Shown in pieces: positions 1-64,000 of a stretch of DNA of 64,000 nt. The notes under the pieces are model-generated. The model saw nothing but the letters and a program-made list of their open reading frames with translations, ran no database searches and was not told where the DNA came from. The translations under genes were made by a program, and so were the position numbers. Where the stretch lies: NCBI GenBank assembly GCA_025517565.1, contig JAOPKD010000002.1, forward strand, positions 248,001-312,000. Direction: 5' to 3'. Source of the stretch: Halapricum hydrolyticum (GTDB lineage: Archaea > Halobacteriota > Halobacteria > Halobacteriales > Haloarculaceae). Numbering within the stretch: the stretch's first letter is position 1; every line of letters begins with the position of its first letter.

Positions 1-169
1 TCGACAGTGCCGTCACGGCCCCCAACAGCAGCGGCAGCGCGACGAGTACCGAGAGGTGCACCAGGTTGCGCGTGTTCTCGATCCACCGGTGAAACGTCCT
101 GATCTCCCCGCGGACCAGCCTGAAGAGCCGCCTCCGGAGTCCTCGCACGCGTTCGACCGGGCCTGGCAT
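1..169 (-). CDS. Partial membrane protein, N-terminus only (possibly ClC chloride channel)
   Basis: The first 56 residues are visible and the gene runs off the left edge of the window. The start is an ATG at 169-167. The protein opens with an Arg-rich cytoplasmic stretch (MPGPVERVRGLRRRLF), then HRWIENTRN, then a hydrophobic segment from about residue 38 (VHLSVLVALPLLLGAV). This arrangement recalls haloarchaeal ClC-family chloride channel N-termini, but too little is present to prove the family. It is transcribed in the same direction as the uridine phosphorylase gene upstream of it, with about 95 bp between them. Confidence 0.45.
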   Translation of the reverse strand, partial: MPGPVERVRGLRRRLFRLVRGEIRTFHRWIENTRNLVHLSVLVALPLLLGAVTALS

Positions 170-265
170 GACTTACCGTCCGAACCACCTACAGGGACAA
201 AAAATCCGCGGCCCCGTTCCGCGCGGGCCTCACACGTGCCGGCCGTATCACGACGGTGTCCCGCG

Positions 266-1006
266 CTACAGTTCCACGGCGGCTTCGAGTGCGATCTCGA
301 TCGCCCGTTCGACGTTGTTCTTGGCCTTCTCCGGCAGTTCTTCTGCTTCGGTTTCGCCTTTCTGGATTCCCTCGACGAGGTTGCCGTCGACAGTGCAGAT
401 CGCACCTGCGGCCAGTCCTTTCCGGCGCGCGAGCGTGAACAGCGCGGCCGCCTCCATCTCGACGGCCAGCAGCCCGGCAGCCTCCCAGGCGTCGACGTAC
501 TCCGCTGTTTCGGCGTAGAACGCGTCGTCGGTCGCGATCGGGCCGACGTGGACGGTCCCGCCGGTCGTCTCGTCTTCGATCCGTTCGGCGGCCTCGGCCA
601 GCCCCGAAAGCGCGTCATAATCCGGAACGGCGGGGACGGTCGCCGACTCGTAGCGTTTGGTCGTCCCCTCGTCCTTGGCCGCGCCCGTGGCGACGATCAT
701 GTCGCCGATCTCGATGCCCGACTGAAGTGCGCCGGTCGTCCCCACGCGGAGGACGGTCTCGACGCCTACCGCGGCCAGTTCTTCGACGGCGATCGCGGCC
801 GAGGGGCTGCCGATACCGGTCGAACAGATCGTCAGCGGCCGTCCCTCGTAAGTGGCGTTGACGACCCTGTACTCACGATTCTCGGCGACGAGCTCGACGT
901 CTTCGCAGTGATCGGCGATGCGATCGACGCGGCCGGGATCGCCCGGCACGAGCGCCAGGTCGTGAACGTCGCCCGCTTCGACGAGCAAGTGTGGCTGTTT
1001 GGCCAT
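266..1006 (-). CDS. udp: Uridine phosphorylase (nucleoside phosphorylase family)
   Basis: The 246-aa protein belongs to the PNP/UDP phosphorylase family, which splits uridine and phosphate into uracil and ribose-1-phosphate in the cytoplasm for nucleoside salvage. Family features seen are the phosphate-site region GIGSPSAAIAVEEL near residue 65, the VGTTGALQ stretch near 88, and the nucleoside-binding EMEAAALF motif near 185. The start is placed at MAKQPHLL; a Met nine codons upstream is possible but would lie in the divergent promoter region. Substrate preference among nucleosides cannot be fixed from sequence. The gene is divergent from the AEC transporter, and rpiA lies nearby, which fits pentose salvage. 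Confidence 0.85.
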   Translation of the reverse strand: MAKQPHLLVEAGDVHDLALVPGDPGRVDRIADHCEDVELVAENREYRVVNATYEGRPLTICSTGIGSPSAAIAVEELAAVGVETVLRVGTTGALQSGIEIGDMIVATGAAKDEGTTKRYESATVPAVPDYDALSGLAEAAERIEDETTGGTVHVGPIATDDAFYAETAEYVDAWEAAGLLAVEMEAAALFTLARRKGLAAGAICTVDGNLVEGIQKGETEAEELPEKAKNNVERAIEIALEAAVEL

Positions 1007-1134
1007 GTCTCGCGGTGGGTGCTCGGGGGACAAAAATCGGATCGATCCGCGACGCCCGATTCGCGGATCGCTCCGGAACGTACGAGCCCGAACGATTCAC
1101 AACGCACAAGCACTCCCCGCAGCGACTCTCGTTT

Positions 1135-2130
1135 GTGTCACCAGTCGATTCGGGACTGCTGTCGATCTTCGCGACCGCCATCGCGCCGATCATCGCCATC
1201 GCCGCAGTCGGGTACGCGCTCGGCCGGACGCAGGACGTCGACGCCGGGCCGCTGAACACGATCACCGTCTACGTGCTCGCGCCGGCGCTGGTCTTTCACA
1301 GCGTCGCGACCACCCCGCTGGGCGGGGAGACGCTGCTGTGGCTGGCGATCGGCGTCACGGGGTTCACCCTGACAATGGCCGCCCTCGCCCAGGGGATCGG
1401 GCGGCTCGCGGGCGAGACCGAGCCTCTGCTCGGTGCGTTCGTACTGGTGAGTTCGTTCGGCAACGCCGGCAACTACGGCATCCCGCTGTCGGATTTCGCC
1501 TTCGGTTCGGTCGGTCGCTCGACGGCCGTCCTGTACATCGTCGTCCAGAGCGTCCTGTTGTACACGCTCGGGGTCTATCTCACCGCCCGCGGCCGCGACG
1601 AGAGCGCGCTCGCGGGCGTTCGGCGGGTCTTCTCGATCCCGCTCGTCTACGCTGTGGTCGTCGGGCTGGTCGCGGGCTCGCTTGGACTGTTGCCGCCTGC
1701 CGAGAGCGCGATCATGGAGACGGTCGGCATGGTCGGCAACGCCTCGATTCCCGTGATGTTGCTGTTGCTCGGGATCCAGCTGTCGAACGCCGAGCTCGGG
1801 GCCGCACTGGGCAGCGTCGTCCGGGCGAACGCCCTGAAGATGGTGGTCGCCCCGGTCGTCGCCGTCGGCGTCGCGCTTCTGTCGCTTGCGGCGTTTGCCA
1901 GACTCGGGCTCCAGGGCCCGCAGGCGACCGTCGCTCGAGTGTTCGTCCTCGAATGTGCGACGCCGGCTGCCGTGACGCCACTGATCCTCGTGGGCGAGTT
2001 CTCCGGCGGTTCGGTCGACGGCGTCACGCCGGAATCGTACGTCTCGACGGTCGTGTTCACCTCGACGCTCGTCTCGATCCCCACGCTGACCGCCCTGATC
2101 GCGATCCTGCAGTCCGGGATCGTTCTCTAG
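1135..2130 (+). CDS. AEC family transporter (auxin efflux carrier type)
   Basis: A 331-aa integral membrane protein with about ten hydrophobic segments in two halves, typical of the AEC/BASS-like permease family that exports or facilitates organic anions. Recognisable family stretches are FGNAGNYGIPLSDFAFG near residue 112 and the matching second-half motif ATPAAVTPLILVGEF near 283. The frame is open further upstream, but the added residues are hydrophilic and not membrane-like, so a GTG at 1135 (VSPVDSGLLSIFATAI) is preferred as start. The substrate is unknown. The gene is divergent from udp and convergent with rpiA, leaving only about 15 bp between the stops. Confidence 0.8.
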   Translation: MSPVDSGLLSIFATAIAPIIAIAAVGYALGRTQDVDAGPLNTITVYVLAPALVFHSVATTPLGGETLLWLAIGVTGFTLTMAALAQGIGRLAGETEPLLGAFVLVSSFGNAGNYGIPLSDFAFGSVGRSTAVLYIVVQSVLLYTLGVYLTARGRDESALAGVRRVFSIPLVYAVVVGLVAGSLGLLPPAESAIMETVGMVGNASIPVMLLLLGIQLSNAELGAALGSVVRANALKMVVAPVVAVGVALLSLAAFARLGLQGPQATVARVFVLECATPAAVTPLILVGEFSGGSVDGVTPESYVSTVVFTSTLVSIPTLTALIAILQSGIVL

Positions 2131-2145
2131 AGCGCGGGTTTGTCA

Positions 2146-2832
2146 CTACAGCTCCGTCACGCGAACGCCATCGTCAGTCCCGCAGTGGATCTCGTCGGCC
2201 AGTTCGACGAACAGGCCGTGTTCGAGCACGCCAGGTAGTGCCGAGAGAGCTCTCGCGAGCCCCGCTGGATCCTCGATCGTCCCGAAGTCACAGTCCAGCA
2301 CGAGGTTGCCGTTGTCGGTGACGACCGGGCCGTCCTTGCGTTCGGCCGCCCGGAGCTGTGGGTCGCCACCGAGATCGGCTACCGTCTCGGCGACCGTGCG
2401 ACGGGCGTCCGGGAGCACCTCGATCGGTACTGGATGGTCGAGGGCGTCCGCCTCCTTCGTCGGATCGACGACGACGAGCAGCCGGTCGGCGGCAGCGTCG
2501 ACCAGCTTCTCGCGGGTGTGCGCCGCGCCACCGCCCTTGATAAGCGTCCCGTCGGCGACCTGATCGGCCCCGTCGATCGCAAGGTCGGGCGTCGCGTCTT
2601 CGAGGGTCGTCAGTGGAATCCCGACTTCGCGGGCCAGCTGTCGCGACTGGTAGGAGGTCGGGACGCCCTCGATGTCCAGGCCGGCGTCGACGCGCCTGCC
2701 GAGTTCGCGGATCGCGTAGGCGGTCGTGCTTCCGGTTCCGAGGCCGACGACCATCCCGTCCGAGACGGCGTCGACCGCCGACTCGCCCGCGGCGCGCTTC
2801 TGCTCGTCCGTGCCTCCGCGTTTCATACTCAT
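2146..2832 (-). CDS. rpiA: Ribose-5-phosphate isomerase A
   Basis: A 228-aa cytoplasmic enzyme interconverting ribose-5-phosphate and ribulose-5-phosphate, supplying ribose phosphate for nucleotides where the oxidative pentose pathway is absent. Family motifs are clear: the phosphate loop [12 protein letters not shown] near residue 31, the DGADQV segment with catalytic Asp residues near 90, and the [15 protein letters not shown] stretch carrying the catalytic Lys. Length matches the RpiA family. The first Met (MSMKRGG) or the Met two codons on are equally plausible starts. It is monocistronic as seen and divergent from the small coiled-coil gene before smc. Confidence 0.93.
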
Positions 2833-2935
2833 TGGGGCGAGCGGTATCCGGAAAAGCGTTCGCGTCTGCGATCGTATCAGCTGCTATGTGTATGTCTGAC
2901 GTAAGTTTATGCGGGCGGGGATGTGTGATAGGGAT

Positions 2936-3214
2936 ATGTGCGGCAATCGCGTCGAAGAGCTCGAAGAGCAGGTCAATCAACTCCAGGCAACTGTCGACGG
3001 GCTGACGGACGAGCTGGTCGAGTGTAAGGTTCGCATTCGGGAACTGGAAAACGCCGTCGACGCCGATATGGGATTCAGTCCGGCCTCGGAGGGGACCGAT
3101 TCCGACACGAGAGAGACATCGGCCGAAGAATCTAACACCGAGGAAACCGATCCAACGGACGAACAGGGCGAAGAGCTGGAGACGGACGGCGATTCGGACA
3201 TCATCATCGCATGA
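2936..3214 (+). CDS. Small coiled-coil protein upstream of smc (DUF7518-like)
   Basis: A 92-aa protein of unknown function. Residues 3-45 form a predicted coiled coil (RVEELEEQVNQLQATV and following heptads); the remainder is a Glu/Asp/Ser/Thr-rich acidic tail ending DIIIA. The start is taken at MCGNR; an in-frame ATG at 2909 would add nine residues. Short proteins with this N-terminal coil are conserved in haloarchaea. It lies about 130 bp upstream of smc in the same direction, so a link to chromosome organisation is possible but is inference from position only. The A/T-rich stretch around 2903-2909 could be part of its promoter. Confidence 0.65.
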   Translation: MCGNRVEELEEQVNQLQATVDGLTDELVECKVRIRELENAVDADMGFSPASEGTDSDTRETSAEESNTEETDPTDEQGEELETDGDSDIIIA

Positions 3215-3341
3215 TACGAACGACCGTACGTCCCTTCCGAACCGACCGCACGTCTGGATGCGGTCGGGCCGGTACATCGGTACACCAGTCCGTATGACGC
3301 CATCGGGTGCCCAACCGGCGTCCGCGGAGAGTTGACCCCCC

Positions 3342-6300
3342 ATGCACATCAAAGAGCTCGTACTCGACGACTTCAAGAGCTTCGGTCGGAAGACGCGAAT
3401 CCCCTTCTACGAGGACTTCACCACGATCAGCGGCCCGAACGGCTCGGGCAAGTCTAACATCATCGACGCCGTGCTGTTCGCGCTCGGACTCGCCCGGACC
3501 TCGGGCATTCGCGCCGAGAAACTGACCGACCTCATCTACAATCCCGGCCACCAGGACGGCAGCGTCGAGACGGCTGGCGAACGCGAGGCCAGCGTCGAGG
3601 TCGTACTGGACAACGCCGACCGGACCCTGGAGCGGTCGCAGGTCGTCAACGCCGCCGGGACCGACAAGATCGGCGAGATCGACGAGATCACGATCAAACG
3701 CCGCGTCAAGGAAACCGACGACAACTACTACTCGTATTACTACATCAACGGTCGGTCGGTCAACCTCTCTGACATCCAGGACCTGCTCGCACAGGCGGGC
3801 GTCACGCCCGAGGGGTACAACGTCGTCATGCAGGGCGACGTGACCGAGATCATCAACATGACCCCACACGCCCGCCGCAAGATCATCGACGAGATTGCGG
3901 GCGTCGCGGAGTTCGACGCGAAAAAGGAGGACGCCTTCGAGGAACTGGAGGTCGTCGAGGACCGGATCGAGGAAGCCGACCTCCGGATCGAGGAGAAGCA
4001 GGACCGGCTTGACCAGCTCGAGGACGAACGGGAGACTGCGCTCGAATACCAGGAGTTGCGCGACCAGAAAGAAGAGTACGAAGGCTATCGGCGGGCGGCC
4101 GAACTGGAGGACAAGCGAGACGATCTCTCGGAGGTGCGCGATGAGATCGACGAGCGAGAGTCCGAACTCGCGGAGTTGCAGGCCGAACTCGACGAACGGG
4201 AGGGCAAGGTCGTCCGGCTGGAGGACGAACTGGCCGAACTCAACCGCGAGATCGAACGCAAGGGCGAAGACGAGCAACTCCAGCTCAAACGCGAGATCGA
4301 GGAGGTCAAAGGCGAGATCTCCCGGCTGGAGGACAAGATCGGCACTGCCGAGGAGAAACTGGAAGACGCCGAAAACGAGCGTCGGCAGGCGTTCGTCGAG
4401 ATCGATCGCAAGCAGGAGACGATCGACGATCTGGAGAGCGAGATCCGCGAGATCAAGGTCAACAAGTCCTCGCTGATGGCCGAGATCCAGGAAAAGGAGG
4501 CCGAACTGCAGTCGGTCGAAGCCGAGATCGAGGAGCTGGGCGAGGAGTTCGAGGACGTTCGCGAGGAGCTGGAGTCCCGGAAAGAGAGGCTCGCGGCGGC
4601 CGAATCCGAGCGCAACGACCTCCAGCACGAACAGGATCGGCTGCTCGACGAGGCGCGGCGACGCTCGAACGACCAGCGCGAGAAAGAACAGGCCATCGAG
4701 GAGGCCGAGGCCAGGATCCCCGAGATCGAGGCCGAACTCGAAGACCTGCGAGCGGAACTCGAGAAGGCCGAGAAGAACCGCGAGACGATCACCGAAGTCG
4801 TCGCCGATCTCACCCAGGAGAAGCGCGAACTGCAGTCGGACCTCGAATCCATCGAGGACGAGATCAGCGCCAAACAGCAGGAGTACGCCCAGCTGGAGGC
4901 GAAAGCCGACGACAGCGGTGACAGCTCCTACGGCCGGGCGGTGACGACGATCCTCAACGCCGACAAGGCGGGCGTCCACGGGACGGTCGCCCAGCTGGGC
5001 AGCGTCAGCGGAACGTACGCGACTGCCTGTGAAACAGCTGCAGGAGGACGGATGGCACACGTCGTGGTCGACGACGACGGCGTCGGCCAGCAATGCATCG
5101 AGTACCTCAAATCTCGCAACGCCGGGCGAGCTACCTTCCTGCCGATCACGAAGATGCAACACCGGTCGCTGCCCGGCAAGCCCGACCATCCGGGTGTGGT
5201 CGATTTCGCTTACAATCTCGTGGATTTCGACAGCGAGTACGCGCCGGTCTTCTCGTACGTGCTGGGCGATACGCTCGTCGTCGAGGACATGGAGACCGCC
5301 CGCGAGTTGATGGGCGAGTTCCGGCTGGTGACTCTGGAAGGCGATCTGGTCGAGAAGAGCGGTGCGATGACCGGCGGCTCCCAGAGCGGCTCTCGCTATT
5401 CGTTCGCGGGCAGCGAGGGGAAACTCGAACGGGTCGCCCAGCAGATCAACGATCTCGAAGACCAGCGCCAGGACGTCCGTAGCGACATCCGTGACGCTGA
5501 GGACCGTCTGGAAGACGCTCGCGACCGCAAGTCCGACGCCGCAGAGCAGGTCCGGGACATCGAGGCCGAGATCGAGAAGCGCGAGGACGAACGCGAGGGG
5601 GTCCGCGAGGAGATCGCCGACCTCGAAGACGACCTCGAAGCGATCGAGGCCGAACGCGAGGAGGTCTCCGAGCGGATGGACGAGATCGAGGCCGACATCG
5701 AAGCGAAGGAAGCCGAGATCGAGGAGATCGAGGCCGACATCGCGGAGCTCGAAGCGGAGATCGAGGACTCCGAGCTACCCGACCTCACCGACGAGGCAGA
5801 GGCGATTCAGGCGGAAATCGACGAGCTGCAGGATCAGGCCGACGAGCTGGACGCCGACCTGAACGAGAAGCAACTGGAGAAAGAGTACGCCGAGGACGCC
5901 ATCGAGGATCTCCACGAGAGAATCGAGACGGCACAGAACCGCAAGGCAGACCGCCAGAAGGAGATCGCCGAACTGGAGAGCAAGATCGAGGACCAGGAGG
6001 GGGTCCTGGCAAAAAAGGAGGCCGCGGTCGAGGACCTCGAAGACGAGCTGGCCGATCTCAAGGACGACCGCGAGGACCTCCGCGAGGATCTCCGGGCGGC
6101 CAAAGACGCGCGAGACGAGCAGAAAGAGGCCGTCGATAGAGTCCAGAGTGACCTCGACTCCCTGGAAGAGACGGCAGAGCGCCTCGACTGGGAGATCGAG
6201 GAGCTCGAAAGCGAGGTCGGCGACTACGACCCCGAGGAGATCCCGGATCACCACACGGTCGAGTCGGAGATCGGTCGTCTGGAGAGCGAGATGGAGGCGC

Positions 6301-6914
6301 TGGAACCGGTCAACATGCTCGCGATCGAGGAATACGATAACGTCCAGGCCGATCTCGACGAGCTGGAGGAGAAACGCGCCACGCTCCAGGAGGAGGCCGA
6401 CGGAATCCGCGAGCGGATCGCGACCTACGAGGCTCGCAAGAAGGAGACGTTCATGGAGGCGTTCGAGTCGATCAACGACCACTTCGAGTCGATCTTCGAG
6501 CGCCTCTCGAACGGAACGGGCCACCTCTATCTCGAAAACGAGGACGATCCCTTCGACGGCGGATTGACGATGAAGGCCCAGCCCGGCGACAAGCCGATCC
6601 AGCGGCTCAACGCCATGAGCGGCGGCGAGAAGTCCCTGACCGCACTCGCATTCATCTTCGCGATCCAGCGCCACAACCCGGCACCGTTCTACGCGCTCGA
6701 CGAGATCGACGCGTTCCTCGACGCGGCCAACGCCGATCGGGTCGGCGAGATGGTCGACGAGCTCGCCGGCGACGCTCAGTTCATCGTCGTCTCCCATCGC
6801 TCGGCGCTGCTCGAGCGGTCCGAGCGAGCGATCGGCGTCACGATGCAACAGGACAACGTCTCGGCGGTGACCGGGATCGACCTGAGTGCTGGAGGTGTTC
6901 CTGCTGATGACTAG
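3342..6914 (+). CDS. smc: Chromosome segregation protein SMC
   Basis: A 1190-aa SMC ATPase, full length for the family, which dimerises and organises or loops DNA together with the kleisin ScpA encoded next. Order of parts: N-terminal ATPase lobe with Walker A GPNGSGKSN near residue 31; a long coiled coil (about 165-515); a hinge around 525-670 (GRAVTTILNADKAGVHGTVA onward, with GGRMAHVVVDDD); a return coiled coil (about 680-1020); and the C-terminal lobe with the ABC signature LNAMSGGEKSL near 1090 and Walker B FYALDEIDAFLD near 1115. The coiled coils are very acidic, as expected in haloarchaea. The start at MHIKELVLDDFKSFG is the standard SMC N-terminus. Confidence 0.97.
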   Translation: MHIKELVLDDFKSFGRKTRIPFYEDFTTISGPNGSGKSNIIDAVLFALGLARTSGIRAEKLTDLIYNPGHQDGSVETAGEREASVEVVLDNADRTLERSQVVNAAGTDKIGEIDEITIKRRVKETDDNYYSYYYINGRSVNLSDIQDLLAQAGVTPEGYNVVMQGDVTEIINMTPHARRKIIDEIAGVAEFDAKKEDAFEELEVVEDRIEEADLRIEEKQDRLDQLEDERETALEYQELRDQKEEYEGYRRAAELEDKRDDLSEVRDEIDERESELAELQAELDEREGKVVRLEDELAELNREIERKGEDEQLQLKREIEEVKGEISRLEDKIGTAEEKLEDAENERRQAFVEIDRKQETIDDLESEIREIKVNKSSLMAEIQEKEAELQSVEAEIEELGEEFEDVREELESRKERLAAAESERNDLQHEQDRLLDEARRRSNDQREKEQAIEEAEARIPEIEAELEDLRAELEKAEKNRETITEVVADLTQEKRELQSDLESIEDEISAKQQEYAQLEAKADDSGDSSYGRAVTTILNADKAGVHGTVAQLGSVSGTYATACETAAGGRMAHVVVDDDGVGQQCIEYLKSRNAGRATFLPITKMQHRSLPGKPDHPGVVDFAYNLVDFDSEYAPVFSYVLGDTLVVEDMETARELMGEFRLVTLEGDLVEKSGAMTGGSQSGSRYSFAGSEGKLERVAQQINDLEDQRQDVRSDIRDAEDRLEDARDRKSDAAEQVRDIEAEIEKREDEREGVREEIADLEDDLEAIEAEREEVSERMDEIEADIEAKEAEIEEIEADIAELEAEIEDSELPDLTDEAEAIQAEIDELQDQADELDADLNEKQLEKEYAEDAIEDLHERIETAQNRKADRQKEIAELESKIEDQEGVLAKKEAAVEDLEDELADLKDDREDLREDLRAAKDARDEQKEAVDRVQSDLDSLEETAERLDWEIEELESEVGDYDPEEIPDHHTVESEIGRLESEMEALEPVNMLAIEEYDNVQADLDELEEKRATLQEEADGIRERIATYEARKKETFMEAFESINDHFESIFERLSNGTGHLYLENEDDPFDGGLTMKAQPGDKPIQRLNAMSGGEKSLTALAFIFAIQRHNPAPFYALDEIDAFLDAANADRVGEMVDELAGDAQFIVVSHRSALLERSERAIGVTMQQDNVSAVTGIDLSAGGVPADD

Positions 6915-7225
6915 GGAGACGCGAACGGCAGTGAGCGTCTCCGACAGTCGAGCGGGGAACGGAGTGACCCGCGAGACTAGCGAGGATCTGAACAAAGTGA
7001 AGATCCTCGAAAGGGCGAGCGGGGAGGAGTACCGACCCGCGAGCAGGGAGACGCGAACGGCAGTGAGCGTCTCCGACAATCGAGCGGGGAGAGCGAGACG
7101 CGACTGTCAGGAGCGTCTCGGACGCGAGCGGGGAGAGGATCGACCCGCGAGCGAAGCGACCCGCGATAGCGAGGATCTGAACAAAGTGAAGATCCTCGAA
7201 AAGAGCGGCGAATCGGAGGTGAACC
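6915..7225 (+). repeat. Array of related stem-loops in the smc-scpA gap
   Basis: This 311-bp gap holds at least six perfect hairpins at 6916-6941, 6952-6972, 6982-7008, 7048-7073, 7095-7119 and 7171-7197. Their stems differ (GAGACGC three times, GCGGG once, GAGGATCT twice) but five of the six share an 11-12 nt loop of form GAACnn(n)AGTGA. HP5 has the variant loop GACTGTCAGGA. A further loop-like motif, GAGCGAAGCGA, sits at 7149-7159 without a self-complementary flank. The stretch 6917-6958 is repeated almost exactly at 7049-7090. A reading frame stays open across it, but its content is only repeats and I do not treat it as a gene. The region must be transcribed if smc and scpA are one operon. 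Confidence 0.85.
7215..7222 (+). promoter_or_regulatory. Strong Shine-Dalgarno for scpA
   Basis: GGAGGTGA, a near-perfect complement of the 16S 3' end, lies three bases before the ATG at 7226. It fixes the scpA start and indicates translation from a leadered or polycistronic message. Confidence 0.7.
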
Positions 7226-8152
7226 ATGACTGACGACGAGATTCCACTGGACATCACAGGTCACGAGACGCGAGACGGGACCGACGACGGGACAAGCCTC
7301 CCCGACGGCGGCACGAGCGTCGTCGCGGGCGGCGAGTCGGGCAGTCCCGGCGGGCCGCCAGGGCCGGACGGAGCAAGCGAGAGCGACGACACCGAACCGG
7401 TCGAAGTGCTCGTCCAACTGGCCGAAGACGGCGAGATCGACCCCTGGGACATCGACGTCGTCCGGGTGACGGACAAGTTCCTCGACGCGCTCGAAGAGGC
7501 GGATCTGCGGACCTCCGGTCGGGCGCTGTTCTACGCGAGCGTGCTCGTGCGCATGAAAAGCGACGCCCTGCTGGAGGACGACGGTCCCGAGCAAGAGCCA
7601 GTTGCAGACGAACCGTGGGTCGAGCCGCTCGGCGAGGAGGAGTTAGGCGTCGATCCCTTCGACCAACTCGACGCCGAGATCGACCGCCGGCTCGAACGCA
7701 AGCGCGCCCGGGGCATGCCCCAGACGCTGGACGAACTCGTCCACGAACTGCGCGATGCCGAGCGGGACACCTGGTGGAAGGAATCCCGGGAGTACGACAC
7801 CAGCGACTCGCCCCAGGGCTACCAGCGCGGGACCCAGCAACTCGACTACCGGACTGCAGACGACCTTCGGATGGACGAGGAGCCGACCGCGGCCGAAGTG
7901 ACGGGAACGGCCCACGCCGAAAACATCGACGAGATCATCGATAGCGTCGAACGATCGCTCCGCGAGCAGTACGACGCCGGCCGGTCTGAAGTCCTCTATC
8001 GCGAGATCGGCGACGTCGGCGGCTCCCGGGTCGAGACGTTCCTCGGACTGCTCTTTCTGGCCCATCGGGGTGAAGTACGACTCTCACAGGACGACCTCTT
8101 CGGGGACCTCTGGATCCGGAATCCCGATGCTGCCGAGACCGCGTCGGACTGA
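7226..8152 (+). CDS. scpA: Segregation and condensation protein A (kleisin)
   Basis: A 308-aa kleisin that would bridge the SMC heads. After a low-complexity Gly/Asp/Ser-rich N-terminus (about 1-45), the ScpA core starts at EPVEVLVQLAEDGEIDPWDI, followed by VVRVTDKFLDAL and a Leu-rich SMC-neck-binding helix (RTSGRALFYASVLVRMKSDAL). The C-terminal winged-helix region near 240-300 includes TFLGLLFLAHRGEVRLSQD, which would contact the other SMC head. The start is fixed by the strong Shine-Dalgarno. No scpB gene follows; the next gene is the convergent coxC. The N-terminal extension is longer than in bacterial ScpA. Confidence 0.92.
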   Translation: MTDDEIPLDITGHETRDGTDDGTSLPDGGTSVVAGGESGSPGGPPGPDGASESDDTEPVEVLVQLAEDGEIDPWDIDVVRVTDKFLDALEEADLRTSGRALFYASVLVRMKSDALLEDDGPEQEPVADEPWVEPLGEEELGVDPFDQLDAEIDRRLERKRARGMPQTLDELVHELRDAERDTWWKESREYDTSDSPQGYQRGTQQLDYRTADDLRMDEEPTAAEVTGTAHAENIDEIIDSVERSLREQYDAGRSEVLYREIGDVGGSRVETFLGLLFLAHRGEVRLSQDDLFGDLWIRNPDAAETASD

Positions 8153-8488
8153 TACGGATTATTGGAACGATGTCCCGTTCCGAGCGACATATCGGCTGTC
8201 TATGCGGACAGACTGAGGATAATTCAGTAGCGGGCATCGGCTCCCGACTCCGTAGATGGCGTTCGAGTCGCTGCGCACTCTTCGTGGTCCGTTCGAGAGA
8301 AAACCGGGATAGTGCGCCAGTTGACTGGCACGGGGCCGTAGCCGACCGCGGCTCGTGATTCCCCAGCGGTGCCACCCCCAAAGTGGCGTCATCCCCCCAC
8401 GCACGGTCGGCGATCCTTTCCCCTGCGGGTGACACTATCCCTCGTTCCAGTCCGACACCAGGTTACTATAAAATATTTTTGATCGCGA
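8153..8488. other. 336-bp gap between convergent scpA and coxC, no gene recognised
   Basis: I see no credible coding region. The stretch contains small inverted repeats, for example CTGTC/GACAG around 8198-8213 and GCCAC/GTGGC around 8369-8385, and an A/T-rich end (8463-8480) near both stop codons that may serve in termination. Short open frames on both strands lack family features, acidic composition or start signals. Confidence 0.4.
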
Positions 8489-9364
8489 TCAGAGTACGGC
8501 ACCGAGGTACAGCGAGACGACGAGGAAGACCCACACCAGATCGACGAAGTGCCAGTACATCGAGACGGTACTGACAGATGTGTGACGATCCGGGGTGTAC
8601 TGACCCATGAGACTCCTGGCGAAGATGATACCGAGCAGGATCGCACCCAGCGAGACGTGTGCGCCGTGGAGACCGGTCAGCCCGTAGAAGGCGCTGTTGA
8701 ACGCCCCGCCCTGGATCGTGAAGCCCTCGTGGACGATGAACTCGTAGTACTCGTATGCCTGTCCGGCGATGAAGACGACCCCGAGCAGGAGCGTGAGCCC
8801 GAGCAGACGGACGTACCGCTGACGGTTGCCGTTCCGGAGTGCGACGTGCGAGAAGTGCAGCGTCACACTGCTCGTCAGCAAGATCGCGGTGTTGATCAGC
8901 ACTAAACTACCGAGCAGTTCTGGGAACCCGTCAGTACTCCAGGCGCCCGACCGGATGAAGAAGTAGTAGACGAAGCCGGCACCGAAGGTGGCGATCTCCG
9001 AGCCGAGAAACAGGACCATCCCGAACCGGAGTGAGCTGCTGCTTCGCTGCTCGGTCCCGTGTTCCCAGTAGGTGGCCACGAACGCGTGATACAGCCAGCC
9101 GTAGATCCCCGCGAGCAACAGCAGGACGCTCGCCGCGAGGACGCCACCCGCAGCGACCCGCAGCGTGACCGCCTGTTCACCGACGGTCGTCAGCGTCGGG
9201 TTCGAACTGCTGCTCCAGATCACGAGCGCCACGCCGATGTAAATCAGCGCCCCGCCGACGGCCGTGACGAACGGCCACCAGCTGGCCTCACCGAACCCAC
9301 GGGGCCAGTCCTCGACTGCCGGAAGGTGATGTCCCCCGTGGTCCTCTGAATCTGCGGTACTCAT
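8489..9364 (-). CDS. coxC: Cytochrome c oxidase subunit III (heme-copper oxidase)
   Basis: A 291-aa membrane protein of the heme-copper oxidase subunit III family, part of the terminal oxidase in the cytoplasmic membrane. About seven transmembrane segments are visible. Family stretches include WPFVTAVGGALIYIGVALVI near residue 30, LFLGSEIATFGAGFVYYFF near 140, and the C-terminal GLTGLHGAHVSLGAILLG and SMYWHFVDLVWVFL segments near 232 and 270. The start is taken at MSTADSEDHGGHH; a Met two codons upstream is possible. Subunits I and II are not adjacent, so this is a detached subunit gene. It is divergent from the membrane protein at 9473. Confidence 0.92.
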   Translation of the reverse strand: MSTADSEDHGGHHLPAVEDWPRGFGEASWWPFVTAVGGALIYIGVALVIWSSSSNPTLTTVGEQAVTLRVAAGGVLAASVLLLLAGIYGWLYHAFVATYWEHGTEQRSSSSLRFGMVLFLGSEIATFGAGFVYYFFIRSGAWSTDGFPELLGSLVLINTAILLTSSVTLHFSHVALRNGNRQRYVRLLGLTLLLGVVFIAGQAYEYYEFIVHEGFTIQGGAFNSAFYGLTGLHGAHVSLGAILLGIIFARSLMGQYTPDRHTSVSTVSMYWHFVDLVWVFLVVSLYLGAVL

Positions 9365-9472
9365 ACCCACCCGTAGCGGGCCGGATACTAAAAATCCCCC
9401 TGAATACGGGGGTGTTTGCTTATAATTTGGTCCGGAAGCTATTCATCGACGGGGCTCGCAAGCGTGACGTAC

Positions 9473-10858
9473 ATGGGCGGTCGTCGGTCCTGGCGTCGTT
9501 ACGGTCGAGTTGCCGGCCTTCTCGCAGTGCTGGCGGTAGCCACCGACACGGTCGGAGCACACGGCGCAGCCCTGAGCGACGGCGGCCGCGAGGCCGTCGC
9601 CGTTCCGACCTGGCTGTTTCTGGTGACCGGGGGCGCGGCGATCGGTGCGTCGTTCCTGCTCGCGTCGTTGGTCACCGACCGTACGCTCATCGCCGCGATC
9701 CACGACTGGCGACGACACGTTCCGGTCCCGGCCGAGTGGCTTCTGCGGTCGCTGCTCTCCCTGCTCGGCGTCGCCGGATTGCTCTGGGTGTTCGTGGTCG
9801 GCGTCGCCGGCCCACAGCGGGGCACTGCCAACGCAGCGGTCCTGCTGGTGTGGGTCGGCTGGTGGGCCGGTTTCACGATGTCGACGTATCTCGTCGGCTC
9901 GGTCTGGCCGGTCCTCAACCCCTGGCGGACGCTCACGGATCTCCTTCCGTCGCTGAAGCGATCGTATCCCGACCGGCTGGGCGCGTGGCCGAGCGTCGTC
10001 GGCCTGCTGGCACTGATCTGGATCGAGGTCGTCAGCCCGGTCGCCGACGACCCGCGAACACTTGTGACCGTCGTCGTCGGATACACGGCCGTCACGTTCG
10101 CGGGCGCGGTCGCCTACGGCCCGGGCAAGTGGTTCGAGACTGTCGACCCGATCGCGCGCGTCTTCCGGTACTACGGCCGGCTCGCACCGCTGGCTCGCGA
10201 GGGCGGTTCGATTCGGCTTCGTTTGCCCGGCACTGCGCTCGCCGAGACCCGACTCGTTGACGGGTTCGACGAGGTCGGGTTCGTCATCGCGCTGGTGTGG
10301 GCGACGACCTACGACGGGTTCGTCGCGACACCTGCCTGGGAGTCGGTCGCGGGCCCGATCGTCGAGGCGGGCGTCCCGTCGCTGGTACTGTATCTCGTCG
10401 TGCTCGCGTCCGGCTATCTGCTGTTCGTCGCTGTATACGTGATCGGGACGCGCTACAGCCGGCGGCTCGCCGGAACCTATCTCGCGACGCCGACGCTCGC
10501 CCGCCGGTTCGCTCCGCCGCTGCTCGCGATCGCTGCCGGGTATCACCTCGCGCACTACCTTGAGTACTTCCTGTCACTGGCGCCGTCACTGGTCACGACC
10601 GCCGCGACGCCGCTGACGCTCCGCGAGACTGTGCCAGTGCTCGTGCTCCCCGGGTGGTTCGACGCCGTCGCGCTCGCGAGCGTACTTCTCGGTCACGTGC
10701 TGGCCATCTGGACTGCCCACGCGGTCGCGTTCGATAGCTTCCCCGGGCGCTTACAGGCGATCCGCAGCCAGTACCCCTACACGCTCGTCATGGTCCTGTA
10801 CACGATGTCGAGCCTGTTCATCGTCTCGCAGCCGACCATCGAACCACCGTTCCTCTAA
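9473..10858 (+). CDS. Polytopic membrane protein of unknown function
   Basis: A 461-aa protein with about ten to eleven hydrophobic segments. It begins MGGRRSWRRYGRVAGLLAV, which could be a signal anchor. No catalytic motif is recognised. The conserved-looking soluble patch VWPVLNPWRTLTDLLP (about residue 143) and repeated aromatic and charged loops suggest a haloarchaeal membrane family. It is divergent from coxC, with an A/T-rich ttataattt stretch at 9420-9428, and is followed after two bases by the zinc-finger membrane protein, so the two are likely co-transcribed. The location next to coxC suggests, but does not show, a role linked to respiration. Confidence 0.7.
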   Translation: MGGRRSWRRYGRVAGLLAVLAVATDTVGAHGAALSDGGREAVAVPTWLFLVTGGAAIGASFLLASLVTDRTLIAAIHDWRRHVPVPAEWLLRSLLSLLGVAGLLWVFVVGVAGPQRGTANAAVLLVWVGWWAGFTMSTYLVGSVWPVLNPWRTLTDLLPSLKRSYPDRLGAWPSVVGLLALIWIEVVSPVADDPRTLVTVVVGYTAVTFAGAVAYGPGKWFETVDPIARVFRYYGRLAPLAREGGSIRLRLPGTALAETRLVDGFDEVGFVIALVWATTYDGFVATPAWESVAGPIVEAGVPSLVLYLVVLASGYLLFVAVYVIGTRYSRRLAGTYLATPTLARRFAPPLLAIAAGYHLAHYLEYFLSLAPSLVTTAATPLTLRETVPVLVLPGWFDAVALASVLLGHVLAIWTAHAVAFDSFPGRLQAIRSQYPYTLVMVLYTMSSLFIVSQPTIEPPFL

Positions 10859-10860
10859 GC

Positions 10861-11124
10861 ATGACCAGTGAAACCTACGACATCCCGCCCGGCGAACCGG
10901 TCTACGAGTGTCCCTACTGCGGACGCCCGTTCCCGGAGGAGCGGTTGCTCGCGTTACACCGCGGGCTCGACCACCTCGACCGTCTCGACGACGAGGAGCG
11001 GAGTGCTTTCGAATCCGCCTACGAGGCCGAAGCCGAGCCACTCAAGCGATACCGGATCGCCGCTGTCGGTGTGCTCGTGGTGCTGTACTTCGGATTGTTG
11101 ATGGCCTTCGCGCTGCTCGGGTGA
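10861..11124 (+). CDS. Small C2H2-like zinc-finger protein with C-terminal TM (DUF7410-like)
   Basis: An 87-aa protein with a single zinc-finger motif, C-x2-C-x12-H-x4-H, starting at CPYCGRPFPEERLLALH near residue 18. A charged helix follows, then one transmembrane segment near residues 64-85 (VGVLVVLYFGLLMAFALLG). It follows the large membrane protein with a two-base gap and so is probably its partner. The function is unknown; a membrane-tethered zinc finger could be an assembly or scaffold protein. Its TGA stop directly abuts the TAA of the convergent glutathione transferase gene, leaving no untranslated gap between the two. Confidence 0.75.
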   Translation: MTSETYDIPPGEPVYECPYCGRPFPEERLLALHRGLDHLDRLDDEERSAFESAYEAEAEPLKRYRIAAVGVLVVLYFGLLMAFALLG

Positions 11125-12180
11125 TTACCGGTTCACTGCGGCACGCAGATCGTCCGGCAGTCCACCCGGTAGTTCGTCCCGGTCGTGGGGCTTCTCGAAG
11201 TCCGAATCGGGCCCTTTCGGAACGATTCGCTTCGGGCTGACCTCGGGATGGGTCGTGTAGTAGTGCTCTTTGATGTGGTCCATATGTACCGTCTCGGCGA
11301 CGCCCGCTTCACTCCGCGTTCGCCCGTCCGGCGTCCCCTCGCTCCGCTCGGCGACGCCCGTCTGATAGACATCCCGAAGATACGGCCAGAGATTGTCGTA
11401 CTCGCGGATCAACCGGTGGTTACACATGAAGTGCGTGTGATAGACCTCGTCGAAACGAACGAGCGTCGTGAACATCGCGATGTCGGCTTCGGTCAGTCGG
11501 TCGCCGGCGAGATAGCGCTGGTCGGAAAGCACCGAATCCCAGTGGTCGAGCGCGTCGAACAACTCCTCGACAGCCCTGTCGTAGGCCGCCTGTGAATCGG
11601 CGAACCCGGTACGATAGACGCCGTTGTTGATCGGCTCGTAGATCGCCTCGATGATCCTATCGACCTCCTCGCGGTAGCCCTCGGGATAGAGGTCGACGTC
11701 GCGGTCGGCGACGTCGCCGAATTCGGTACCGAGCATCCGCATGATCTCCTTGGACTCGTTGTTGACGATCGTCTCTTCCTGTTTGTCCCAGAGCACGGGG
11801 ACCGTCACCCGGCCGGTCATCTCGGGGTCGGCCATCATGTAGATCTCTCGGAGGAAGTCCGCCCCGTTGACCGTGTCCGGCGTGCAGCCGTCTTTTTCGG
11901 GCGTGAACTGCCAGCCGTCCTCCCCGCGATAAGGGTCGACCACGTCGACGCTGATGGCGTCTTCGAGTCCGAGCAGTTTCCGCGCGATCAGCGTCCGGTG
12001 AGCCCACGGGCAGGCATACGAGACGTACAGGTGATACCGCCCGGCCTCCGGCTGGAAACGCGCGTCCGGGCTGTCCTCGATCCAGTCGCGAAACGCCGTC
12101 TCCTGGCGCTCGAACTCGCCTTGCTCGTTGGTCGTCCGGTAGACGTCAGTCCGCCACTCGCCGTCGACGAGCATGTTCAT
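11125..12180 (-). CDS. Glutathionyl-hydroquinone reductase-like GST (Ecm4/YqjG family)
   Basis: A 351-aa omega-like glutathione transferase. The thioredoxin-fold N-terminal half has the catalytic Cys motif [11 protein letters not shown] near residue 58; the helical C-terminal domain includes [19 protein letters not shown] near 240. Family members remove thiol adducts from quinones; haloarchaea use gamma-glutamylcysteine rather than glutathione, so the physiological thiol is inferred. The gene carries an 18-residue in-frame insertion ([18 protein letters not shown]) just before the conserved [16 protein letters not shown] stretch, flanked at DNA level by 14-bp direct repeats. The start is at MNMLVDGEW; Met and Val codons upstream lack similarity. 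Confidence 0.88.
11293..11360 (-). repeat. 54-bp in-frame insertion with flanking 14-bp direct repeats
   Basis: CTCGGCGACGCCCG occurs at 11293-11306 and again at 11347-11360, exactly 54 bp apart. The inserted DNA contains a hairpin (11330-11358) whose loop on the coding strand is GAGCGGAGCGA, plus a GAACGCGGAGTGA motif. These are the same loop motifs as in the smc-scpA hairpin array. Confidence 0.7.
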
Positions 12181-12238
12181 CGTGACCCTCGATACGGTTC
12201 CCATCCTGAAAAGCGGGCCAGTGACGCCGGTGTTACCG

Positions 12239-12311
12239 ATACTGGTGGGTATAAAAGATATTCGGCACGCCGTCGCGCCGAATCAGTTCGAAATGGTATA
12301 GCCACCAGTAT
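12239..12311 (-). mobile_element. MITE-like palindromic element, copy A
   Basis: A 73-bp element bounded by perfect 10-bp inverted repeats ATACTGGTGG / CCACCAGTAT, extendable to 14 of 15 bp. An inner inverted repeat ATTCGGC / GCCGAAT lies at the centre. Read on the minus strand, its 40-bp core (from TTTCGAA to ATCTTT) matches copy B at 60459-60537 at 36 of 40 positions. It has no coding capacity. It lies between the start of the GST gene and the rpl10e promoter. Confidence 0.7.
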
Positions 12312-12417
12312 GAGTCCGCGTTCGCGTGTCTCTATCTCTGTGATAGTGACACACAGTATTCGTCGGCGTTCGAAGCCCTTATCCCGACGCTGGGCCACGT
12401 ATTCGCCAAGAGTACCT

Positions 12418-12948
12418 ATGTCGGACAAACCAGCCTCGATGTACCGAGACATCGACAAGCCGTCGTACACTCGCCGTGAGTACATCACTGGCATCCCCGG
12501 TTCGAAGATCGCACAGCACCAGATGGGCGACAGGAACACGGAGCCCGAAGACTACCCCGTCCAGATCAGCCTCATCGTCGAAGAAGAAGTCCAGCTCCGC
12601 CACGGCTCGATGGAGGCCGCCCGCCTGTCGGCCAACCGCCACCTGATCAAGGAACTCGGCGAGGGCAACTACAAGATGGTCCTCCGGAAGTTCCCCCACC
12701 AGGTCATCCGCGAGAACAAGCAGGCGACCGGTGCCGGGGCCGACCGTGTTTCCGACGGCATGCGCCAGGCCTTCGGGAAGATCGTCGGCACTGCCGCCCG
12801 GATCCAGAAGGGCGAGCGCCTGTTCACCGCCTACTGTGACGTCGACCAGGCTGCAGCCGTCAAGGAAGCCTACCGCCGTGCCTACAACAAGATCACCCCG
12901 CCGTGCCGGATCAAGGTCGAACGCGGCGAAGAGCTGCTTATCGCCTAA
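12418..12948 (+). CDS. rpl10e: 50S ribosomal protein L16/L10e
   Basis: A 176-aa ribosomal protein of the archaeal L10e (bacterial L16-equivalent) family in the large subunit near the A-site tRNA elbow. Family stretches are [20 protein letters not shown] at residue 8, the [20 protein letters not shown] segment near 79 and the central [15 protein letters not shown]. Length matches the family. The start is the ATG at 12418; the longer open frame upstream is not similar to anything expected. A TATA-like stretch (cccttatcc, about 12376-12384) precedes it. Monocistronic as seen. Confidence 0.97.
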
Positions 12949-12949
12949 G

Positions 12950-12974
12950 TGAACCGCTGGCGCGGTTCACTCGC
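12950..12974 (+). terminator. Stem-loop directly after rpl10e
   Basis: GTGAACCGC and GCGGTTCAC form a 9-bp stem with a 4-base loop starting three bases after the stop codon. No long T run follows immediately, so it may stabilise the 3' end or help termination. Confidence 0.5.
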
Positions 12975-13110
12975 CCCTAGTAGAATTCCACCAGGCCCGC
13001 GACGAGACTGCCAGCGGTTGCTGGCCGCTCGTAGGGGCAACGCCAGCGCCTTTTGCAGCCGCTCGCGAACTTTCGAGCGGCAGGCCTGCCTTTCCCCGTT
13101 TCGCGCGATG
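12975..13110. repeat. Cluster of small hairpins between rpl10e and aroA
   Basis: Besides the post-rpl10e stem-loop, inverted repeats are visible at GCCAGC..GCTGGC (about 13010-13025), GCCGCTCG..CGAGCGGC (about 13060-13083) and GTTTC..GAAAC (about 13098-13114). No protein gene or known RNA was recognised here. Confidence 0.45.
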
Positions 13111-13235
13111 AAACGCCCTCACGGCCACCGCTCGGTCACCGTACCGCACAGCCGCCGTACGGCCGACCGTTTTCTAACCACACCTCGAGCAGCGAGGTAG
13201 CAAATGGTTTGACCCGGGCCGCCGAGAGACTCCAT

Positions 13236-14519
13236 ATGGACGCAGACATCACCAAGTCGACAGTCAGCGGGACGGTCCAGGCCCCGCCGTCGAAGAGCTA
13301 CACGCACCGAGCGATCCTGGCAGCCGGCTACGCCGGAGGCGCGACCGTCCGCGATCCGCTCGTGAGCGCCGATACGAAGGCAACGATGCGCGCGGTGGAA
13401 GGCTACGGCGGCAGCGTCGAGCGCCACGACGATCACCTCGACGTGACGGGCTTCGACGGCCGCCCCGAAGTTCCCGACGACGTGATCGACTGTGCCAACA
13501 GCGGAACGACCATGCGCCTCGTGACGGCCACGGCCGCGCTCGGCGATGGACTGACCGTCCTCACCGGGGACGACTCGCTTCGCTCGCGACCGCAAGGCCC
13601 GCTGCTCGACGCCATCGACCAGCTCGATGGCCGCGCCGAGAGTACTCGCGGGAACGGCCAGGCCCCGCTGGTCGTCGGCGGTCCGATCGACGGCGGGCGC
13701 GTCTCGATCCCCGGCGACGTCTCCTCGCAGTACGTCACGGCCCTGCTGATGGCCGGCGCCGTCACCGAAGGGGGAATCGAGATCGACCTCAAAACCGAGC
13801 TCAAATCCGCGCCGTACGTCGACATCACGATCGAGGTCCTGGAGGCGTTCGGCGTCGACGCCGAGCAAACGGCCGACGGATTCGCCGTCGCGGGCGGCCA
13901 GTCCTACGATCCCGTCGACGGAGAGTACACCGTTCCGGGCGACTTCTCGTCGATTTCGTATCTGCTCGCGATGGGCGCGCTGGCCGCGCCGGACGGGTTG
14001 ACCGTTACCGGCGCCCACCCCAGCGCGCAGGGTGACTCCGCGATCGTCGACGTGCTCCAGCGGATGGGCGCCGATCTCACCTGGGACCGCGAGGCGGGCG
14101 AGATTCACGTCAGCCAGTCCGATCTCTCGGGTGTCGAGGTCAGCGTCGCGGATACGCCCGATCTGCTGCCGACGATCGCCGTCCTCGGCGCCGTCGCCGA
14201 CGGGACGACTACCATCGTCGACTGCGAACACGTCCGATACAAGGAGACCGACCGCGTCGCCGCGATGTCCGAGGCGCTCACCGCGATGGGGGCGTCAGTC
14301 GAAGAAGAACACGACACGCTGACGATCCACGGCGGGGACAGCGATCTCGACGGCACGACCGTCGATGGGCGGGCCGATCACCGGATCATCATGTCGCTGT
14401 CAGTCGCGGGACTCGTCGCTGACGGAACCACGACCGTCGAAGGGATCGAACACGTCGACGTGTCGTTCCCGAACTTCTTCGACGAACTCGAGACACTCGG
14501 TGCCGAGGTCAGCCGGTGA
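13236..14519 (+). CDS. aroA: 3-phosphoshikimate 1-carboxyvinyltransferase (EPSP synthase)
   Basis: A 427-aa cytoplasmic enzyme of the shikimate pathway that joins phosphoenolpyruvate to shikimate-3-phosphate. Family motifs include the N-terminal [18 protein letters not shown] (residues 16-33), [18 protein letters not shown] near 85, and the C-terminal [13 protein letters not shown] and [14 protein letters not shown] near 335 and 383. Length is standard for the family. The start is the ATG at 13236 (MDADITKS); the open frame upstream is not conserved-looking. No other aromatic pathway gene is adjacent. It converges on the HTH regulator gene with about 20 bp between the stops. Confidence 0.95.
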
Positions 14520-14539
14520 GGTCCGGCCGCGATCGCCGA

Positions 14540-15073
14540 TCAGTGCTCCGGCTCTTCAGCCGGGGCGAGCATGTCGTCAATCGTCAGGATGAGGCTGTTT
14601 CCGGTGTCGTCTTTCCCCTCGATCGTCCCGACGATCTGCAATTTCGACAGCGGGGTCGGTCCGACGGTGATCGTGTCCCCCTCGTCGAACTCGCCGATCG
14701 ATCCCTGAAGCTTGATCTCTGCACGACACTTCTCTGGGTGGTGGACGCTCGTCAGGTTGATCGCCTCGACGTTGGAGTGTTCGACTTTCTTCCCCTCGTG
14801 AAACAACGGGACTTCCGCTGGCTGATCCATCTCCTGGATCTGTAACGCGTCATAAGCGTTCGCTGTCGGCTTGTATCCGCCCTTCGGCCCCGGCACGCCC
14901 TCGACCAACTGGAGAGCTTTGAGACTCTGCATCTGGTTTCTGATGGTCCCCGGATTCCGGTCGACCTTCTCGGCGATGTCTTCTCCCTTTACCGCGCTCT
15001 CTCGCTCCCGGTAGAGATTGACGAGTTCCTGGAGAATGTTCTTCTGGCTGGGCGTCAATTCGATCGATGACAT
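14540..15073 (-). CDS. HTH regulator with C-terminal ligand-type domain, paralogue 1
   Basis: A 177-aa predicted transcription factor. Residues 1-65 form a winged helix-turn-helix ([37 protein letters not shown]); a glycine turn follows ([15 protein letters not shown]), then a beta-rich C-terminal domain ([19 protein letters not shown]). It is closely similar throughout to the product of 61664-62200, so the two are in-window paralogues with nearly identical recognition helices. Target genes and ligand are unknown. The start is at MSSIELTPSQ; the upstream frame is Gly/Ala-rich and not shared with the paralogue. It is convergent with aroA. Confidence 0.8.
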   Translation of the reverse strand: MSSIELTPSQKNILQELVNLYRERESAVKGEDIAEKVDRNPGTIRNQMQSLKALQLVEGVPGPKGGYKPTANAYDALQIQEMDQPAEVPLFHEGKKVEHSNVEAINLTSVHHPEKCRAEIKLQGSIGEFDEGDTITVGPTPLSKLQIVGTIEGKDDTGNSLILTIDDMLAPAEEPEH

Positions 15074-15144
15074 TACCGGTTTTTCGTTACAAAACGCCTT
15101 AAAGCCCCCGGTGGCGTGGATCGATCGTGCCACGACGAGGCGGA

Positions 15145-17244
15145 TTACTCGTCGGTGTCGTCACTCACCGGCTGGTCTGCCGGCTCGGAACTCTCACTCA
15201 CCGGCTGATCTGCCGGCTTGGAACTCTCACTCCCCGGCTGATCTGCCGGCTCGGAACTCTCACTCCCCGGCTGATCTGCCGGCTCGGAACTCTCACTCAC
15301 CGGCTGATCTGCCGGCTCGGCAGGAGACGACCCCTCTCTGAGGATATCCTCGGGCGGATTCCGACCGAAATGGAGCCATCCGGCAACACCGGTCAGCGTC
15401 GCCAGTACGCCAGCCCCAATCGGAATCAATCCGTCATCCGTCGACGCACTCGAATCCGCGTTCTGAGACCCATTGCCGCCACTCCCTGGCGGCGACGGCG
15501 TTTGCGTCGGTGTTGGATCCGGTGTTGGCGTGGGTGTTGGATCCGGTGTTGGCGTGGGTGTTGGATCCGGGGTCGGTGTCGGCTCTGGGGTCGGCGTGGA
15601 TTCGGTCACGGTGATCGTTTGCCGAATCACATCTTCCGTGCCGGTGTCATCTCGGACCGTCAGCTGAATGGAATATTCACCGGGATTGTCGAACGTGTGA
15701 TCGACGACCTCGCCAGCTTTCCCTTCCGCTCCAATGATCCAGTTATAACGGGTGATCTCACCATCAGGGTCGTTCGACCCCGCTGCGCTGAACGTGACAG
15801 TCTCGCCCGGGTTCGGTGACGACGGAGTATACTCGATGACCGCCGTCGGCGGCCGGTTGGCAACTGGGACCGATTTCGTCACCGTGTCTGTCAGCCCGCC
15901 CTCGCTCTCGACTGTCAACGCCACCTCGTAGGTGCCACGCGTGTCGAACGTGGTCTCGACGATTGGTCCCGTCGCTTGCTCGCCGTCGATCGACCACTCG
16001 TACGACGAGACCAGGCTGTCCGGCCCCGACGCCGACGCGTCGAAGGTGATCGTCTCGAGGGTCTTCGGCGAGGCCGGTTCGAACTCGAACGCCGCCGAGA
16101 CGTACTCCGAGAACGCGGCGACGTTGTCACGCGTGCGGACGTACAGCCGCCCGTTCGCTGCGGACGGTGCGGAGAGCACTGGCGATCCCGCGTCTGCCGT
16201 GTACAGTTCGGTTCCGTCGGTCGCATCGAACGCGTAGATGGTCCCGGCGTCCGTCCCGACGAAGACGACACCCGAAGCCACGATCGGCGTCGTCCCGGTG
16301 CCGTCAACGCTCGCAGTCCAGCGCTCGCTCCCGTCTTCCGGGTCGAGTGCGTGCAGCGTCCCGTCCGAATCGGGGACGTACACCGTCCCGTCCGCGGCGG
16401 CCGGCGACACGTCGACCGGCACGCCGAGGTCGCGCGACCAGTGACTCTCTTCGTTGCGGATCGCGTGGAGCACGCCAGCGGCGTCGGCGACGTATATGGT
16501 CTCGTCGCCGACGACGACGGCCGATCGGATCGGATCGTCGCTGACGTTGACCTTCCACAGATCGGTCCCGTCGGCCGCGTCCACCGCGTACACCCGACCG
16601 AAATCGTTCCCGACGTAGACGACTCCTCCGGCCACTGCCGGCGACGATCGGATCGGTGCCCAGGTCCGGGACGTCCATACTTCGTCCCCGCTGGTCGCAT
16701 CTAAGGCATAGAGAGTTCCATTATTGCCACGGACTCCGGCATAGACGATCCCGTCGGCCACCACGGGCGATGTCTCGATGCGCTCGTCTGTACCGGCCGA
16801 GAGATAGGTCTGACTCTCGCTCCCATCGACAGACACCGCGCGGAGGTTGTTGTCGACACCGACGAAGACCGTTCCGTCTGCCACAGCAGGCGTCGAACCG
16901 ACAGCGTACTCCGCTCGCTCTTGCCACAGCTGTTCGCCGTCGTCAAGACTGATACCGTAGACGTCGTCACCGACAGTGACGAACAACCGCCCGTCCGCGA
17001 CGACCGGCTGGGATCCGCTCACGTCGCCGTCTTTGAATCGCCACTGACTGGCCGCGTTGACTTCGGGAACGTCGCTGGACGGTGCGTGGCCTGCGTTCGT
17101 TCCGTCGTATCCGAACTGCGGCCACGATCCGTCCGTCGCGCTCGCTGCACGTCTCGCGGACTCGCCCGCGAGGCCCACCCCCGCCGTGACTACGCCGAGT
17201 GCCTGCAGGTAGCGTCGGCGCGTCGATGACGCTCGCTCTGTCAT
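15145..17244 (-). CDS. Exported PQQ beta-propeller protein with two PKD domains
   Basis: A 699-aa secreted, membrane-anchored protein. A twin-arginine signal (STRRRYLQALGVVTAGVG) is at residues 6-25. Residues about 40-385 contain repeated PQQ-like propeller blades of the form VVADGxVYVG..AxDxxDGxxLW, which suggests an outer-surface protein scaffold rather than a dehydrogenase, since no quinone-site residues were identified. Two PKD domains follow (about 390-470 and 473-555), then a Thr-Pro-Asp/Glu stalk, one TM helix near 612-632 and a tail of five 11-residue repeats (SESSEPADQPx). It is divergent from nothing nearby; the NSS transporter gene lies upstream on the same strand. Confidence 0.85.
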   Translation of the reverse strand: MTERASSTRRRYLQALGVVTAGVGLAGESARRAASATDGSWPQFGYDGTNAGHAPSSDVPEVNAASQWRFKDGDVSGSQPVVADGRLFVTVGDDVYGISLDDGEQLWQERAEYAVGSTPAVADGTVFVGVDNNLRAVSVDGSESQTYLSAGTDERIETSPVVADGIVYAGVRGNNGTLYALDATSGDEVWTSRTWAPIRSSPAVAGGVVYVGNDFGRVYAVDAADGTDLWKVNVSDDPIRSAVVVGDETIYVADAAGVLHAIRNEESHWSRDLGVPVDVSPAAADGTVYVPDSDGTLHALDPEDGSERWTASVDGTGTTPIVASGVVFVGTDAGTIYAFDATDGTELYTADAGSPVLSAPSAANGRLYVRTRDNVAAFSEYVSAAFEFEPASPKTLETITFDASASGPDSLVSSYEWSIDGEQATGPIVETTFDTRGTYEVALTVESEGGLTDTVTKSVPVANRPPTAVIEYTPSSPNPGETVTFSAAGSNDPDGEITRYNWIIGAEGKAGEVVDHTFDNPGEYSIQLTVRDDTGTEDVIRQTITVTESTPTPEPTPTPDPTPTPTPDPTPTPTPDPTPTQTPSPPGSGGNGSQNADSSASTDDGLIPIGAGVLATLTGVAGWLHFGRNPPEDILREGSSPAEPADQPVSESSEPADQPGSESSEPADQPGSESSKPADQPVSESSEPADQPVSDDTDE
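15163..15320 (-). repeat. 33-bp coding tandem repeat in the PQQ/PKD protein tail
   Basis: Five direct copies start at 15163, 15196, 15229, 15262 and 15295 (the last incomplete). Each encodes an 11-residue unit of the type SESSEPADQPx. Differences between copies are single bases. Confidence 0.85.
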
Positions 17245-17378
17245 CGCATCACCTCCATAGTGTTCCGTCTCGCTGCATCCAGTGTTGCAGTCACGACCGC
17301 GAGCCAGCCGACCATGTGTATCTGCCTTTGGCTATCCAGAGTATGAAAACCATTCCATTGTGTTTCCCTCCCCGGCGG

Positions 17379-18776
17379 TCACGAGCGCGGGACTCGGGAC
17401 AGCCACATCACGAGTGCGACCAGGGTCAGCAACGCGAGCGTCGCCAGCGCGATCACGAGCGGCTCGCCCCGGGCCCGACCGACGAGGAGCCGCCACGCCG
17501 GCCGCGCGACGCCGGCCGCCTTTGCCCCGGTCGCGATCGCCAGCACTGCCGGAAGTGCATAACGCACGAGCGGGTACAGGCGTCCGAGATCGGCCTGCAC
17601 GCGAGAGAACTCGTGCTGCCAGACGAACGCGTACACGATCAGCAGGGCGGATATCGGGAGCGCGAACGTGCCGACCGACTCGTCGACGAGATCAAGCACG
17701 GGCCGTCCCGCGAACGCCAGGTCCACGGGACTGTAACTCAGCGCCGATGGCAGGCCCGCGAGCAAGACCCCTCCGGTCAGAAGTGCCGTCGCCCGTTGGC
17801 GGCCGTAACCAGTCGTGTTCGCCGTCGCCGCGACGCCGACCTCGAGCAACGAGACCGCCGAGCTCAGTGCGGCGAAAAACAGCAGTCCGAAGAACGCAAC
17901 GGCTACGACCCGGCCGAGCGGCATCGTCGCGAACGCCGCCGGGAGCGTGGTGAACGCGAGCTCCGTCCCGAGCGTCGGCTCGAGGCCAAAGCTGAACACG
18001 ATCGGAAAGATGACCAGCCCCGCGGTGACCGCCGCGGCGATATCCGCGACCGTGATCACCAGCGCGGACCGCAGCAGGGTCGTCCCTTCGTCGAGGTAAC
18101 TCCCGTAGGTGAGCATGATCCCCTGGCCGACTGACAGCGAGAAGAACGCCTGCCCGAACGCCACACTCCAGAGTCCGAGATCCGCGAGGGCCTCGAACCG
18201 GGGCGTGAACAGGAAGGTCGCAGCTCGATCCCACCCGGGAAGCGTCGCAGCGTAGAGTGCGAGCGCGGCGAGGACGACGAACACGGTCGGCATCACGATT
18301 CTGGCCAGCCGTTCGATGCCGCCACGAACACCAAGCGAGACGACCCCGCCGGTCAGTACCGTCACGACGACGAAGTACCCCACCGGAAGCCAGCCGTCAG
18401 TGAACGGCGCGAATGTCACCTGCGACCCGACCAGCCACGAGAACAGAAACCCCAGAACCCAGCCAGCGAGCACGAGATAGTAGCTCAAGATGAGGAACAC
18501 GCCACCGACGACGAGCCATCCGAGCGGCGCGTATCCTGATTTCGCGCTCTCGAACGCGGAGATCACGTCCGTCCGGAGGTGCCGTCCGATGGCGAGTTCC
18601 AGCACGAGCAACGGCACCGCACAGGCGAACGCCGCGATCAGGTACGGAACCAGGTACGCACCGCCGCCGTTCTGCCCCACGACGGCCGAGAACCGCCAGA
18701 TGTTCCCGAGACCGACGGCCGCCCCGGTCGCCGCGAGCAGAAACCCAAGACGCGACGACCACCGCTCCGTAATCAT
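17379..18776 (-). CDS. Sodium-dependent transporter, NSS/SNF family
   Basis: A 465-aa membrane protein of the neurotransmitter:sodium symporter family, importing amino acids or related solutes with Na+. The hallmark first helix WSSRLGFLLAATGAAVGLGN (residues 6-25, including the unwound Na+/substrate site GAAVGLGNIWRF) is intact. About eleven to twelve TM segments follow, with the family stretch AFFSLSVGQGIMLTYGSYL near residue 217. The C-terminal third is more divergent. The substrate cannot be predicted. The gene is preceded by a 160-bp gap to ndk, and no regulatory motif was found. Confidence 0.9.
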   Translation of the reverse strand: MITERWSSRLGFLLAATGAAVGLGNIWRFSAVVGQNGGGAYLVPYLIAAFACAVPLLVLELAIGRHLRTDVISAFESAKSGYAPLGWLVVGGVFLILSYYLVLAGWVLGFLFSWLVGSQVTFAPFTDGWLPVGYFVVVTVLTGGVVSLGVRGGIERLARIVMPTVFVVLAALALYAATLPGWDRAATFLFTPRFEALADLGLWSVAFGQAFFSLSVGQGIMLTYGSYLDEGTTLLRSALVITVADIAAAVTAGLVIFPIVFSFGLEPTLGTELAFTTLPAAFATMPLGRVVAVAFFGLLFFAALSSAVSLLEVGVAATANTTGYGRQRATALLTGGVLLAGLPSALSYSPVDLAFAGRPVLDLVDESVGTFALPISALLIVYAFVWQHEFSRVQADLGRLYPLVRYALPAVLAIATGAKAAGVARPAWRLLVGRARGEPLVIALATLALLTLVALVMWLSRVPRS

Positions 18777-18940
18777 AGGGTCGTATTGAATCGCACCAGT
18801 GATAGTTCGACCGGCTCACGGGATCCGTGTCTTGATCGGCGAAAAACGAAGTCGCGAGGACAGTACAGCGAACGAGGTTCAGATGTCTCGGTCAAGCCGA
18901 GGGCGCACGACAAGATCGAGACTGACAACGGCGTCCAGAA

Positions 18941-19420
18941 TTACTCGTCGACGTCCTCGTAGACCCAGGGCTCGTCCGCTCGCTCGTAGTCGACCAGTTC
19001 CTCCTCGTCGAAGAACAGGTCGATCTCGCGCTCGTTGGATCCCGGGTCCTCGTGATCGGAGCCGTGGATGATGTTCTGTCCGAGGTCCAGTCCGTAGTCG
19101 CCGCGGATCGTTCCGGGTGCAGCCTCGGCAGGATCGGTCGCGCCCATCATCTGGCGGACCTGGCGGGTCGCGTCTGCGCCCTCCCAGACCATCGCCATGA
19201 CGGGTCCGGAGGTGATGAACTCCACGAGCCCGTCGAAGAAGGGCTTGTCCTCGTGTTCGGCGTAATGCTCGTGGGCGAGTTCCTCATCGATCTGCATGAA
19301 CTTCGCGCCCACCAGCTTCAGGCCGCGATCCTCGAGTCGCGTGATGATGTCACCGACCAGCCCGCGCTGGACGGCGTCCGGTTTCGCCATTACGAAGGTT
19401 CGTTCGTCGTGGTGGCTCAT
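18941..19420 (-). CDS. ndk: Nucleoside diphosphate kinase
   Basis: A 159-aa cytoplasmic kinase that equilibrates NTP and NDP pools. The family signature with the phosphorylated histidine, NIIHGSDH, is near residue 118, preceded by [11 protein letters not shown]. The N-terminus [20 protein letters not shown] fits the family. The C-terminus is an acidic haloarchaeal extension. It is the last gene of the rpl7ae-rps28e-rpl24e-ndk group, 15 bp after rpl24e, an order widely conserved in euryarchaea. Confidence 0.97.
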
Positions 19421-19435
19421 ATTTGAAGTAGTCGT

Positions 19436-19912
19436 TCAGGCCTCGGCCTCTTCGGTCTCGGTGTCTCCCTCGTCGTCCGATTCGTCCGCCTCCTCGCCTG
19501 ACTCGCTGTCATCGTCCGCCTCTTCGGCGTCTGCATCGGCCGGTTCGTCCGCCTCTTCGGCGTCTGCGTCGGCCGGTTCGTCCGCCTCTTCGGCGTCTGC
19601 GTCAGTCTCAGATTCGGCGGCTTCGAGGTCCGGCGCGGCCTCGGGTTCGTCCTCGGCGTCTGCCTCGACAGCATCAGACTCGTCTGCCTCCTCCGCTTCG
19701 GCTTCGCGCTCGGCCGCGACCGTCTCCTGGCGGTCGCTCTCGCGGCCGGCTTCGGTCCAGTTCAGGTCACGGGGTTCTCGACCGAGTCCGGCGTTCTTCT
19801 CGCATTTCGAGGAGCAGTAGTGCAGCGTCGTCCCGTTCGTTCGGACGAGCATCGTCCCCGTGCCGGGCTCGATCTCGCTGCCGCAGTAGTCACACTCGCG
19901 TGTCTGTGGCAT
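19436..19912 (-). CDS. rpl24e: 50S ribosomal protein L24e with a long acidic repeat tail
   Basis: The first about 60 residues are a complete L24e zinc protein: CDYCGSEIEPGTGTM near residue 7 and CSSKCEKNAGLGR near 33 give the four Cys ligands. The remaining 95 residues are almost entirely Glu, Asp and Ala, with three copies of an EEADEPADADA-type repeat encoded by 33-bp tandem units at 19514-19603. Archaeal L24e is normally about 60-70 aa, so this one is more than doubled by a tail. It lies one base from rps28e and is clearly co-transcribed. The tail could interact with ribosomal RNA partners or factors; this is inference. Confidence 0.92.
   Translation of the reverse strand: MPQTRECDYCGSEIEPGTGTMLVRTNGTTLHYCSSKCEKNAGLGREPRDLNWTEAGRESDRQETVAAEREAEAEEADESDAVEADAEDEPEAAPDLEAAESETDADAEEADEPADADAEEADEPADADAEEADDDSESGEEADESDDEGDTETEEAEA
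19514..19603 (-). repeat. 33-bp tandem repeat inside rpl24e tail
   Basis: Units begin at 19514, 19547 and 19580 (third partial) and encode EEADEPADADA repeats. Confidence 0.8.
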
Positions 19913-19913
19913 C

Positions 19914-20141
19914 TTACTGGCCTCCGATTGCGTCGGCTTCGCGGGCGGTCTCCCGGAGCTGCAATACGTCACCTTCCCGGACCGGACCCAGGACGTTCCG
20001 GGTGATGATCCGGCCCTGGTTGGATCCCTCGCGGATGCGGCACTTGACCTGCATGGCCTCGCCGTGCATCCCCGTCCGGCCGACGATCTCGATGACCTCG
20101 GCGGCCGTGGATCCGCTGTCTTCGGATTCCTCAGCACTCAT
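19914..20141 (-). CDS. rps28e: 30S ribosomal protein S28e
   Basis: A 75-aa small-subunit protein with the S28e OB-fold stretch [20 protein letters not shown] and the conserved [19 protein letters not shown] near residue 44. Length matches the family. It sits between rpl7ae (11 bp upstream) and rpl24e (one base downstream) in the conserved operon. The first 12 residues are a Ser/Glu-rich haloarchaeal extension. Confidence 0.97.
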
Positions 20142-20152
20142 CCGTGCTCACC

Positions 20153-20515
20153 TCACCGAAGCTCCTCGAGCTTCTCGGCGATGTCCTCGACGTCGCTGCT
20201 GGCGTCACCGGCGTCGACGATCGCCGCGGCCGCGCTCCCGACCTCCAGGCCGGCGGCCTCTCCGAGATCGTCCTGTTCGGCGACGAAGACGAAGGGAACG
20301 TCCTTCTCGTCGGCCAGCTCGGGGAGGTGCATGACGATCTCCTCGGGCTGGACGTCCTCGGCGACGAAGATTAGTTCTGCGGAGCCGCGCTCGACGGCTT
20401 TGGTTGTCTCGTTGGTACCTTTCTTGACGGAACCTGTGTCCCGCGCGATCTCGAGCGCCTCGAGGGCGTCGGCTTCGAGATCGGCAGGGACGTCGAAATC
20501 GACGTATACTGGCAT
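20153..20515 (-). CDS. rpl7ae: 50S ribosomal protein L7Ae
   Basis: A 120-aa kink-turn-binding protein found in the large subunit, box C/D and H/ACA RNPs and RNase P. Family motifs are visible: [19 protein letters not shown] near residue 30 (RNA-binding helix) and [17 protein letters not shown], then VPFVFV. The start is the ATG at 20515, seven bases after a strong Shine-Dalgarno; the longer open frame upstream is leader. It heads the rpl7ae-rps28e-rpl24e-ndk operon. The leader has strong hairpins, which could allow autoregulation by L7Ae. Confidence 0.97.
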
Positions 20516-20522
20516 GTGTTGG

Positions 20523-20530
20523 TCACCTCC
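20523..20530 (-). promoter_or_regulatory. Strong Shine-Dalgarno for rpl7ae
   Basis: On the minus strand GGAGGTGA lies seven bases before the rpl7ae ATG. It decides the start against the longer open frame. Confidence 0.75.
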
Positions 20531-20551
20531 TGCACGTGGGCTCGCGCTCCC

Positions 20552-20596
20552 CCGCCGTTTCGGAGGGCGACCCTCCGGCGGCGCCGAAACCGGCGC
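20552..20596 (-). promoter_or_regulatory. Paired hairpins in the rpl7ae leader
   Basis: Two GC-rich hairpins lie just upstream of the rpl7ae Shine-Dalgarno. One pairs GGAGGG with CCCTCC and CCGCC with GGCGG across a purine-rich internal bulge (20552-20581); the other pairs GCGCCG with CGGCGC (20581-20596). A TATA-like element near 20665-20675 would give a leader of over 100 nt. Autoregulation is a hypothesis. Confidence 0.4.
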
Positions 20597-20737
20597 ACGC
20601 AAATCCTAGATGGCTAGGAGCATCATCAACCCCGCGCAGGCTGTACCCGATAGTGAACTGCCACACCTAAAAGCGCTTTCGAAGCGCGTACTGCGTGGGA
20701 GGGCGGCACATACCGGCCGAGGCCCGTGTTTCCCTGA

Positions 20738-21526
20738 TCAATCGATATCCCGTCGTCGGAAGTACAGCATGCTCGCCCCGACCAGCAGAACCGTCCCTCC
20801 GAGCAGGATCGCGCCGCCGGCCCAGTCGTAGCTGCCATCGACGAGCACCGCCGTCGCGTCGAAGTATCGCATCGGCGCGATCGCGCCCAGCTGCTCGTAG
20901 TCGGCGATGACCGTCAGCGACTCGAACAGGAACAACCCGAAGATCGCGACCAGCGCGCCGCGCTGGGCGATCGTCGACCGACTGGTCACCACCGACAGGA
21001 CGAGTCCGATACCGCCACAGGCCAGTAGATACGGGATCGCAAGCAGGTGGACGACCGCCAGATTCACCGGGTCGATCGGGTAGCCGATCACAATCGTCCC
21101 GACGTAGATGACGAGCGGCAAGACGGCGTTCACGACGACGATCGGGACGAGCAACGCGAGGAATTTCTCGCCGAGCACACGCGCCCGCGACATCGGGAGC
21201 GACAGCAGGATGTCCATCCGCTCGCGGTCGATGTCGCTTGCGATCAGCGTCGCGGCGCTGTAGGCCACGTACAGCCCCAGCAGGAGCACCCAGCCGATCG
21301 AGTACAGCTCGGCGGACAGAAAGCCCTCGATCGTGTTCATCGTCGCGATGTTGAACAGCTCCCGGAAGACCTCCGGCATCTGGTCGATGAACTGATCCAG
21401 GTCCACGTCCGTCGCCAGCGAGGGGAACGTCGCGATGTACATTCCCGCGAGCAGCGTGAGCGCGACCGTGAGATAAACGGTCCCCCTGAGTCGACGCCGT
21501 GCCTCGTAGCGGGCGAGTTCAAGCAT
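20738..21526 (-). CDS. ABC-2 type transporter permease
   Basis: A 262-aa membrane protein with about six transmembrane helices, the permease partner of the ATPase gene immediately upstream. It begins MLELARYEARRRLRGTVYL, typical of the ABC-2 permease family, and contains the ASDIDRERMDILLSLPMSRA stretch (residues about 95-115) common in these exporters. Its start overlaps the ATPase stop by 8 bp, so the two genes are translationally coupled. The substrate is unknown; such pairs may export drugs, lipids or polymers, or insert copper-site factors. Confidence 0.88.
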   Translation of the reverse strand: MLELARYEARRRLRGTVYLTVALTLLAGMYIATFPSLATDVDLDQFIDQMPEVFRELFNIATMNTIEGFLSAELYSIGWVLLLGLYVAYSAATLIASDIDRERMDILLSLPMSRARVLGEKFLALLVPIVVVNAVLPLVIYVGTIVIGYPIDPVNLAVVHLLAIPYLLACGGIGLVLSVVTSRSTIAQRGALVAIFGLFLFESLTVIADYEQLGAIAPMRYFDATAVLVDGSYDWAGGAILLGGTVLLVGASMLYFRRRDID

Positions 21527-22541
21527 TACCGTCACCCCCGGCAGGTGCGGCATCACCGTTCTGGCCTCGTGCCGTCCGCTCGCTCGGCTCGCCAGGGCCG
21601 TAAAACCGCATGAACACCTCTTCGAGCGGCGCCTCCTCGACGTCGAGGTCGACGAACGAGTACGAGGCGAGATCCGTTACGAGGTCGTTGATGTCGCCGG
21701 TGTAGGTGAACCGGACCTCGGTGACGACATCGGCGTCGCTTTCGAAGTCGGTCGCCGCGAGCAACTCCTCGGCGCGGTCTTCGATCAGCGTTCGCTCGAA
21801 GCCATGGACCGTATCGCCATTGAACGCGTCGCTCTCGACGTGGCCGGCGATTCTGGCGCGGACGAACTTCCCGGAACGATCGAGCAGCGACTCGATGGCC
21901 TCGGTCGTGACGAGTTCGCCGTCCCGGAGAATCGCAACCCGGTCGCACACCCGTCGAACCTCGCTGAGCACGTGCGAGGAGAAAAACACCGTCACGCCCT
22001 GTTCGCGTTCCGCGCGGACGAACTCGTTGAATCGCTGTTGCATCAGCGGATCGAGCCCGCTGGTCGGTTCGTCCATGATTACCAGCTCGGGGTCGTGCAT
22101 GAACGCCTGCACGACGCCGAGTTTCTGTCTGTTTCCCGAGGAGTAGTCCCGGACCTCTCGGTCGAGCGGCGGTTCGAACAGTTCGAGCAACTCCTCGCGA
22201 CGCTGCTCGCCTTTGATCGACCCGTGAAGGTCCAGTATCTCACGGCCGGTCGCGCCGTCGTCGAACGCGGGATTGGCCGGTAGGTAGCCGATTGATCGCT
22301 TGGCTTCGATCATCGCCGGCTCGTCGGTGCTGTCCGCACCGAGTACCGTCGCCCGTCCCGCGGTCGGGTTCAGCAATCCCAGCATCGTCCGGATCGTGGT
22401 GGTCTTGCCCGCCCCGTTGGGGCCCAGAAAGCCGAAGACCTCGCCTTCTTCGACCGTGAAGTCGATCCCCCGGACAGCCCGGACCTCGCCGTAGTGTTTG
22501 GTCAGGCCGGTCACGTCGATGACGCTCATCCCCTCGTTCAT
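21519..22541 (-). CDS. ABC transporter ATP-binding protein
   Basis: A 340-aa ATPase with Walker A GPNGAGKTTTIRTML near residue 39, an ABC signature YSSGNRQKLGVVQAF near 133 (YSSGN in place of the usual LSGGQ), Walker B ELVIMDEPTSGLDP and an H-loop SSHVLSEV near 193. The C-terminal about 100 residues form the extension seen in CcmA/NosF-like exporter ATPases. The start may be the first Met (22541) or MSVIDVTGL (22529). It is overlapped by the permease gene downstream. Confidence 0.92.
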   Translation of the reverse strand: MNEGMSVIDVTGLTKHYGEVRAVRGIDFTVEEGEVFGFLGPNGAGKTTTIRTMLGLLNPTAGRATVLGADSTDEPAMIEAKRSIGYLPANPAFDDGATGREILDLHGSIKGEQRREELLELFEPPLDREVRDYSSGNRQKLGVVQAFMHDPELVIMDEPTSGLDPLMQQRFNEFVRAEREQGVTVFFSSHVLSEVRRVCDRVAILRDGELVTTEAIESLLDRSGKFVRARIAGHVESDAFNGDTVHGFERTLIEDRAEELLAATDFESDADVVTEVRFTYTGDINDLVTDLASYSFVDLDVEEAPLEEVFMRFYGPGEPSERTARGQNGDAAPAGGDGNA

Positions 22542-22601
22542 CGCAGCCTCGCGTGAAATATGTTGCCCGAGTCAGCCCTAGCCGCGTGACGATCGAGTCG
22601 G

Positions 22602-23084
22602 CTACAGCAGCGCGATCACCGCGACAGCCAGAAGCATCGAGCCGGTCAAAAGCGTCTGGACGACGACCGTTCCGAGCATGCCGGCAGTCGCATAGGCGGC
22701 CATTCGGATGCCGGTCGCTGCTTCCCGTTCGCGGGCGTAGCTCGCGAGAAACACCGTCCCCGCGACGCCGACGAGTAACCCGACAGGCCCGGCGACAACA
22801 GTTCCCGCGAACCCGGCCACCCCGGCGAGCAGGCTCACCCGCGTCGAGACGCCGCTGCTCTTGGCGGCCGCTGCGCCGCCCAGCCAGTCGACGAGTGCCG
22901 CAGTCACGCCGACCGCGAGCAACACCACGAGCACCAGCCAGCCCGGCTTGCCGGTCGCCCACCAGTAGACGAGCACGCCACCAACCGACAGCACCGGCCC
23001 CGGCAACAGCGGGACGACGCTGAAGACGACGCCAGCCAGAAGCAGCGCGAACGCGACGATCACGAACGGATCGGGTACGATCAT
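22602..23084 (-). CDS. DUF456 family membrane protein
   Basis: A 160-aa protein with about four hydrophobic segments, resembling the DUF456 family of small integral membrane proteins of unknown function. Glycine-rich helices near residue 85-115 (AGVAGFAGTVVAGPVGLLVG) are typical. Its ATG overlaps the tmcA stop as ATGA, so it is translated from the same message. No functional link to tRNA acetylation is known. Confidence 0.8.
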   Translation of the reverse strand: MIVPDPFVIVAFALLLAGVVFSVVPLLPGPVLSVGGVLVYWWATGKPGWLVLVVLLAVGVTAALVDWLGGAAAAKSSGVSTRVSLLAGVAGFAGTVVAGPVGLLVGVAGTVFLASYAREREAATGIRMAAYATAGMLGTVVVQTLLTGSMLLAVAVIALL

Positions 23085-25396
23085 CGGAATCGCTCCCGTT
23101 CCGCCCGTGTCTCGTCGGTCCCGTACGCCTCGAGGAGTCGCTCGGTCGCGTTCCCGAGCGCGCGCATACACTCCCGCCGGGAGACGAAGTCGAGTTCCTC
23201 GGCGACGGCGTCCCAGCCGTGCGTCTGCAGGACTTTCCGCACCAGCAGCCGCTCGGATCGGGGTTCGAGCGTCGGGCCGTCGTCGGCCGCCGTCGGGCTA
23301 TCCACGTCCGTCAGTGTGGGAGTGTCATCGTCGGTCAGCGCCCGGAGCGCGAGCGTGCGGAAGGCGTCGGGCGCGGTGTCGAACAGTCCCGCGCCGTGTG
23401 GCGATCCGGCGAGTAGTCGCCACTCCCAGGCGGAGAGATCCAGCCGGGCCGATCCGTCGACAGCCGACAGCACCGCCCGGACCACGTCCGGGTCGAGATC
23501 CGCGAGCGGGTCGGTGAGCATCCCCCGGACGCGTCCGAGAAACCACGACGTATGGCGATCCTGCAGTGCCGATCCCGAGTCCGAGAGCGCCTGCAGCATG
23601 ATCGCGGAGTGCTCGCCGCTACGGTCGTTGCGCGTCGTCGAGACGTGGACGGTCCGGTAGCCGTTGTCCGCCCAGAACGCGACCAGCTCGGGCGTCGCGC
23701 CGAACCCGACGCCGAGGTAGTCGTATCTGCTGGGCCGTTCCGTTCCAGCCTGATCGGACTCGCCGGCCGCTTCCGCTTCGATCCGTTCGAGCAACAGCGA
23801 TCCCAGGCCGCGCTCGCGGGCCGCGTGGTGGGTCGCGATCCGCATGACGCGCCAGCCCGTCTCGACCCCCGCGGCCTCGTCGCGGAGTTGCGTCGTCAGC
23901 ACGTCCGGCAGCATGTTCCCCCTGATTCGCCCCCCTTCGTACATGTCCGCACGCCGGTCGGCGTCCAGCCCGCCCTCGCGGGCCAGGAGCGCGACCGAGA
24001 CGACGTGTCCGCCGGACAGCAGTGCCCGAACCGAGACGTTCGGGCCGTCGAGCAGCCGAGCGAGGTCGTCGGGCTCGGTCCGGTAGTGGGCGAGCACGAG
24101 CAACCCGAACACCTCCCGCAACAGGTGTTCGTCCGACCGGAGTCGCTGGCTCGAAAGTCGCTCGTAGGAAACTGTCTCCGGGTGGGCGTCGGCGACCAGC
24201 GGCTCGACGGGCGGGCGCGCATCGAGCAACAGCGCTCGCGTCGCCCAGACCTCGACGGGATCGCCGGCCGCGTACCGGATCGGCTCGTCCATGCGCACCT
24301 CGCTGACCGGTCGGTCGGACTCGGCCAGCCGATCCTTGAACCGGACCGAGAAGCCCCGGCCGGCCCCTTCGTAGCCGTGGATCGTCGTCGTGAACGCCAC
24401 CGCAGGGGCGTCGAGAAACCCCTCCAGTAGTCGGACCGGCAGGGCCGCCGCCTCGTCGACGACGACCGCGTCCGGATCGTCGGGCAACTCGACGGCGTCG
24501 GTCGGCAGCGCGTATCGCACCCGTCCCTCGTCGGTCGCGAGACGGCGGGGCGCCGTCTCGTCGTCGACCTCGACCGGTTCCTCGAGAGCGTCCAGCAACT
24601 CTCGGGCACGAGCAAACACTTCGCCGGCGCGCCCGTACTGTGGCGCGGTCACGAGCACGTCCTGGCCCGACGCCGCCAGACATCCCGCAGCCAGTCCCGC
24701 AGCACTGGATTTGCCCCGACCGCGGTCGGCCTCGACGACGACGGTGCCACCGGGTTCGGCCAGCGCCTCCAGTTCCGCCAGCGTCTCGGCCTGATCGCGG
24801 GTCAGACAGGCGCGGTAGGCTTCGGCGGGGAAGACGCGATCGTTTCGGCTCGGGACCGTCGGGTCGGGTATGGGCAGGCGTGGGGCGGGGTCGGTCAGCC
24901 CGTCGGATTCGATCGTGTCGTTCTCGACGTCGACGACGGCGACGCCGCGATGGGCGTACAGCGTCTCGACCAGCCGGGCCCGGAAGTGGCCGGTTACGTC
25001 GCCGGACTCGAACGGCGGGACTGCGAGCGTCTCGTCGAAGTCATCCCGTCTTGCGGGCCACGCCGACAGCGGCGGTGCGAGTAGCACGAACAGGCCGCCG
25101 CCGTCGACGGCACCGACGATCTGGCCGAGCACGTTCGGCCGGAGCGACTCGTGGGCGTCGTAGACGACTGCCGTTCGCGTTTGACCGAGCAACTCGCTGG
25201 CGTGGACGGGATCGAGTCGCTCACAGTTCACGAACGACTCGGGGCCGACCAGCGTCGTGAACTCGGGAGAGATGTCGGCTGCCGCCAGCGCGTCCTCAGC
25301 GCGATCGCGTGTCGTCTCCGGCTCGCCGGCGAGCGCGAGCACGCGACGCTCGTTGCAGTCCCGGGCCTCCGCCCGGAGCGCGGCCGCAAGCTCCAT
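23081..25396 (-). CDS. tmcA: tRNA(Met) cytidine acetyltransferase
   Basis: A 771-aa enzyme of the TmcA/Nat10 family, which uses ATP and acetyl-CoA to make N4-acetylcytidine in tRNA (and in archaea also other RNAs). Parts in order: N-terminal domain (1-170); a RecD-like ATPase with Walker A EADRGRGKSSAAGLAAG near residue 223 and Walker B VVVDEAAALPV near 315; a GNAT acetyltransferase domain with RIATHHAARERGLGSLLLER near 520; and a C-terminal helical tRNA-binding tail. Length is typical. It is co-transcribed with the DUF456 gene downstream. Confidence 0.93.
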   Translation of the reverse strand: MELAAALRAEARDCNERRVLALAGEPETTRDRAEDALAAADISPEFTTLVGPESFVNCERLDPVHASELLGQTRTAVVYDAHESLRPNVLGQIVGAVDGGGLFVLLAPPLSAWPARRDDFDETLAVPPFESGDVTGHFRARLVETLYAHRGVAVVDVENDTIESDGLTDPAPRLPIPDPTVPSRNDRVFPAEAYRACLTRDQAETLAELEALAEPGGTVVVEADRGRGKSSAAGLAAGCLAASGQDVLVTAPQYGRAGEVFARARELLDALEEPVEVDDETAPRRLATDEGRVRYALPTDAVELPDDPDAVVVDEAAALPVRLLEGFLDAPAVAFTTTIHGYEGAGRGFSVRFKDRLAESDRPVSEVRMDEPIRYAAGDPVEVWATRALLLDARPPVEPLVADAHPETVSYERLSSQRLRSDEHLLREVFGLLVLAHYRTEPDDLARLLDGPNVSVRALLSGGHVVSVALLAREGGLDADRRADMYEGGRIRGNMLPDVLTTQLRDEAAGVETGWRVMRIATHHAARERGLGSLLLERIEAEAAGESDQAGTERPSRYDYLGVGFGATPELVAFWADNGYRTVHVSTTRNDRSGEHSAIMLQALSDSGSALQDRHTSWFLGRVRGMLTDPLADLDPDVVRAVLSAVDGSARLDLSAWEWRLLAGSPHGAGLFDTAPDAFRTLALRALTDDDTPTLTDVDSPTAADDGPTLEPRSERLLVRKVLQTHGWDAVAEELDFVSRRECMRALGNATERLLEAYGTDETRAERERFR

Positions 25397-25481
25397 ACCC
25401 GACCTGATCGTGCCCCCCGTAAGTCAATTCCGCCTCTATCTGCTCAGCCCGAATCGCCGGTGTCTACGGATTCTTCGGAAA

Positions 25482-25835
<354 letters not shown>

Positions 25836-25895
25836 CTAATACTGTCGCCGGATTGTTACCCTCGTTCCCGGTTTCAGTTACGGAGCGGCGGCCCG

Positions 25896-26426
25896 CTACT
25901 CCGCGAGCAACGCCGCGAACTCTTCGCGGACCTTCTTGACCTTCGGCTCGATCTGCACCTGGCAGTAGCCGTTCGCAGGGTTCTTTTCGTAGTAATCCTG
26001 GTGGTACTCTTCGGCCTCGTAGAACGTCTCGAGCGGCTGGACTTCCGTGACGATCCCGCCGTCGTAGACCTCCTCGTTCAGGCGCTCGATGAACCCGTCG
26101 ACCTGCCGGCGCTGCTCGTCGTCGTGATAGAGGACGATCGAGCGATACTGGCTGCCGACGTCCGGTCCCTGACGGTCTTTCGTCGTCGGATCGTGCACCT
26201 TGAAGAAGACCTCCAGGAGTTCGAGGTAGCTGATTTCCTCGGGGTCGTACTCGACCTGGACCACTTCGGCGTGGCCGGTCGAACCCGAACAGACCGCCTC
26301 GTAGGACGGGTTCGGCACGCCCCCGCCGGCGTAGCCGGACGTGACCGACGCGACCCCGCGGAGTTCCTTGAGCGCCGCCTCGATACACCAGAAGCATCCG
26401 CCGCCGAGCGTCGCTGTTTCCGTCAT
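25896..26426 (-). CDS. msrA: Peptide-methionine (S)-S-oxide reductase
   Basis: A 176-aa cytoplasmic repair enzyme that reduces methionine S-sulfoxide. The catalytic motif GGGCFWCIEAAL is at residues 8-19, followed by SGYAGGGVPNPSYEAV and GHAEVVQVEYDP, all hallmarks of MsrA. The C-terminal Tyr/His/Cys-containing stretch EEYHQDYYEKNPANGYCQ is also typical; the Cys in NGYCQ is probably the resolving residue. The haloarchaeal ferredoxin gene is about 84 bp downstream on the same strand, but the two may be separate transcripts. Confidence 0.96.
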   Translation of the reverse strand: MTETATLGGGCFWCIEAALKELRGVASVTSGYAGGGVPNPSYEAVCSGSTGHAEVVQVEYDPEEISYLELLEVFFKVHDPTTKDRQGPDVGSQYRSIVLYHDDEQRRQVDGFIERLNEEVYDGGIVTEVQPLETFYEAEEYHQDYYEKNPANGYCQVQIEPKVKKVREEFAALLAE

Positions 26427-26516
26427 TACCTCGTGTTAGTGTTCCAGGGGTAAGTCCCCCGTGGTGGTGGCAATTGAATCCGGCGATCTACCGGGAAAGA
26501 GCGGCTGCCGAGCGAA

Positions 26517-26622
26517 CAGCTGATCGGGTGTCGGTTACCGCTCAGACAGCTGATCGGGTGTCGGTTACCGTTCAGACAGCTGATCGGGTGTCGGTTACCG
26601 TTCAGACAGCTGACCGGGCGTC
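26517..26622 (-). repeat. 30-bp tandem repeat covering the proA 3' end
   Basis: Three full 30-bp units start at 26517, 26547 and 26577, followed by a diverged partial unit at 26607. The unit is CAGCTGATCGGGTGTCGGTT followed by ACCGyTCAGA on the plus strand. The third unit contains the proA stop codon, so the array is a repeated copy of the gene's last codons plus 3' flank. Confidence 0.85.
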
Positions 26623-27938
26623 CACTGGCCGTCGAAATCGACGTGCGTGAACGGCTTGGCGTCGTCGCCGGCGTAGGTGGCCACGAGCTGTCCGTCACCT
26701 TCCAGGTAGTACTTGTAGGTCGTCAGCCCGGCCAGTCCGACGGGACCGCGGGCGTGGATCTTGCCCGTCGAGATGCCGACCTCCGCGCCGAGCCCGTAGC
26801 GGTAACCGTCGGCGAACCGCGTCGAGGCGTTGTGGAAGACGCTGGCGGCGTCGATCCCGGTCATGAACGTCTCGGCGGCGTCGCCGTCCTCGGTGACGAT
26901 CGACTCGGTGTGCTTCGAGCCGTGCGTGTTGACGTGTTCGACGGCCTCGTAGACATCCCCGACGACCTTGATCGACAGTTCGAGGTCGCCGTATTCGGTG
27001 TCCCAGTCCGCCTCAGTCGCCGGGTCGACGTCGACGACCTCGCGGGTCTGCTCGTCGCCCCGTAGCGTGACACCGGCGTCCTCGTAGCGCTCGACCATCC
27101 CGGGCAGGTACTGCTCGGCGACGGCCTCGCTCACCAGTAGCGTCTCGACGGCGTTACAGACTGCCGGGTACTGCACCTTCGCGTCGAAGGCGATGTCCTC
27201 GGCCATCTCCAGGTCGGCCGCCTCGTCGACGTAGACGTGACAGATCCCCTCGGTGTGGCCCAGCACCGGAATCTGCGTGTTGTCCTGGATGTAGGAGACG
27301 AACTCCGAGGAGCCACGCGGCATGAGCAGATCGACTTTGTCGTCCATCTCCAGCAGCCGATCGACCTCTTCGTGGGCCTCGATGAGCTGGGCCCAGCCCT
27401 CGGGCATCGCGTCGATGGCCTCAGCCGTGGCCTGGACGATCGTCTCGTAGAGAATCCGGTTGGACTCGCTGGCCTCGCTGCCACCCTTGAGGATGACGCT
27501 ATTGCCCGACTTCAGCGAGAGCGCGGCGATCTGGACCAGAGCGTCGGGCCGGGACTCGAAGATCGTCCCGACGACGCCGATCGGGACCGCAACCTTGTAC
27601 AGCTCCAGGTCATCGTCGAGTTGTCGCGCTTCCAGGGTCTCGCCGAGCGGATCGTCCTGCTCGGCGACGCTCTCGACCATCTCGGCGATCGATTCGAGCT
27701 TGCCCGAATCGAGCTTCAGCCGGTCGACCAGCGCCTGGGTGTACTCGCCCTGCGCGAGCATCTCCTCTGCCTCTTCGACGTCTTTCGCGTTGGCTTCGAG
27801 GATCGCCGCCTCGCTGTCGCGGATCGCGTCGGCGATCGACTGGAGCGCCCCATTGCGCGTCTCCTCGTCGACGTTGGCGAGCCGGAGCGCCGCCTGCTGT
27901 GCCTCGGTCACCTGCGCTTGCGTGTCGTATTCACTCAT
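26595..27938 (-). CDS. proA: Glutamate-5-semialdehyde dehydrogenase (gamma-glutamyl phosphate reductase)
   Basis: A 447-aa enzyme that reduces gamma-glutamyl phosphate to glutamate-5-semialdehyde in proline synthesis. It has the aldehyde dehydrogenase fold and the family stretches [20 protein letters not shown] near residue 120, [15 protein letters not shown] near 142, and the catalytic Cys in [13 protein letters not shown] near 255. The start is placed at [17 protein letters not shown] three codons earlier is also possible. It overlaps the end of proB. The last codons (QLSER) lie inside a tandem repeat. Confidence 0.95.
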
Positions 27939-28773
27939 CGTGGACACCGTTTATGGGGACGAATAGCGTCCCGACCGGTTTGGCTGTGGCGATTTTCTCC
28001 AGGACGTCCCGTTCAGTCGATTTCGCGATGATCGCCGGGATGCCGTACTCACTGACGTCACGGGCACCCTGCACTTTGGTCTGGATGCCGCCGAACCCGC
28101 CGGTCGTCGTCTCCTCGATGATCTCCAGGACGGCGTCGTAGTTGTCCCCGACCGCTTCGATCAACTCGGCGTCGGGGTCGTCCTTGGGATTGCCGGTGTA
28201 GACGCCGCCGACGTCGGTCAGCGTGACCAGGAGGTCGACGTCGATACCGACCGCGATCGACGCGGAGATCATGTCGTTGTCGCCGATCTGGATCTCTTCG
28301 GTCGCGACCGCGTCGTTCTCGTTGACGATCGGCACGACGCCCCACTCGAACAGCGTCTCGACGGTGTTGCGGAAGTTTGTGAACCGCTCGGGGTTCTTCA
28401 GGTCGTGTTCGGTCAGCAGCAACTGGGCGACCTGCTGGTCGTACCGGTCGAAACTCTGCGTGTAGTGGTGCATCAGGTGGCTCTGGCCGATCGTCGACAG
28501 TGCCTGCCCCTCCTCGACGGTGTCGCTGTCTTTGCCCAGCAGCCCCATGCCGGCACCGATCGCACCCGAGGACACCAGCAGGACGTCCTTGCCCCGCCGG
28601 CGCAGGTCCATGATGTCGCTGACGAGCTTGTCGAGTTTCACGCGATCGAGCTGGGAGTCCTCGTCGGTCAGGGAGTTCGTCCCCGCTTTGACCACGACGC
28701 GCTGGGCGTCGGCGGCCAGCTGTCGCGCTTGCCCGATCTCCTCGGCGTCGATCGTCTGGATAGTCTCACTCAT
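27931..28773 (-). CDS. proB: Glutamate 5-kinase
   Basis: A 280-aa kinase that phosphorylates glutamate for proline biosynthesis. The amino-acid-kinase motifs are seen: [13 protein letters not shown] near residue 27, [10 protein letters not shown] near 67, [17 protein letters not shown] near 150 and the [18 protein letters not shown] segment near 230. It lacks the C-terminal PUA domain of the E. coli enzyme, which accounts for the shorter length. It overlaps proA downstream and is overlapped by proC upstream by 8 bp, so the three genes are one operon. Confidence 0.95.
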
Positions 28774-29539
28774 CGTGGAATTCCTCCGCGATCTCCGCGG
28801 ACCGTCGCTCGGCCGCCTGGACGGCTTCGATCACTTTCCCTTCGACGTCGCTGTCCCAGAGGACCTCCATGCCTTCGATGGTCGTGCCGTTAGGCGAGCA
28901 GACCGCGTCGATCAGTTCGTCGACGCTGCGATCGTCTCTGAGAACGGTCTCGGCCGCGCCCTTGAACGTCTGGGCTGCGAGCGTCTCCGCCTGCTCTGGG
29001 TCGAGTCCGCCCTCGATACCGGCTTCCTTCATCGCGCCGATGAGATAGAAGACGAAAGCCGGGCCGCTCCCGTTGACGGCCGTCGAGACGTCCATCAGGT
29101 CCTCGTCAATCACGGCGTACTCCCCGACCGTCTCCAGTAGCTCGCGAACGTCTTCCGAGAGCCCGTCGCGGGTCACCGCGGCCGCCATGTCGCCGGTCTC
29201 GGCGGCGAGGTTCGGCATGACCCGGACGACCGTCGCGTCCGTTCGGTCGGCGACGAACGTCGTCGAGACACCCGCCGCGACCGTGACGAGCGTCTGATCG
29301 GCCGACAGATTCAGGTCTTCGAGGACGCTCGTGACCACGCCCGGCTTGACCGCGAGGACGACCACGTCGCTTTCAGTGGCGGCCGAGAGGTCCGTCGTCG
29401 TCTCCGTGCTGTACGCCTCGATCGCGGCGAGCGCGTCGGGATCAGCGTCGATCGCCGTCACCCTGTGCTCGCCGCGGGCGAGCCCTTTGACTAGAGCTCC
29501 GCCCATGTTGCCACAGCCGATAACGCTGACGTCTACCAT
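28766..29539 (-). CDS. proC: Pyrroline-5-carboxylate reductase
   Basis: A 257-aa enzyme that makes proline from pyrroline-5-carboxylate using NAD(P)H. The N-terminal dinucleotide fold begins [18 protein letters not shown] at residue 4; the C-terminal P5CR signature is [14 protein letters not shown] near 168, with [20 protein letters not shown] following. The start is the ATG at 29539. It leads the proC-proB-proA operon, which contains the whole route from glutamate. Confidence 0.95.
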
Positions 29540-29618
29540 CTTACCCGAGCAGAGTGGATTGGGCGACATACCAACTGCGGTTTCTCCCGGGACATCCCCG
29601 GAGACTGGGGCCGTCAGA

Positions 29619-30488
29619 TCAGTGCGGGAGGTGCCGTGCGATGTCGACGATTTCACACTGCCCGTCGAGCGTCACTTCCAGACGCTCGGCCCCCGCTGTG
29701 ATCGTGACTCGGTATCGAGGGGGCGATTCCGAGACGACCGAAACAGCATCGTCGTAGACGAAATCCAGCTCCCAGAAGCGTCGATCGTCGACGAACGTGC
29801 CGTGATCGGCCAGAAACGATACCACGGCCGGTTCCGCGAGGAGGTGCAATCCAATCGGGAAGCTGTAGGGCGCGCCACAATCGCTGCAACGTCCCTGGGC
29901 AGCGACGGCGATCGACCAATCGGGATCGACTTCGATCCGTGTCTCCATGCGGCCGCTACAGTGAGGGCAGACGCCTCGATAGGCGAGCGTGACGTCGCGC
30001 CAGACCTGCCGCGAGTACGCGTCGATTGTCTCTTCGGCCGTCCGAGTCGCTCGCCCACGCGGCGGGAAAAACCCGTAGTGGACGACAGCGCCACACGACG
30101 GACAGGCCAGTCGCATGTCCCCGTCCTCGTAGTAGACGTGCAGCCGATCGCCACAGTCCGGACAATCGACGCTCGTCAACTCGTCGATGGGCGGCGGCGA
30201 GAGCCCGAAGCGTGCGTCTAACAGGAGGTCGACGACGTTCGCACCCAGCGACGTCAGCCGGTAGCCGTCGTCGGTCTTCTGGACGAACCGATTGAGGAGC
30301 TTGTCGAGGTGATAGTTGAACCGCCCGCTGTCGTCGATCCCCGCCGCGCGCCGGAGGTCCTCGAACGACGACTGTTCCTCGTCCCACAGCGCCAGCAGAA
30401 TGTCGACCCTGGAATCGTCCGCGAGGACGCCGAACGCGTCCGCCGCCGCCTCGGTATCCACCGCCAGTGTCGACTCGTTCATACTCAT
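29619..30488 (-). CDS. Winged-HTH regulator with two zinc-ribbon-like motifs
   Basis: A 289-aa predicted transcription regulator. Residues about 10-95 are an ArsR-like winged helix (ADAFGVLADDSRVDILLALW, RFNYHLDKLLNRFVQ). Two Cys-pair motifs follow, CPDCGDRLHVYY with CPSCGAVVHYGFFPP near 118-145 and CPHCSGRMET with CSDCGAPYSFPIG near 180-215, then a C-terminal domain. This layout is a common haloarchaeal family (DUF7347/DUF7351 type). It is divergent from the GH13 gene across a 312-bp gap, so it is a candidate regulator of that gene; target and signal are unknown. Confidence 0.8.
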   Translation of the reverse strand: MSMNESTLAVDTEAAADAFGVLADDSRVDILLALWDEEQSSFEDLRRAAGIDDSGRFNYHLDKLLNRFVQKTDDGYRLTSLGANVVDLLLDARFGLSPPPIDELTSVDCPDCGDRLHVYYEDGDMRLACPSCGAVVHYGFFPPRGRATRTAEETIDAYSRQVWRDVTLAYRGVCPHCSGRMETRIEVDPDWSIAVAAQGRCSDCGAPYSFPIGLHLLAEPAVVSFLADHGTFVDDRRFWELDFVYDDAVSVVSESPPRYRVTITAGAERLEVTLDGQCEIVDIARHLPH

Positions 30489-30800
30489 ACTCCCGTGTGC
30501 GTCCGATTCAATCTGTTGCTGTTGCCCGTGGCAGGGTTCTGTCTGCCGCCCGCGGCTACCGGCGCCGTCACTTCCGATTTCTGTCCGGCCGTACCGAACG
30601 AGTCTTCACAATTTTTGTAGCCCAGCTATCGTCACAGATACACTTCGTACCCTGCCGTCAACCGGGAAGCCTGCCTCAGACTACTCGAATCTGCCCGAAT
30701 CGCCGAAATCGCGTCACACTCCCGTCGATCGTCTCGGTGAGCGTACAGAAATGTAGTTCTGAGTAGACATTTCTGCAGCTATCTCGTTACACACACAGAG
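30489..30800. promoter_or_regulatory. Divergent intergenic region upstream of the GH13 gene
   Basis: This 312-bp gap separates the regulator and the giant amylase. It contains no gene. Its main feature is the inverted repeat CAGAAATGT / ACATTTCTG at 30746-30754 and 30767-30775, about 25 bp before the amylase ATG and thus overlapping the likely core promoter. Confidence 0.55.
30746..30775 (+). promoter_or_regulatory. Candidate operator of the GH13 gene
   Basis: A 9-bp perfect inverted repeat (CAGAAATGT, 12-bp spacer, ACATTTCTG) sits at the core promoter position. Its placement suits a repressor or activator site; the bound protein is not known, with the divergent HTH regulator as first candidate. 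Confidence 0.45.
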
Positions 30801-33800
30801 ATGCGACGGAGACAGTATCTCGGCAGCGTCGCCGGTCTCGGCGCGCTGTCGGCATTGCCGACAGCCGAAGGCACCGTACGCGCACTATCGGCAGGCGTCA
30901 CGCCCGAGAGCCATCACCCGGGACCGCCGCGAGTCATGCACGCCGGCGAACGTATCGTCGACCCGCCGACTGCCGACTACAAGGGCGACCCCTCTCCGGA
31001 CGATCGGGATCTGCTTTCCCCCCGCGTTCCGGACCCCCAGCGCGATCCTGACAACTACGACGCCGATGCGTTCACCTGGACGGTCGCCGAGACGCCACCG
31101 GACAGCGAGATCGAGGGGTTCCACGAGGACGACGCGGAGTACGATTACGGAACCGACAACGTGGTCGAGTTCGATCCGGACGTCCCCGGTCGGTACGTCC
31201 TCGAACTGGACGCGCCGGACGGGACCCACGAACTGACGATCAGGGTCTTCCCGGAACCCTCCTCCGACGCCGCCGGACCGCCCCGCGTCCGGCCAACTGG
31301 CGAATACGACGCCGATGCGGACGCGTTCGTGATTGAGGCCAACCAGGCGACCGCCCCGGACAGCGACACCGCTCCTGGGGACGTGGCCGTCGAGTTCCTC
31401 ACCGACGACCGGGACGTCCTGAGCGATTCCGATCTCGACGTCGACGGTTCGACGGCGACTGTCCCAGCCGACGCCGTCGACGGGACGGCGCGGGTACACG
31501 TCGTTGCCGTCGACGACCAACCCAGCGTCGTCGAGACGGTCGAACTCGACGCCGACGCTCAGACGGTGACGCCGCTCAACGCGCCGCCGGAGTGGCTCAA
31601 GGACGCGACGATGTACGAGATATTCACCCGGTCGTTCGGCTCGGAAGCCGGCGAGGTTGACTTCGAGTACCTCCAGTCGCGAGTCGATTACCTGGCGGAT
31701 CTCGGCGTCGACGTGGTCTGGCTCACGCCGGTCGTCGACGCGACGAGCCACCGGGAAGACGACCCCGTCGGCGGCCCCCACGGCTACGACACGGTCGATT
31801 ACTTCGAGACGGCATCCGAACTGGGTACTGTCGAGGAGTACGAGGCGTTCATCGACGCCTGTCACGAGCGGGACATCAGGGTGTGTTTCGATCTCGTGAT
31901 CAACCACACGGCCCGTCGACACCCGTTCTTCCAGGACACCGTCGACGTGGGCGAAGACTCCAAATACTACGACTGGTACGAACGGATGGCCGACGGCTCG
32001 CCGGCGAACTACTTCAGCTGGTCGGACCTGATGAACATCAACTACCAGTCGGTCGCGATGCGCGAGCACGTCCTCTCGGTCGTCGACTACTGGGCCGAGC
32101 GGGTCGACGGCTTCCGGTGTGACGTCGGCTACGGCGTCACGCACGGCTTCTGGAAGGAGGTCCGCGAGCGCGTCAAGGCAATTGACGAGGACTTCTTCCT
32201 GCTGGACGAGACAATCCCCTACATGCGGCGGTTCAGCGAGTCGGAGTTCGATCAGCACTTCGACGACGTGCTCTACCAGACGCTGGTCGACGTCGGGCAG
32301 GGCCTCGACGCCAGCAACGTCGTCGACGCGATTACCGAGCGCAAGCGCAGCGGAATCCCCGATCGGACGCTGTTCCTGCAGTACCTGGAGAACCACGACC
32401 TCCCGCGGTATCTCAACAACGTCGGCAAGCAGGCCGAGCGGGCCGCCGCCGCGGCGACGTTCACGCTCCCGGGGACGCCCATGATCTACTACGGTCAGGA
32501 GCGCGCGCTGCCGGAATACAGCGAGTCCCGGGTCACTGACCAGGGCTTCGCCCGCGCGTTCATGAACTGGGCCGACTACGACGAAGAGCACCTGGCGTTC
32601 TACAAGTCGCTGATCGCGGCCCGCGACGAAATCCCGGCGCTGGCTCATGACGCCGACTTCCGCGGCGCCTATTACGAGAGCGACTCCGAGAGTGTCGTCG
32701 CGTACGGCCGGGACGCCGGCGATCAGAAGGTCGTCGTCGTGCTCAACTTCGGGGACGATCCCGCCCGCGTTGACCTCCGTGGCCCCGTGTCGACGACCGA
32801 TCTGCGCACCGGCGACGACCTCGGCGTCGACGACGAGACGACGACCGTCGAGGTCGACTCCGTCGCGATCCTGGAGACGCCGTCGCTGTCGGGACTGGGG
32901 AGTCACGTTGTCGGTGTCGACGACGAAACCGGCGACGTTCCCTACACCTATCCGACCGGCGACGCCTACGCCGACGGGGCGTTCGATCTGACGCGTCTGG
33001 ACCTCCACGAGTCGGAGACGGACTACCAGTTCCGCTTCCAGTTCGACGGGCCGATCGAGAACCCCTTCGGCTACGACGGGGGCTTCTCCGTCCAGCACCT
33101 GCAACTCTACCTCAGAGATCCGACGGACCCGTCCGGTTCGACCGCGACCCGCGAAGGGATCGCGGCGTCGCTCTCAGCGCCGTATCAGTACCGGATCGTC
33201 GCCGATGGCGAACATGGCGCACGCGTCGAGACGCCCGACGGCGAGATGGTCGCCGAGGGGTCGGTGTTCGCGAGTCCGTCGACGCGCTCGATCAGAGTCG
33301 ACGTCCCGAAACACGCTGTGCCGGGCGATCCGACCGACAAGCAACTCGTCCCGCTGCTCGCGGGCTACGATCCGGACGCGCCGGGGAACGTCACCCGCGT
33401 CGGCGAATCCGCCGGCGAGCGTCGCTTCGGCGGTGCCGACGGTGAGGTGCCCCACGCGATCGATCTGTTCACTCCGGAGGGCGTGACGGCGGCGGAAGTA
33501 CTCGCATCTGACGCAGGGATCCCGTATCTCGTCCTGACGGACCCCTTCGAGGGCGAACTGCTCGCGGACTGGGACGATCCGGTCGGCGATGACGACGGAC
33601 CGGGCACGTATACGTACCCGACCGGTGAGGCGTTCACCGACGGCGCGTTTGACATCGAACGGTTCACGATCGGGGACACCGGCGACCGCCTGCTGTTCGT
33701 GCTCGAACTGGCCGGCGAACTCACGAACCCGTTCGACGGCGGACTCGGGTTCTCCCTGCAGCACCTCCAGCTGTACGTCGCGACCGACGGCGACGATCCG

Positions 33801-35708
33801 ACCGCGACCGCGGGCCGCACCGGCACCAACGTCGCCTTCGAGACGCCCTACAACTACCGGATCGTCGCCACTGGTGACGAGAACCGCAACGTCGTCGAAG
33901 ACGCCTCCGGGACCGTCGCCTCCGAGGGGGTCGAGGCTGGCGGCTATCCGTCTCAGGACGCGATTGCCGTCTCGGTGCCGAAGACAGCGGTCAGCGGCGA
34001 CCTCGATGGGGCTGCCGTCGCTCCGCTGCTGTTCGGCGACGACCCTAACAGCCCGGGTGGGATCCGACCTGTCCAACCCGAGGCGACCGAGTCGGCGTTC
34101 GGTGGGGCCGACGGAGCGAACGCACCCGCGGTCCTGGATCTGCTCGTCCCGGACGGGACGGATCAGTCGACTGTCCTCGAAAGCGGCGACGCCGTCCCGC
34201 TGCTCTCGCTGTCGAATTTCTCCGGGACGCTCGTGCACGACTGGAGCGATCCGACCGGCGACGACCACGGGCCCGGCAGCTACGAATATCCCTCCGCGGA
34301 CGTACTGACGCCCGGGACGTTCGACATCACGGACGTCGAACTGTACCGGGCTGGGGACCGCTACCGATTCGTCTACTACTTGAACGACGAGATCACGAAC
34401 CAGTGGTCTGGCAGCCAGGGCTTCTCGCTGTACTTCATGCAGGTCTACGTTCGAGATCCGACGGCAGACCCGGCCGCTCCGGCGACGACGGAAGGTCGAA
34501 CGGGAACGAACACGGAGTTCGCACAGCCCTATCACTACCGCGTCGTCGTGAGCGGCTACGACCTGCAGGCGGTCGAGGCGGCCGACGGGTCGATCGTCGC
34601 CGAGGACGTGACGACGGCGGTCCATCCGGACCTGCAGGCGATCTCCTTCGACTTCCCGGCGGACGTGATCGGCGACGCGGAACAGCTGCAGTTCGCGCCG
34701 CTTTTGTTCGGCTACGACGGGTTCGCGGCGGGGCAGGTCCGGACCGTCCAGGCCGAGCCGACCGAGTGGAACTTCGGGGGCGGAAGCGCCGAGGGCGTCA
34801 ATTCGAACGCCATCGACATGATCACGCCCGAGGGCGTCCCCCAGTCGGAGGCGATGGCATTCGAGGACGGGACGCAGCTTCCGTTCGTGCCACAACTGGA
34901 CGCCGACGGACGGCCGACCGTCACCGTCACCGCTCCCGATACCGTCTTCGCGACGGCGGAGGCGACCCTCGACGCGACGGGCTCGACCGATCCCGACGGG
35001 CAATCGCTCACCTACAACTGGGTGCAAGTCAGCGGCCCGTCGGTCGAACTCACAGAGGAGACGGCGGCCGATCCGTCGTTCACCGCGCCCGAGGTCAGCG
35101 AGGAGACGACTCTGGAGTTCACGGTGACGGTCACCGACACCGACGGGAACAGTGCAGGGGCAACGACGACCATGACGGTGCTGCCCCAGTCGGAGAACGA
35201 GGGGCCCGTCGGCGAAGTCACGCTCGGCACGGACGTATCGGAGCCGGTTCCGGCGGGAACGACGGTCGAGCTCGACGCCGGGGAGTCCTCCGACCCCAAC
35301 GGCGGCACCCTCAGCTACGCGTGGATCCAGACCGGCGGCCCCGACGTCGATCTCGCGAGCGACAGCGGCCAGACGACCTCGTTCACTGCGCCGTCGGTCG
35401 GCGACGCGGCCACTGTCGTCGTCGAAATGACCGTCTCCGACGGACAGGGGGCAGCAGGCACTGCCACGATCGGCGTTGCCATCGAATCCGTCCAGACCAC
35501 AACGCGTCCCACGACCACCGAATCCGACACCGAGACGAGCGCTGGCGAGACGGGGACGGATACTGTGACCGACACTGTCACAGAGACGGGTGACGGCTTC
35601 GGTCCCGGGTTCGGAGTCGTCTCAAGTGCGCTCGGGACGATCGGCGGCGCGGCCTACGCGATCCGGAGCCTGACTGCCTCCGATACCGACGCTGACAGCG
35701 AGAAGTAG
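30801..35708 (+). CDS. Giant exported GH13 alpha-amylase family enzyme with repeated C-terminal modules
   Basis: A 1635-aa Tat-exported enzyme (MRRRQYLGSVAGLGAL). The N-terminal region (about 30-255) has Ig-like folds; the GH13 catalytic domain spans about 262-680 with DLVINHT (364), GFRCDVGYG (nucleophile Asp, about 438), LLDETIPY (acid Glu, about 468) and ENHD (529). Three copies of a glucodextranase-C-like module of about 200 aa follow (about 708, 930 and 1153), each opening with a YxYPt..f..GxFD pattern. Two PKD-like domains (about 1371 and 1469), a Thr/Glu linker and a PGF-CTERM-like end (GPGFGVVSSALGTIGG) complete it. Predicted to degrade alpha-glucans at the cell surface; exact specificity is not resolved. 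Confidence 0.88.
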   Translation: MRRRQYLGSVAGLGALSALPTAEGTVRALSAGVTPESHHPGPPRVMHAGERIVDPPTADYKGDPSPDDRDLLSPRVPDPQRDPDNYDADAFTWTVAETPPDSEIEGFHEDDAEYDYGTDNVVEFDPDVPGRYVLELDAPDGTHELTIRVFPEPSSDAAGPPRVRPTGEYDADADAFVIEANQATAPDSDTAPGDVAVEFLTDDRDVLSDSDLDVDGSTATVPADAVDGTARVHVVAVDDQPSVVETVELDADAQTVTPLNAPPEWLKDATMYEIFTRSFGSEAGEVDFEYLQSRVDYLADLGVDVVWLTPVVDATSHREDDPVGGPHGYDTVDYFETASELGTVEEYEAFIDACHERDIRVCFDLVINHTARRHPFFQDTVDVGEDSKYYDWYERMADGSPANYFSWSDLMNINYQSVAMREHVLSVVDYWAERVDGFRCDVGYGVTHGFWKEVRERVKAIDEDFFLLDETIPYMRRFSESEFDQHFDDVLYQTLVDVGQGLDASNVVDAITERKRSGIPDRTLFLQYLENHDLPRYLNNVGKQAERAAAAATFTLPGTPMIYYGQERALPEYSESRVTDQGFARAFMNWADYDEEHLAFYKSLIAARDEIPALAHDADFRGAYYESDSESVVAYGRDAGDQKVVVVLNFGDDPARVDLRGPVSTTDLRTGDDLGVDDETTTVEVDSVAILETPSLSGLGSHVVGVDDETGDVPYTYPTGDAYADGAFDLTRLDLHESETDYQFRFQFDGPIENPFGYDGGFSVQHLQLYLRDPTDPSGSTATREGIAASLSAPYQYRIVADGEHGARVETPDGEMVAEGSVFASPSTRSIRVDVPKHAVPGDPTDKQLVPLLAGYDPDAPGNVTRVGESAGERRFGGADGEVPHAIDLFTPEGVTAAEVLASDAGIPYLVLTDPFEGELLADWDDPVGDDDGPGTYTYPTGEAFTDGAFDIERFTIGDTGDRLLFVLELAGELTNPFDGGLGFSLQHLQLYVATDGDDPTATAGRTGTNVAFETPYNYRIVATGDENRNVVEDASGTVASEGVEAGGYPSQDAIAVSVPKTAVSGDLDGAAVAPLLFGDDPNSPGGIRPVQPEATESAFGGADGANAPAVLDLLVPDGTDQSTVLESGDAVPLLSLSNFSGTLVHDWSDPTGDDHGPGSYEYPSADVLTPGTFDITDVELYRAGDRYRFVYYLNDEITNQWSGSQGFSLYFMQVYVRDPTADPAAPATTEGRTGTNTEFAQPYHYRVVVSGYDLQAVEAADGSIVAEDVTTAVHPDLQAISFDFPADVIGDAEQLQFAPLLFGYDGFAAGQVRTVQAEPTEWNFGGGSAEGVNSNAIDMITPEGVPQSEAMAFEDGTQLPFVPQLDADGRPTVTVTAPDTVFATAEATLDATGSTDPDGQSLTYNWVQVSGPSVELTEETAADPSFTAPEVSEETTLEFTVTVTDTDGNSAGATTTMTVLPQSENEGPVGEVTLGTDVSEPVPAGTTVELDAGESSDPNGGTLSYAWIQTGGPDVDLASDSGQTTSFTAPSVGDAATVVVEMTVSDGQGAAGTATIGVAIESVQTTTRPTTTESDTETSAGETGTDTVTDTVTETGDGFGPGFGVVSSALGTIGGAAYAIRSLTASDTDADSEK

Positions 35709-35774
35709 CGGGTCCGCTGTCGGTGGGTGGACGTTTCACAAAGCCTTTTGGTCAGATCGTCGTTCGTGGTCGTA

Positions 35775-38330
35775 ATGGAATACGGGCTGGTCGCGCTCTG
35801 GCTGGTGACGTACCTCCTGTTGCTGTATCTCGGACAGCCGCTCGCACACGCGTTGTTGCCCGACTTCGAGGACCGCGGGGCCGCGCTTGCGCTCCCGCTC
35901 GGGCTGGCGGTCGTCTGGCTCGTCGTGTTCGCTCTCGGGCGCGTGTCGATCCAGTTCGGGCTCTGGATCGGACTGCTCGTGCTCGCTGGACTCTCGGCCG
36001 TCGCGGTCTATCGCGGGTTCGAGGTCGATCACGACGCGTACGTGCGCACCGCGCTCGTGTTCGCGGTCGCGTTCCTCTTCCTCGTCGCGATCCGCGCGGT
36101 CGATCCGGCCGCGTCTCCCGGTGGCGGCGAGAAGTTCCTCGACATGAGCCTGTTGCAGTCCTCGTTGCGCGGGTCGACGATCCCGCCGGAGGACGCCTGG
36201 TTCGCGGGCGAGACCGTCCGGTATTACTACGGCGGGCACCTGCTCGCGTCGCTGCTTGCCCGACTCACCGGCACGACAGGCCGGTTCGCCTACAACCTCG
36301 CGCTGTCGGGATATTACGCGATGCTCGTGACGGCAGCCTACGGGCTGGCGGGCTCGATCGCCGCCCACCGGGACTTCTCGTATCGGCGGGCCGGGATCGG
36401 AGCCGCCTTCTTCGTCGGGTTCGCCAGCAACCTCCTGACGCCGCTGCGGTTCGGTGGCGCATTGCTGGATGCTGTCGCCGCACGGGTCGGGCCGCTGGGC
36501 GCGATCCCGTCGGCGGTGGCGAGGGTCTGGGAGGCGTTCGCCGGGCTCTTGCTCCCGCTCCCGCGCGAGTACGGGATCGCGACCTCGATCTCGGAGTTTC
36601 ACTACTGGTCGGCCAGTCGGGTCCTCGAAGGCGCGATCACGGAGTTCCCGCTGTTCGCGTGGCTCAACGGCGACCTCCACGCGCACATGATGAACACGCC
36701 GTTCCTGCTGGCCGTCGCCGCCGTGCTCTTTCAGGTGTTCGTCGCCGGCACCGACCGTTCGCGCCGTCGCACGCTCGCGACCGTCTTCGGCCTCGTCCCG
36801 GCACTCGGGGCCGTTATCGCCGTCGTCAATTCGTGGTCGTTCCCCGCCATCGGCGGACTGACGATCCTGGCGCTCGCACTCGCGCCGGATCGACCGATTT
36901 CGGCGCTGTTCGGCCGGAACGAGCCTGTCCTGAACGACAGCGGATCCTTCGGCCGCCCGCTTCTCGAAGCGCGGACACTCGCCGTCGCGATCGTCGCCGG
37001 CGGGGTCGTCCTCGTGCTGGCCTGGTTGCTCTCGGCACCGTACTGGCTCGTCACCGCGAGTTCGACCGGTTCTCCGGCCGTCTTCCCGGACCGGAGCACG
37101 CTGGCGGAACTGCTCGTGACCCACGGTGCGTTTCTGGTCCTGTTCTGGCTGTCCCTCTACCGGTATAGCCACCCGTCGGTCTCCTCGCGAGGAGCTCTAG
37201 CCGCCGTCGTCGTCCTGCTTGTCGCGATGACGACGGTGATCGACGTCGCTGCCGTCGGGCTGTTCGGCCCCCTGATTCTCGTCGGCTGGGTGCTGTTGCG
37301 GGACGACCGCCGTCCCGACGTCGACGTGGTCGGGTCGACCGACGGTCCGACTCGCCCCGGTTTCGAGACCGTGCTGCTGGTCGCAGCGGCCGGACTGATC
37401 GTGCTCGTGGAATTCGTCTACCTGCAGGACGGCGCGATCTCCGGGCGGTTCAACACGGTGTTCAAAGTCTATATGCAGGCATGGGTGCTCGCGTCTGTCG
37501 CGGCCGGGGTCGTTCTGACGCGGTTGCTCGACGACCACCACCCGGCGCTGGGTCTGTCGGGGCCGCGGTGGCGACAGGGTTTCCGGGCCGGGACGGCGGT
37601 GCTGGTCGGCGCGCTCTCGCTGTACGGGCTCCTCGCACTCGCGGGCCACTTCGGGCTGTACGCTGACGCGACTTCGGGCGGACTGCTGTCCGGCGTGCCA
37701 GTCTGGCTCACCCTCGCCGCGTTCCTGCTCGTGGTCGCGCTCGTCGGTTGGCCGGCCCTTGCCGGCGTTTCCCGGTGGGTGCCGCCCGACCGCGAGGGCT
37801 GGCGGGCCGGCGGCCGGCTGGCGATTGGATTGCTCGTCGTCTCTGCCGGGTTTGTCGGCGGACTCGCGCTGGTCGACGCCGGCAACGACGTCGAACCGAC
37901 GATGGACGCGCTGGCGTTCGTCGAGTCGGACCACCCGCGAGAGGCGGGAGCCATCTACTGGCTCGACGGGGACGTCGACGGGCAGCCCAACATGGTCAGC
38001 CATCCGGGCCAGCAGTATCGGTGGGACAACGCGCCCGCTAGCCTGACAGGCGTGCCGACGGTCGTGGGCAAACCACCCGAGGCAGTCTATCGCGGGGAAG
38101 ACGTGTACCGGCAGCGCGTCGACGACGTGCGGACGATCTTCATTGGCCAGCCCGCCGAGCAGCGCCGACTGCTGTCGAAGTATGACGTCGAGTTGATTTA
38201 CGTCGGTCCGGACGAGCGAAGCAACTACGAGACGATAACCGTCGACGAGCTAGACGAGGTCTCCGTCGAGAAGCAGTGGCCGGCAGTCACGGTCTATCGG
38301 GTGAATCGGACGGCCCTCGACGAGACGTAG
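35775..38330 (+). CDS. DUF2298 family polytopic membrane protein
   Basis: An 851-aa protein with a large number of hydrophobic segments and little soluble content except the C-terminal about 180 residues. Conserved-looking stretches are SSLRGSTIPPEDAWFAGETV near residue 130, YYYGGHLLASLLARL and FPLFAWLNGDLHAHMMNTPF near 294, all typical of DUF2298, a family of glycosyltransferase-like membrane proteins. The start is placed at MEYGLVALW; the frame upstream is open but not hydrophobic. Whether it acts with the GH13 enzyme just upstream (67 bp) is not shown. Confidence 0.85.
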   Translation: MEYGLVALWLVTYLLLLYLGQPLAHALLPDFEDRGAALALPLGLAVVWLVVFALGRVSIQFGLWIGLLVLAGLSAVAVYRGFEVDHDAYVRTALVFAVAFLFLVAIRAVDPAASPGGGEKFLDMSLLQSSLRGSTIPPEDAWFAGETVRYYYGGHLLASLLARLTGTTGRFAYNLALSGYYAMLVTAAYGLAGSIAAHRDFSYRRAGIGAAFFVGFASNLLTPLRFGGALLDAVAARVGPLGAIPSAVARVWEAFAGLLLPLPREYGIATSISEFHYWSASRVLEGAITEFPLFAWLNGDLHAHMMNTPFLLAVAAVLFQVFVAGTDRSRRRTLATVFGLVPALGAVIAVVNSWSFPAIGGLTILALALAPDRPISALFGRNEPVLNDSGSFGRPLLEARTLAVAIVAGGVVLVLAWLLSAPYWLVTASSTGSPAVFPDRSTLAELLVTHGAFLVLFWLSLYRYSHPSVSSRGALAAVVVLLVAMTTVIDVAAVGLFGPLILVGWVLLRDDRRPDVDVVGSTDGPTRPGFETVLLVAAAGLIVLVEFVYLQDGAISGRFNTVFKVYMQAWVLASVAAGVVLTRLLDDHHPALGLSGPRWRQGFRAGTAVLVGALSLYGLLALAGHFGLYADATSGGLLSGVPVWLTLAAFLLVVALVGWPALAGVSRWVPPDREGWRAGGRLAIGLLVVSAGFVGGLALVDAGNDVEPTMDALAFVESDHPREAGAIYWLDGDVDGQPNMVSHPGQQYRWDNAPASLTGVPTVVGKPPEAVYRGEDVYRQRVDDVRTIFIGQPAEQRRLLSKYDVELIYVGPDERSNYETITVDELDEVSVEKQWPAVTVYRVNRTALDET

Positions 38331-38356
38331 CTGTCACCAGGTATGGACGACGACGG

Positions 38357-38608
38357 TCACGTTTCGACGACGGTCACGGTTTCGGCCTCGGTCGAGAGCG
38401 TCTCCAGGTGCATCGGGATGTACTGACGGCGCTCGTAGTCCTCGCGTTCGTCTTCCTGGCCGATCGTACACCACAGCTGCGGCCGATCCGGGCCGTGCCA
38501 GTCGCCCTGTCGCTTGACCGAAAAGCAGACGTACTGCTGGCCGTCGTACTCGATGACGGCGTCCTTGCGGAGATCTCCGGGGTCGCCGTTGATGATGAGG
38601 TTCTTCAT
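38357..38608 (-). CDS. Small haloarchaeal protein of the HAH_0734 family
   Basis: An 83-aa acidic protein beginning MKNLIINGDPGDLRKDAVIEY, resembling the HAH_0734-type family of short haloarchaeal proteins. A WCTIGQEDEREDY stretch lies near residue 47. The function is unknown. It is convergent with the DUF2298 gene and divergent from rpl44e. The family name is from recall and not checked. Confidence 0.65.
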   Translation of the reverse strand: MKNLIINGDPGDLRKDAVIEYDGQQYVCFSVKRQGDWHGPDRPQLWCTIGQEDEREDYERRQYIPMHLETLSTEAETVTVVET

Positions 38609-38750
38609 GCTCGCTCGTTCGGTGCAACCGCACTTAGGGACTTCGGAGCCGGCGACGGTCACAGGATCGCACGGGTGACGACGCCCGGATCGGACGGAAC
38701 CAAACGGGTTTTAAGCGCCCACGTCAAATCTCGGGCAAGGACGATTCGCT

Positions 38751-39032
38751 ATGCAGATGCCACGCCGATTTAACACGTACTGTCCGAACTGTAACGAACA
38801 TCAGGAACACGAGGTCGAGAAGGTCCGGACGGGTCGCTCCTCCGGGATGAAGAAGGTCAACGACCGCCAGCGAGAGCGCAACAGCGGGATCGGGAACGAC
38901 GGCAAGTTCTCGAAGGTGCCCGGTGGGGACAAACCCACCAAGAAGACCAACCTCACGTACCGCTGCAGCGAGTGTGGCAAGGCCCACCTCCGCGAGGGCT
39001 GGCGCGCCGGCCGACTCGAGTTCCAGGAGTGA
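38751..39032 (+). CDS. rpl44e: 50S ribosomal protein L44e
   Basis: A 93-aa zinc protein of the large subunit. It begins [20 protein letters not shown] (first Cys pair) and has the second Cys pair in [15 protein letters not shown] near residue 70. A basic mid-section ([19 protein letters not shown]) is typical. It heads a conserved archaeal translation operon; rps27e follows after 5 bp. A TATA-like GGTTTTAAG stretch is at about 38708-38716. Confidence 0.97.
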
Positions 39033-39037
39033 TCATC

Positions 39038-39211
39038 ATGGCTGGAAACTTCTACGCCGTCGTGTGTCCGGACTGTGAGAACGAACAGATCGTCTTCGGC
39101 AAGGCCGCTTCGGAAGTCTCCTGTGCGGTCTGCGGGCACACGCTCGCAGTCCCCACGGGCGGTGAGGCCGAGATCGAAGGCGAGATCGTCGAAACCGTCG
39201 AGGCACGGTAA
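39038..39211 (+). CDS. rps27e: 30S ribosomal protein S27e
   Basis: A 57-aa zinc-ribbon protein. The four Cys ligands are in [16 protein letters not shown] and [17 protein letters not shown]. It is the shortest archaeal type, as in other haloarchaea. The start at 39038 follows the rpl44e stop closely (gap of 5 bp), and aIF2-alpha starts 2 bp after its stop. Confidence 0.97.
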
Positions 39212-39213
39212 CG

Positions 39214-40014
39214 ATGAAGTACAGCGGGTGGCCGGAACCGGGCGAACTCGTCGTTGGCCGCATCGACGAGATCGAGGACTTCGGCGTCTTCGTCGACCTG
39301 CTGGAGTACGAGGACAAGCGCGGCCTCTGTCACATCAGCGAGGTCGCCAGCGGCTGGATCAAGAACGTTCGCGATCACGTCAACGTCGATCAGCGCGTCG
39401 TCGCGAAGGTCCTCGACGTCGACGAGTCCTCCCAGCAGATCGACCTCTCGCTGAAGGACGTCAACGACCACCAGCGCAAGGACAAGATCCAGGAGTGGAA
39501 AAACGAGCGCAAGGCCGACAACTGGATGGAGCAATCGTTCGGCGAGGACATCTCCGACGAGAAATACGCCGCTGTCGGGAACGAACTGCTCGCCGAGTTC
39601 GGCTCGATGTACGCTGGCTTCGAGGGGGCCGCCATCCGCGGTGCCGAGGCGCTCGAAGAGACGGACCTCGAGGACGACGAGATCGAGGCGATCGTCGAAA
39701 CCGCCCGCGAGAACGTCTCGGTCCCCTACGTCGAGGTGTCGGGCTACGTCGACCTGCGGGCGTTCGGCAGCGACGGCGTCGACGCGATCAAGGAGGCGCT
39801 GCAGGCTGCCGAAGGCAACGGCGAGGTTCCCGAGGAAGTCGACCTCGAGGTGACTTACGTCGGGTCGCCGGAGTACCGGATCAAGGTCCGGGCGCCGGAT
39901 TACAAGACCGCCGAGTCACAGCTCGAAGAGAGTGCTCAGCGGGCCGCCGACGTGATCGAAAACCACGGCGGAACGGCGCAGTATCACCGCGAGCGCAACA
40001 CCGACGAAGAGTAA
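39214..40014 (+). CDS. eif2a: Translation initiation factor aIF2 subunit alpha
   Basis: A 266-aa alpha subunit of the heterotrimer that brings initiator tRNA to the ribosome. Residues about 8-82 form the S1/OB domain ([20 protein letters not shown], with [16 protein letters not shown]). A helical domain follows, and the C-terminal alpha-beta domain (about 175-260) ends with [20 protein letters not shown]. Length fits the archaeal family. It lies in the rpl44e-rps27e-eif2a-nop10-PAC2 operon. Confidence 0.97.
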
Positions 40015-40027
40015 CCGCTCTCTTTTG

Positions 40028-40210
40028 ATGAAATCCGACATTCGCGTGTGTTCGGCATGGCGCGAAGCCCACGACCGCCCGGTCTATACGCTCGCCGGGA
40101 GCTGTCCCGACTGCGGGGCGGAGGCCGTCAACAGCGCGCCGGCCCCGTTCTCACCCGAGGACCGGTACGGCTCGTACCGACGGGCACTTAAGGAGCGACG
40201 CCGCGAGTAG
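40028..40210 (+). CDS. nop10: H/ACA RNP protein Nop10
   Basis: A 60-aa zinc-containing subunit of the archaeal H/ACA pseudouridylation complex with Cbf5, Gar1 and L7Ae. The Cys motif is CSAWREA with GSCPDCGAEAV, followed by the conserved FSPEDRYGSYRRALKER. In this protein the first ligand pair has one Cys (Cys at residue 8) where other Nop10 proteins have two, so zinc binding may be weakened. It follows eif2a by 13 bp. Confidence 0.95.
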   Translation: MKSDIRVCSAWREAHDRPVYTLAGSCPDCGAEAVNSAPAPFSPEDRYGSYRRALKERRRE

Positions 40211-40215
40211 CGGGT

Positions 40216-40971
40216 ATGGACCCATTCGAGATTGAGATTCTCGCCGAGCCCGACCTGGAAGAGCCAGTGCTCGTCGAGGGGCTGCCCGGCGTCGGACACG
40301 TCGGCAAGCTCGCCGCCGAGCACGTCCTCGAAGAACTGGACAGTCAACTCGTCGCACGCGTGTACTCCACGCACTTCCCGCCGCAGGTGACCGTCGAAGA
40401 CGGCACGGCCGAGCTGGCCCACGCCGAATTCCACGCCGTCGAGACCGAGGAGGGATCGGACCTACTCACGCTGACCGGCGACCACCAGGCGCAGGACAAC
40501 CAGGGCCATTACGGTCTGACTGACACGTTCCTGGACGTCGCGGAGCGACTGGGCGTCCAGCGGGTGTTCGCCCTCGGTGGCGTTCCGACCGGCGAGCTCA
40601 TCGAGGAGTACGACGTGCTCGGCGCCGCGACGACAACGGAACTGATCGAGGAGCTCGAAGGCGTCGGCGTTGAGTTTCGCGAAGACGAACCAGCCGGCGG
40701 GATCGTCGGCGTCTCGGGCCTGCTGCTCGGCCTGAGCGAGCGCCGCGACCTCCCGGCGGCCTGTCTGATGGGCGAGACCTCCGGCTACCTGGTCGATCCC
40801 AAAAGCGCCCAGGCAGTACTCGAAGTCCTGCAGGACGCGATCGGCTTCGAGGTCGATTTCGGCTCGCTCGAGGAGCGCGCCGACGAGATGGAAGAAGTCG
40901 TCCGGAAGATCCAGGAGATGGAGAGCAGTGCACCCGCGGCCTCCGAAGAGGATCTCCGGTACATCGGCTAG
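40216..40971 (+). CDS. PAC2 family protein (proteasome assembly chaperone-like)
   Basis: A 251-aa protein of the PAC2 fold, which in archaea may assist proteasome assembly or have another role. Family stretches are VLVEGLPGVGHVGKLAAEHV near residue 17 and RVFALGGVPTGELIEEYDVL near 116, plus ETSGYLVDPKSAQAVLEVLQ near 189. It starts 5 bp after nop10, a conserved neighbour. Confidence 0.93.
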   Translation: MDPFEIEILAEPDLEEPVLVEGLPGVGHVGKLAAEHVLEELDSQLVARVYSTHFPPQVTVEDGTAELAHAEFHAVETEEGSDLLTLTGDHQAQDNQGHYGLTDTFLDVAERLGVQRVFALGGVPTGELIEEYDVLGAATTTELIEELEGVGVEFREDEPAGGIVGVSGLLLGLSERRDLPAACLMGETSGYLVDPKSAQAVLEVLQDAIGFEVDFGSLEERADEMEEVVRKIQEMESSAPAASEEDLRYIG

Positions 40972-41035
40972 AATCGGGCACGGATTGCCCCCAGCGAGCG
41001 GTTCTTGTTCGCGTTACTCGTTACTCGCTGACACT

Positions 41036-41629
41036 GTGCTAGACAGTCTCGCGGAGCTCCCGTCGTGGCTCGTCGTCGGCGTCGCGCTGGGAGCGATCTG
41101 CAGCGTCGTCGTCGCGGGGCTGTTCGTCGTGACCGAGCGTCTGTTTCCGAGCCGGCGGCCGTCCGAGTCCGGTGGCGACACCGAAGCGCGCCGCCGCTCG
41201 GAGATCCGGGCGTATCTAGATCGGATCGGCGAACGCTACGCCGAAGATCACGCCGTCGACGGCCAACTGGTCGCGTTTTACCTCCCCGCTCGCGAGGTGG
41301 CGATCACCTTCGATGCACGCACCTATTTCCGTCTCACCGGAACCGCGACGACGCCCGTACTCGTCGAGCACGAACTTCCGGGCGTCGCGATCGGCCCGCG
41401 CCTGCCTTTCGAGACGCCGACGACCGCCGTCGCTGGACAGGGCGAGTCCCATCCGGCCAGCGATGCGTTCGCCCGGCTCGGACTGCCCGCGGGCGCGTCA
41501 CTCGCCGATGTTCGAGACGCCTACCGAGAGCGAGTCAAAGAGGTCCATCCCGATCAGGGCGGTGACGAAGACACGTTCCGGCAGGTCCGGGAGGCGTATA
41601 CGACGGCCAGACGATACGCGAGCGACTAG
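41036..41629 (+). CDS. Membrane-anchored protein with C-terminal J domain
   Basis: A 197-aa protein starting with GTG at 41036 (VLDSLAELPSWLVVG). Residues about 12-36 form a TM segment, a middle domain (65-135) is beta-rich, and residues about 145-195 are a J domain with the HPD motif in RVKEVHPDQGGDEDTFRQV. The J domain would stimulate DnaK ATPase; a C-terminal location with an N-terminal anchor fits a co-chaperone at the membrane. It follows PAC2 by 64 bp in the same direction. Confidence 0.88.
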   Translation: MLDSLAELPSWLVVGVALGAICSVVVAGLFVVTERLFPSRRPSESGGDTEARRRSEIRAYLDRIGERYAEDHAVDGQLVAFYLPAREVAITFDARTYFRLTGTATTPVLVEHELPGVAIGPRLPFETPTTAVAGQGESHPASDAFARLGLPAGASLADVRDAYRERVKEVHPDQGGDEDTFRQVREAYTTARRYASD

Positions 41630-42093
41630 TCAGAATCGGTGGAATCGCGGGCGACTCTGACCTCGCCGCTCTCGGTAACGAGTATCCGGATCGGCTCTGT
41701 CACGACGTTGCCGCTGATCGCGCTACTAGCCGCCGATCGAACCTCCTGTACCAGATCGACTGCGGAGCTGCTCACCTTGACGTCGGCCTCGTCACAGGCC
41801 GAGTACACCTGCGGCGGAATGTCGAACAGCGACGTGTGCGAGTCGATGTCGAGTGTCACTGGCGGGTGCAGTCGCTCCAGAAAATCGACGGTGTTGTGGG
41901 CCTTCTCGGCGTTCTCACGTGCGCTCGCTTCGATGTTCGCGACGTTGGCCCGGGTGGTCCCGAAGCGCTCGGCGATGTCCGCCTGCGTCAGTCCCTGCTC
42001 TCGGAGCGCCAGGACCTCGGCCTGTCGGCGCGTCAGTACCAGCTCGTCGGCGTCGTAGGCGGCATCGTCCAGCGGATCAGTCTCCCCATCCAT
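41626..42093 (-). CDS. tfx: Tfx family DNA-binding protein
   Basis: A 155-aa regulator. The Tfx-type HTH is at residues 20-65 (LTRRQAEVLALREQGLTQAD, then IAERFGTTRANVANIEASA), with a C-terminal domain carrying TLDIDSHTSLFDIPPQVYSA. The founding Tfx of Methanothermobacter binds downstream of the promoter of fmdECB, a molybdenum formylmethanofuran dehydrogenase operon. Here the gene is divergent from a tungstate/molybdate-type transporter, which fits a metal-linked regulator. Its stop overlaps the J-domain gene's end (convergent). Confidence 0.9.
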   Translation of the reverse strand: MDGETDPLDDAAYDADELVLTRRQAEVLALREQGLTQADIAERFGTTRANVANIEASARENAEKAHNTVDFLERLHPPVTLDIDSHTSLFDIPPQVYSACDEADVKVSSSAVDLVQEVRSAASSAISGNVVTEPIRILVTESGEVRVARDSTDSD

Positions 42094-42137
42094 GCGCTAC
42101 GTGCTCGAATAGAGAACTAATCAGCAGCGGCGCTTAA

Positions 42138-42150
42138 TACTGCCGACTGT
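42138..42150. other. Short match to the MITE-like terminus, probably a chance or remnant
   Basis: ATACTGCCGACTG resembles the left end of the 60459 element (one mismatch in 13). No inner core follows, so it is noted only. Confidence 0.2.
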
Positions 42151-42199
42151 CGTGATGCCCGCAACCGTGATCGATCTCGATTCCGATACCCGCCCAAAA

Positions 42200-42244
42200 G
42201 TATATTTGTTAATGGGTTTTCGTTATGTCTATGGAGATACAACG
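42200..42244 (+). promoter_or_regulatory. Promoter and candidate operator of tupA
   Basis: A TATA-like stretch (gtatatttgttaat) at about 42200-42213 lies about 20 bp before the tupA start, so the message is probably leaderless. An imperfect inverted repeat CGTTATGTCT (42221-42230) / AGATACAACG (42235-42244) overlaps the start codon; 8 of 10 arm positions pair. Its form is similar to ModE-like CGnTAT half-sites, but this is only resemblance. Confidence 0.45.
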
Positions 42245-43154
42245 GCGGCGGTTTCTCGCGGGGCTGGGCGCGGGAACAGCAGCGATCGCTGCCGGATGTG
42301 TTCGATCCGGGGCGGATTCCGGGGCCCCGGACGTGGTCGGGGAGACCCTCACGCTCACGACGACCACGAGCACCTACGACACGGGACTGCTCGACGAGAT
42401 CCATCCCGACTTCGAGGCGCGGTACGGGGTGTCCGTCGACGCGATCGCACAGGGCACGGGAGCCGCGCTCGAGTCGGCCCGTAACGGGGACTCTGACGTA
42501 GTGATGGTGCACGCTCGCGACCTCGAAGACGAGTTCATGCGTAACGGGTACGGCGTCAACCGTCGCGACCTCATGTTCAACGATTTCGTCGTCGTCGGAC
42601 CAGAAACCGATCCAGCGGGGATCGAAGGCACGAGTTCGGCGACCGCAGCGCTCGCCGCCATCGCCGAGGCACGGGCGACGTTCGTCTCCCGCGGCGACAA
42701 CTCCGGCACACACGCCAAAGAGCGGAACCTCTGGGAGGGAACGCAGGTCGAACCGGGCGGCGACTGGTATCAGGAGACCGGCACCGGGATGGGAGAGGCG
42801 CTGAACATCGCCAACCAGCAGGGGGCGTACACGCTGTCCGATCGCGGAACCTACCTCTCCCAGCGATCGAACCTCGACCTGACCATTCTGGTGCAGGGCC
42901 CCATCGAGGATGGTCCGGAGGCCCTCTCGAACCCCTACGGCGTCATGGCGGTCAACCCTGCAGTCCACGGCAACGTCAATTACGACCTCGCGATGGCCTA
43001 CATCGGGTGGCTCACCAGCCCGGACGTACAGGACGCGATTTCGGACTACGAGCGAAACGGGGAACAGCTGTTCTTCCCCGAAGCACTCTCCGAGGACCCG
43101 AACTTCCAGCAGTACGTCCCGGAGGGGTGGCGAAGCGACTCGACAGCGGAGTGA
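42225..43154 (+). CDS. tupA: Tungstate/molybdate ABC transporter substrate-binding protein (TupA-like)
   Basis: A 309-aa binding lipoprotein exported by Tat: [19 protein letters not shown] at residues 7-25 has twin Arg and a lipobox Cys. The mature part opens with [18 protein letters not shown] and has [20 protein letters not shown] near 147 and the [20 protein letters not shown] segment, all family marks of TupA-type oxyanion receptors (TTTST loop and SGT loop bind the oxyanion). Start is the ATG at 42225 or the second ATG at 42231. Next gene tupB follows after 2 bp. Confidence 0.9.
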
Positions 43155-43156
43155 CG

Positions 43157-43873
43157 ATGCCCCTAGAATCACTCGGCCAGCCGCTTTCGGCGGTCTTCGA
43201 CCTCCCGTTCAGAGACGGGTACGTCTGGAGCATTACCTATGTGTCGCTGTACGTGAGTCTCGTCGCCGTAACGCTGAGCACGCTCGTGAGCATCCCAGTC
43301 GCCATCACGATGGCGTTCTCGGAGTTCCCCGGCAAGCAGTTCGTGAAGTCGGTGGTCAACACCGGCATGGGCTTTCCGAGCGTGGTCGTCGGTCTCGCCG
43401 TGTTGTTTCTGGTCTCGAACCAGGGGCCGCTGGGCTCGATGAACCTCGTCTTCACCAGGGAAGCGATGATCATCTCGCAGTTCGTGCTCGCGACGCCGCC
43501 GATCACCGCCATCAGTCTCGCAGCTATCACTGGGGTAGGCAAGAACGTTCGCGACGCCGCTCGCGTCCTCGGCGGGACGCGCCTCGACGTGGCGCTGGTC
43601 GTCCTCAAGGAAGCACGATACGGGATCGCGACGGCGATCCTGGCCGGGTTCGGCCGCGCCATCAGCGAGGTCGGATCCGTGTTGATCGTCGGCGGCAACA
43701 TCACGAGTGCTGACGGGATCTCGAAGACCCGAACCCTGACGACCGCGATCCAGCTCGAAGCCCGGCAGGGGCGATACGAGACCGCGATGCTGCTCGGGGC
43801 GGTGTTGCTCGTCCTCGTGCTGGTCGTCAACGCCGTCGTCGTCCGGTTCAGCGATCAGGGGGTGAACTGGTGA
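43157..43873 (+). CDS. tupB: Tungstate-type ABC transporter permease (TupB-like)
   Basis: A 238-aa permease with about five TM segments. The ABC-permease EAA-like loop lies near residue 115-140 ([20 protein letters not shown]), and [20 protein letters not shown] near 165 is a family stretch. It starts at [14 protein letters not shown] and overlaps tupC by one base (TGATG). Confidence 0.9.
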
Positions 43874-44637
43874 TGCTGCGCGCGACCGACCTCACACAGT
43901 CGTACGGAAGCGAGCAGGTATTTCGGGAGCTGTCCCTCGAAGTCGACACCGGCGAGGTGGTCGCCGTCATCGGACCCTCCGGCGTCGGCAAGTCGACGCT
44001 GCTCCGGACGCTCGCACTCGCACTCGCACCGGACGATGGAACCGTCACGCTCGACGGTACGGCCGCCTGGGCCGTCGACGAATCCGAACGTCTCTCGCTG
44101 CGCCGACGCATCGGGATGGTCTTTCAGGAGGCGAACCTCTTTGACGCCTCGGTCGCCCGTAACGTCGAATACGGGCTCCGTGTCCGTCGGTCCTGGTCCG
44201 ACCGGTTGCGCACCGAATTACACTCGATACTCAGTTCGAACGGCACCGCCGACGCGGTCTACGAGTCCCTCGAGGTCGTCGAGCTGGCTGATAAAGCCGA
44301 CCAGCAGGCGGGATCGCTCTCCGGCGGCGAGGCCCAGCGCGTCTCGTTCGCCCGCGCGCTGGCGTACGATCCGGACGTGCTGTTGCTCGACGAGCCGACG
44401 TCGGATCTCGACCCGCGCAACACGGCCGTCATCGAGGACGCGATCGACGCGGCTCGCGATCGGGGTATCGGCGTCGTCGTGGCCACCCACGACATGCACC
44501 AGGCGGAACGCGTCGCTGACCGGGTCGCGGTCCTGCTCGGCGATACCGTCACGGAGACCGCCCCGACCGAGGTGATCTTCGAGGACCCGTCGGACGCCCG
44601 CACCCGGAAATTCATTTCCGGCGAACTCGTCTACTGA
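43873..44637 (+). CDS. tupC: Tungstate-type ABC transporter ATPase (TupC-like)
   Basis: A 254-aa ATPase with Walker A GPSGVGKSTLLRTLALAL near residue 34, Q-loop region GMVFQEANLFDASV, signature GSLSGGEAQRVSFARAL near 148 and Walker B VLLLDEPTSDLDPRN. Completes the TupABC unit. The ATG at 43873 overlaps the tupB stop; a GTG three bases upstream is also possible. It converges with the molybdopterin-type gene. Confidence 0.92.
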   Translation: MLRATDLTQSYGSEQVFRELSLEVDTGEVVAVIGPSGVGKSTLLRTLALALAPDDGTVTLDGTAAWAVDESERLSLRRRIGMVFQEANLFDASVARNVEYGLRVRRSWSDRLRTELHSILSSNGTADAVYESLEVVELADKADQQAGSLSGGEAQRVSFARALAYDPDVLLLDEPTSDLDPRNTAVIEDAIDAARDRGIGVVVATHDMHQAERVADRVAVLLGDTVTETAPTEVIFEDPSDARTRKFISGELVY

Positions 44638-44665
44638 CCGTGTCTCTCGACGGTTCCGGCCCTGG

Positions 44666-45118
44666 TCAGTGACCCGCCTCGTAGTCGCGAGCCTCTTCGT
44701 CGGGCTGTAGTTCGATCGCCTCGATCGTCGAGAGGTTCCGGATCGTCCGCGAGGAGTCGATCTCGGGTGCCAGGAAGCGCGGCGTCTCCCGAAGGGCGTA
44801 TGCGTCGCCGCCCTCGACGGTGAGTCTCTCGCAGACGAACCCGACGAACCCCTCGAGTCCGAACCAGGCGTCGACGCAGGCCCGATACCCATCGTCCGCG
44901 GTCATCAACAGGTGAGTGGTCTCTGGTGGGAATTCCGCAGCCTCAGCCACCGGCGCGATCGGGAACCCGCTCCAGCGCCCCTCGATCTTACGCCCGGAGT
45001 GGCAGTTGATCGTGAACTCCCGGGTCTGCCACTCGAAGCGATCACGCGCGTCTGGCGTGTCCGCGAGGATTACCTCGCTGTCTCCCTCGACCGTCACGAT
45101 CGGCTCCTGTGAGGCCAT
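44666..45118 (-). CDS. Single-domain molybdopterin-binding oxidoreductase-like protein
   Basis: A 150-aa protein resembling the sulfite-oxidase-type Mo-binding domain but much shortened. A Cys in FTINCHSGRKIEGRWSGFPI (about residues 36-55) is in the position that ligates Mo/W in that fold, and ADDGYRACVDAWFGLEG near 75 resembles the following family stretch. The dimerisation half is absent. Located between tupC and AOR. Its role may be a cofactor-binding accessory or small enzyme; this is inference from position. Confidence 0.65.
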   Translation of the reverse strand: MASQEPIVTVEGDSEVILADTPDARDRFEWQTREFTINCHSGRKIEGRWSGFPIAPVAEAAEFPPETTHLLMTADDGYRACVDAWFGLEGFVGFVCERLTVEGGDAYALRETPRFLAPEIDSSRTIRNLSTIEAIELQPDEEARDYEAGH

Positions 45119-45218
45119 CTCCCGGAGGTTGGCGGTCTGACCTCAAGAAAATACCGTCGCTGCAACGTAATCGTCGCCGATTACATCGACGGACGTAGAG
45201 CTAACTCGCTGGCAGCCC

Positions 45219-45228
45219 TATTTAATCA
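45219..45228 (+). promoter_or_regulatory. TATA box of the AOR gene
   Basis: The stretch CTATTTAATC lies about 15-22 bp before the AOR ATG at 45241. Such spacing predicts a leaderless or nearly leaderless transcript. Confidence 0.55.
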
Positions 45229-45240
45229 TGAGGGATATAC

Positions 45241-47163
45241 ATGACGGAACTCGGCGGTTATCGCGATCGGGTCGCGCGCGTCGATCTGAGCGAGGGAGAC
45301 GTACAGTACGAGGGCGTCGACGACGAGGACGCCAGGAAGTACATCGGGGGGCGCGGTCTCGGCGTCAAGTACGTCTTCGAGCAGGGGCCGGACGTCGACC
45401 CGCTCGGTCCGGAGAACCTGCTGGCGTTCATGAACGGCCCGTTGACCGGGACGCAGACGACGATGAGCGGCCGGATGGCCGTCGTCACCAAGTCGCCGCT
45501 GACGAACACGGTCACCGACTCCCACCACGGCGGCTGGTCGGCCGCACGGCTCAAGTGGGCCGGCTTCGACGGCCTGCTTTTCGAAGGGCAGGCCGACGAA
45601 CCGGTTTACGCCTACGTCGAGGACGACGAGATCGAGTTGCGGGACGCCTCTCACCTCTGGGGGAAGACCGTCCACGAGGCCCGCGAGATCATCGAGGACG
45701 AACTCGACGGCGAGTACGGCAAGAACCTGAGCTTCATGGGGATCGGCCCCGGCGGCGAGAACGAGGTCCGGTTCGGCTGTATCATCAACGAGGACGACCG
45801 CGCGTCCGGTCGCGGCGGGACGGGCGCGGTCATGGGCTCGAAGAATCTCAAGGCCGTCGTCGTCAAGTCCGGCACCGACATGCCGAAACCGGCCGACAAG
45901 GAAACCTTCTCGGAGGGCCACAAGCGGGCGATGGAAGTCATCCGGGAGTCGGACGTGACTGCGCCTAACGAAGGCGGACTGTCGGTCTACGGGACGAACG
46001 TCCTGACGAACCTCACCGAGGAGATGGACGGGCTGCCGACCCGCAACGGTCGGTACACCTCGACGTCCGCGGAACGCGAGGACGACCCGAGCGAGCCGAA
46101 CATCGACGCCGAGAACACCTCCGGGGAGTGGGTCCGGGAGAACATCCTTGTCGACGAGCCGACCTGTCACTCCTGCCCGGTCGCCTGCAAGAAGGAAGTC
46201 GAAGTCGAGGTCGAACTCGGCGGCGAGGAACACCAGCTCCGGATGGAATCGCTGGAGTACGAGCCGGCCTTCTCCTTCGGGTCGAACTCGATGAACGACG
46301 ACGCCCGGGTCACGGCCGTCCTGATCGACCGCTGTAACAAGTACGGCATCGACGCCATCGAGTCGGGCAACATGCTCGCGATGGCCATGGAGATGACCGA
46401 AAAGGGTCAGGTCGAGGAGGGCATCGACTGGGGCGACCACGACGCCATGTACGAGATGCTGCGCAAGATCGCCGAGCGCGAGGGCGAGCTCGCGGACGCG
46501 CTGGCAAAAGGCGCGGCCGGCGCGGCCGAACGGTTCGACGCCGAGGACTCCCGGCTGGACGTGAAAAACCAGACCATCCCCGCCTACGACCCGCGTTCGA
46601 TGAAGGGTATGGCCATCGGCTACGCCACCTCCAACCGCGGTGCCTGTCATCTCCGGGGGTACACCCCGGCTGCGGAGATCCTGGGCATCCCCGAGGCCGT
46701 CGACCCGGCCGATCCGGAAGGCAAGGGCGAACTGCAGGTGACGTTCCAGGACCTGCACGCCATCTCCGATTCGTTCGACATCTGCAAGTTCAACGCCTTC
46801 GCGGAGGGCATCGAGGAGTACGTACTGCAGTACAACGGCATGACTGGCCGTGACGTGAGCGAGGAGGATCTCATCGAGGCCGGCAAGCGCATCTACACGC
46901 TGGAACGGTACTACAACAACCTGGTCGGCTTCGACGGCGACGACGACTCGCTGCCGGACCGGTTCGTCGAGGGCAGCGAAGACGCCATTCCCGGCATGGG
47001 AGCCGCGGAGGGCCAGCTCGCGGAACTCGATCAGCTCAAAGAGGAGTACTACGAGGCACGCCAGTGGGTCGACGGTGTCGTTCCCGACGAGCGCCTCGAC
47101 GAGCTCGACATCGCGATCGGTCCCGGAACCGGCGTCTCCGCCGGCGCGTCGGCTGACGACTGA
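45241..47163 (+). CDS. aor: Tungsten-type aldehyde:ferredoxin oxidoreductase
   Basis: A 640-aa enzyme of the AOR family, oxidising aldehydes to acids with ferredoxin as acceptor through a tungsto-bispterin and one 4Fe-4S cluster. Cluster ligands: CHSCPVACKK near residue 309 and a distal Cys in SFDICKFNAF near 518. Pterin-site stretches: GRGLGVKYVFEQGPDVDPLG near 38, PLTNTVTDSHHGGWSAARLK near 86, and GSNSMNDDARV near 344. Length fits family. The upstream TupABC transporter supports tungsten as the metal. The physiological aldehyde is unknown. Convergent with the DUF1952-like gene 36 bp away. Confidence 0.95.
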   Translation: MTELGGYRDRVARVDLSEGDVQYEGVDDEDARKYIGGRGLGVKYVFEQGPDVDPLGPENLLAFMNGPLTGTQTTMSGRMAVVTKSPLTNTVTDSHHGGWSAARLKWAGFDGLLFEGQADEPVYAYVEDDEIELRDASHLWGKTVHEAREIIEDELDGEYGKNLSFMGIGPGGENEVRFGCIINEDDRASGRGGTGAVMGSKNLKAVVVKSGTDMPKPADKETFSEGHKRAMEVIRESDVTAPNEGGLSVYGTNVLTNLTEEMDGLPTRNGRYTSTSAEREDDPSEPNIDAENTSGEWVRENILVDEPTCHSCPVACKKEVEVEVELGGEEHQLRMESLEYEPAFSFGSNSMNDDARVTAVLIDRCNKYGIDAIESGNMLAMAMEMTEKGQVEEGIDWGDHDAMYEMLRKIAEREGELADALAKGAAGAAERFDAEDSRLDVKNQTIPAYDPRSMKGMAIGYATSNRGACHLRGYTPAAEILGIPEAVDPADPEGKGELQVTFQDLHAISDSFDICKFNAFAEGIEEYVLQYNGMTGRDVSEEDLIEAGKRIYTLERYYNNLVGFDGDDDSLPDRFVEGSEDAIPGMGAAEGQLAELDQLKEEYYEARQWVDGVVPDERLDELDIAIGPGTGVSAGASADD

Positions 47164-47199
47164 TCGTAGCTCCAGGACGTCTGCAGTCCTTCGTCCGTC

Positions 47200-47457
47200 T
47201 CACCCGCCGGCCCGCATCGCCTTCTGCGCGAACGACTCGACGAGCGGCGGGACGGCTTCTTCGTCCCCTTCGACGACGACAGTTACCTCTGTGAGTTCGA
47301 TCGACGGGCCGATCTCGACGGTCTCAGTCGAGAGCGTCGCCGTCCAGTCCGGCCCCTCGACGGTCGTCTCGTCGATGATCTCGTCACCGAGTTCCGAGAG
47401 ATAATGGCGTGCTAACCGGGCGGATATGCCGCGAAAGGACCGTTCGATTCGTTCCAT
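47200..47457 (-). CDS. Small DUF1952-like protein next to AOR
   Basis: An 85-aa protein (MERIERSFRGISARLARHYL at its start) ending FAQKAMRAGG. It resembles, by pattern recall, the DUF1952 domain that in Thermus is fused to the C-terminus of a MoaD-like protein. Here MoaD-like and DUF1952-like parts are separate genes on the same strand, with the 127-aa gene between. This suggests a role in tungsto/molybdopterin maturation or sulfur transfer, but it remains inference. Confidence 0.55.
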   Translation of the reverse strand: MERIERSFRGISARLARHYLSELGDEIIDETTVEGPDWTATLSTETVEIGPSIELTEVTVVVEGDEEAVPPLVESFAQKAMRAGG

Positions 47458-47464
47458 TCCGTAT

Positions 47465-47848
47465 TCACTCGCCGAACCGGATCCCGTCTTCGACGATCCT
47501 CGCGTTGCGCTCCCGGCTCATGTGCTCGGCGAGGTCGTCGTGGTCGTACAGTTGGGCGATGAGGTCCGCATAGAGGTTGCGCCACGCGATCGCGTAGATG
47601 GGCGACTGGCCCCACGCGCGCAGTTCGACGACGTGCTCGTCGTAGCGTTCGTGGCGGTCTTCGAGGACTTCGACGGCGTCCGCGACCGCCCCGGCGGCGT
47701 CGCGGTCAGACTCCGCCGTCTCGATGGCTTCGTTGATGCGCTCTTGCCAGGACGCGACGACGCGTTGCATGTCCGGTCCGGCGTCGATACCCTCCTCCGG
47801 CAGGGCGTCGAGAATCGGCTGCGGGACGCCGAGTGAAACAGTGTCCAT
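47465..47848 (-). CDS. Unknown 127-aa protein in the tungsten locus
   Basis: I do not recognise the family. The protein is acidic and helical, with the stretch EVLEDRHERYDEHVVELRAW near residue 59 and SPIYAIAWRNLYADLIAQLY near 82. No metal motif or TM segment is seen. It ends 7 bp before the DUF1952-like gene and begins about 65 bp after the MoaD-like gene, so all three are probably one transcript. Confidence 0.65.
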   Translation of the reverse strand: MDTVSLGVPQPILDALPEEGIDAGPDMQRVVASWQERINEAIETAESDRDAAGAVADAVEVLEDRHERYDEHVVELRAWGQSPIYAIAWRNLYADLIAQLYDHDDLAEHMSRERNARIVEDGIRFGE

Positions 47849-47913
47849 AACCGACGTACAGACGGCTAATTCAAATAGCTTCGCCAGCCGTTCGAGCCGA
47901 CGTAACTCTCTGA

Positions 47914-48189
47914 CTACCCACCAGCGACCGGCGGAAACAGACTGAGCGTCTCGCCACCCGACAGCTCCGTGTCGAGTCCGTCGATGTGGGCCACGTCTCT
48001 CCCGTTTCGCATGACAGTGATGTACTCCCGGAGCGACCCGTCCTCGCCGTGGAGTTCGAGCCCGGGATACTCGGCGGTGAGCGCTTCGAGCACGTCGCCA
48101 ACGGTCGAGACGTCGTCGTACTCCCTGACGATCGTCTTCTGACCCACCACTTCGCGGAAACTGGCGAAAAACCGCAACGTGAGTTCCAT
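47914..48189 (-). CDS. MoaD/SAMP-like ubiquitin-fold protein
   Basis: A 91-aa beta-grasp protein ending PPVAGG, the Gly-Gly tail used in thiocarboxylate formation or isopeptide conjugation. Family features: ELTLRFFASFREVVGQKTI at the N-terminus, STVGDVLEALTAEYPGLE near residue 28, VMRNGRDVAHIDGLDTELS and GGETLSLFPPVAGG. Similar to haloarchaeal SAMP1 and to MoaD, and could serve tungsto/molybdopterin sulfuration, sampylation or both. Start at MELTLRFF; MAFEVVDPN nine codons upstream is also possible. Divergent from purL. Confidence 0.9.
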   Translation of the reverse strand: MELTLRFFASFREVVGQKTIVREYDDVSTVGDVLEALTAEYPGLELHGEDGSLREYITVMRNGRDVAHIDGLDTELSGGETLSLFPPVAGG

Positions 48190-48369
48190 ATTCGGATCGA
48201 CGACTTCGAACGCCATAAATACGTCCCGGAGCCGCACGTCGAGTGTCCGAAGCCGCCTCAGAGATGTCGACCGAGAGCAGACGTGGGGGCGCCGACCGGC
48301 AGATCGGCTCGGTTCGAGAGCTTCACGGGATAGAAAGCGCTTTTGGTCGGCCCGCGCGAGGGTCCGGTA

Positions 48370-50496
48370 ATGAGTCTCAGCGACCCGGATCGCGAACTCG
48401 TGACCGACCATCTCGGTCGCGAGCCCACCCAGGCGGAGCAAGCCCTCTTCGAGAACCTCTGGAGCGAGCACTGCGCGTATCGCTCTTCGCGCCCGCTGTT
48501 GGGCGCGTTCGAGACCGACGGCGAGAACGTTATCGTCCCGCCCGGCGACGACGCTGGCGTGGTCGCGATCCCGTCCGAGGACGGCGAAGACACCTACATC
48601 GCCATGGGGATCGAGAGTCACAACCACCCCAGCTACGTCGATCCCTTCGACGGCGCGGCCACGGGCGTCGGCGGGATCGTCCGCGACATCCTCTCGATGG
48701 GTGCGTACCCGATCGCGCTGACCGACAGCCTCTATTTCGGTGACTTCGAGAGGGAGTACCCCCGCTATCTCTTCGAGGGGGTCGTCGAGGGGATCTCGCA
48801 TTACGGCAACAGCATCGGCGTCCCCACGGTCGCCGGCAGCGTCGCCTTCCACGACGGCTACGAGGGTAACCCCCTGGTGAACGTCGCCTGCGTGGGGCTG
48901 ACCGACTCCGACCGACTCGTCACCGCAGAGGCACAGGAGCCCGGCAACAAGCTCGTCCTCGTGGGCCGAGAAACCGGCCGTGACGGCATGGGTGGCGCTT
49001 CCTTCGCGAGCGAAGACCTCGCCGAGGACGCCGAGACCGAGGACCGCCCCGCGGTCCAGGTCGGCGATCCCTACAGCGAGAAGCTCCTGATCGAGTGCAA
49101 CGAGCAACTGATTGACGAGGACCTGATCGAATCGGCCCGCGACCTCGGCGCGGCCGGACTGGGCGGGGCGTCCTCGGAACTGGTCGCGAAAGGCGGGCTC
49201 GGAGCCGCGATCGAACTCGAACGGGTCCATCAGCGCGAACCCGGGATGAACGGCACCGAGATCCTGCTGTCGGAGTCTCAGGAGCGGATGGTCTACGAAG
49301 TCAGGCCCGACGACGTCGACCGCGTCAGCGAGATCGCCGAGCGCTACGACCTGCAAGCCTCTCTCATCGGCGAGACGACAGAGGACGGGATCTACCACTG
49401 CACCTTCGAGGGCGAGACGGTCGTCGAGGCCGACGCGGAATTCCTCGGCGAGGGTGCACCGATGAACGACCTCGATCACGTCGAGCCGGCCCAGCCCGAG
49501 CGTGACCTGCCCGAACTCGATCTCGAAACGGCTTTCGAGACTGTCGTCGGGTCACCAAACACCGCGAGCAAACGCTGGGTCTACCGCCAGTACGACCACG
49601 AAGTGCAGGTCCGGACGGCCACGCCGCCGGGCGACGACGCGGCCGTTCTATCTATCCGGAAAGCAGAACAGGGACTGGCGATCTCGGCCGGTGCGGACCC
49701 CAACTGGACGGCCGCGGCACCCTACGAGGGCGCTCGTGCGGTCGGACTGGAGAACGCGACCAACATCGCCGCGAAGGGTGCGACCCCACTGGCCGCAGTT
49801 GACTGTCTCAACGGCGGCAACCCCGAGAAGTCAGACGTCTACGGCGGGTTCAAGGCGATCGTCGACGGGCTGGCCGACATCTGTTCGACGCTCGAGACAC
49901 CGGTCGTCGGCGGTAACGTCTCGCTGTACAACGACTCCGTCGAGGGACCGATCCCGCCGACGCCGACGCTGACGATGGTCGGCACGAAAGATGGCTACGA
50001 CGCCCCACCGATGGCACTATCCGGCGACGGGACGCTGCTTCTGGTCGGCGGGACCGACGACGAGCCCGCCCTCGGTGGTTCCGAGCTACTCGCCCAACTT
50101 GGCGGGAGCGATCGCTTCCCCGAACTCCCGGCGGATCCCGCCGAGTTGATCGAGACGATCGCCAAGGTCGCGGACTTCGAGAGCACGCTGGCGACCCACG
50201 ACGTCAGCCACGGTGGCCTGGCGGTCACGCTCGCGGAGATGGTCTCCGACGACGCCGGGGTGGACGTGACCGTCGAGAGTCCGATCGCCCTGTTCGACGA
50301 ACAGCCCGGCCGGGTCGTCGTCGAAACGACCGACCCCGAGGCCGTACGCGAGGCGTTCGACGGCGTCGCCCCCGTCCAGGAGCTGGGAGAGGCGACGTCC
50401 GACGGCACGCTCTCGATCGCGGCCGGCGAAGCGTCGCTGGCCGCCGACGCGGCCGACGTGGCCGAGTTGCGTGGCGTCATCGAAGAGGAGCTGTAG
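48370..50496 (+). CDS. purL: Phosphoribosylformylglycinamidine synthase subunit PurL
   Basis: A 708-aa enzyme that converts FGAR to FGAM in purine synthesis, with glutamine supplied by PurQ/PurS encoded elsewhere. Characteristic motifs: [20 protein letters not shown] near residue 26, [20 protein letters not shown] near 82, [17 protein letters not shown], and the second-half [15 protein letters not shown] segments (about 422 and 513). Two AIRS-like repeats make up the length. Start at [11 protein letters not shown]. Divergent from the MoaD-like gene. Confidence 0.96.
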
Positions 50497-50590
50497 GTTT
50501 CTGCTGGAGGCGTCGAGAGTCGTCCTGGTGCCGTCGACAGGATCGAAGACGAACTGTGGGTTTTTGTCGATAGTGGTCGAATCGCTGCCC

Positions 50591-51028
50591 ATGAATGAGA
50601 GATCCCCGCTGGAACGGGCTCGTGAGAACCTCACCGGGATCGTCTCCGTACTCGTCACCGGGATCTGGCTCGCCGCGATGTTCACTGGACAGGGGTGGTG
50701 GCTCCCGTTCATGTTGTTCGGGTACATCGTGATCGTCCCGCTGACGGCGCTCCTGTTCGGCGACGAGGACGACGTCGCCGAGTGGTGGGACGATGAGGAC
50801 AGTGTCGAGAGCACGAAAGCGAAAGAGCACACCGACGACCAGCTCGACGCCCTGGAGACGCTGCGCGAACGATACGCCCGCGGTGAACTCACCGACGAGC
50901 AGTTCGAACGCAAGGTCGAGCGGCTGCTCGAAACGGAGACGCTCGAAGACATCGAGGACCGATCCCGCGCCGCGTCAAGCCGCGAAGACCCGGCGGGCGA
51001 TCGGGAACCGGAACGGGAGTTCTCGTAG
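50591..51028 (+). CDS. SHOCT domain membrane protein
   Basis: A 145-aa protein with two TM segments near residues 15-55 (GIVSVLVTGIWLAAMFTG; MLFGYIVIVPLTALLFG) and a C-terminal SHOCT helix-pair, LETLRERYARGELTDEQFER, near residue 89, followed by a charged tail. SHOCT-bearing membrane proteins are widespread in haloarchaea with unknown role. It starts at the ATG at 50591, 94 bp after purL, and precedes the aminotransferase gene. Confidence 0.82.
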   Translation: MNERSPLERARENLTGIVSVLVTGIWLAAMFTGQGWWLPFMLFGYIVIVPLTALLFGDEDDVAEWWDDEDSVESTKAKEHTDDQLDALETLRERYARGELTDEQFERKVERLLETETLEDIEDRSRAASSREDPAGDREPEREFS

Positions 51029-51073
51029 TCGCGATCATCAACAGTTATCGCCCTCCCGCCCTCGAAGGCAGGT

Positions 51074-52195
51074 ATGACCGACTTCTCACGGCGAGTCGAA
51101 CAGGTGTCGATCTCGGGGATCCGCGAGGTGTTCGAGGCCGCGGGCGAGGACGCGATCAACCTCGGACTCGGACAGCCGGACTTTCCGACGCCCGAGCACG
51201 CCCGCCAGGCCGCCATCGAAGCGATCCGGGCCGGCGACGCCGACGGCTACACCTCGAACAAGGGGACCCGCGAACTCCGGGAGGCGATCAGCGCGAAACA
51301 CGCCCGGGACAACGACCTCGACGTCGATCCCGAGGACGTCATCGCGACAGCGGGCGGCAGCGAGGCGCTGCACCTCGCCCTGGAGGCACACGTCGACGCG
51401 GGCGAGGAAGTGATCTTCCCGGACCCGGGCTTCGTCTCCTACGACGCGCTGACCCGCCTCGCCGACGGCACCCCCAGGCCCGTCCCGCTACGGGAGGATC
51501 TGACGCTCGATCCCGAAACGGTCGAGGAGGCGATCACCGACGACACCGCCGCGTTCGTGGTCAACAGCCCCGCCAATCCGACGGGTGCAGCCCAGTCGCC
51601 CGCGGACATGCGGGAGTTCGCCCGGATCGCCGACGAACACGACGTGCTCTGTATCACCGACGAGGTGTACGAACACATCGTCTTCGAGGGCGAGCACCGC
51701 TCGCCGCTGGAGTTCTCAGAGGAGGGCAACGTCGTCCTGATCAACGCCTGCTCGAAGACCTACTCGATGACCGGGTGGCGGCTCGGCTGGGTCACCGGTC
51801 CGACCGACCGGATCGAGCGGATGTTGCGCGTCCACCAGTACATCCAGGCCTGTGCCAGCGCACCCGCCCAGTACGCCGCCGAGGCCGCACTGTCGGGTCC
51901 ACAGGACGCCGTCGGGGAGATGGTCACCGCCTTCCAGCGGCGGCGAGACGTCCTGCTCGACGGCTTCGACGACATGGGACTGACGTATCCGACCCCGAAG
52001 GGCGCGTTCTACGCGATGCCGAAGGTACCCGACGGCTGGGTCGAGGAAGTGCTCGACCGCGGTGTCGTGGTCGTGCCCGGCGACGCCTTCGGCCAGCACG
52101 GCGAGGGGTACGCCCGGATCTCGTACGCGACCGGGATCGAAGAGCTGAAAGACGCGATCGAGATCATGGACGACGCGACGCGGGCGATCCGGTAG
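51074..52195 (+). CDS. Pyridoxal-phosphate aminotransferase (class I/II)
   Basis: A 373-aa aminotransferase of fold type I. The start MTDFSRRVEQVSISGIREVF fits the family. Binding site stretches are NLGLGQPDFPTPEHARQAAI near residue 30, VVNSPANPTGAAQSPADM near 157, and the catalytic Lys in CSKTYSMTGWRLGWVTG near 224. Length matches aspartate or related aminotransferases; exact substrate not resolved. 45 bp after the SHOCT gene. Confidence 0.9.
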   Translation: MTDFSRRVEQVSISGIREVFEAAGEDAINLGLGQPDFPTPEHARQAAIEAIRAGDADGYTSNKGTRELREAISAKHARDNDLDVDPEDVIATAGGSEALHLALEAHVDAGEEVIFPDPGFVSYDALTRLADGTPRPVPLREDLTLDPETVEEAITDDTAAFVVNSPANPTGAAQSPADMREFARIADEHDVLCITDEVYEHIVFEGEHRSPLEFSEEGNVVLINACSKTYSMTGWRLGWVTGPTDRIERMLRVHQYIQACASAPAQYAAEAALSGPQDAVGEMVTAFQRRRDVLLDGFDDMGLTYPTPKGAFYAMPKVPDGWVEEVLDRGVVVVPGDAFGQHGEGYARISYATGIEELKDAIEIMDDATRAIR

Positions 52196-52303
52196 CTCGT
52201 CGTTTCCGGTTTTCTTCGCAGCAATGCACACGGTCGTAGATTTGGACCCGATGCCAGACGTGCTCACGGTGTTGCGCGCGTCTGCCGTGGTTCACATCCT
52301 GGC

Positions 52304-52335
52304 TCGCAGCAGTCGCTCGCGAGTTTGCGAGCGAC
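52304..52335 (-). terminator. Hairpin downstream of tRNA-Glu
   Basis: GTCGCTCGC and GCGAGCGAC form a 9-bp stem with a 6-base loop at about 52312-52335, just beyond the 3' end of the minus-strand tRNA. It is also downstream of the aminotransferase gene. Confidence 0.45.
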
Positions 52336-52339
52336 AGAA

Positions 52340-52414
<75 letters not shown>

Positions 52415-52443
52415 GTTCGACATCGGGAACGATGGCTTGCGGG

Positions 52444-52452
52444 TTTATAAAT
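52444..52452 (-). promoter_or_regulatory. TATA box of tRNA-Glu
   Basis: TTTATAAAT (ATTTATAAA on the transcribed strand) lies about 30 bp upstream of the tRNA 5' end, the expected archaeal spacing. Confidence 0.65.
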
Positions 52453-52576
52453 TACACCAATCGGAGCGAGCACGGGTCGTGCTACACTATCTCGCAGACG
52501 GGAGCAGGACCGCGACGACGAGCGGAGCGTCGATCGCTGTCGCAACATCCATACCCACTGGGAGATACCGACGCGT

Positions 52577-53035
52577 ATGGGACTGTTCGATCGGCTGTTC
52601 GGCTCGTCCGCGGGCACGTCGCGGGTCGCACTGCTCGTCGACGGGCCGAACGTTCTCCGCGAGGAGTTCGACGTCGACCTGGACGACCTCCGGGACGTCG
52701 CGAGCGCACGTGGCCGACTCGTGAGGACGCGACTATATCTCGACGAACACGCGACCCCCGGACTGATCCAGGCGGCCGAGGCCCGCGGGTTCGAGGTCGT
52801 CACGACCAGCGGCGACGTCGACGTCAAACTTGCCGTCGACGCGGCAGCCATCGCCGCCCGCGGTGACGCCGACGTGCTGGCGATCGCCTCCCGCGACACC
52901 GACTTCAAACCGGTGCTGGAACTCGCCGCACGCGAGGGGCTCCGGACGGTCGCGATCGCACCCGGCACGTACGGCCGCTCCGACGCGCTTCGGAACGCCG
53001 CTCACGAGGCAGTCACGCTTGACGGCGAAAGCTGA
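52577..53035 (+). CDS. NYN domain protein (LabA/PIN-like predicted RNase)
   Basis: A 152-aa protein with the NYN fold, a PIN-like metal-dependent nuclease relative. Acidic residues fit the active site: LLVDGPNVLREEF near residue 20, TSGDVDVKLAVDA near 77 and VLAIASRDTDFKPVLE near 97, followed by GLRTVAIAPGTYGRSDAL. The role is unknown but RNA processing is likely. It is divergent from tRNA-Glu. Confidence 0.85.
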   Translation: MGLFDRLFGSSAGTSRVALLVDGPNVLREEFDVDLDDLRDVASARGRLVRTRLYLDEHATPGLIQAAEARGFEVVTTSGDVDVKLAVDAAAIAARGDADVLAIASRDTDFKPVLELAAREGLRTVAIAPGTYGRSDALRNAAHEAVTLDGES

Positions 53036-53106
53036 CATCTATCTCTACAGACCGGCAAAAAGAGGAGCTCAGCGACGGACTCCGATCGATTCACGACCTG
53101 TGGAAT

Positions 53107-53116
53107 CTTTTATTAG
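53107..53116 (+). promoter_or_regulatory. TATA box of the DUF1508 repeat gene
   Basis: An A/T-rich CTTTTATTAG stretch lies about 25-35 bp before the ATG at 53142, typical of a leaderless haloarchaeal promoter. Confidence 0.5.
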
Positions 53117-53141
53117 GTTAGCCTGAGATATCTTCAGTAGT

Positions 53142-54665
53142 ATGGGAACGAATACCTCTCAAGGTCCGTTGTACAGCTTCTATCGAAATCGGGTCGGCGA
53201 GCCGGACACCGACGACGAGGTTCGCGGCTACTGGGTGTTCCTGATCGGCTTGCTCCTCGGGGTCGCCGGGCTCGTCCTGTTTTTCCTCAGCGAGTCTGCG
53301 GTCGGAGCCGACGGGTTCACGCTCCGTGAGGGAAGTATCATGCTACTGGCGGTCGGGCTGTCGATGCTCGTCGCCGGACCAGTGATTCGGCTCCCACTGC
53401 AGTCGTGGGCGACCTACGCGGCGTATCTCGGCCAGGCGGTCTGTTTCGCTGCCGTCGCCTGGTTCACCGTCGTCTTCCCGACCGACTGGCCGACGCTCAC
53501 CGGCAACCAGCCAGTGATCTTTCTGTATGCCGCCGGGCTGGCGATCATCACGCTGGCCGGCGTCGCCGGTTCGGTCATCGGCGGGGCGACTCGCGAAGCG
53601 CTCGAAACCAGCGAACAACGCACCTCGGAACTTGAAGCCGAGTTGGAGGCGACACGACAGGAGCGCGAAACCATCCAGTCGGAGCTGACCTCCGACCTCG
53701 AAGAACTCGAAGGACTCGTCGATTCGCTACACACCAGTCAGGCACAGTTCGAGCTATACGAGGACCGGGCAGCGCAGTGGCGCTGGCGGCTGCGCCACCG
53801 CAACGGGAACGTCATCGCCGACAGCGGCGAGAGTTACACCCGCAAGCACAACGCGAAAAAGGGGATGGCGAGCGTTAGACGTAACGCCCTCGGCGCGACG
53901 CTGCTGGAGATCGTCCCCGAACCACAGGAAGAGCCCGAGGATGCGCTCGAAGCGGCCCCGCTCATTCCAGACATGAACGACGAGAGCCGGGCGACGTTCG
54001 AGTTGTACGAGGACAGCGCCGGACAGTGGCGCTGGCGGCTGGTCCACGACAACGGCAACGTCATCGCCGACAGCGGTGAAGGCTACTCCAGCAAACAGAA
54101 AGCGCGACAGGGGATCGACAGCGTCAAAGGGAACGCTGGCCCGGCCAGTTACCTGCAGTTCGATCCGGCGTCGTTCGAGATCTACCGCGACAGTGCTGGC
54201 GAGTGGCGGTTCCGCCTGCTCCATCGCAACGGGAACATCCTCGCGGCGGCTAGCGAAGGGTACACCCGCCGGCGAGACGCCAAACGGGCTGTCGACTCGT
54301 TGCGAGAGGACGTCTCGGACGACCGGTTCGAGACCTACGAGGACAACCGCGGCGAAACCCGCTGGCGCTGGCGGGCCGCAAACGGTGAGATCGTCGCCAC
54401 GAGCGGCGAGGGATACAGCTCCAGATCGGACGCCGAAGAGGCAGTCGAGCGCGTCCAGCGTCTCGCGCCCGAGGCAGACGCGCTCGATGTCGGGCTCGCG
54501 GCGTTCGAGGTCTTCGAGGATGAGGGAGAGGAATGGCGCTGGCGGCTGCGCCACCGCAACGGGAACGTCATCGCCGACAGCGGCGAGGGCTACGCGGAGC
54601 GCAACAAGGTCCACGACGCCATCGAGAGCGTCAAGAAGAACGCTCCCGGGGCCGACATCGAATAG
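53142..54665 (+). CDS. Membrane protein with five DUF1508 repeats
   Basis: A 507-aa protein. Residues about 25-145 carry four TM segments, 150-195 a coiled coil (RTSELEAELEATRQERETI), and from 202 onward there are five copies of a about 50-residue DUF1508 module, starting near 202, 285, 344, 396 and 455. The consensus is FELYEDxAGxWRWRLxHRNG then NVIADSGEGYxxKxxAxxGI. Isolated DUF1508 proteins (for example HVO_2922) usually have one or two copies. The function of DUF1508 is not known. Most copies are strongly alike, so recent duplication is likely. Confidence 0.85.
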   Translation: MGTNTSQGPLYSFYRNRVGEPDTDDEVRGYWVFLIGLLLGVAGLVLFFLSESAVGADGFTLREGSIMLLAVGLSMLVAGPVIRLPLQSWATYAAYLGQAVCFAAVAWFTVVFPTDWPTLTGNQPVIFLYAAGLAIITLAGVAGSVIGGATREALETSEQRTSELEAELEATRQERETIQSELTSDLEELEGLVDSLHTSQAQFELYEDRAAQWRWRLRHRNGNVIADSGESYTRKHNAKKGMASVRRNALGATLLEIVPEPQEEPEDALEAAPLIPDMNDESRATFELYEDSAGQWRWRLVHDNGNVIADSGEGYSSKQKARQGIDSVKGNAGPASYLQFDPASFEIYRDSAGEWRFRLLHRNGNILAAASEGYTRRRDAKRAVDSLREDVSDDRFETYEDNRGETRWRWRAANGEIVATSGEGYSSRSDAEEAVERVQRLAPEADALDVGLAAFEVFEDEGEEWRWRLRHRNGNVIADSGEGYAERNKVHDAIESVKKNAPGADIE

Positions 54666-54835
54666 GGGTCCAGCCGAGCACTCCCGTCGCGTAGCTACTT
54701 TCTCGAATATTAAGACTGTCAGCGTTCGCGACTACGGCTTTGCTGGCGTTCGCGACACTGCCGTCGCTCACCGTCTACGACGTCCCGGTGAAGGCTCACT
54801 ATCAGCCATTGCGACGAGAAGCACTTAAACGATCG

Positions 54836-55408
54836 TCACTCTGACTCGAACAGGTCCGGGTTTTCGAGAGCGAACTCGATACCTTCACGGAAACCGGCCC
54901 GGAACCACGCGCGGCGCTTCGCGTCGACGTCGCCCCCACTCGCTGCCGAGAGATCGCTCGCGTCGATATCTGCAAGGTCGCCCGCGTCCGCCTTCCCGCC
55001 AGTGGATTCGGGCGATGCATCGACGCTCGACTCCGGCCCGGCGTCGTCCGACTCCGTGGTCGCGTCCGCCGGCGTCGAGCCGTCGCCTCCGACCCCCGGG
55101 TCGATGTCGTCGACGTCCGGGACGTCCACGTCTTCTGCTTCGGGCTCGGGATCGCCGTTCTCGGCCCACTGTTCGAGACTGCCGTACTCGTCTTTGATCT
55201 CCGCGAAGGTCGCGTCCGCGTCTGCCGGACCGAGGAACTGTTCGAGGACCTGCTTGTAGAACATCTTGACGTGCTGTCCCTCTTCGGCGAGGCGGTCGAG
55301 GTCGACCGGCCACTCCTCGGCGATCTTCTCGGCTGCGTCCGACTGCTGGTCGGTCTTGAAGTTCGTCTCGACGATCTCGACTTCGTCGGGATACTGCTCG
55401 GAGCTCAT
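54836..55408 (-). CDS. Conserved-type acidic protein of unknown function
   Basis: A 190-aa acidic protein. The N-terminal about 90 residues are a structured region (VDLDRLAEEGQHVKMFYKQV, then EQFLGPADADATFAEIKDEY); the middle is a low-complexity Asp/Gly/Ser/Ala linker; the C-terminal about 30 residues resume order (KRRAWFRAGFREGIEFALEN). No family is recognised. It is divergent from the histidine kinase gene across about 90 bp. Confidence 0.65.
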   Translation of the reverse strand: MSSEQYPDEVEIVETNFKTDQQSDAAEKIAEEWPVDLDRLAEEGQHVKMFYKQVLEQFLGPADADATFAEIKDEYGSLEQWAENGDPEPEAEDVDVPDVDDIDPGVGGDGSTPADATTESDDAGPESSVDASPESTGGKADAGDLADIDASDLSAASGGDVDAKRRAWFRAGFREGIEFALENPDLFESE

Positions 55409-55469
55409 CGTCCCCGCTATCGCTCCCGATCACTATCAAATGCGGGGGATGTCGCCCCCGTCCAGGGAA

Positions 55470-55478
55470 TTATATTTA
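55470..55478 (+). promoter_or_regulatory. TATA box of the histidine-kinase-like gene
   Basis: TTATATTTA lies about 25-30 bp upstream of the GTG at 55503, giving a probably leaderless transcript and supporting that start. Confidence 0.6.
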
Positions 55479-55502
55479 TCCAGGCCGCCACACTGTACGC
55501 CC

Positions 55503-57149
55503 GTGACTGCGTTGTCGAATCTCGTCTACATCGTCGCGTTTGCATTCACGTCGCTGACCTGTTTTGCCAGCCTCGCCCGTGCCAAACGAATCGAGGATCG
55601 CGATACACGGATCGGACTGATTGGGCTGCTCACAGGGAGCGGCGCGTGGGCCGGCGCACACACCGCAGTGCTCCTGCTCCCCGGCTTTCAACTGAAGAAC
55701 GCAGCCTACCTGGTCGGGCTCGTCTTCGGCTTCTCGACGGTCTGGGCGTGGCTGTACTTCACGTCGGCATACACCGGGCGAACCTATCACCGGGAGTCGA
55801 CGTTCCGGCGTGCCGGCATCGCGACGTACCTGCTCGTCGTCGCCGTCAAGCTCACGAACCCGCTGCACTCCCAGTACTACGAGGCTACGCTCGTCGAGGA
55901 CGGGTTCACGCACCTAGTGATCCAGCAGGGGGTCGTCCACTGGACGGTGACGGGGCTGTCCTACGCGCTGGCCTCGATCGGGCTGTTCATGCTCTTCGAG
56001 CAGTTCGCCGAGTCCGATCACGGCACCCGGATCGTCGCCGCACTCGCGTCGCTGACGGCAGTGCCGGTCGTCCTCGACATCGCGGCGTACTCGATCCCGC
56101 AACTCGTCAACATCATCCACGCGCCTTTCGGCGTCGCCGCGTTTGCGCTCGGCGCGCTCTTTCTCTACCAGGAGCGGTTCCTGGCCGTCCACTTCTCGGC
56201 CGACGTCGACGACGCGGTCGTCTTTCTCGACGACAACGATCGGATTCGGGACTACAACGATGCCGCCACACGGATCGTCCCCGGGCTAGACGGAATGCGG
56301 GGTGAATCAGTCGAACATGTGGAACCGCTTGCGGACGCACTCGGCGCGGGGCGGACTGTTCTCGATATTCGGATCGATGCCGAAACGCGTCATTTCCTGG
56401 TGACTGAAAGCGACTTCTCGCTCGGCCAGACCGGGTACGGACGGATGATCGTGTTGACCGACGTCACCCGGATCGAGCGCCAGCGCCGTGAGCTGAAACG
56501 CCACAACGATCAACTGGAGGATCTATCCGTCGGTATCCGCCACGAGTTGCGCAACACACTCCAGATCGTCGCCGGGAATATCGAGGCCGCCGAACAGTAC
56601 GTCGAACGCGACCCGGAGACGGCAGCCCGCGCGCTCTCGACAGCGTCTGCGACGACCAAGCGGATGCGCGAGATTGTCGACGATCTGTCGATGCTGGCCG
56701 AGTACAGCCAGACAGTCGAAGGGACCCAGCGAGTGCCGTTTCGCGAGACCGCCGAGGCAGCCTGGCGACGAGCCGATCCTGACGGACTCGAACTACAGCT
56801 AGAGGGGGACGGCGCCCTCGAGGCCGACGAGAGTCGGTTCGAGGAGTTGCTCTACCGCGCGTTCCTCTTCGCCGACGCCGTCGAGGGATCGTCGGTCACG
56901 CTCGCGCTCGATGGTAACGGGCTGGTGTTCGAGACTGACGGTGACCGTCCAGTGGGGACCAGCGCGGAGACGTTCTTCGAGTTCGAGGAGTCGGTCCCGA
57001 CTGCCGAGGCCGGGATGGCGTTGCCGAGCCTCCGGGCGCTCGCCCGCGCTCACGGCTGGGAACCCGTCTTCGATTCCGGCTACGACGAAGGCGTCCGGAT
57101 CGTGGTCGAAGGCGTCGTGACGTCTCCGGGCGCGGTCGCTGCGGAGTGA
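55503..57149 (+). CDS. Degenerate histidine kinase with 7TM-like and PAS regions
   Basis: A 548-aa sensor. Residues 1-210 have about seven TM segments, followed by a PAS-type domain (about 220-315, DDAVVFLDDNDRIRDYNDAA). The phosphoacceptor region GIRHELRNTLQIVAGNIEA is intact (His about residue 347). In the ATPase region the N-box Asn is not found (LLYRAFLFADAVEG replaces the usual LxRNAxxH) and the G1 box is reduced to FETDGDRPVG. It may have lost kinase activity or act as a phosphatase or receiver of another kinase's phosphate. The GTG start follows a good TATA. Confidence 0.8.
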   Translation: MTALSNLVYIVAFAFTSLTCFASLARAKRIEDRDTRIGLIGLLTGSGAWAGAHTAVLLLPGFQLKNAAYLVGLVFGFSTVWAWLYFTSAYTGRTYHRESTFRRAGIATYLLVVAVKLTNPLHSQYYEATLVEDGFTHLVIQQGVVHWTVTGLSYALASIGLFMLFEQFAESDHGTRIVAALASLTAVPVVLDIAAYSIPQLVNIIHAPFGVAAFALGALFLYQERFLAVHFSADVDDAVVFLDDNDRIRDYNDAATRIVPGLDGMRGESVEHVEPLADALGAGRTVLDIRIDAETRHFLVTESDFSLGQTGYGRMIVLTDVTRIERQRRELKRHNDQLEDLSVGIRHELRNTLQIVAGNIEAAEQYVERDPETAARALSTASATTKRMREIVDDLSMLAEYSQTVEGTQRVPFRETAEAAWRRADPDGLELQLEGDGALEADESRFEELLYRAFLFADAVEGSSVTLALDGNGLVFETDGDRPVGTSAETFFEFEESVPTAEAGMALPSLRALARAHGWEPVFDSGYDEGVRIVVEGVVTSPGAVAAE

Positions 57150-57173
57150 CCGAGACGGTCACGGCGGACAACT

Positions 57174-57213
57174 TGCCGGTCTCGGCACCCCCGAACGCAC
57201 AGCCGGCAGTATC
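57174..57213 (+). repeat. Possible degenerate MITE-like element upstream of mutL
   Basis: The stretch ends ACAGCCGGCAGTAT at 57200-57213, identical to the right end of the 60459-60537 element, and is preceded by a shortened TCGGCAC..CGAA core. No left terminus remains. If real it is a deleted copy. Confidence 0.3.
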
Positions 57214-57242
57214 AAGAGCGTCGCTTCCCAACGAGTCCACGA

Positions 57243-59450
57243 ATGCCCCAGGAGATCCGGGAATTGGATCCGACCACCGTCGAACGGATCGCCGCCGGCG
57301 AGGTCGTCGAGCGACCCGCCTCGGTCGTCAAGGAGCTGGTCGAGAACAGTCTCGACGCCGACGCCTCGCGGATCCGCGTCGCCGTCGCGAGCGGCGGCAC
57401 CGAGTCGATCCGCGTCAGTGACGACGGCGTCGGCATGGACGAAGACGCGCTCCGGCAGGCGGTCAGACAGCACACGACTTCGAAGATCCGCGACATCGAC
57501 GACCTGGAGGGGGGTCTCGCGACGCTCGGCTTCCGCGGCGAGGCCCTGCACGCGATCGGTGCAGTCTCTCGCACGACGATCACCTCCCGGCCGCGAGACG
57601 AACGCGCTGACCGTGGCGCGGAGATAACCGTCGAAGGTGGCGACGCTGGAACCGTCCAGCCGGCCGGGTGTCCGGTCGGGACGACCGTCGAAGTCGAGGA
57701 CCTGTTCTACAACGTGCCCGCCCGCCGGAAGTACCTCGCACAGGACGCTACGGAGTTCGCCCACGTCAACAGCGTCGTCACCGCGTACGCGCTGGCCAAT
57801 CCCGACGTCGCCGTGACGTTGGAACACGACGGTCGAGAGGTCTTCTCGACGACCGGACGGGGGAACCTCACGGAGACGGTCCTCGATGTCTACGGACGCG
57901 AGGTCGCGCAGGCGATGATCGAGATCGACGACGGGAAACTCCCCGAGGGGCCCCTGGAAGGTGTCTCGGGGCTGGTCAGCCATCCCGAGACCAACCGCGC
58001 AAGCCGGGAGTACCTCTCGACGTACGTCAACGGACGGTTCGTCACCGCCGACGCCGTCCGCGAGGCCGTGCTGGAGGCCTACGAGGGGCAACTCGCGAGC
58101 GACCGGTATCCCTTCGCCGTCCTGTTCGTCGAGGTCGACCCCGCACTGGTCGACGTCAACGTCCACCCCCGGAAGATGGACGTCAGGTTCGCGAACAGCG
58201 AGGGCGTTCGCGAGCAGATCACCGCCGCCGTCGAGGACGCGCTCCGGCGTGAAGGTGCCCTCCGATCGCGGGCGCCACGCGGCCAATCGGCCCCCGAGCA
58301 GACGGAAATCTCCCCTGGGGAGGGGTCGAACGAAGCGGGCGACGTCGTCGAGGGCGACTCGACCGTGGCCAGCACCGACGCGTCGGCTGGGAGTCGTCCC
58401 GAAAACGGCCCGGCCGGAGCGCCAGAGACGCCCGGAACGCCGGCATCAGACGGATCGGCGTCACCTGCAGCAGACGACAGTGATCGACCCGACACGGACC
58501 GGGAGTCGAGCGCGTCGGGATCGGACAGTCGGACCGGCGAAGCCGCATCGAGTGGCAAGCCGGGCGTCACCGAGAGCGATCGATCGAAGTCCCCTGGCGA
58601 CAGTCGCCCGGGAACTCCCGAGGAGCGGCGTGCGGGCGCCTCCGAAGGCAGCTACTCGGACGCTTTCGAGGGTAACTACTCGGGCACCGCTGAGGACAGC
58701 TATCCGGAGACGACGGACGCGGCGCCCGGAGGTACAGAGACGACGAACGCGACGTCCGGGCAAGCAGAAACGACGGATTCGACACCGTCGGTGACGGCGA
58801 CGGAACAACAGCGGTTCGGCGACGACGATCCCGCGGTACAGTCGTTCGACTCGCTGCCGTCGATGCGCGTGCTCGGACAGATCCAGGACAGCTACGTAGT
58901 CGCCGAGACCGGCGACGGACTGGTGCTGGTCGACCAGCACGCGGCGGACGAACGGATCAACTACGAGCGACTTCGCGAACAGTTCCTCGGGGAGACGACG
59001 ACACAGGTGCTTGCAGACGCCGTCGAGATCGAGCTGACCGCCCGGGAGTCGGCGCTGTTCGAGCAGTTCACCGAGGCGCTGTCACGCCTGGGATTTCAGG
59101 CCGAGCGGATCGACGGCCGGACCATCGAGGTGCGGACGGTCCCGTCGCTGATCGCCGAGGCCGGCGGCCCCGAACTCGTCCGTGACGTCCTCTCGTCGTT
59201 CGTCGAGCGCGACAGCGACGCCGCCGGGACGGTCGAGGCAGTCGCCGACGAACTGCTGGCCGATCTGGCCTGCTATCCATCAGTGACGGCCAACACCTCG
59301 ATGACAGACGGCTCGATCGTCTCACTGCTGGAGGCGCTCGCCGACTGCGAGAACCCGTATGCCTGTCCGCACGGCCGCCCGGTGTTGATCGAAATCGACG
59401 CCGAAGAGATCGAAACCCGTTTCGAACGGGATTATCCCGGACACGCCTAG
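57243..59450 (+). CDS. mutL: DNA mismatch repair endonuclease MutL
   Basis: A 735-aa MutL. N-terminal GHKL ATPase: AAGEVVERPASVVKELVENS near residue 16, DDGVGMDEDALR and FRGEALHAIG. A long linker of about 200 residues (about 340-530), rich in Ser, Glu, Thr and Pro, includes imperfect repeats (EGSYSDAFEGNYSGTAEDSY). The C-terminal endonuclease domain contains DQHAADERINYE, the DQHA-x2-E-x4-E nicking motif, near residue 563. Start at MPQEIRELDPTTVERIA. It lies between the kinase-like gene and the PfkB gene; no mutS is in this window. Confidence 0.95.
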   Translation: MPQEIRELDPTTVERIAAGEVVERPASVVKELVENSLDADASRIRVAVASGGTESIRVSDDGVGMDEDALRQAVRQHTTSKIRDIDDLEGGLATLGFRGEALHAIGAVSRTTITSRPRDERADRGAEITVEGGDAGTVQPAGCPVGTTVEVEDLFYNVPARRKYLAQDATEFAHVNSVVTAYALANPDVAVTLEHDGREVFSTTGRGNLTETVLDVYGREVAQAMIEIDDGKLPEGPLEGVSGLVSHPETNRASREYLSTYVNGRFVTADAVREAVLEAYEGQLASDRYPFAVLFVEVDPALVDVNVHPRKMDVRFANSEGVREQITAAVEDALRREGALRSRAPRGQSAPEQTEISPGEGSNEAGDVVEGDSTVASTDASAGSRPENGPAGAPETPGTPASDGSASPAADDSDRPDTDRESSASGSDSRTGEAASSGKPGVTESDRSKSPGDSRPGTPEERRAGASEGSYSDAFEGNYSGTAEDSYPETTDAAPGGTETTNATSGQAETTDSTPSVTATEQQRFGDDDPAVQSFDSLPSMRVLGQIQDSYVVAETGDGLVLVDQHAADERINYERLREQFLGETTTQVLADAVEIELTARESALFEQFTEALSRLGFQAERIDGRTIEVRTVPSLIAEAGGPELVRDVLSSFVERDSDAAGTVEAVADELLADLACYPSVTANTSMTDGSIVSLLEALADCENPYACPHGRPVLIEIDAEEIETRFERDYPGHA

Positions 59451-59508
59451 GTCACCTTCCAGTCGGGTGCGACACTAGACCTAAGCCCTTCCATTGTGAT
59501 ACCTCGGT

Positions 59509-60459
59509 ATGGTCGAACTGGTGACTGTTGGGGACACGTCTCTTCGGCTGTCGCCGAGGGACAACGAGCGACTCGAGACGGCGACCGACGTTCGAATGTA
59601 CGCGACCGGCACCGAGAGTAACGTCGCAGTCGCGGCCAGTCGGTTCGGAACCGACGCGGTCTGGCTCTCGAAACTGCCCGAGACGCCGCTCGGTCGTCGT
59701 GTCGTCTCTGAACTCCACGAACACGGGATCGAGACGCAGGTCGACTGGAGCGACGACGGCCGGCAGGGGTTGACGTTCTACGAACCGCCGTGCGAGCCAC
59801 GCGAGCGCGTCCGGATCGACGACCGCGGGTCGGCGGCGGCCGCGACAATGACACCCGGCGACCTCGATATGAATCTCGTCCAGTCGGCCTCGAGTGTCTT
59901 TGTCGCCGGCAGCACCCTCGCGCTCTCGGAGACGGCGGCCGAAACGGGGGCGGCGGTGCTTCGGGCCGGCAGCAGCGGAGAAGGCGTATCCGCGCTGGAG
60001 CTGGACTATCGGCCGGAGCTGTGGTCGCCGGACGCGGCTCGCGAAACGCTGACCGGCGTCTTCGACTCGGTCGACGTGCTGTTCGCGTCCGAGGACGACG
60101 TGCGAGACGTACTCGACCAGAGCGGACAGGCCAGAGAGATCGCCCCGACAGTGGCCGCGGAATGGGGCTTCCAGATGGTCGTGCTCACCCGCAGCGAATA
60201 CGGTGCGCTGGTCTATCACGACGGCGTCATTCACGACCGCGACGCGATCGAGACCGAGGCAGTCGACGAGACCGGACAGCACGACGCGTTCATCGGTGCC
60301 TTCCTCGCGACGCTACTCGATGGCGACGGGCCGGACGTGGCGCTGTCGAACGCCGTCGCGACGGCTGCCCTCGCCCGGACGATTCCCGGCCCGCTGGCGA
60401 CGGTCGACGACGACGAAGTCGAGCGGCTCGTCGACTCGATCGACCAGAGCGGCTTCTGA
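59509..60459 (+). CDS. PfkB family carbohydrate kinase
   Basis: A 316-aa ribokinase-fold sugar kinase. N-terminal VTVGDTSLRLSP and TGTESNVAVAASRFGTDAVW near residue 33 fit the family substrate half; the C-terminal ATP/base region is DETGQHDAFIGAFLATLL near 256, where the catalytic Asp is kept but the usual GAGD reads GQHD. Similarity to KDG kinases is likely but the substrate is unresolved. The stop codon TGA overlaps the first base of the palindromic element at 60459. Confidence 0.85.
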   Translation: MVELVTVGDTSLRLSPRDNERLETATDVRMYATGTESNVAVAASRFGTDAVWLSKLPETPLGRRVVSELHEHGIETQVDWSDDGRQGLTFYEPPCEPRERVRIDDRGSAAAATMTPGDLDMNLVQSASSVFVAGSTLALSETAAETGAAVLRAGSSGEGVSALELDYRPELWSPDAARETLTGVFDSVDVLFASEDDVRDVLDQSGQAREIAPTVAAEWGFQMVVLTRSEYGALVYHDGVIHDRDAIETEAVDETGQHDAFIGAFLATLLDGDGPDVALSNAVATAALARTIPGPLATVDDDEVERLVDSIDQSGF

Positions 60460-60537
60460 TACTGCCGGCTGTAACTTTTCGAAATGATTCGGCACGCCGG
60501 CGTACCGAATATCTTTAGAACTTACAGCCGGCAGTAT
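60459..60537 (+). mobile_element. MITE-like palindromic element, copy B
   Basis: A 79-bp element with perfect 16-bp inverted ends ATACTGCCGGCTGTAA / TTACAGCCGGCAGTAT. Its central inverted repeat is ATTCGG / CCGAAT. It begins on the last base of the PfkB stop codon. The core matches copy A (minus strand) in 36 of 40 positions; outside ATACTG the terminal sequences differ between copies yet stay self-complementary. Confidence 0.75.
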
Positions 60538-60557
60538 GAGCGACCCTGGGCGCGTCA

Positions 60558-60941
60558 TCAGGCCCGTTCGACGGTCAACTCGACCGTCCACCGGTCGTCG
60601 CTGTGGGCGTCCAGCGTCTCGTAGAACTGGCGCAACCCTGCGGACTCCGTCGCCGGCAGGACGTATAACTCGACGGTCCCTCCGCGGACCGCGACCCGAA
60701 AGACGTCCCCCGTCTGTTCGTCGTGTACGAGATACAGCGGCATCGGGAGGTCCAGCCAGTCGCCGTAGGTGTAGGCTCCGCCCCCGAGTATCTCCTCGAC
60801 GAGCGCCTGCAATCCCGATTCGGACCAGTCGGTCGTCGGCCGGAGGCGAAATACCGTCTCGCCCTCGTACTCGACCCCGCCACTGTACGGATAGCGGCGC
60901 TGTGGTCGGGCCGGGATCTCGAACGACGGATCCGTGGTCAC
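60558..60941 (-). CDS. Unknown haloarchaeal-type protein
   Basis: A 127-aa protein with no recognised family. Starts MTTDPSFEIPARPQRRYPYS and contains LPMPLYLVHDEQTGDVFRVA near residue 66 and GGTVELYVLPATESAG near 88, suggesting a small mixed alpha-beta domain. No TM segment or metal motif. It follows the palindromic element and is convergent with the PfkB gene. Confidence 0.6.
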   Translation of the reverse strand: MTTDPSFEIPARPQRRYPYSGGVEYEGETVFRLRPTTDWSESGLQALVEEILGGGAYTYGDWLDLPMPLYLVHDEQTGDVFRVAVRGGTVELYVLPATESAGLRQFYETLDAHSDDRWTVELTVERA

Positions 60942-60988
60942 ACCGGTCGCTACGGCGTGATAGAATATAAAAACGCGCCCACGATCGA

Positions 60989-61210
60989 CTACTCTTCGGC
61001 GGCTTTCTCGCCGGTTCGGTCCTTGACTTGACCGACGAATTCATCGACCGAGACACGCTTTTCACCGACGGTCGCGCCGACGAGCGCGCCGAGGCCGGCC
61101 CCGGTACTGGCCGCGTTGCGACTGATGAGACCGCCGACGAACGCCCCGACCGAGGCGCCTATTGCTGCGTACTTTGCACGACTGATCGTCTGTTTGATTC
61201 GCTTGCCCAT
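60989..61210 (-). CDS. Small glycine-zipper membrane-type protein
   Basis: A 73-aa protein. A central Gly/Ala-rich stretch (residues about 15-50, with GASVGAFVGGLISRNA and GAGLGALVGATVG) looks like a glycine-zipper hairpin, followed by a charged tail (VDEFVGQVKDRTGEKAAEE). Function unknown. It sits between the unknown 127-aa gene and the SUI1 gene, same strand. Confidence 0.65.
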   Translation of the reverse strand: MGKRIKQTISRAKYAAIGASVGAFVGGLISRNAASTGAGLGALVGATVGEKRVSVDEFVGQVKDRTGEKAAEE

Positions 61211-61257
61211 ACTTCTACTACGTGTCGGAGCGTAAAAAGATATGTGTACTCTCGGCC

Positions 61258-61551
61258 CTACTCGACGGGATAGCCTTCGTCTTCCAGGTAGTCCTCGACG
61301 CGGTCGACGTGATCGCCCTGGAGTTCGATCCGGCCGTCGTCGACGGTCCCGCCACAGGCGAGTTTGGATTTGAGATCCGACGCCAGTTCCCCGACGTCGA
61401 CGTCGTCGGGATCGAGTCCGTCGACGATCGTCATCTGCTTGCCGTACCGCCGCTCGTCTGTTTCGACCGAGACCTCCTGGGACTGCTTTGCGACGTCCTC
61501 ACAGACGCAGAGTTCTTCCGGGAGTCCACACGTCGGGCAGACCTCTGCCAT
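61258..61551 (-). CDS. sui1: Translation initiation factor SUI1 (aIF1)
   Basis: A 97-aa homologue of eIF1, which supports start-codon selection on the 30S subunit. A short Cys-rich N-terminus ([16 protein letters not shown]) is typical of the haloarchaeal form; the SUI1 fold follows with [16 protein letters not shown] near residue 38 and [20 protein letters not shown] near 58. The start is placed at MAEVCPTCG, where the longer frame upstream is not similar. Confidence 0.95.
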
Positions 61552-61663
61552 TACCTGGTATACGACCGGCGGAGTGAAAAGCCCTGCCCCCGCGTTCGAG
61601 AAACGACTGTCGACGCGTTGTCCGTGTTCCGCTCGCGGAACCACTGGATGTCGGCCTGCGACG

Positions 61664-62200
61664 CTATTCGAGTTCGTCTTCCTCGACCGGCGCGCGCATG
61701 TCGTCGATGACCAGCACGAGAACGTTGTTCGTCTCGTCTTTGCCGTCGATCGTGCCGATAATCTGCAGGCCAGCAGACGGCGTCGGGCCGGCGGTGATCG
61801 TATCGCCCGGCTCGAAGTCGGACATCGACCCCTGGAGGTAGATCTCGGCGCGGCACTTCTCGGGATGGTGGACGCTCGTCAGGTTGATCTCGGTGACGTT
61901 TGCCTCCTCGACGTACTCACCGTTGTGATAGAGCGAGACGTCAGCCGAGCGGTCCATCTGCTGGATCTGCAGCGCGTCGTAGGCCTTTGCTGTCGGTTTG
62001 TACCCGCCTTTCGGACCCGGAACGCCTTCGACCAGCTGCAGGGCCTTGAGGCTCTGCATCTGGTTTCGGATCGTCCCGGCGCTGCGGTCGATCTCCTCGG
62101 CGATCCGCTCGCCTTTGACCGCGCTGTCGCTCTCGCGGTAGCTGTTTACCAGTTCCTGCAGGATCGTCTGTTGACTCGCTGTGAGCTCGATGCCTGACAT
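61664..62200 (-). CDS. HTH regulator, paralogue 2
   Basis: A 178-aa predicted regulator very similar to the product of 14540-15073 across its length: [54 protein letters not shown], and the C-terminal [19 protein letters not shown]. The recognition-helix region [18 protein letters not shown] is identical in the two. Targets and ligand are unknown. The start is at [14 protein letters not shown]-like TTTTAG on the minus strand near 62229-62238 precedes it. Confidence 0.82.
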
Positions 62201-62280
62201 AGTCGGTGTTCGTAACTCCGTACCGACGGCTAAAACTGTTTTTGTATAGGTCGATCGTTCACGATGTGAAAACCCGCCAG

Positions 62281-62400
62281 CTAGTATACGCTGATCCCGT
62301 GCGACTCCCGTGCGTGTTCGAGGAGTTCCTCCGTGCTCTCGAACTCGGCGCCACAGGTACACGTGTGATACCCCGTCTGGGATTGCTGGCGTGTCGCCAT
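62281..62400 (-). CDS. 39-aa C2H2-like zinc-finger microprotein
   Basis: A very small protein starting MATRQQSQTGYHTCTCG. The finger reads C-x-C-x12-H-x4-H (CTCGAEFESTEELLEHA, then RESH). A TATA-like AATTATTATAC lies about 25 bp upstream of the ATG on the minus strand, making a leaderless transcript plausible. Small zinc fingers of this size are known in haloarchaea and can affect gene expression, but no function is assigned here. It precedes the HTH paralogue on the same strand. Confidence 0.65.
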   Translation of the reverse strand: MATRQQSQTGYHTCTCGAEFESTEELLEHARESHGISVY

Positions 62401-62709
62401 ACACGTCACTGTTCGTGCCCGAGTATAATAATTGTTTGTGGATGTTTGGTACCGCGACACACACATCAGGGGAGGGAAAACTACACATCTGACGGCTCAA
62501 TAGGTGGAAATTCGGGTATTTTCGAAAGAACGTTCACACAGTTTCCGCACGGAATGTGGGAAGGATCGTCTCTGGCCGGGGCGCGCACCGCTCGTTCAAC
62601 CGGGGGCATATCGTTCGTTCAGCCGGAGCGCGCACCATTGGATGTCCAGCGATCGGGCCCGTTCGGTCCGATAATCACGCTGAAGACCCTGGGGTGTCCT
62701 GTATCGGGT
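62401..62709. other. 309-bp gap upstream of the ACT gene, no gene recognised
   Basis: Contains the divergent TATA for the zinc-finger gene (about 62424-62433), an A-rich and T-rich stretch around 62510-62535, and a short direct repeat GCGCGCACC (about 62580 and 62628) with a nearby TCGTTCA repeat. No protein or RNA family recognised. Confidence 0.4.
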
Positions 62710-63213
62710 ATGTTCGACGAGATCATGAAGAAATTCGAGGACAGCCCGAGTCAGCAGCGGGTGATCCGCCTCTTGCTCGAACGGGGGTTTTCAGTCAATG
62801 ACGAGGGGCGGGTCGTCTCCGGGGGAATCGAGATCCCGAACACGGGGATCGCCCGCGAGATCGATGTCGACCGGCGAGTCGTCGACGCCACGACCGACGC
62901 GATCCTGGCGGACCCGGAGTTGCGTCGCATCTTCCAGAACATCTCCGCGATCCCGAGTCTGATGGATCTCGCGCCGGTGCTGGATCTGACTGTCTTGACG
63001 GTGACTGTCGGTGACGCCGAGGAGACGGGGATCGTCGCCACAGTCACGAGTGCGATCGCCGAGCAGGACATCGCGATCCGGCAGGTCATCAGCGACGACC
63101 CGGAGTTCTCCGACGAGCCGAAGCTGTACGTCATCACCGGCCAGCAACTCCCCGGCGAACTGATCAACGAGATCCGCAACATGCCGTTCGTCCGGAAGAT
63201 CGAATTGCAGTGA
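62710..63213 (+). CDS. ACT domain amino-acid-binding regulator-type protein
   Basis: A 167-aa protein. The N-terminal about 75 residues are helical (QQRVIRLLLERGFSVNDEGR), and the C-terminal part (about 88-165) is an ACT domain (LDLTVLTVTVGDAEETGIVA, DIAIRQVISDDPEFSDEP). ACT domains usually bind an amino acid; whether this regulates an enzyme or transcription is unresolved. Start at MFDEIMKKF; an ATG 15 bases later is possible. Convergent with aTrm56. Confidence 0.85.
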   Translation: MFDEIMKKFEDSPSQQRVIRLLLERGFSVNDEGRVVSGGIEIPNTGIAREIDVDRRVVDATTDAILADPELRRIFQNISAIPSLMDLAPVLDLTVLTVTVGDAEETGIVATVTSAIAEQDIAIRQVISDDPEFSDEPKLYVITGQQLPGELINEIRNMPFVRKIELQ

Positions 63214-63231
63214 GGGCAGAGCGCCCCGTGT

Positions 63232-63774
63232 TCACTCCTCGTCGGCGTCGATCACGCGCTTGCCGGCCGCCTGCGGAACGACGCGCTTCTCGGCGTCGCG
63301 CCACTCGCGTTCGAGCTCCCGGCCCTCGAACAATCGGTCGAGAAACACGGCCAGTGCGGCGATCTCCGAGTGTGGCTGGTTCGTCACGCCGACGTTGAAA
63401 TCGGCGCGTTCGTAGACCTCGAAAGGGACTTTCTCCGCGCCGACGACGACGAGCAACGGTTCCTCTCGATGGACAGAACGGATCTCGTCTTCGACGTCCT
63501 GGACCGGCTGGCCGTACATCGTCAGGTGTGCGATCGCCCCGTCCCACGATCGGACCCGACCCAGCGGCTGGTCGGTCACTTCGACCTCGAAGGGGCCGCC
63601 GAAGCGATCGGTGATGTCGGTGACGGTCTCCTTGCGTCCCGAGGCCGCCGCTTCGAGAACGAGCCGATCGGCTCCGAGCGCGCGCGCAGTAAGCCCGACG
63701 TGGGTGGTCATCCGTTCGTCGCGGCCCGGGCGATGACCGAGTCTGAGGACGACGACCGGCGGTTCGTCTTGCAT
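63232..63774 (-). CDS. trm56: tRNA (cytidine(56)-2'-O)-methyltransferase
   Basis: A 180-aa SPOUT-class enzyme that methylates C56 of archaeal tRNA with SAM. Family marks: VVLRLGHRPGRDERMTTHVG near residue 7, VRSWDGAIAHLTMYGQP near 74, LLVVVGAEKVPFEVYERAD near 106 and VTNQPHSEIAALAVFLDRLF near 130. The start is MQDEPPVVV; frames upstream are not similar. Convergent with the ACT gene. Confidence 0.93.
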   Translation of the reverse strand: MQDEPPVVVLRLGHRPGRDERMTTHVGLTARALGADRLVLEAAASGRKETVTDITDRFGGPFEVEVTDQPLGRVRSWDGAIAHLTMYGQPVQDVEDEIRSVHREEPLLVVVGAEKVPFEVYERADFNVGVTNQPHSEIAALAVFLDRLFEGRELEREWRDAEKRVVPQAAGKRVIDADEE

Positions 63775-63833
63775 ACCTACCCCGTCTCTCGGCACAGGTT
63801 AGCCGCTTTCGGATCGATCAGCGGTTCGGAGGA

Positions 63834-64000
63834 TTACAGTGCGTCGTCGATGGCCTGCGAGATCGTCTCGAAGTCGTAACTATCGAGGGCGGTGTCGTTC
63901 ACGAACACCGTCGGCGTGGCCTCGACGCCGAGGCTGTCGCCGAACTGTTTGTCGGCCTGGATCGTCTCGCTGTACTGCTCGTCGACAGCAGCGCTTCGAA
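63834..64000 (-). CDS. Partial thioredoxin-fold protein (DsbA-like), C-terminus only
   Basis: The last 54 residues of a gene that runs off the right edge. The stretch FGDSLGVEATPTVFVNDTAL has the cis-Pro TPTVFVN motif of thioredoxin/DsbA proteins, and the end ISQAIDDAL is a typical C-terminal helix. The active-site Cys pair, if any, lies outside the window. It is on the same strand as and upstream of aTrm56. Confidence 0.75.
   Translation of the reverse strand, partial: RSAAVDEQYSETIQADKQFGDSLGVEATPTVFVNDTALDSYDFETISQAIDDAL

Follow-up and report, generated by a model that had tools for sequence, protein, structure and literature searches.

REPs are short palindromes that are dispersed at the 3' ends of genes and occur in tandem clusters, and kink-turn RNAs, which are bound by L7Ae, contain tandem G·A pairs within a helix. 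It has been proposed that REPs contribute to the stability of mRNA (PMC3733652). The palindromic elements of Rickettsia, of about 150 bp, occur as in-frame insertions in metabolic genes that are unrelated to each other (PMC10969869), and the PATEs of a haloarchaeon are palindromic repeats devoid of a transposase, with near-terminal palindromes related to IS605 ends (PMC3119063). Translational control in haloarchaea requires 3' UTRs (PMC2636863), and the mapping of 3' ends in Haloferax revealed T stretches, AGATC and hairpins upstream of 503 ends (PMC7237163). What such 3' UTRs contain is poorly known, and the module described here, which often lies right behind the stop codons of housekeeping genes, offers a concrete object that can be tested. 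No prior description of the module was found in the literature searched, mostly non-subscription papers, or in an Rfam scan of 6600-7400 up to E 5, where the array had no match and the two sub-threshold matches both fell in smc. The excerpts available of the Haloferax mapping hold no tandem-GA element (PMC7237163), and the module is not described in those of the processing-site work (PMC8303175), of the REP surveys (PMC12306157, PMC3733652) or of the account of Haloquadratum mobile repeats (PMC3119063).

The window, that is, the whole stretch analysed, comprises 64,000 nucleotides of Halapricum hydrolyticum. It contains an array of hairpins between smc and scpA, and this array consists of locally clustered copies of a twin-hairpin repeat that is dispersed across the Halobacteria. 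The relevant features are given below, where R1 denotes our covariance model.

3342..6914, plus strand: smc, the upstream gene, with a TAG stop at 6912-6914; Pfam SMC_N and SMC_hinge
6907..7233, plus strand: open frame of 108 codons across the array, no Pfam match
6915..6942, plus strand: hairpin 1, A type, GGAGACGC-GA-AC-GGCA-GT-GA-GCGTCTCC
6946..6978 (core 6952-6972), plus strand: hairpin 2, B type, with outer arm AGTC/GACT and two GA/GA steps, in full AGTC-GA-GCGGG-GA-AC-GGA-GT-GA-CCCGC-GA-GACT; R1 match 6916-6977
6981..7009, plus strand: hairpin 3, A type, CGAGGATCT-GA-AC-AAA-GT-GA-AGATCCTCG
7019..7040, plus strand: hairpin 4, B type, GCGGG-GA-GG-AGTA-CC-GA-CCCGC, outside the motif of the earlier note; R1 match 6983-7045
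7047..7074, plus strand: hairpin 5, A type, same sequence as hairpin 1
7094..7120, plus strand: hairpin 6, A type, CGAGACGC-GA-CT-GTC-AG-GA-GCGTCTCG; R1 match 7095-7153
7128..7148, plus strand: hairpin 7, B type, GCGGG-GA-GA-GGA-TC-GA-CCCGC, with an outer GA at 7149-7150
7170..7198, plus strand: hairpin 8, A type, same sequence as hairpin 3
7226..8152, plus strand: scpA, the downstream gene; Pfam SMC_ScpA
11296..11356, minus strand: degenerate module on the sense strand inside a GST-like gene (11125-12204); R1 E 0.24 and sequence

The eight hairpins in 6915-7198 share one form, in which a perfect stem of 5-9 bp encloses GA, two base pairs, a loop of 3-4 nt, two base pairs and GA, and the array is built as twin modules, A and B, in alternation. 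The earlier note had counted six stem-loops here and had described a loop GAACnn(n)AGTGA. Their place was correctly given, but eight hairpins obey the GA...GA rule; five of them are of the GAAC...GTGA type, while those at 7019-7040 (GAGGAGTACCGA), 7094-7120 (GACTGTCAGGA) and 7128-7148 (GAGAGGATCGA) break the motif and yet consist of GA, two paired bases, a loop, two paired bases and GA. Likewise, a motif at 7149-7159 (GAGCGAAGCGA) had been taken as stemless; it is real, but its first GA and its GCG are the outer GA and the outer arm of the hairpin at 7128-7148. The inner pairs (AC/GT five times, GG/CC, CT/AG and GA/TC) are formed in all eight hairpins. Compared with these 8 GA...GA hairpins in 286 nt, 2,000 dinucleotide shuffles averaged 0.0035 and contained at most 1.

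When folded as RNA, 6915-7200 reaches -153.2 kcal/mol, a value that none of 200 shuffles attained, with z of -11.5 for the sense RNA, as compared with -5.3 for the antisense RNA and -6.6 for the sense strand as DNA. In the predicted RNA fold, hairpins 2, 3, 4, 6, 7 and 8 are formed, and the identical hairpins 1 and 5 pair with each other. As the GA/GA steps can form stable pairs on one strand only and become UC/UC in the antisense, which folds more weakly, these values favor action in the transcript or in an exposed coding strand.

The same architecture recurs outside the array. A hairpins mostly start with CGAG or GGAG and have a variable arm, with AGCGAG or similar letters seen beside them. 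B hairpins have a stem near GCGGG/CCCGC, outside of which come a second GA/GA step and another paired arm. We anchored 130 loci on one exact B spelling, taken among the matches listed (30 and 100 further). GA was found on both outer sides of B at 112 of these loci, and the preceding A hairpin had a GA...GA loop at 61 and another loop at 65, while 4 had no A hairpin. GA...GA loops in A were found at 41/74 loci between genes behind a same-strand gene, as compared with 14/41 lying sense inside genes. With a looser B spelling, an upstream A stem of at least 7 pairs accompanied 169 of 290 distinct B hairpins versus 50 of 569 control positions. Where stems of at least 5 were combined with two inner pairs and a 2x2 mismatch, GA/GA was the commonest mismatch type, both in 464 kb of this genome (16/78; next type 5) and in 820 kb of the relatives' loci (41/161; next type 7), although under looser limits (stem of at least 4, loop 3-6) its lead was small (30 versus 25 for the next type). 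The pattern GAACN{1,4}AGTGA occurs 113 times in the genome, as compared with 39 for the reversed pattern.

In an alignment of 31 modules, both partners vary in 13 of 19 pairs, a number reached in 6 of 500 shuffles, and the covariation score is 0.607 versus 0.175; further pair types show no excess (32 versus 32.5). It should be considered that perfect A stems were the criterion for choosing these modules and that relatedness is still in the data, so that the unselected B-pair counts are the stronger evidence of covariation. There, the outer pairs 1, 2 and 3 are Watson-Crick in 185, 154 and 80 of 200, respectively, as compared with 170, 80 and 45 expected, and the inner pair is kept at 119 of the 130 loci (GC 70, AT 49). 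Covarying stems around a conserved core, as the earlier note had proposed, are thus supported by both data sets. The loop is, however, not read as a sequence: the constant features are the GA steps and the pairing alone, while the bases between them change as pairs (AC/GT, GC/GC, GG/CC, CT/AG, GA/TC), and this candidate was dropped. Since the inner pairs covary like the stems, the apparent conserved loop is a tandem GA/GA step inside the hairpin, followed by a short helix. A k-turn or k-loop was also dropped, as the inner and outer bases pair flush with GA/GA (as the count for the second outer pair shows, and as the stems of the array, which adjoin GA directly, also show) and as, unlike in kink-turns, there is no three-nucleotide bulge.

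The earlier note had raised the possibility of a dispersed hairpin family, to be sought with a covariance model in this genome and in relatives, as opposed to a local duplication that is absent elsewhere and whose pairing is lost in relatives. R1 gave 43 matches in this genome at E<=0.01 (150 of 4,267 candidates scored), five of them inside the array, and the related motif that had been seen in the GST gene proved to be a degenerate copy of the module. At E<=1e-4, with 46 candidates scored per genome, 97 of 116 Halobacteria genomes were positive, with up to 44 matches each, and 19 had no match. In a phylum sample, R1 matched 21 of 24 Halobacteria versus 5 of 124 others, the latter with one weak match each (E 2e-4 to 0.0085), where it should be noted that R1 E-values are rough. 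The exact B pattern was present in 96 of 194 Halobacteria genomes, and the reversed pattern was found 0 times among the matches listed. In the five other genomes of the genus, modules were gained, lost and exchanged, and most stems remained perfect, alongside some decayed units (e.g., in G004). The family is thus real and widespread, contrary to what a local duplication alone would give.

Like REPs and BIMEs, the module comes as many dispersed short palindromes, as the 43 matches attest, but here the arms vary by locus while the GA/GA steps are constant, A and B share one orientation that is set by transcription, many copies lie in reading frames and, within what was searched, the module is limited to Halobacteria. 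It resembles the Rickettsia elements in its in-frame copies (41 of 130 loci lie sense inside predicted genes, and scpA is read through hairpins), yet its units, which carry tandem GA/GA steps, measure about 60 nt, and 85 of the 130 anchored copies lie between predicted genes, as compared with 45 inside. It may be likened to the PATEs as a transposase-free palindromic repeat of haloarchaea.

Carriage by viruses was considered and rejected: in a scan limited to one B spelling, 19 viral contig stretches carried the exact B pattern, but R1 matched the B half only (at most 26.9 bits) or gave at most 16.2 bits over the full length. Among the literature matches looked at, the letters of the motif appeared in a cloning primer and in the terminal repeat of a Methanosarcina virus; the terminal inverted repeats printed for a Methanosarcina spherical virus contain the GAGCGAAGCGA core (PMC10342651).

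For the placement of the modules we relied on gene calls from an uncurated gene finder. The 130 loci comprised 41 sense and 4 antisense inside predicted genes, 38 sense and 7 antisense between co-directional genes, 34 in convergent gaps, 4 in divergent gaps and 2 at contig ends. The module was therefore sense in 79 of the 90 loci that are informative for orientation (p 9e-9 for 41/45 inside genes and 3e-6 for 38/45 between co-directional genes). Convergent gaps cannot show orientation, but in 26 of 34 the module's own upstream gene is the nearer one. In 21 of 70 cases, a stop codon precedes hairpin A at a distance of 0-4 nt, as compared with 2.4 expected under even placement. Stops within -3 to +4 nt of A were TAG in 17 cases, TAA in 5 and TGA in 2, whereas all predicted genes of the same loci used TGA 230, TAG 140 and TAA 80 times (p 2e-4 for the difference). 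Inside host frames, the B phases were 27, 9 and 5, a skew that is in keeping with tolerance for one peptide frame.

When 21 loci of this genome were inspected one by one, 15 lay between genes (14 behind a same-strand gene) and 6 inside genes (5 sense). The host or upstream genes included polyprenyl synthetase, the carbamoyl-phosphate synthase small chain, HMG-CoA synthase, a class II tRNA synthetase, GatB/GatE, chaperonin, a chorismate-binding enzyme and alcohol dehydrogenase. Hairpins also start 3 nt after the 3' ends of tRNA-Leu (C1:338173, minus) and tRNA-Thr (C1:456298), and one starts 54 nt after tRNA-His.

The position at gene 3' ends, together with the upstream hairpins that Haloferax ends can have (PMC7237163), would suit a hairpin-dependent transcription terminator. 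We consider this very improbable, as many copies lie inside genes or operons and as T runs downstream of the hairpins equal the A-run control (4/33 versus 4/33 in convergent and 6/37 versus 6/37 in co-directional gaps); an intrinsic terminator was dropped on the latter count. The location between smc and scpA, which the earlier note had stated correctly, is the sole point in favor of its suggestion of a chromosomal site for SMC or another chromosome protein. A special role at this junction is not supported, because these modules are also present within or behind many other genes, among them those for chaperonin, GatB/GatE and HMG-CoA synthase, and module orientation tracks transcription; of all the readings, a chromosomal binding site is the one we least expect.

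The junction is, nonetheless, a recurrent site of the module. In the best 80 of 292 scpA loci, R1 gave 54 matches at E<=0.01, of which 50, each in sense orientation, fell within the junction or the N-terminal part of scpA and were spread across genera over 33 of the 80 loci, with 47 devoid of a junction match; the four others lay elsewhere (L048, L038, L061 and L015). The codons of the scpA N terminus, near 5042-5108, form a second site, with eight R1 matches, all sense (L013, L018, L019, L020, L024, L027, L033 and L038). A rare exception is a junction hairpin in L018 (4845-4887) that is oriented opposite to smc and scpA. Both ends were found at 81 junctions. With a gap below 40 nt, the smc stop was TGA in 26, TAA in 2 and TAG in 0 of 28 junctions, whereas TAG was used in 30 of the 53 with a gap of at least 40 nt or a module (Fisher p 7e-8).

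At many filled loci in many genera, scpA starts at the old overlapping ATG and is translated through the hairpins. In this genus, the scpA start lies 3' of the array, and a separate frame, which in the window begins inside the smc stop (ATGACTAG) and ends inside the scpA start (ATGACTGA), crosses the array with no stop in all six genomes; the other two frames have 1 to 9 stops each, one being the smc stop by construction. This open frame, together with the many stops that have hairpin A 0-4 nt downstream, might be taken to mean that termination, reinitiation or the passage of ribosomes from one cistron to another, as from smc to scpA, is adjusted by hairpins that lie behind a stop or within a small coupled frame. 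We regard such a translation element as improbable: the 34 loci in convergent gaps have no downstream cistron to couple, some modules follow tRNAs, and the frame may stay open merely because scpA was once read through it.

Among imperfect pairs, no excess of G·T over A·C was seen (37 versus 34, p 0.81), the counts being 5 versus 7 in the A stem, 19 versus 12 in the B stem and 13 versus 15 in the inner pair. A strict count in clustered hairpins agrees (9 versus 9 and 6 versus 5), while a loose count (87 versus 88) is mostly noise. Since G·T does not exceed A·C, an ordinary RNA constraint is not seen, and the data suit a palindromic repeat that is born perfect. This raises the question of how the arms of a hairpin change together when G·U intermediates are not favored.

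The equality of the two mismatches thus counts in favor of a purely selfish palindromic DNA repeat, akin to REPs or the Rickettsia elements, that would be moved in trans, perhaps as single-stranded DNA, into stop codons and tolerant protein linkers. Here, the hairpin would serve movement only, and the sense bias would arise because copies enter the exposed coding strand or because the encoded peptide is tolerated. The dispersed matches, the tandem amplification and turnover within the genus, the in-frame copies and the association of the smc TAG stop with filled junctions are also as expected of such a repeat. It stands, however, with no demonstrated transposase, target duplication or strain-specific insertion. 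Peptide tolerance leaves the exact start at stop codons and the co-directional bias (38/45) unexplained, and the arms are diverse, with 79 distinct among 138 perfect ones, unlike what copying from one master would give. We thus hold a purely selfish repeat to be possible but doubtful.

The strand bias and the covariation point to a fold in mRNA. We prefer, with a probability of roughly 45%, a spreading REP-like palindromic repeat that likely acts in mRNA. Also in its favor are the excess of hairpin A starts right behind stop codons, the better fold of the sense RNA, the recurrence of sense modules at smc-scpA across genera and the two hairpins that begin 3 nt behind tRNAs. Under this mRNA reading, new copies of the module would arise by insertion, the region would be cotranscribed, and the twin hairpins, as predicted for the smc-scpA transcript, would fold there in vivo. 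As with a REP-like mRNA structure, the fold would then protect the upstream message or set it off, and may alter the decay or expression of the flanking cistrons. A role as a 3' UTR cannot apply as such to many copies, because these are translated in frame. Against the mRNA reading we count the G·T/A·C parity, the patchy occurrence, the 11 of 90 antisense loci and the in-frame copies.

A stronger form, which we consider unlikely, is a Halobacteria-wide class of cis-acting RNA, namely a GA/GA-stepped twin hairpin at stop codons that would be read by a putative protein recognizing the G·A-stepped rod. If true, haloarchaea would carry a general mRNA-end code that is able to spread to new genes.

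Some further observations concern the surroundings of the hairpins. At the smc-scpA junction, GGAGGTG...ATGACT flanks the array on both sides (6890-6914 and 7213-7231), a pattern suggestive of a duplication of the junction around the hairpins. At C1:28550-29000 (minus), an array of three hairpins lies between a gene that by eye is hemE-like and hemH, together with a repeated piece of the 3' end of the upstream gene. Behind tRNA-His (C1:304900-305300) and tRNA-Thr (C1:456200-456450), GA hairpins are surrounded by partial copies of the tRNA 3' end in inverted and direct orientation, as though this end were copied back.
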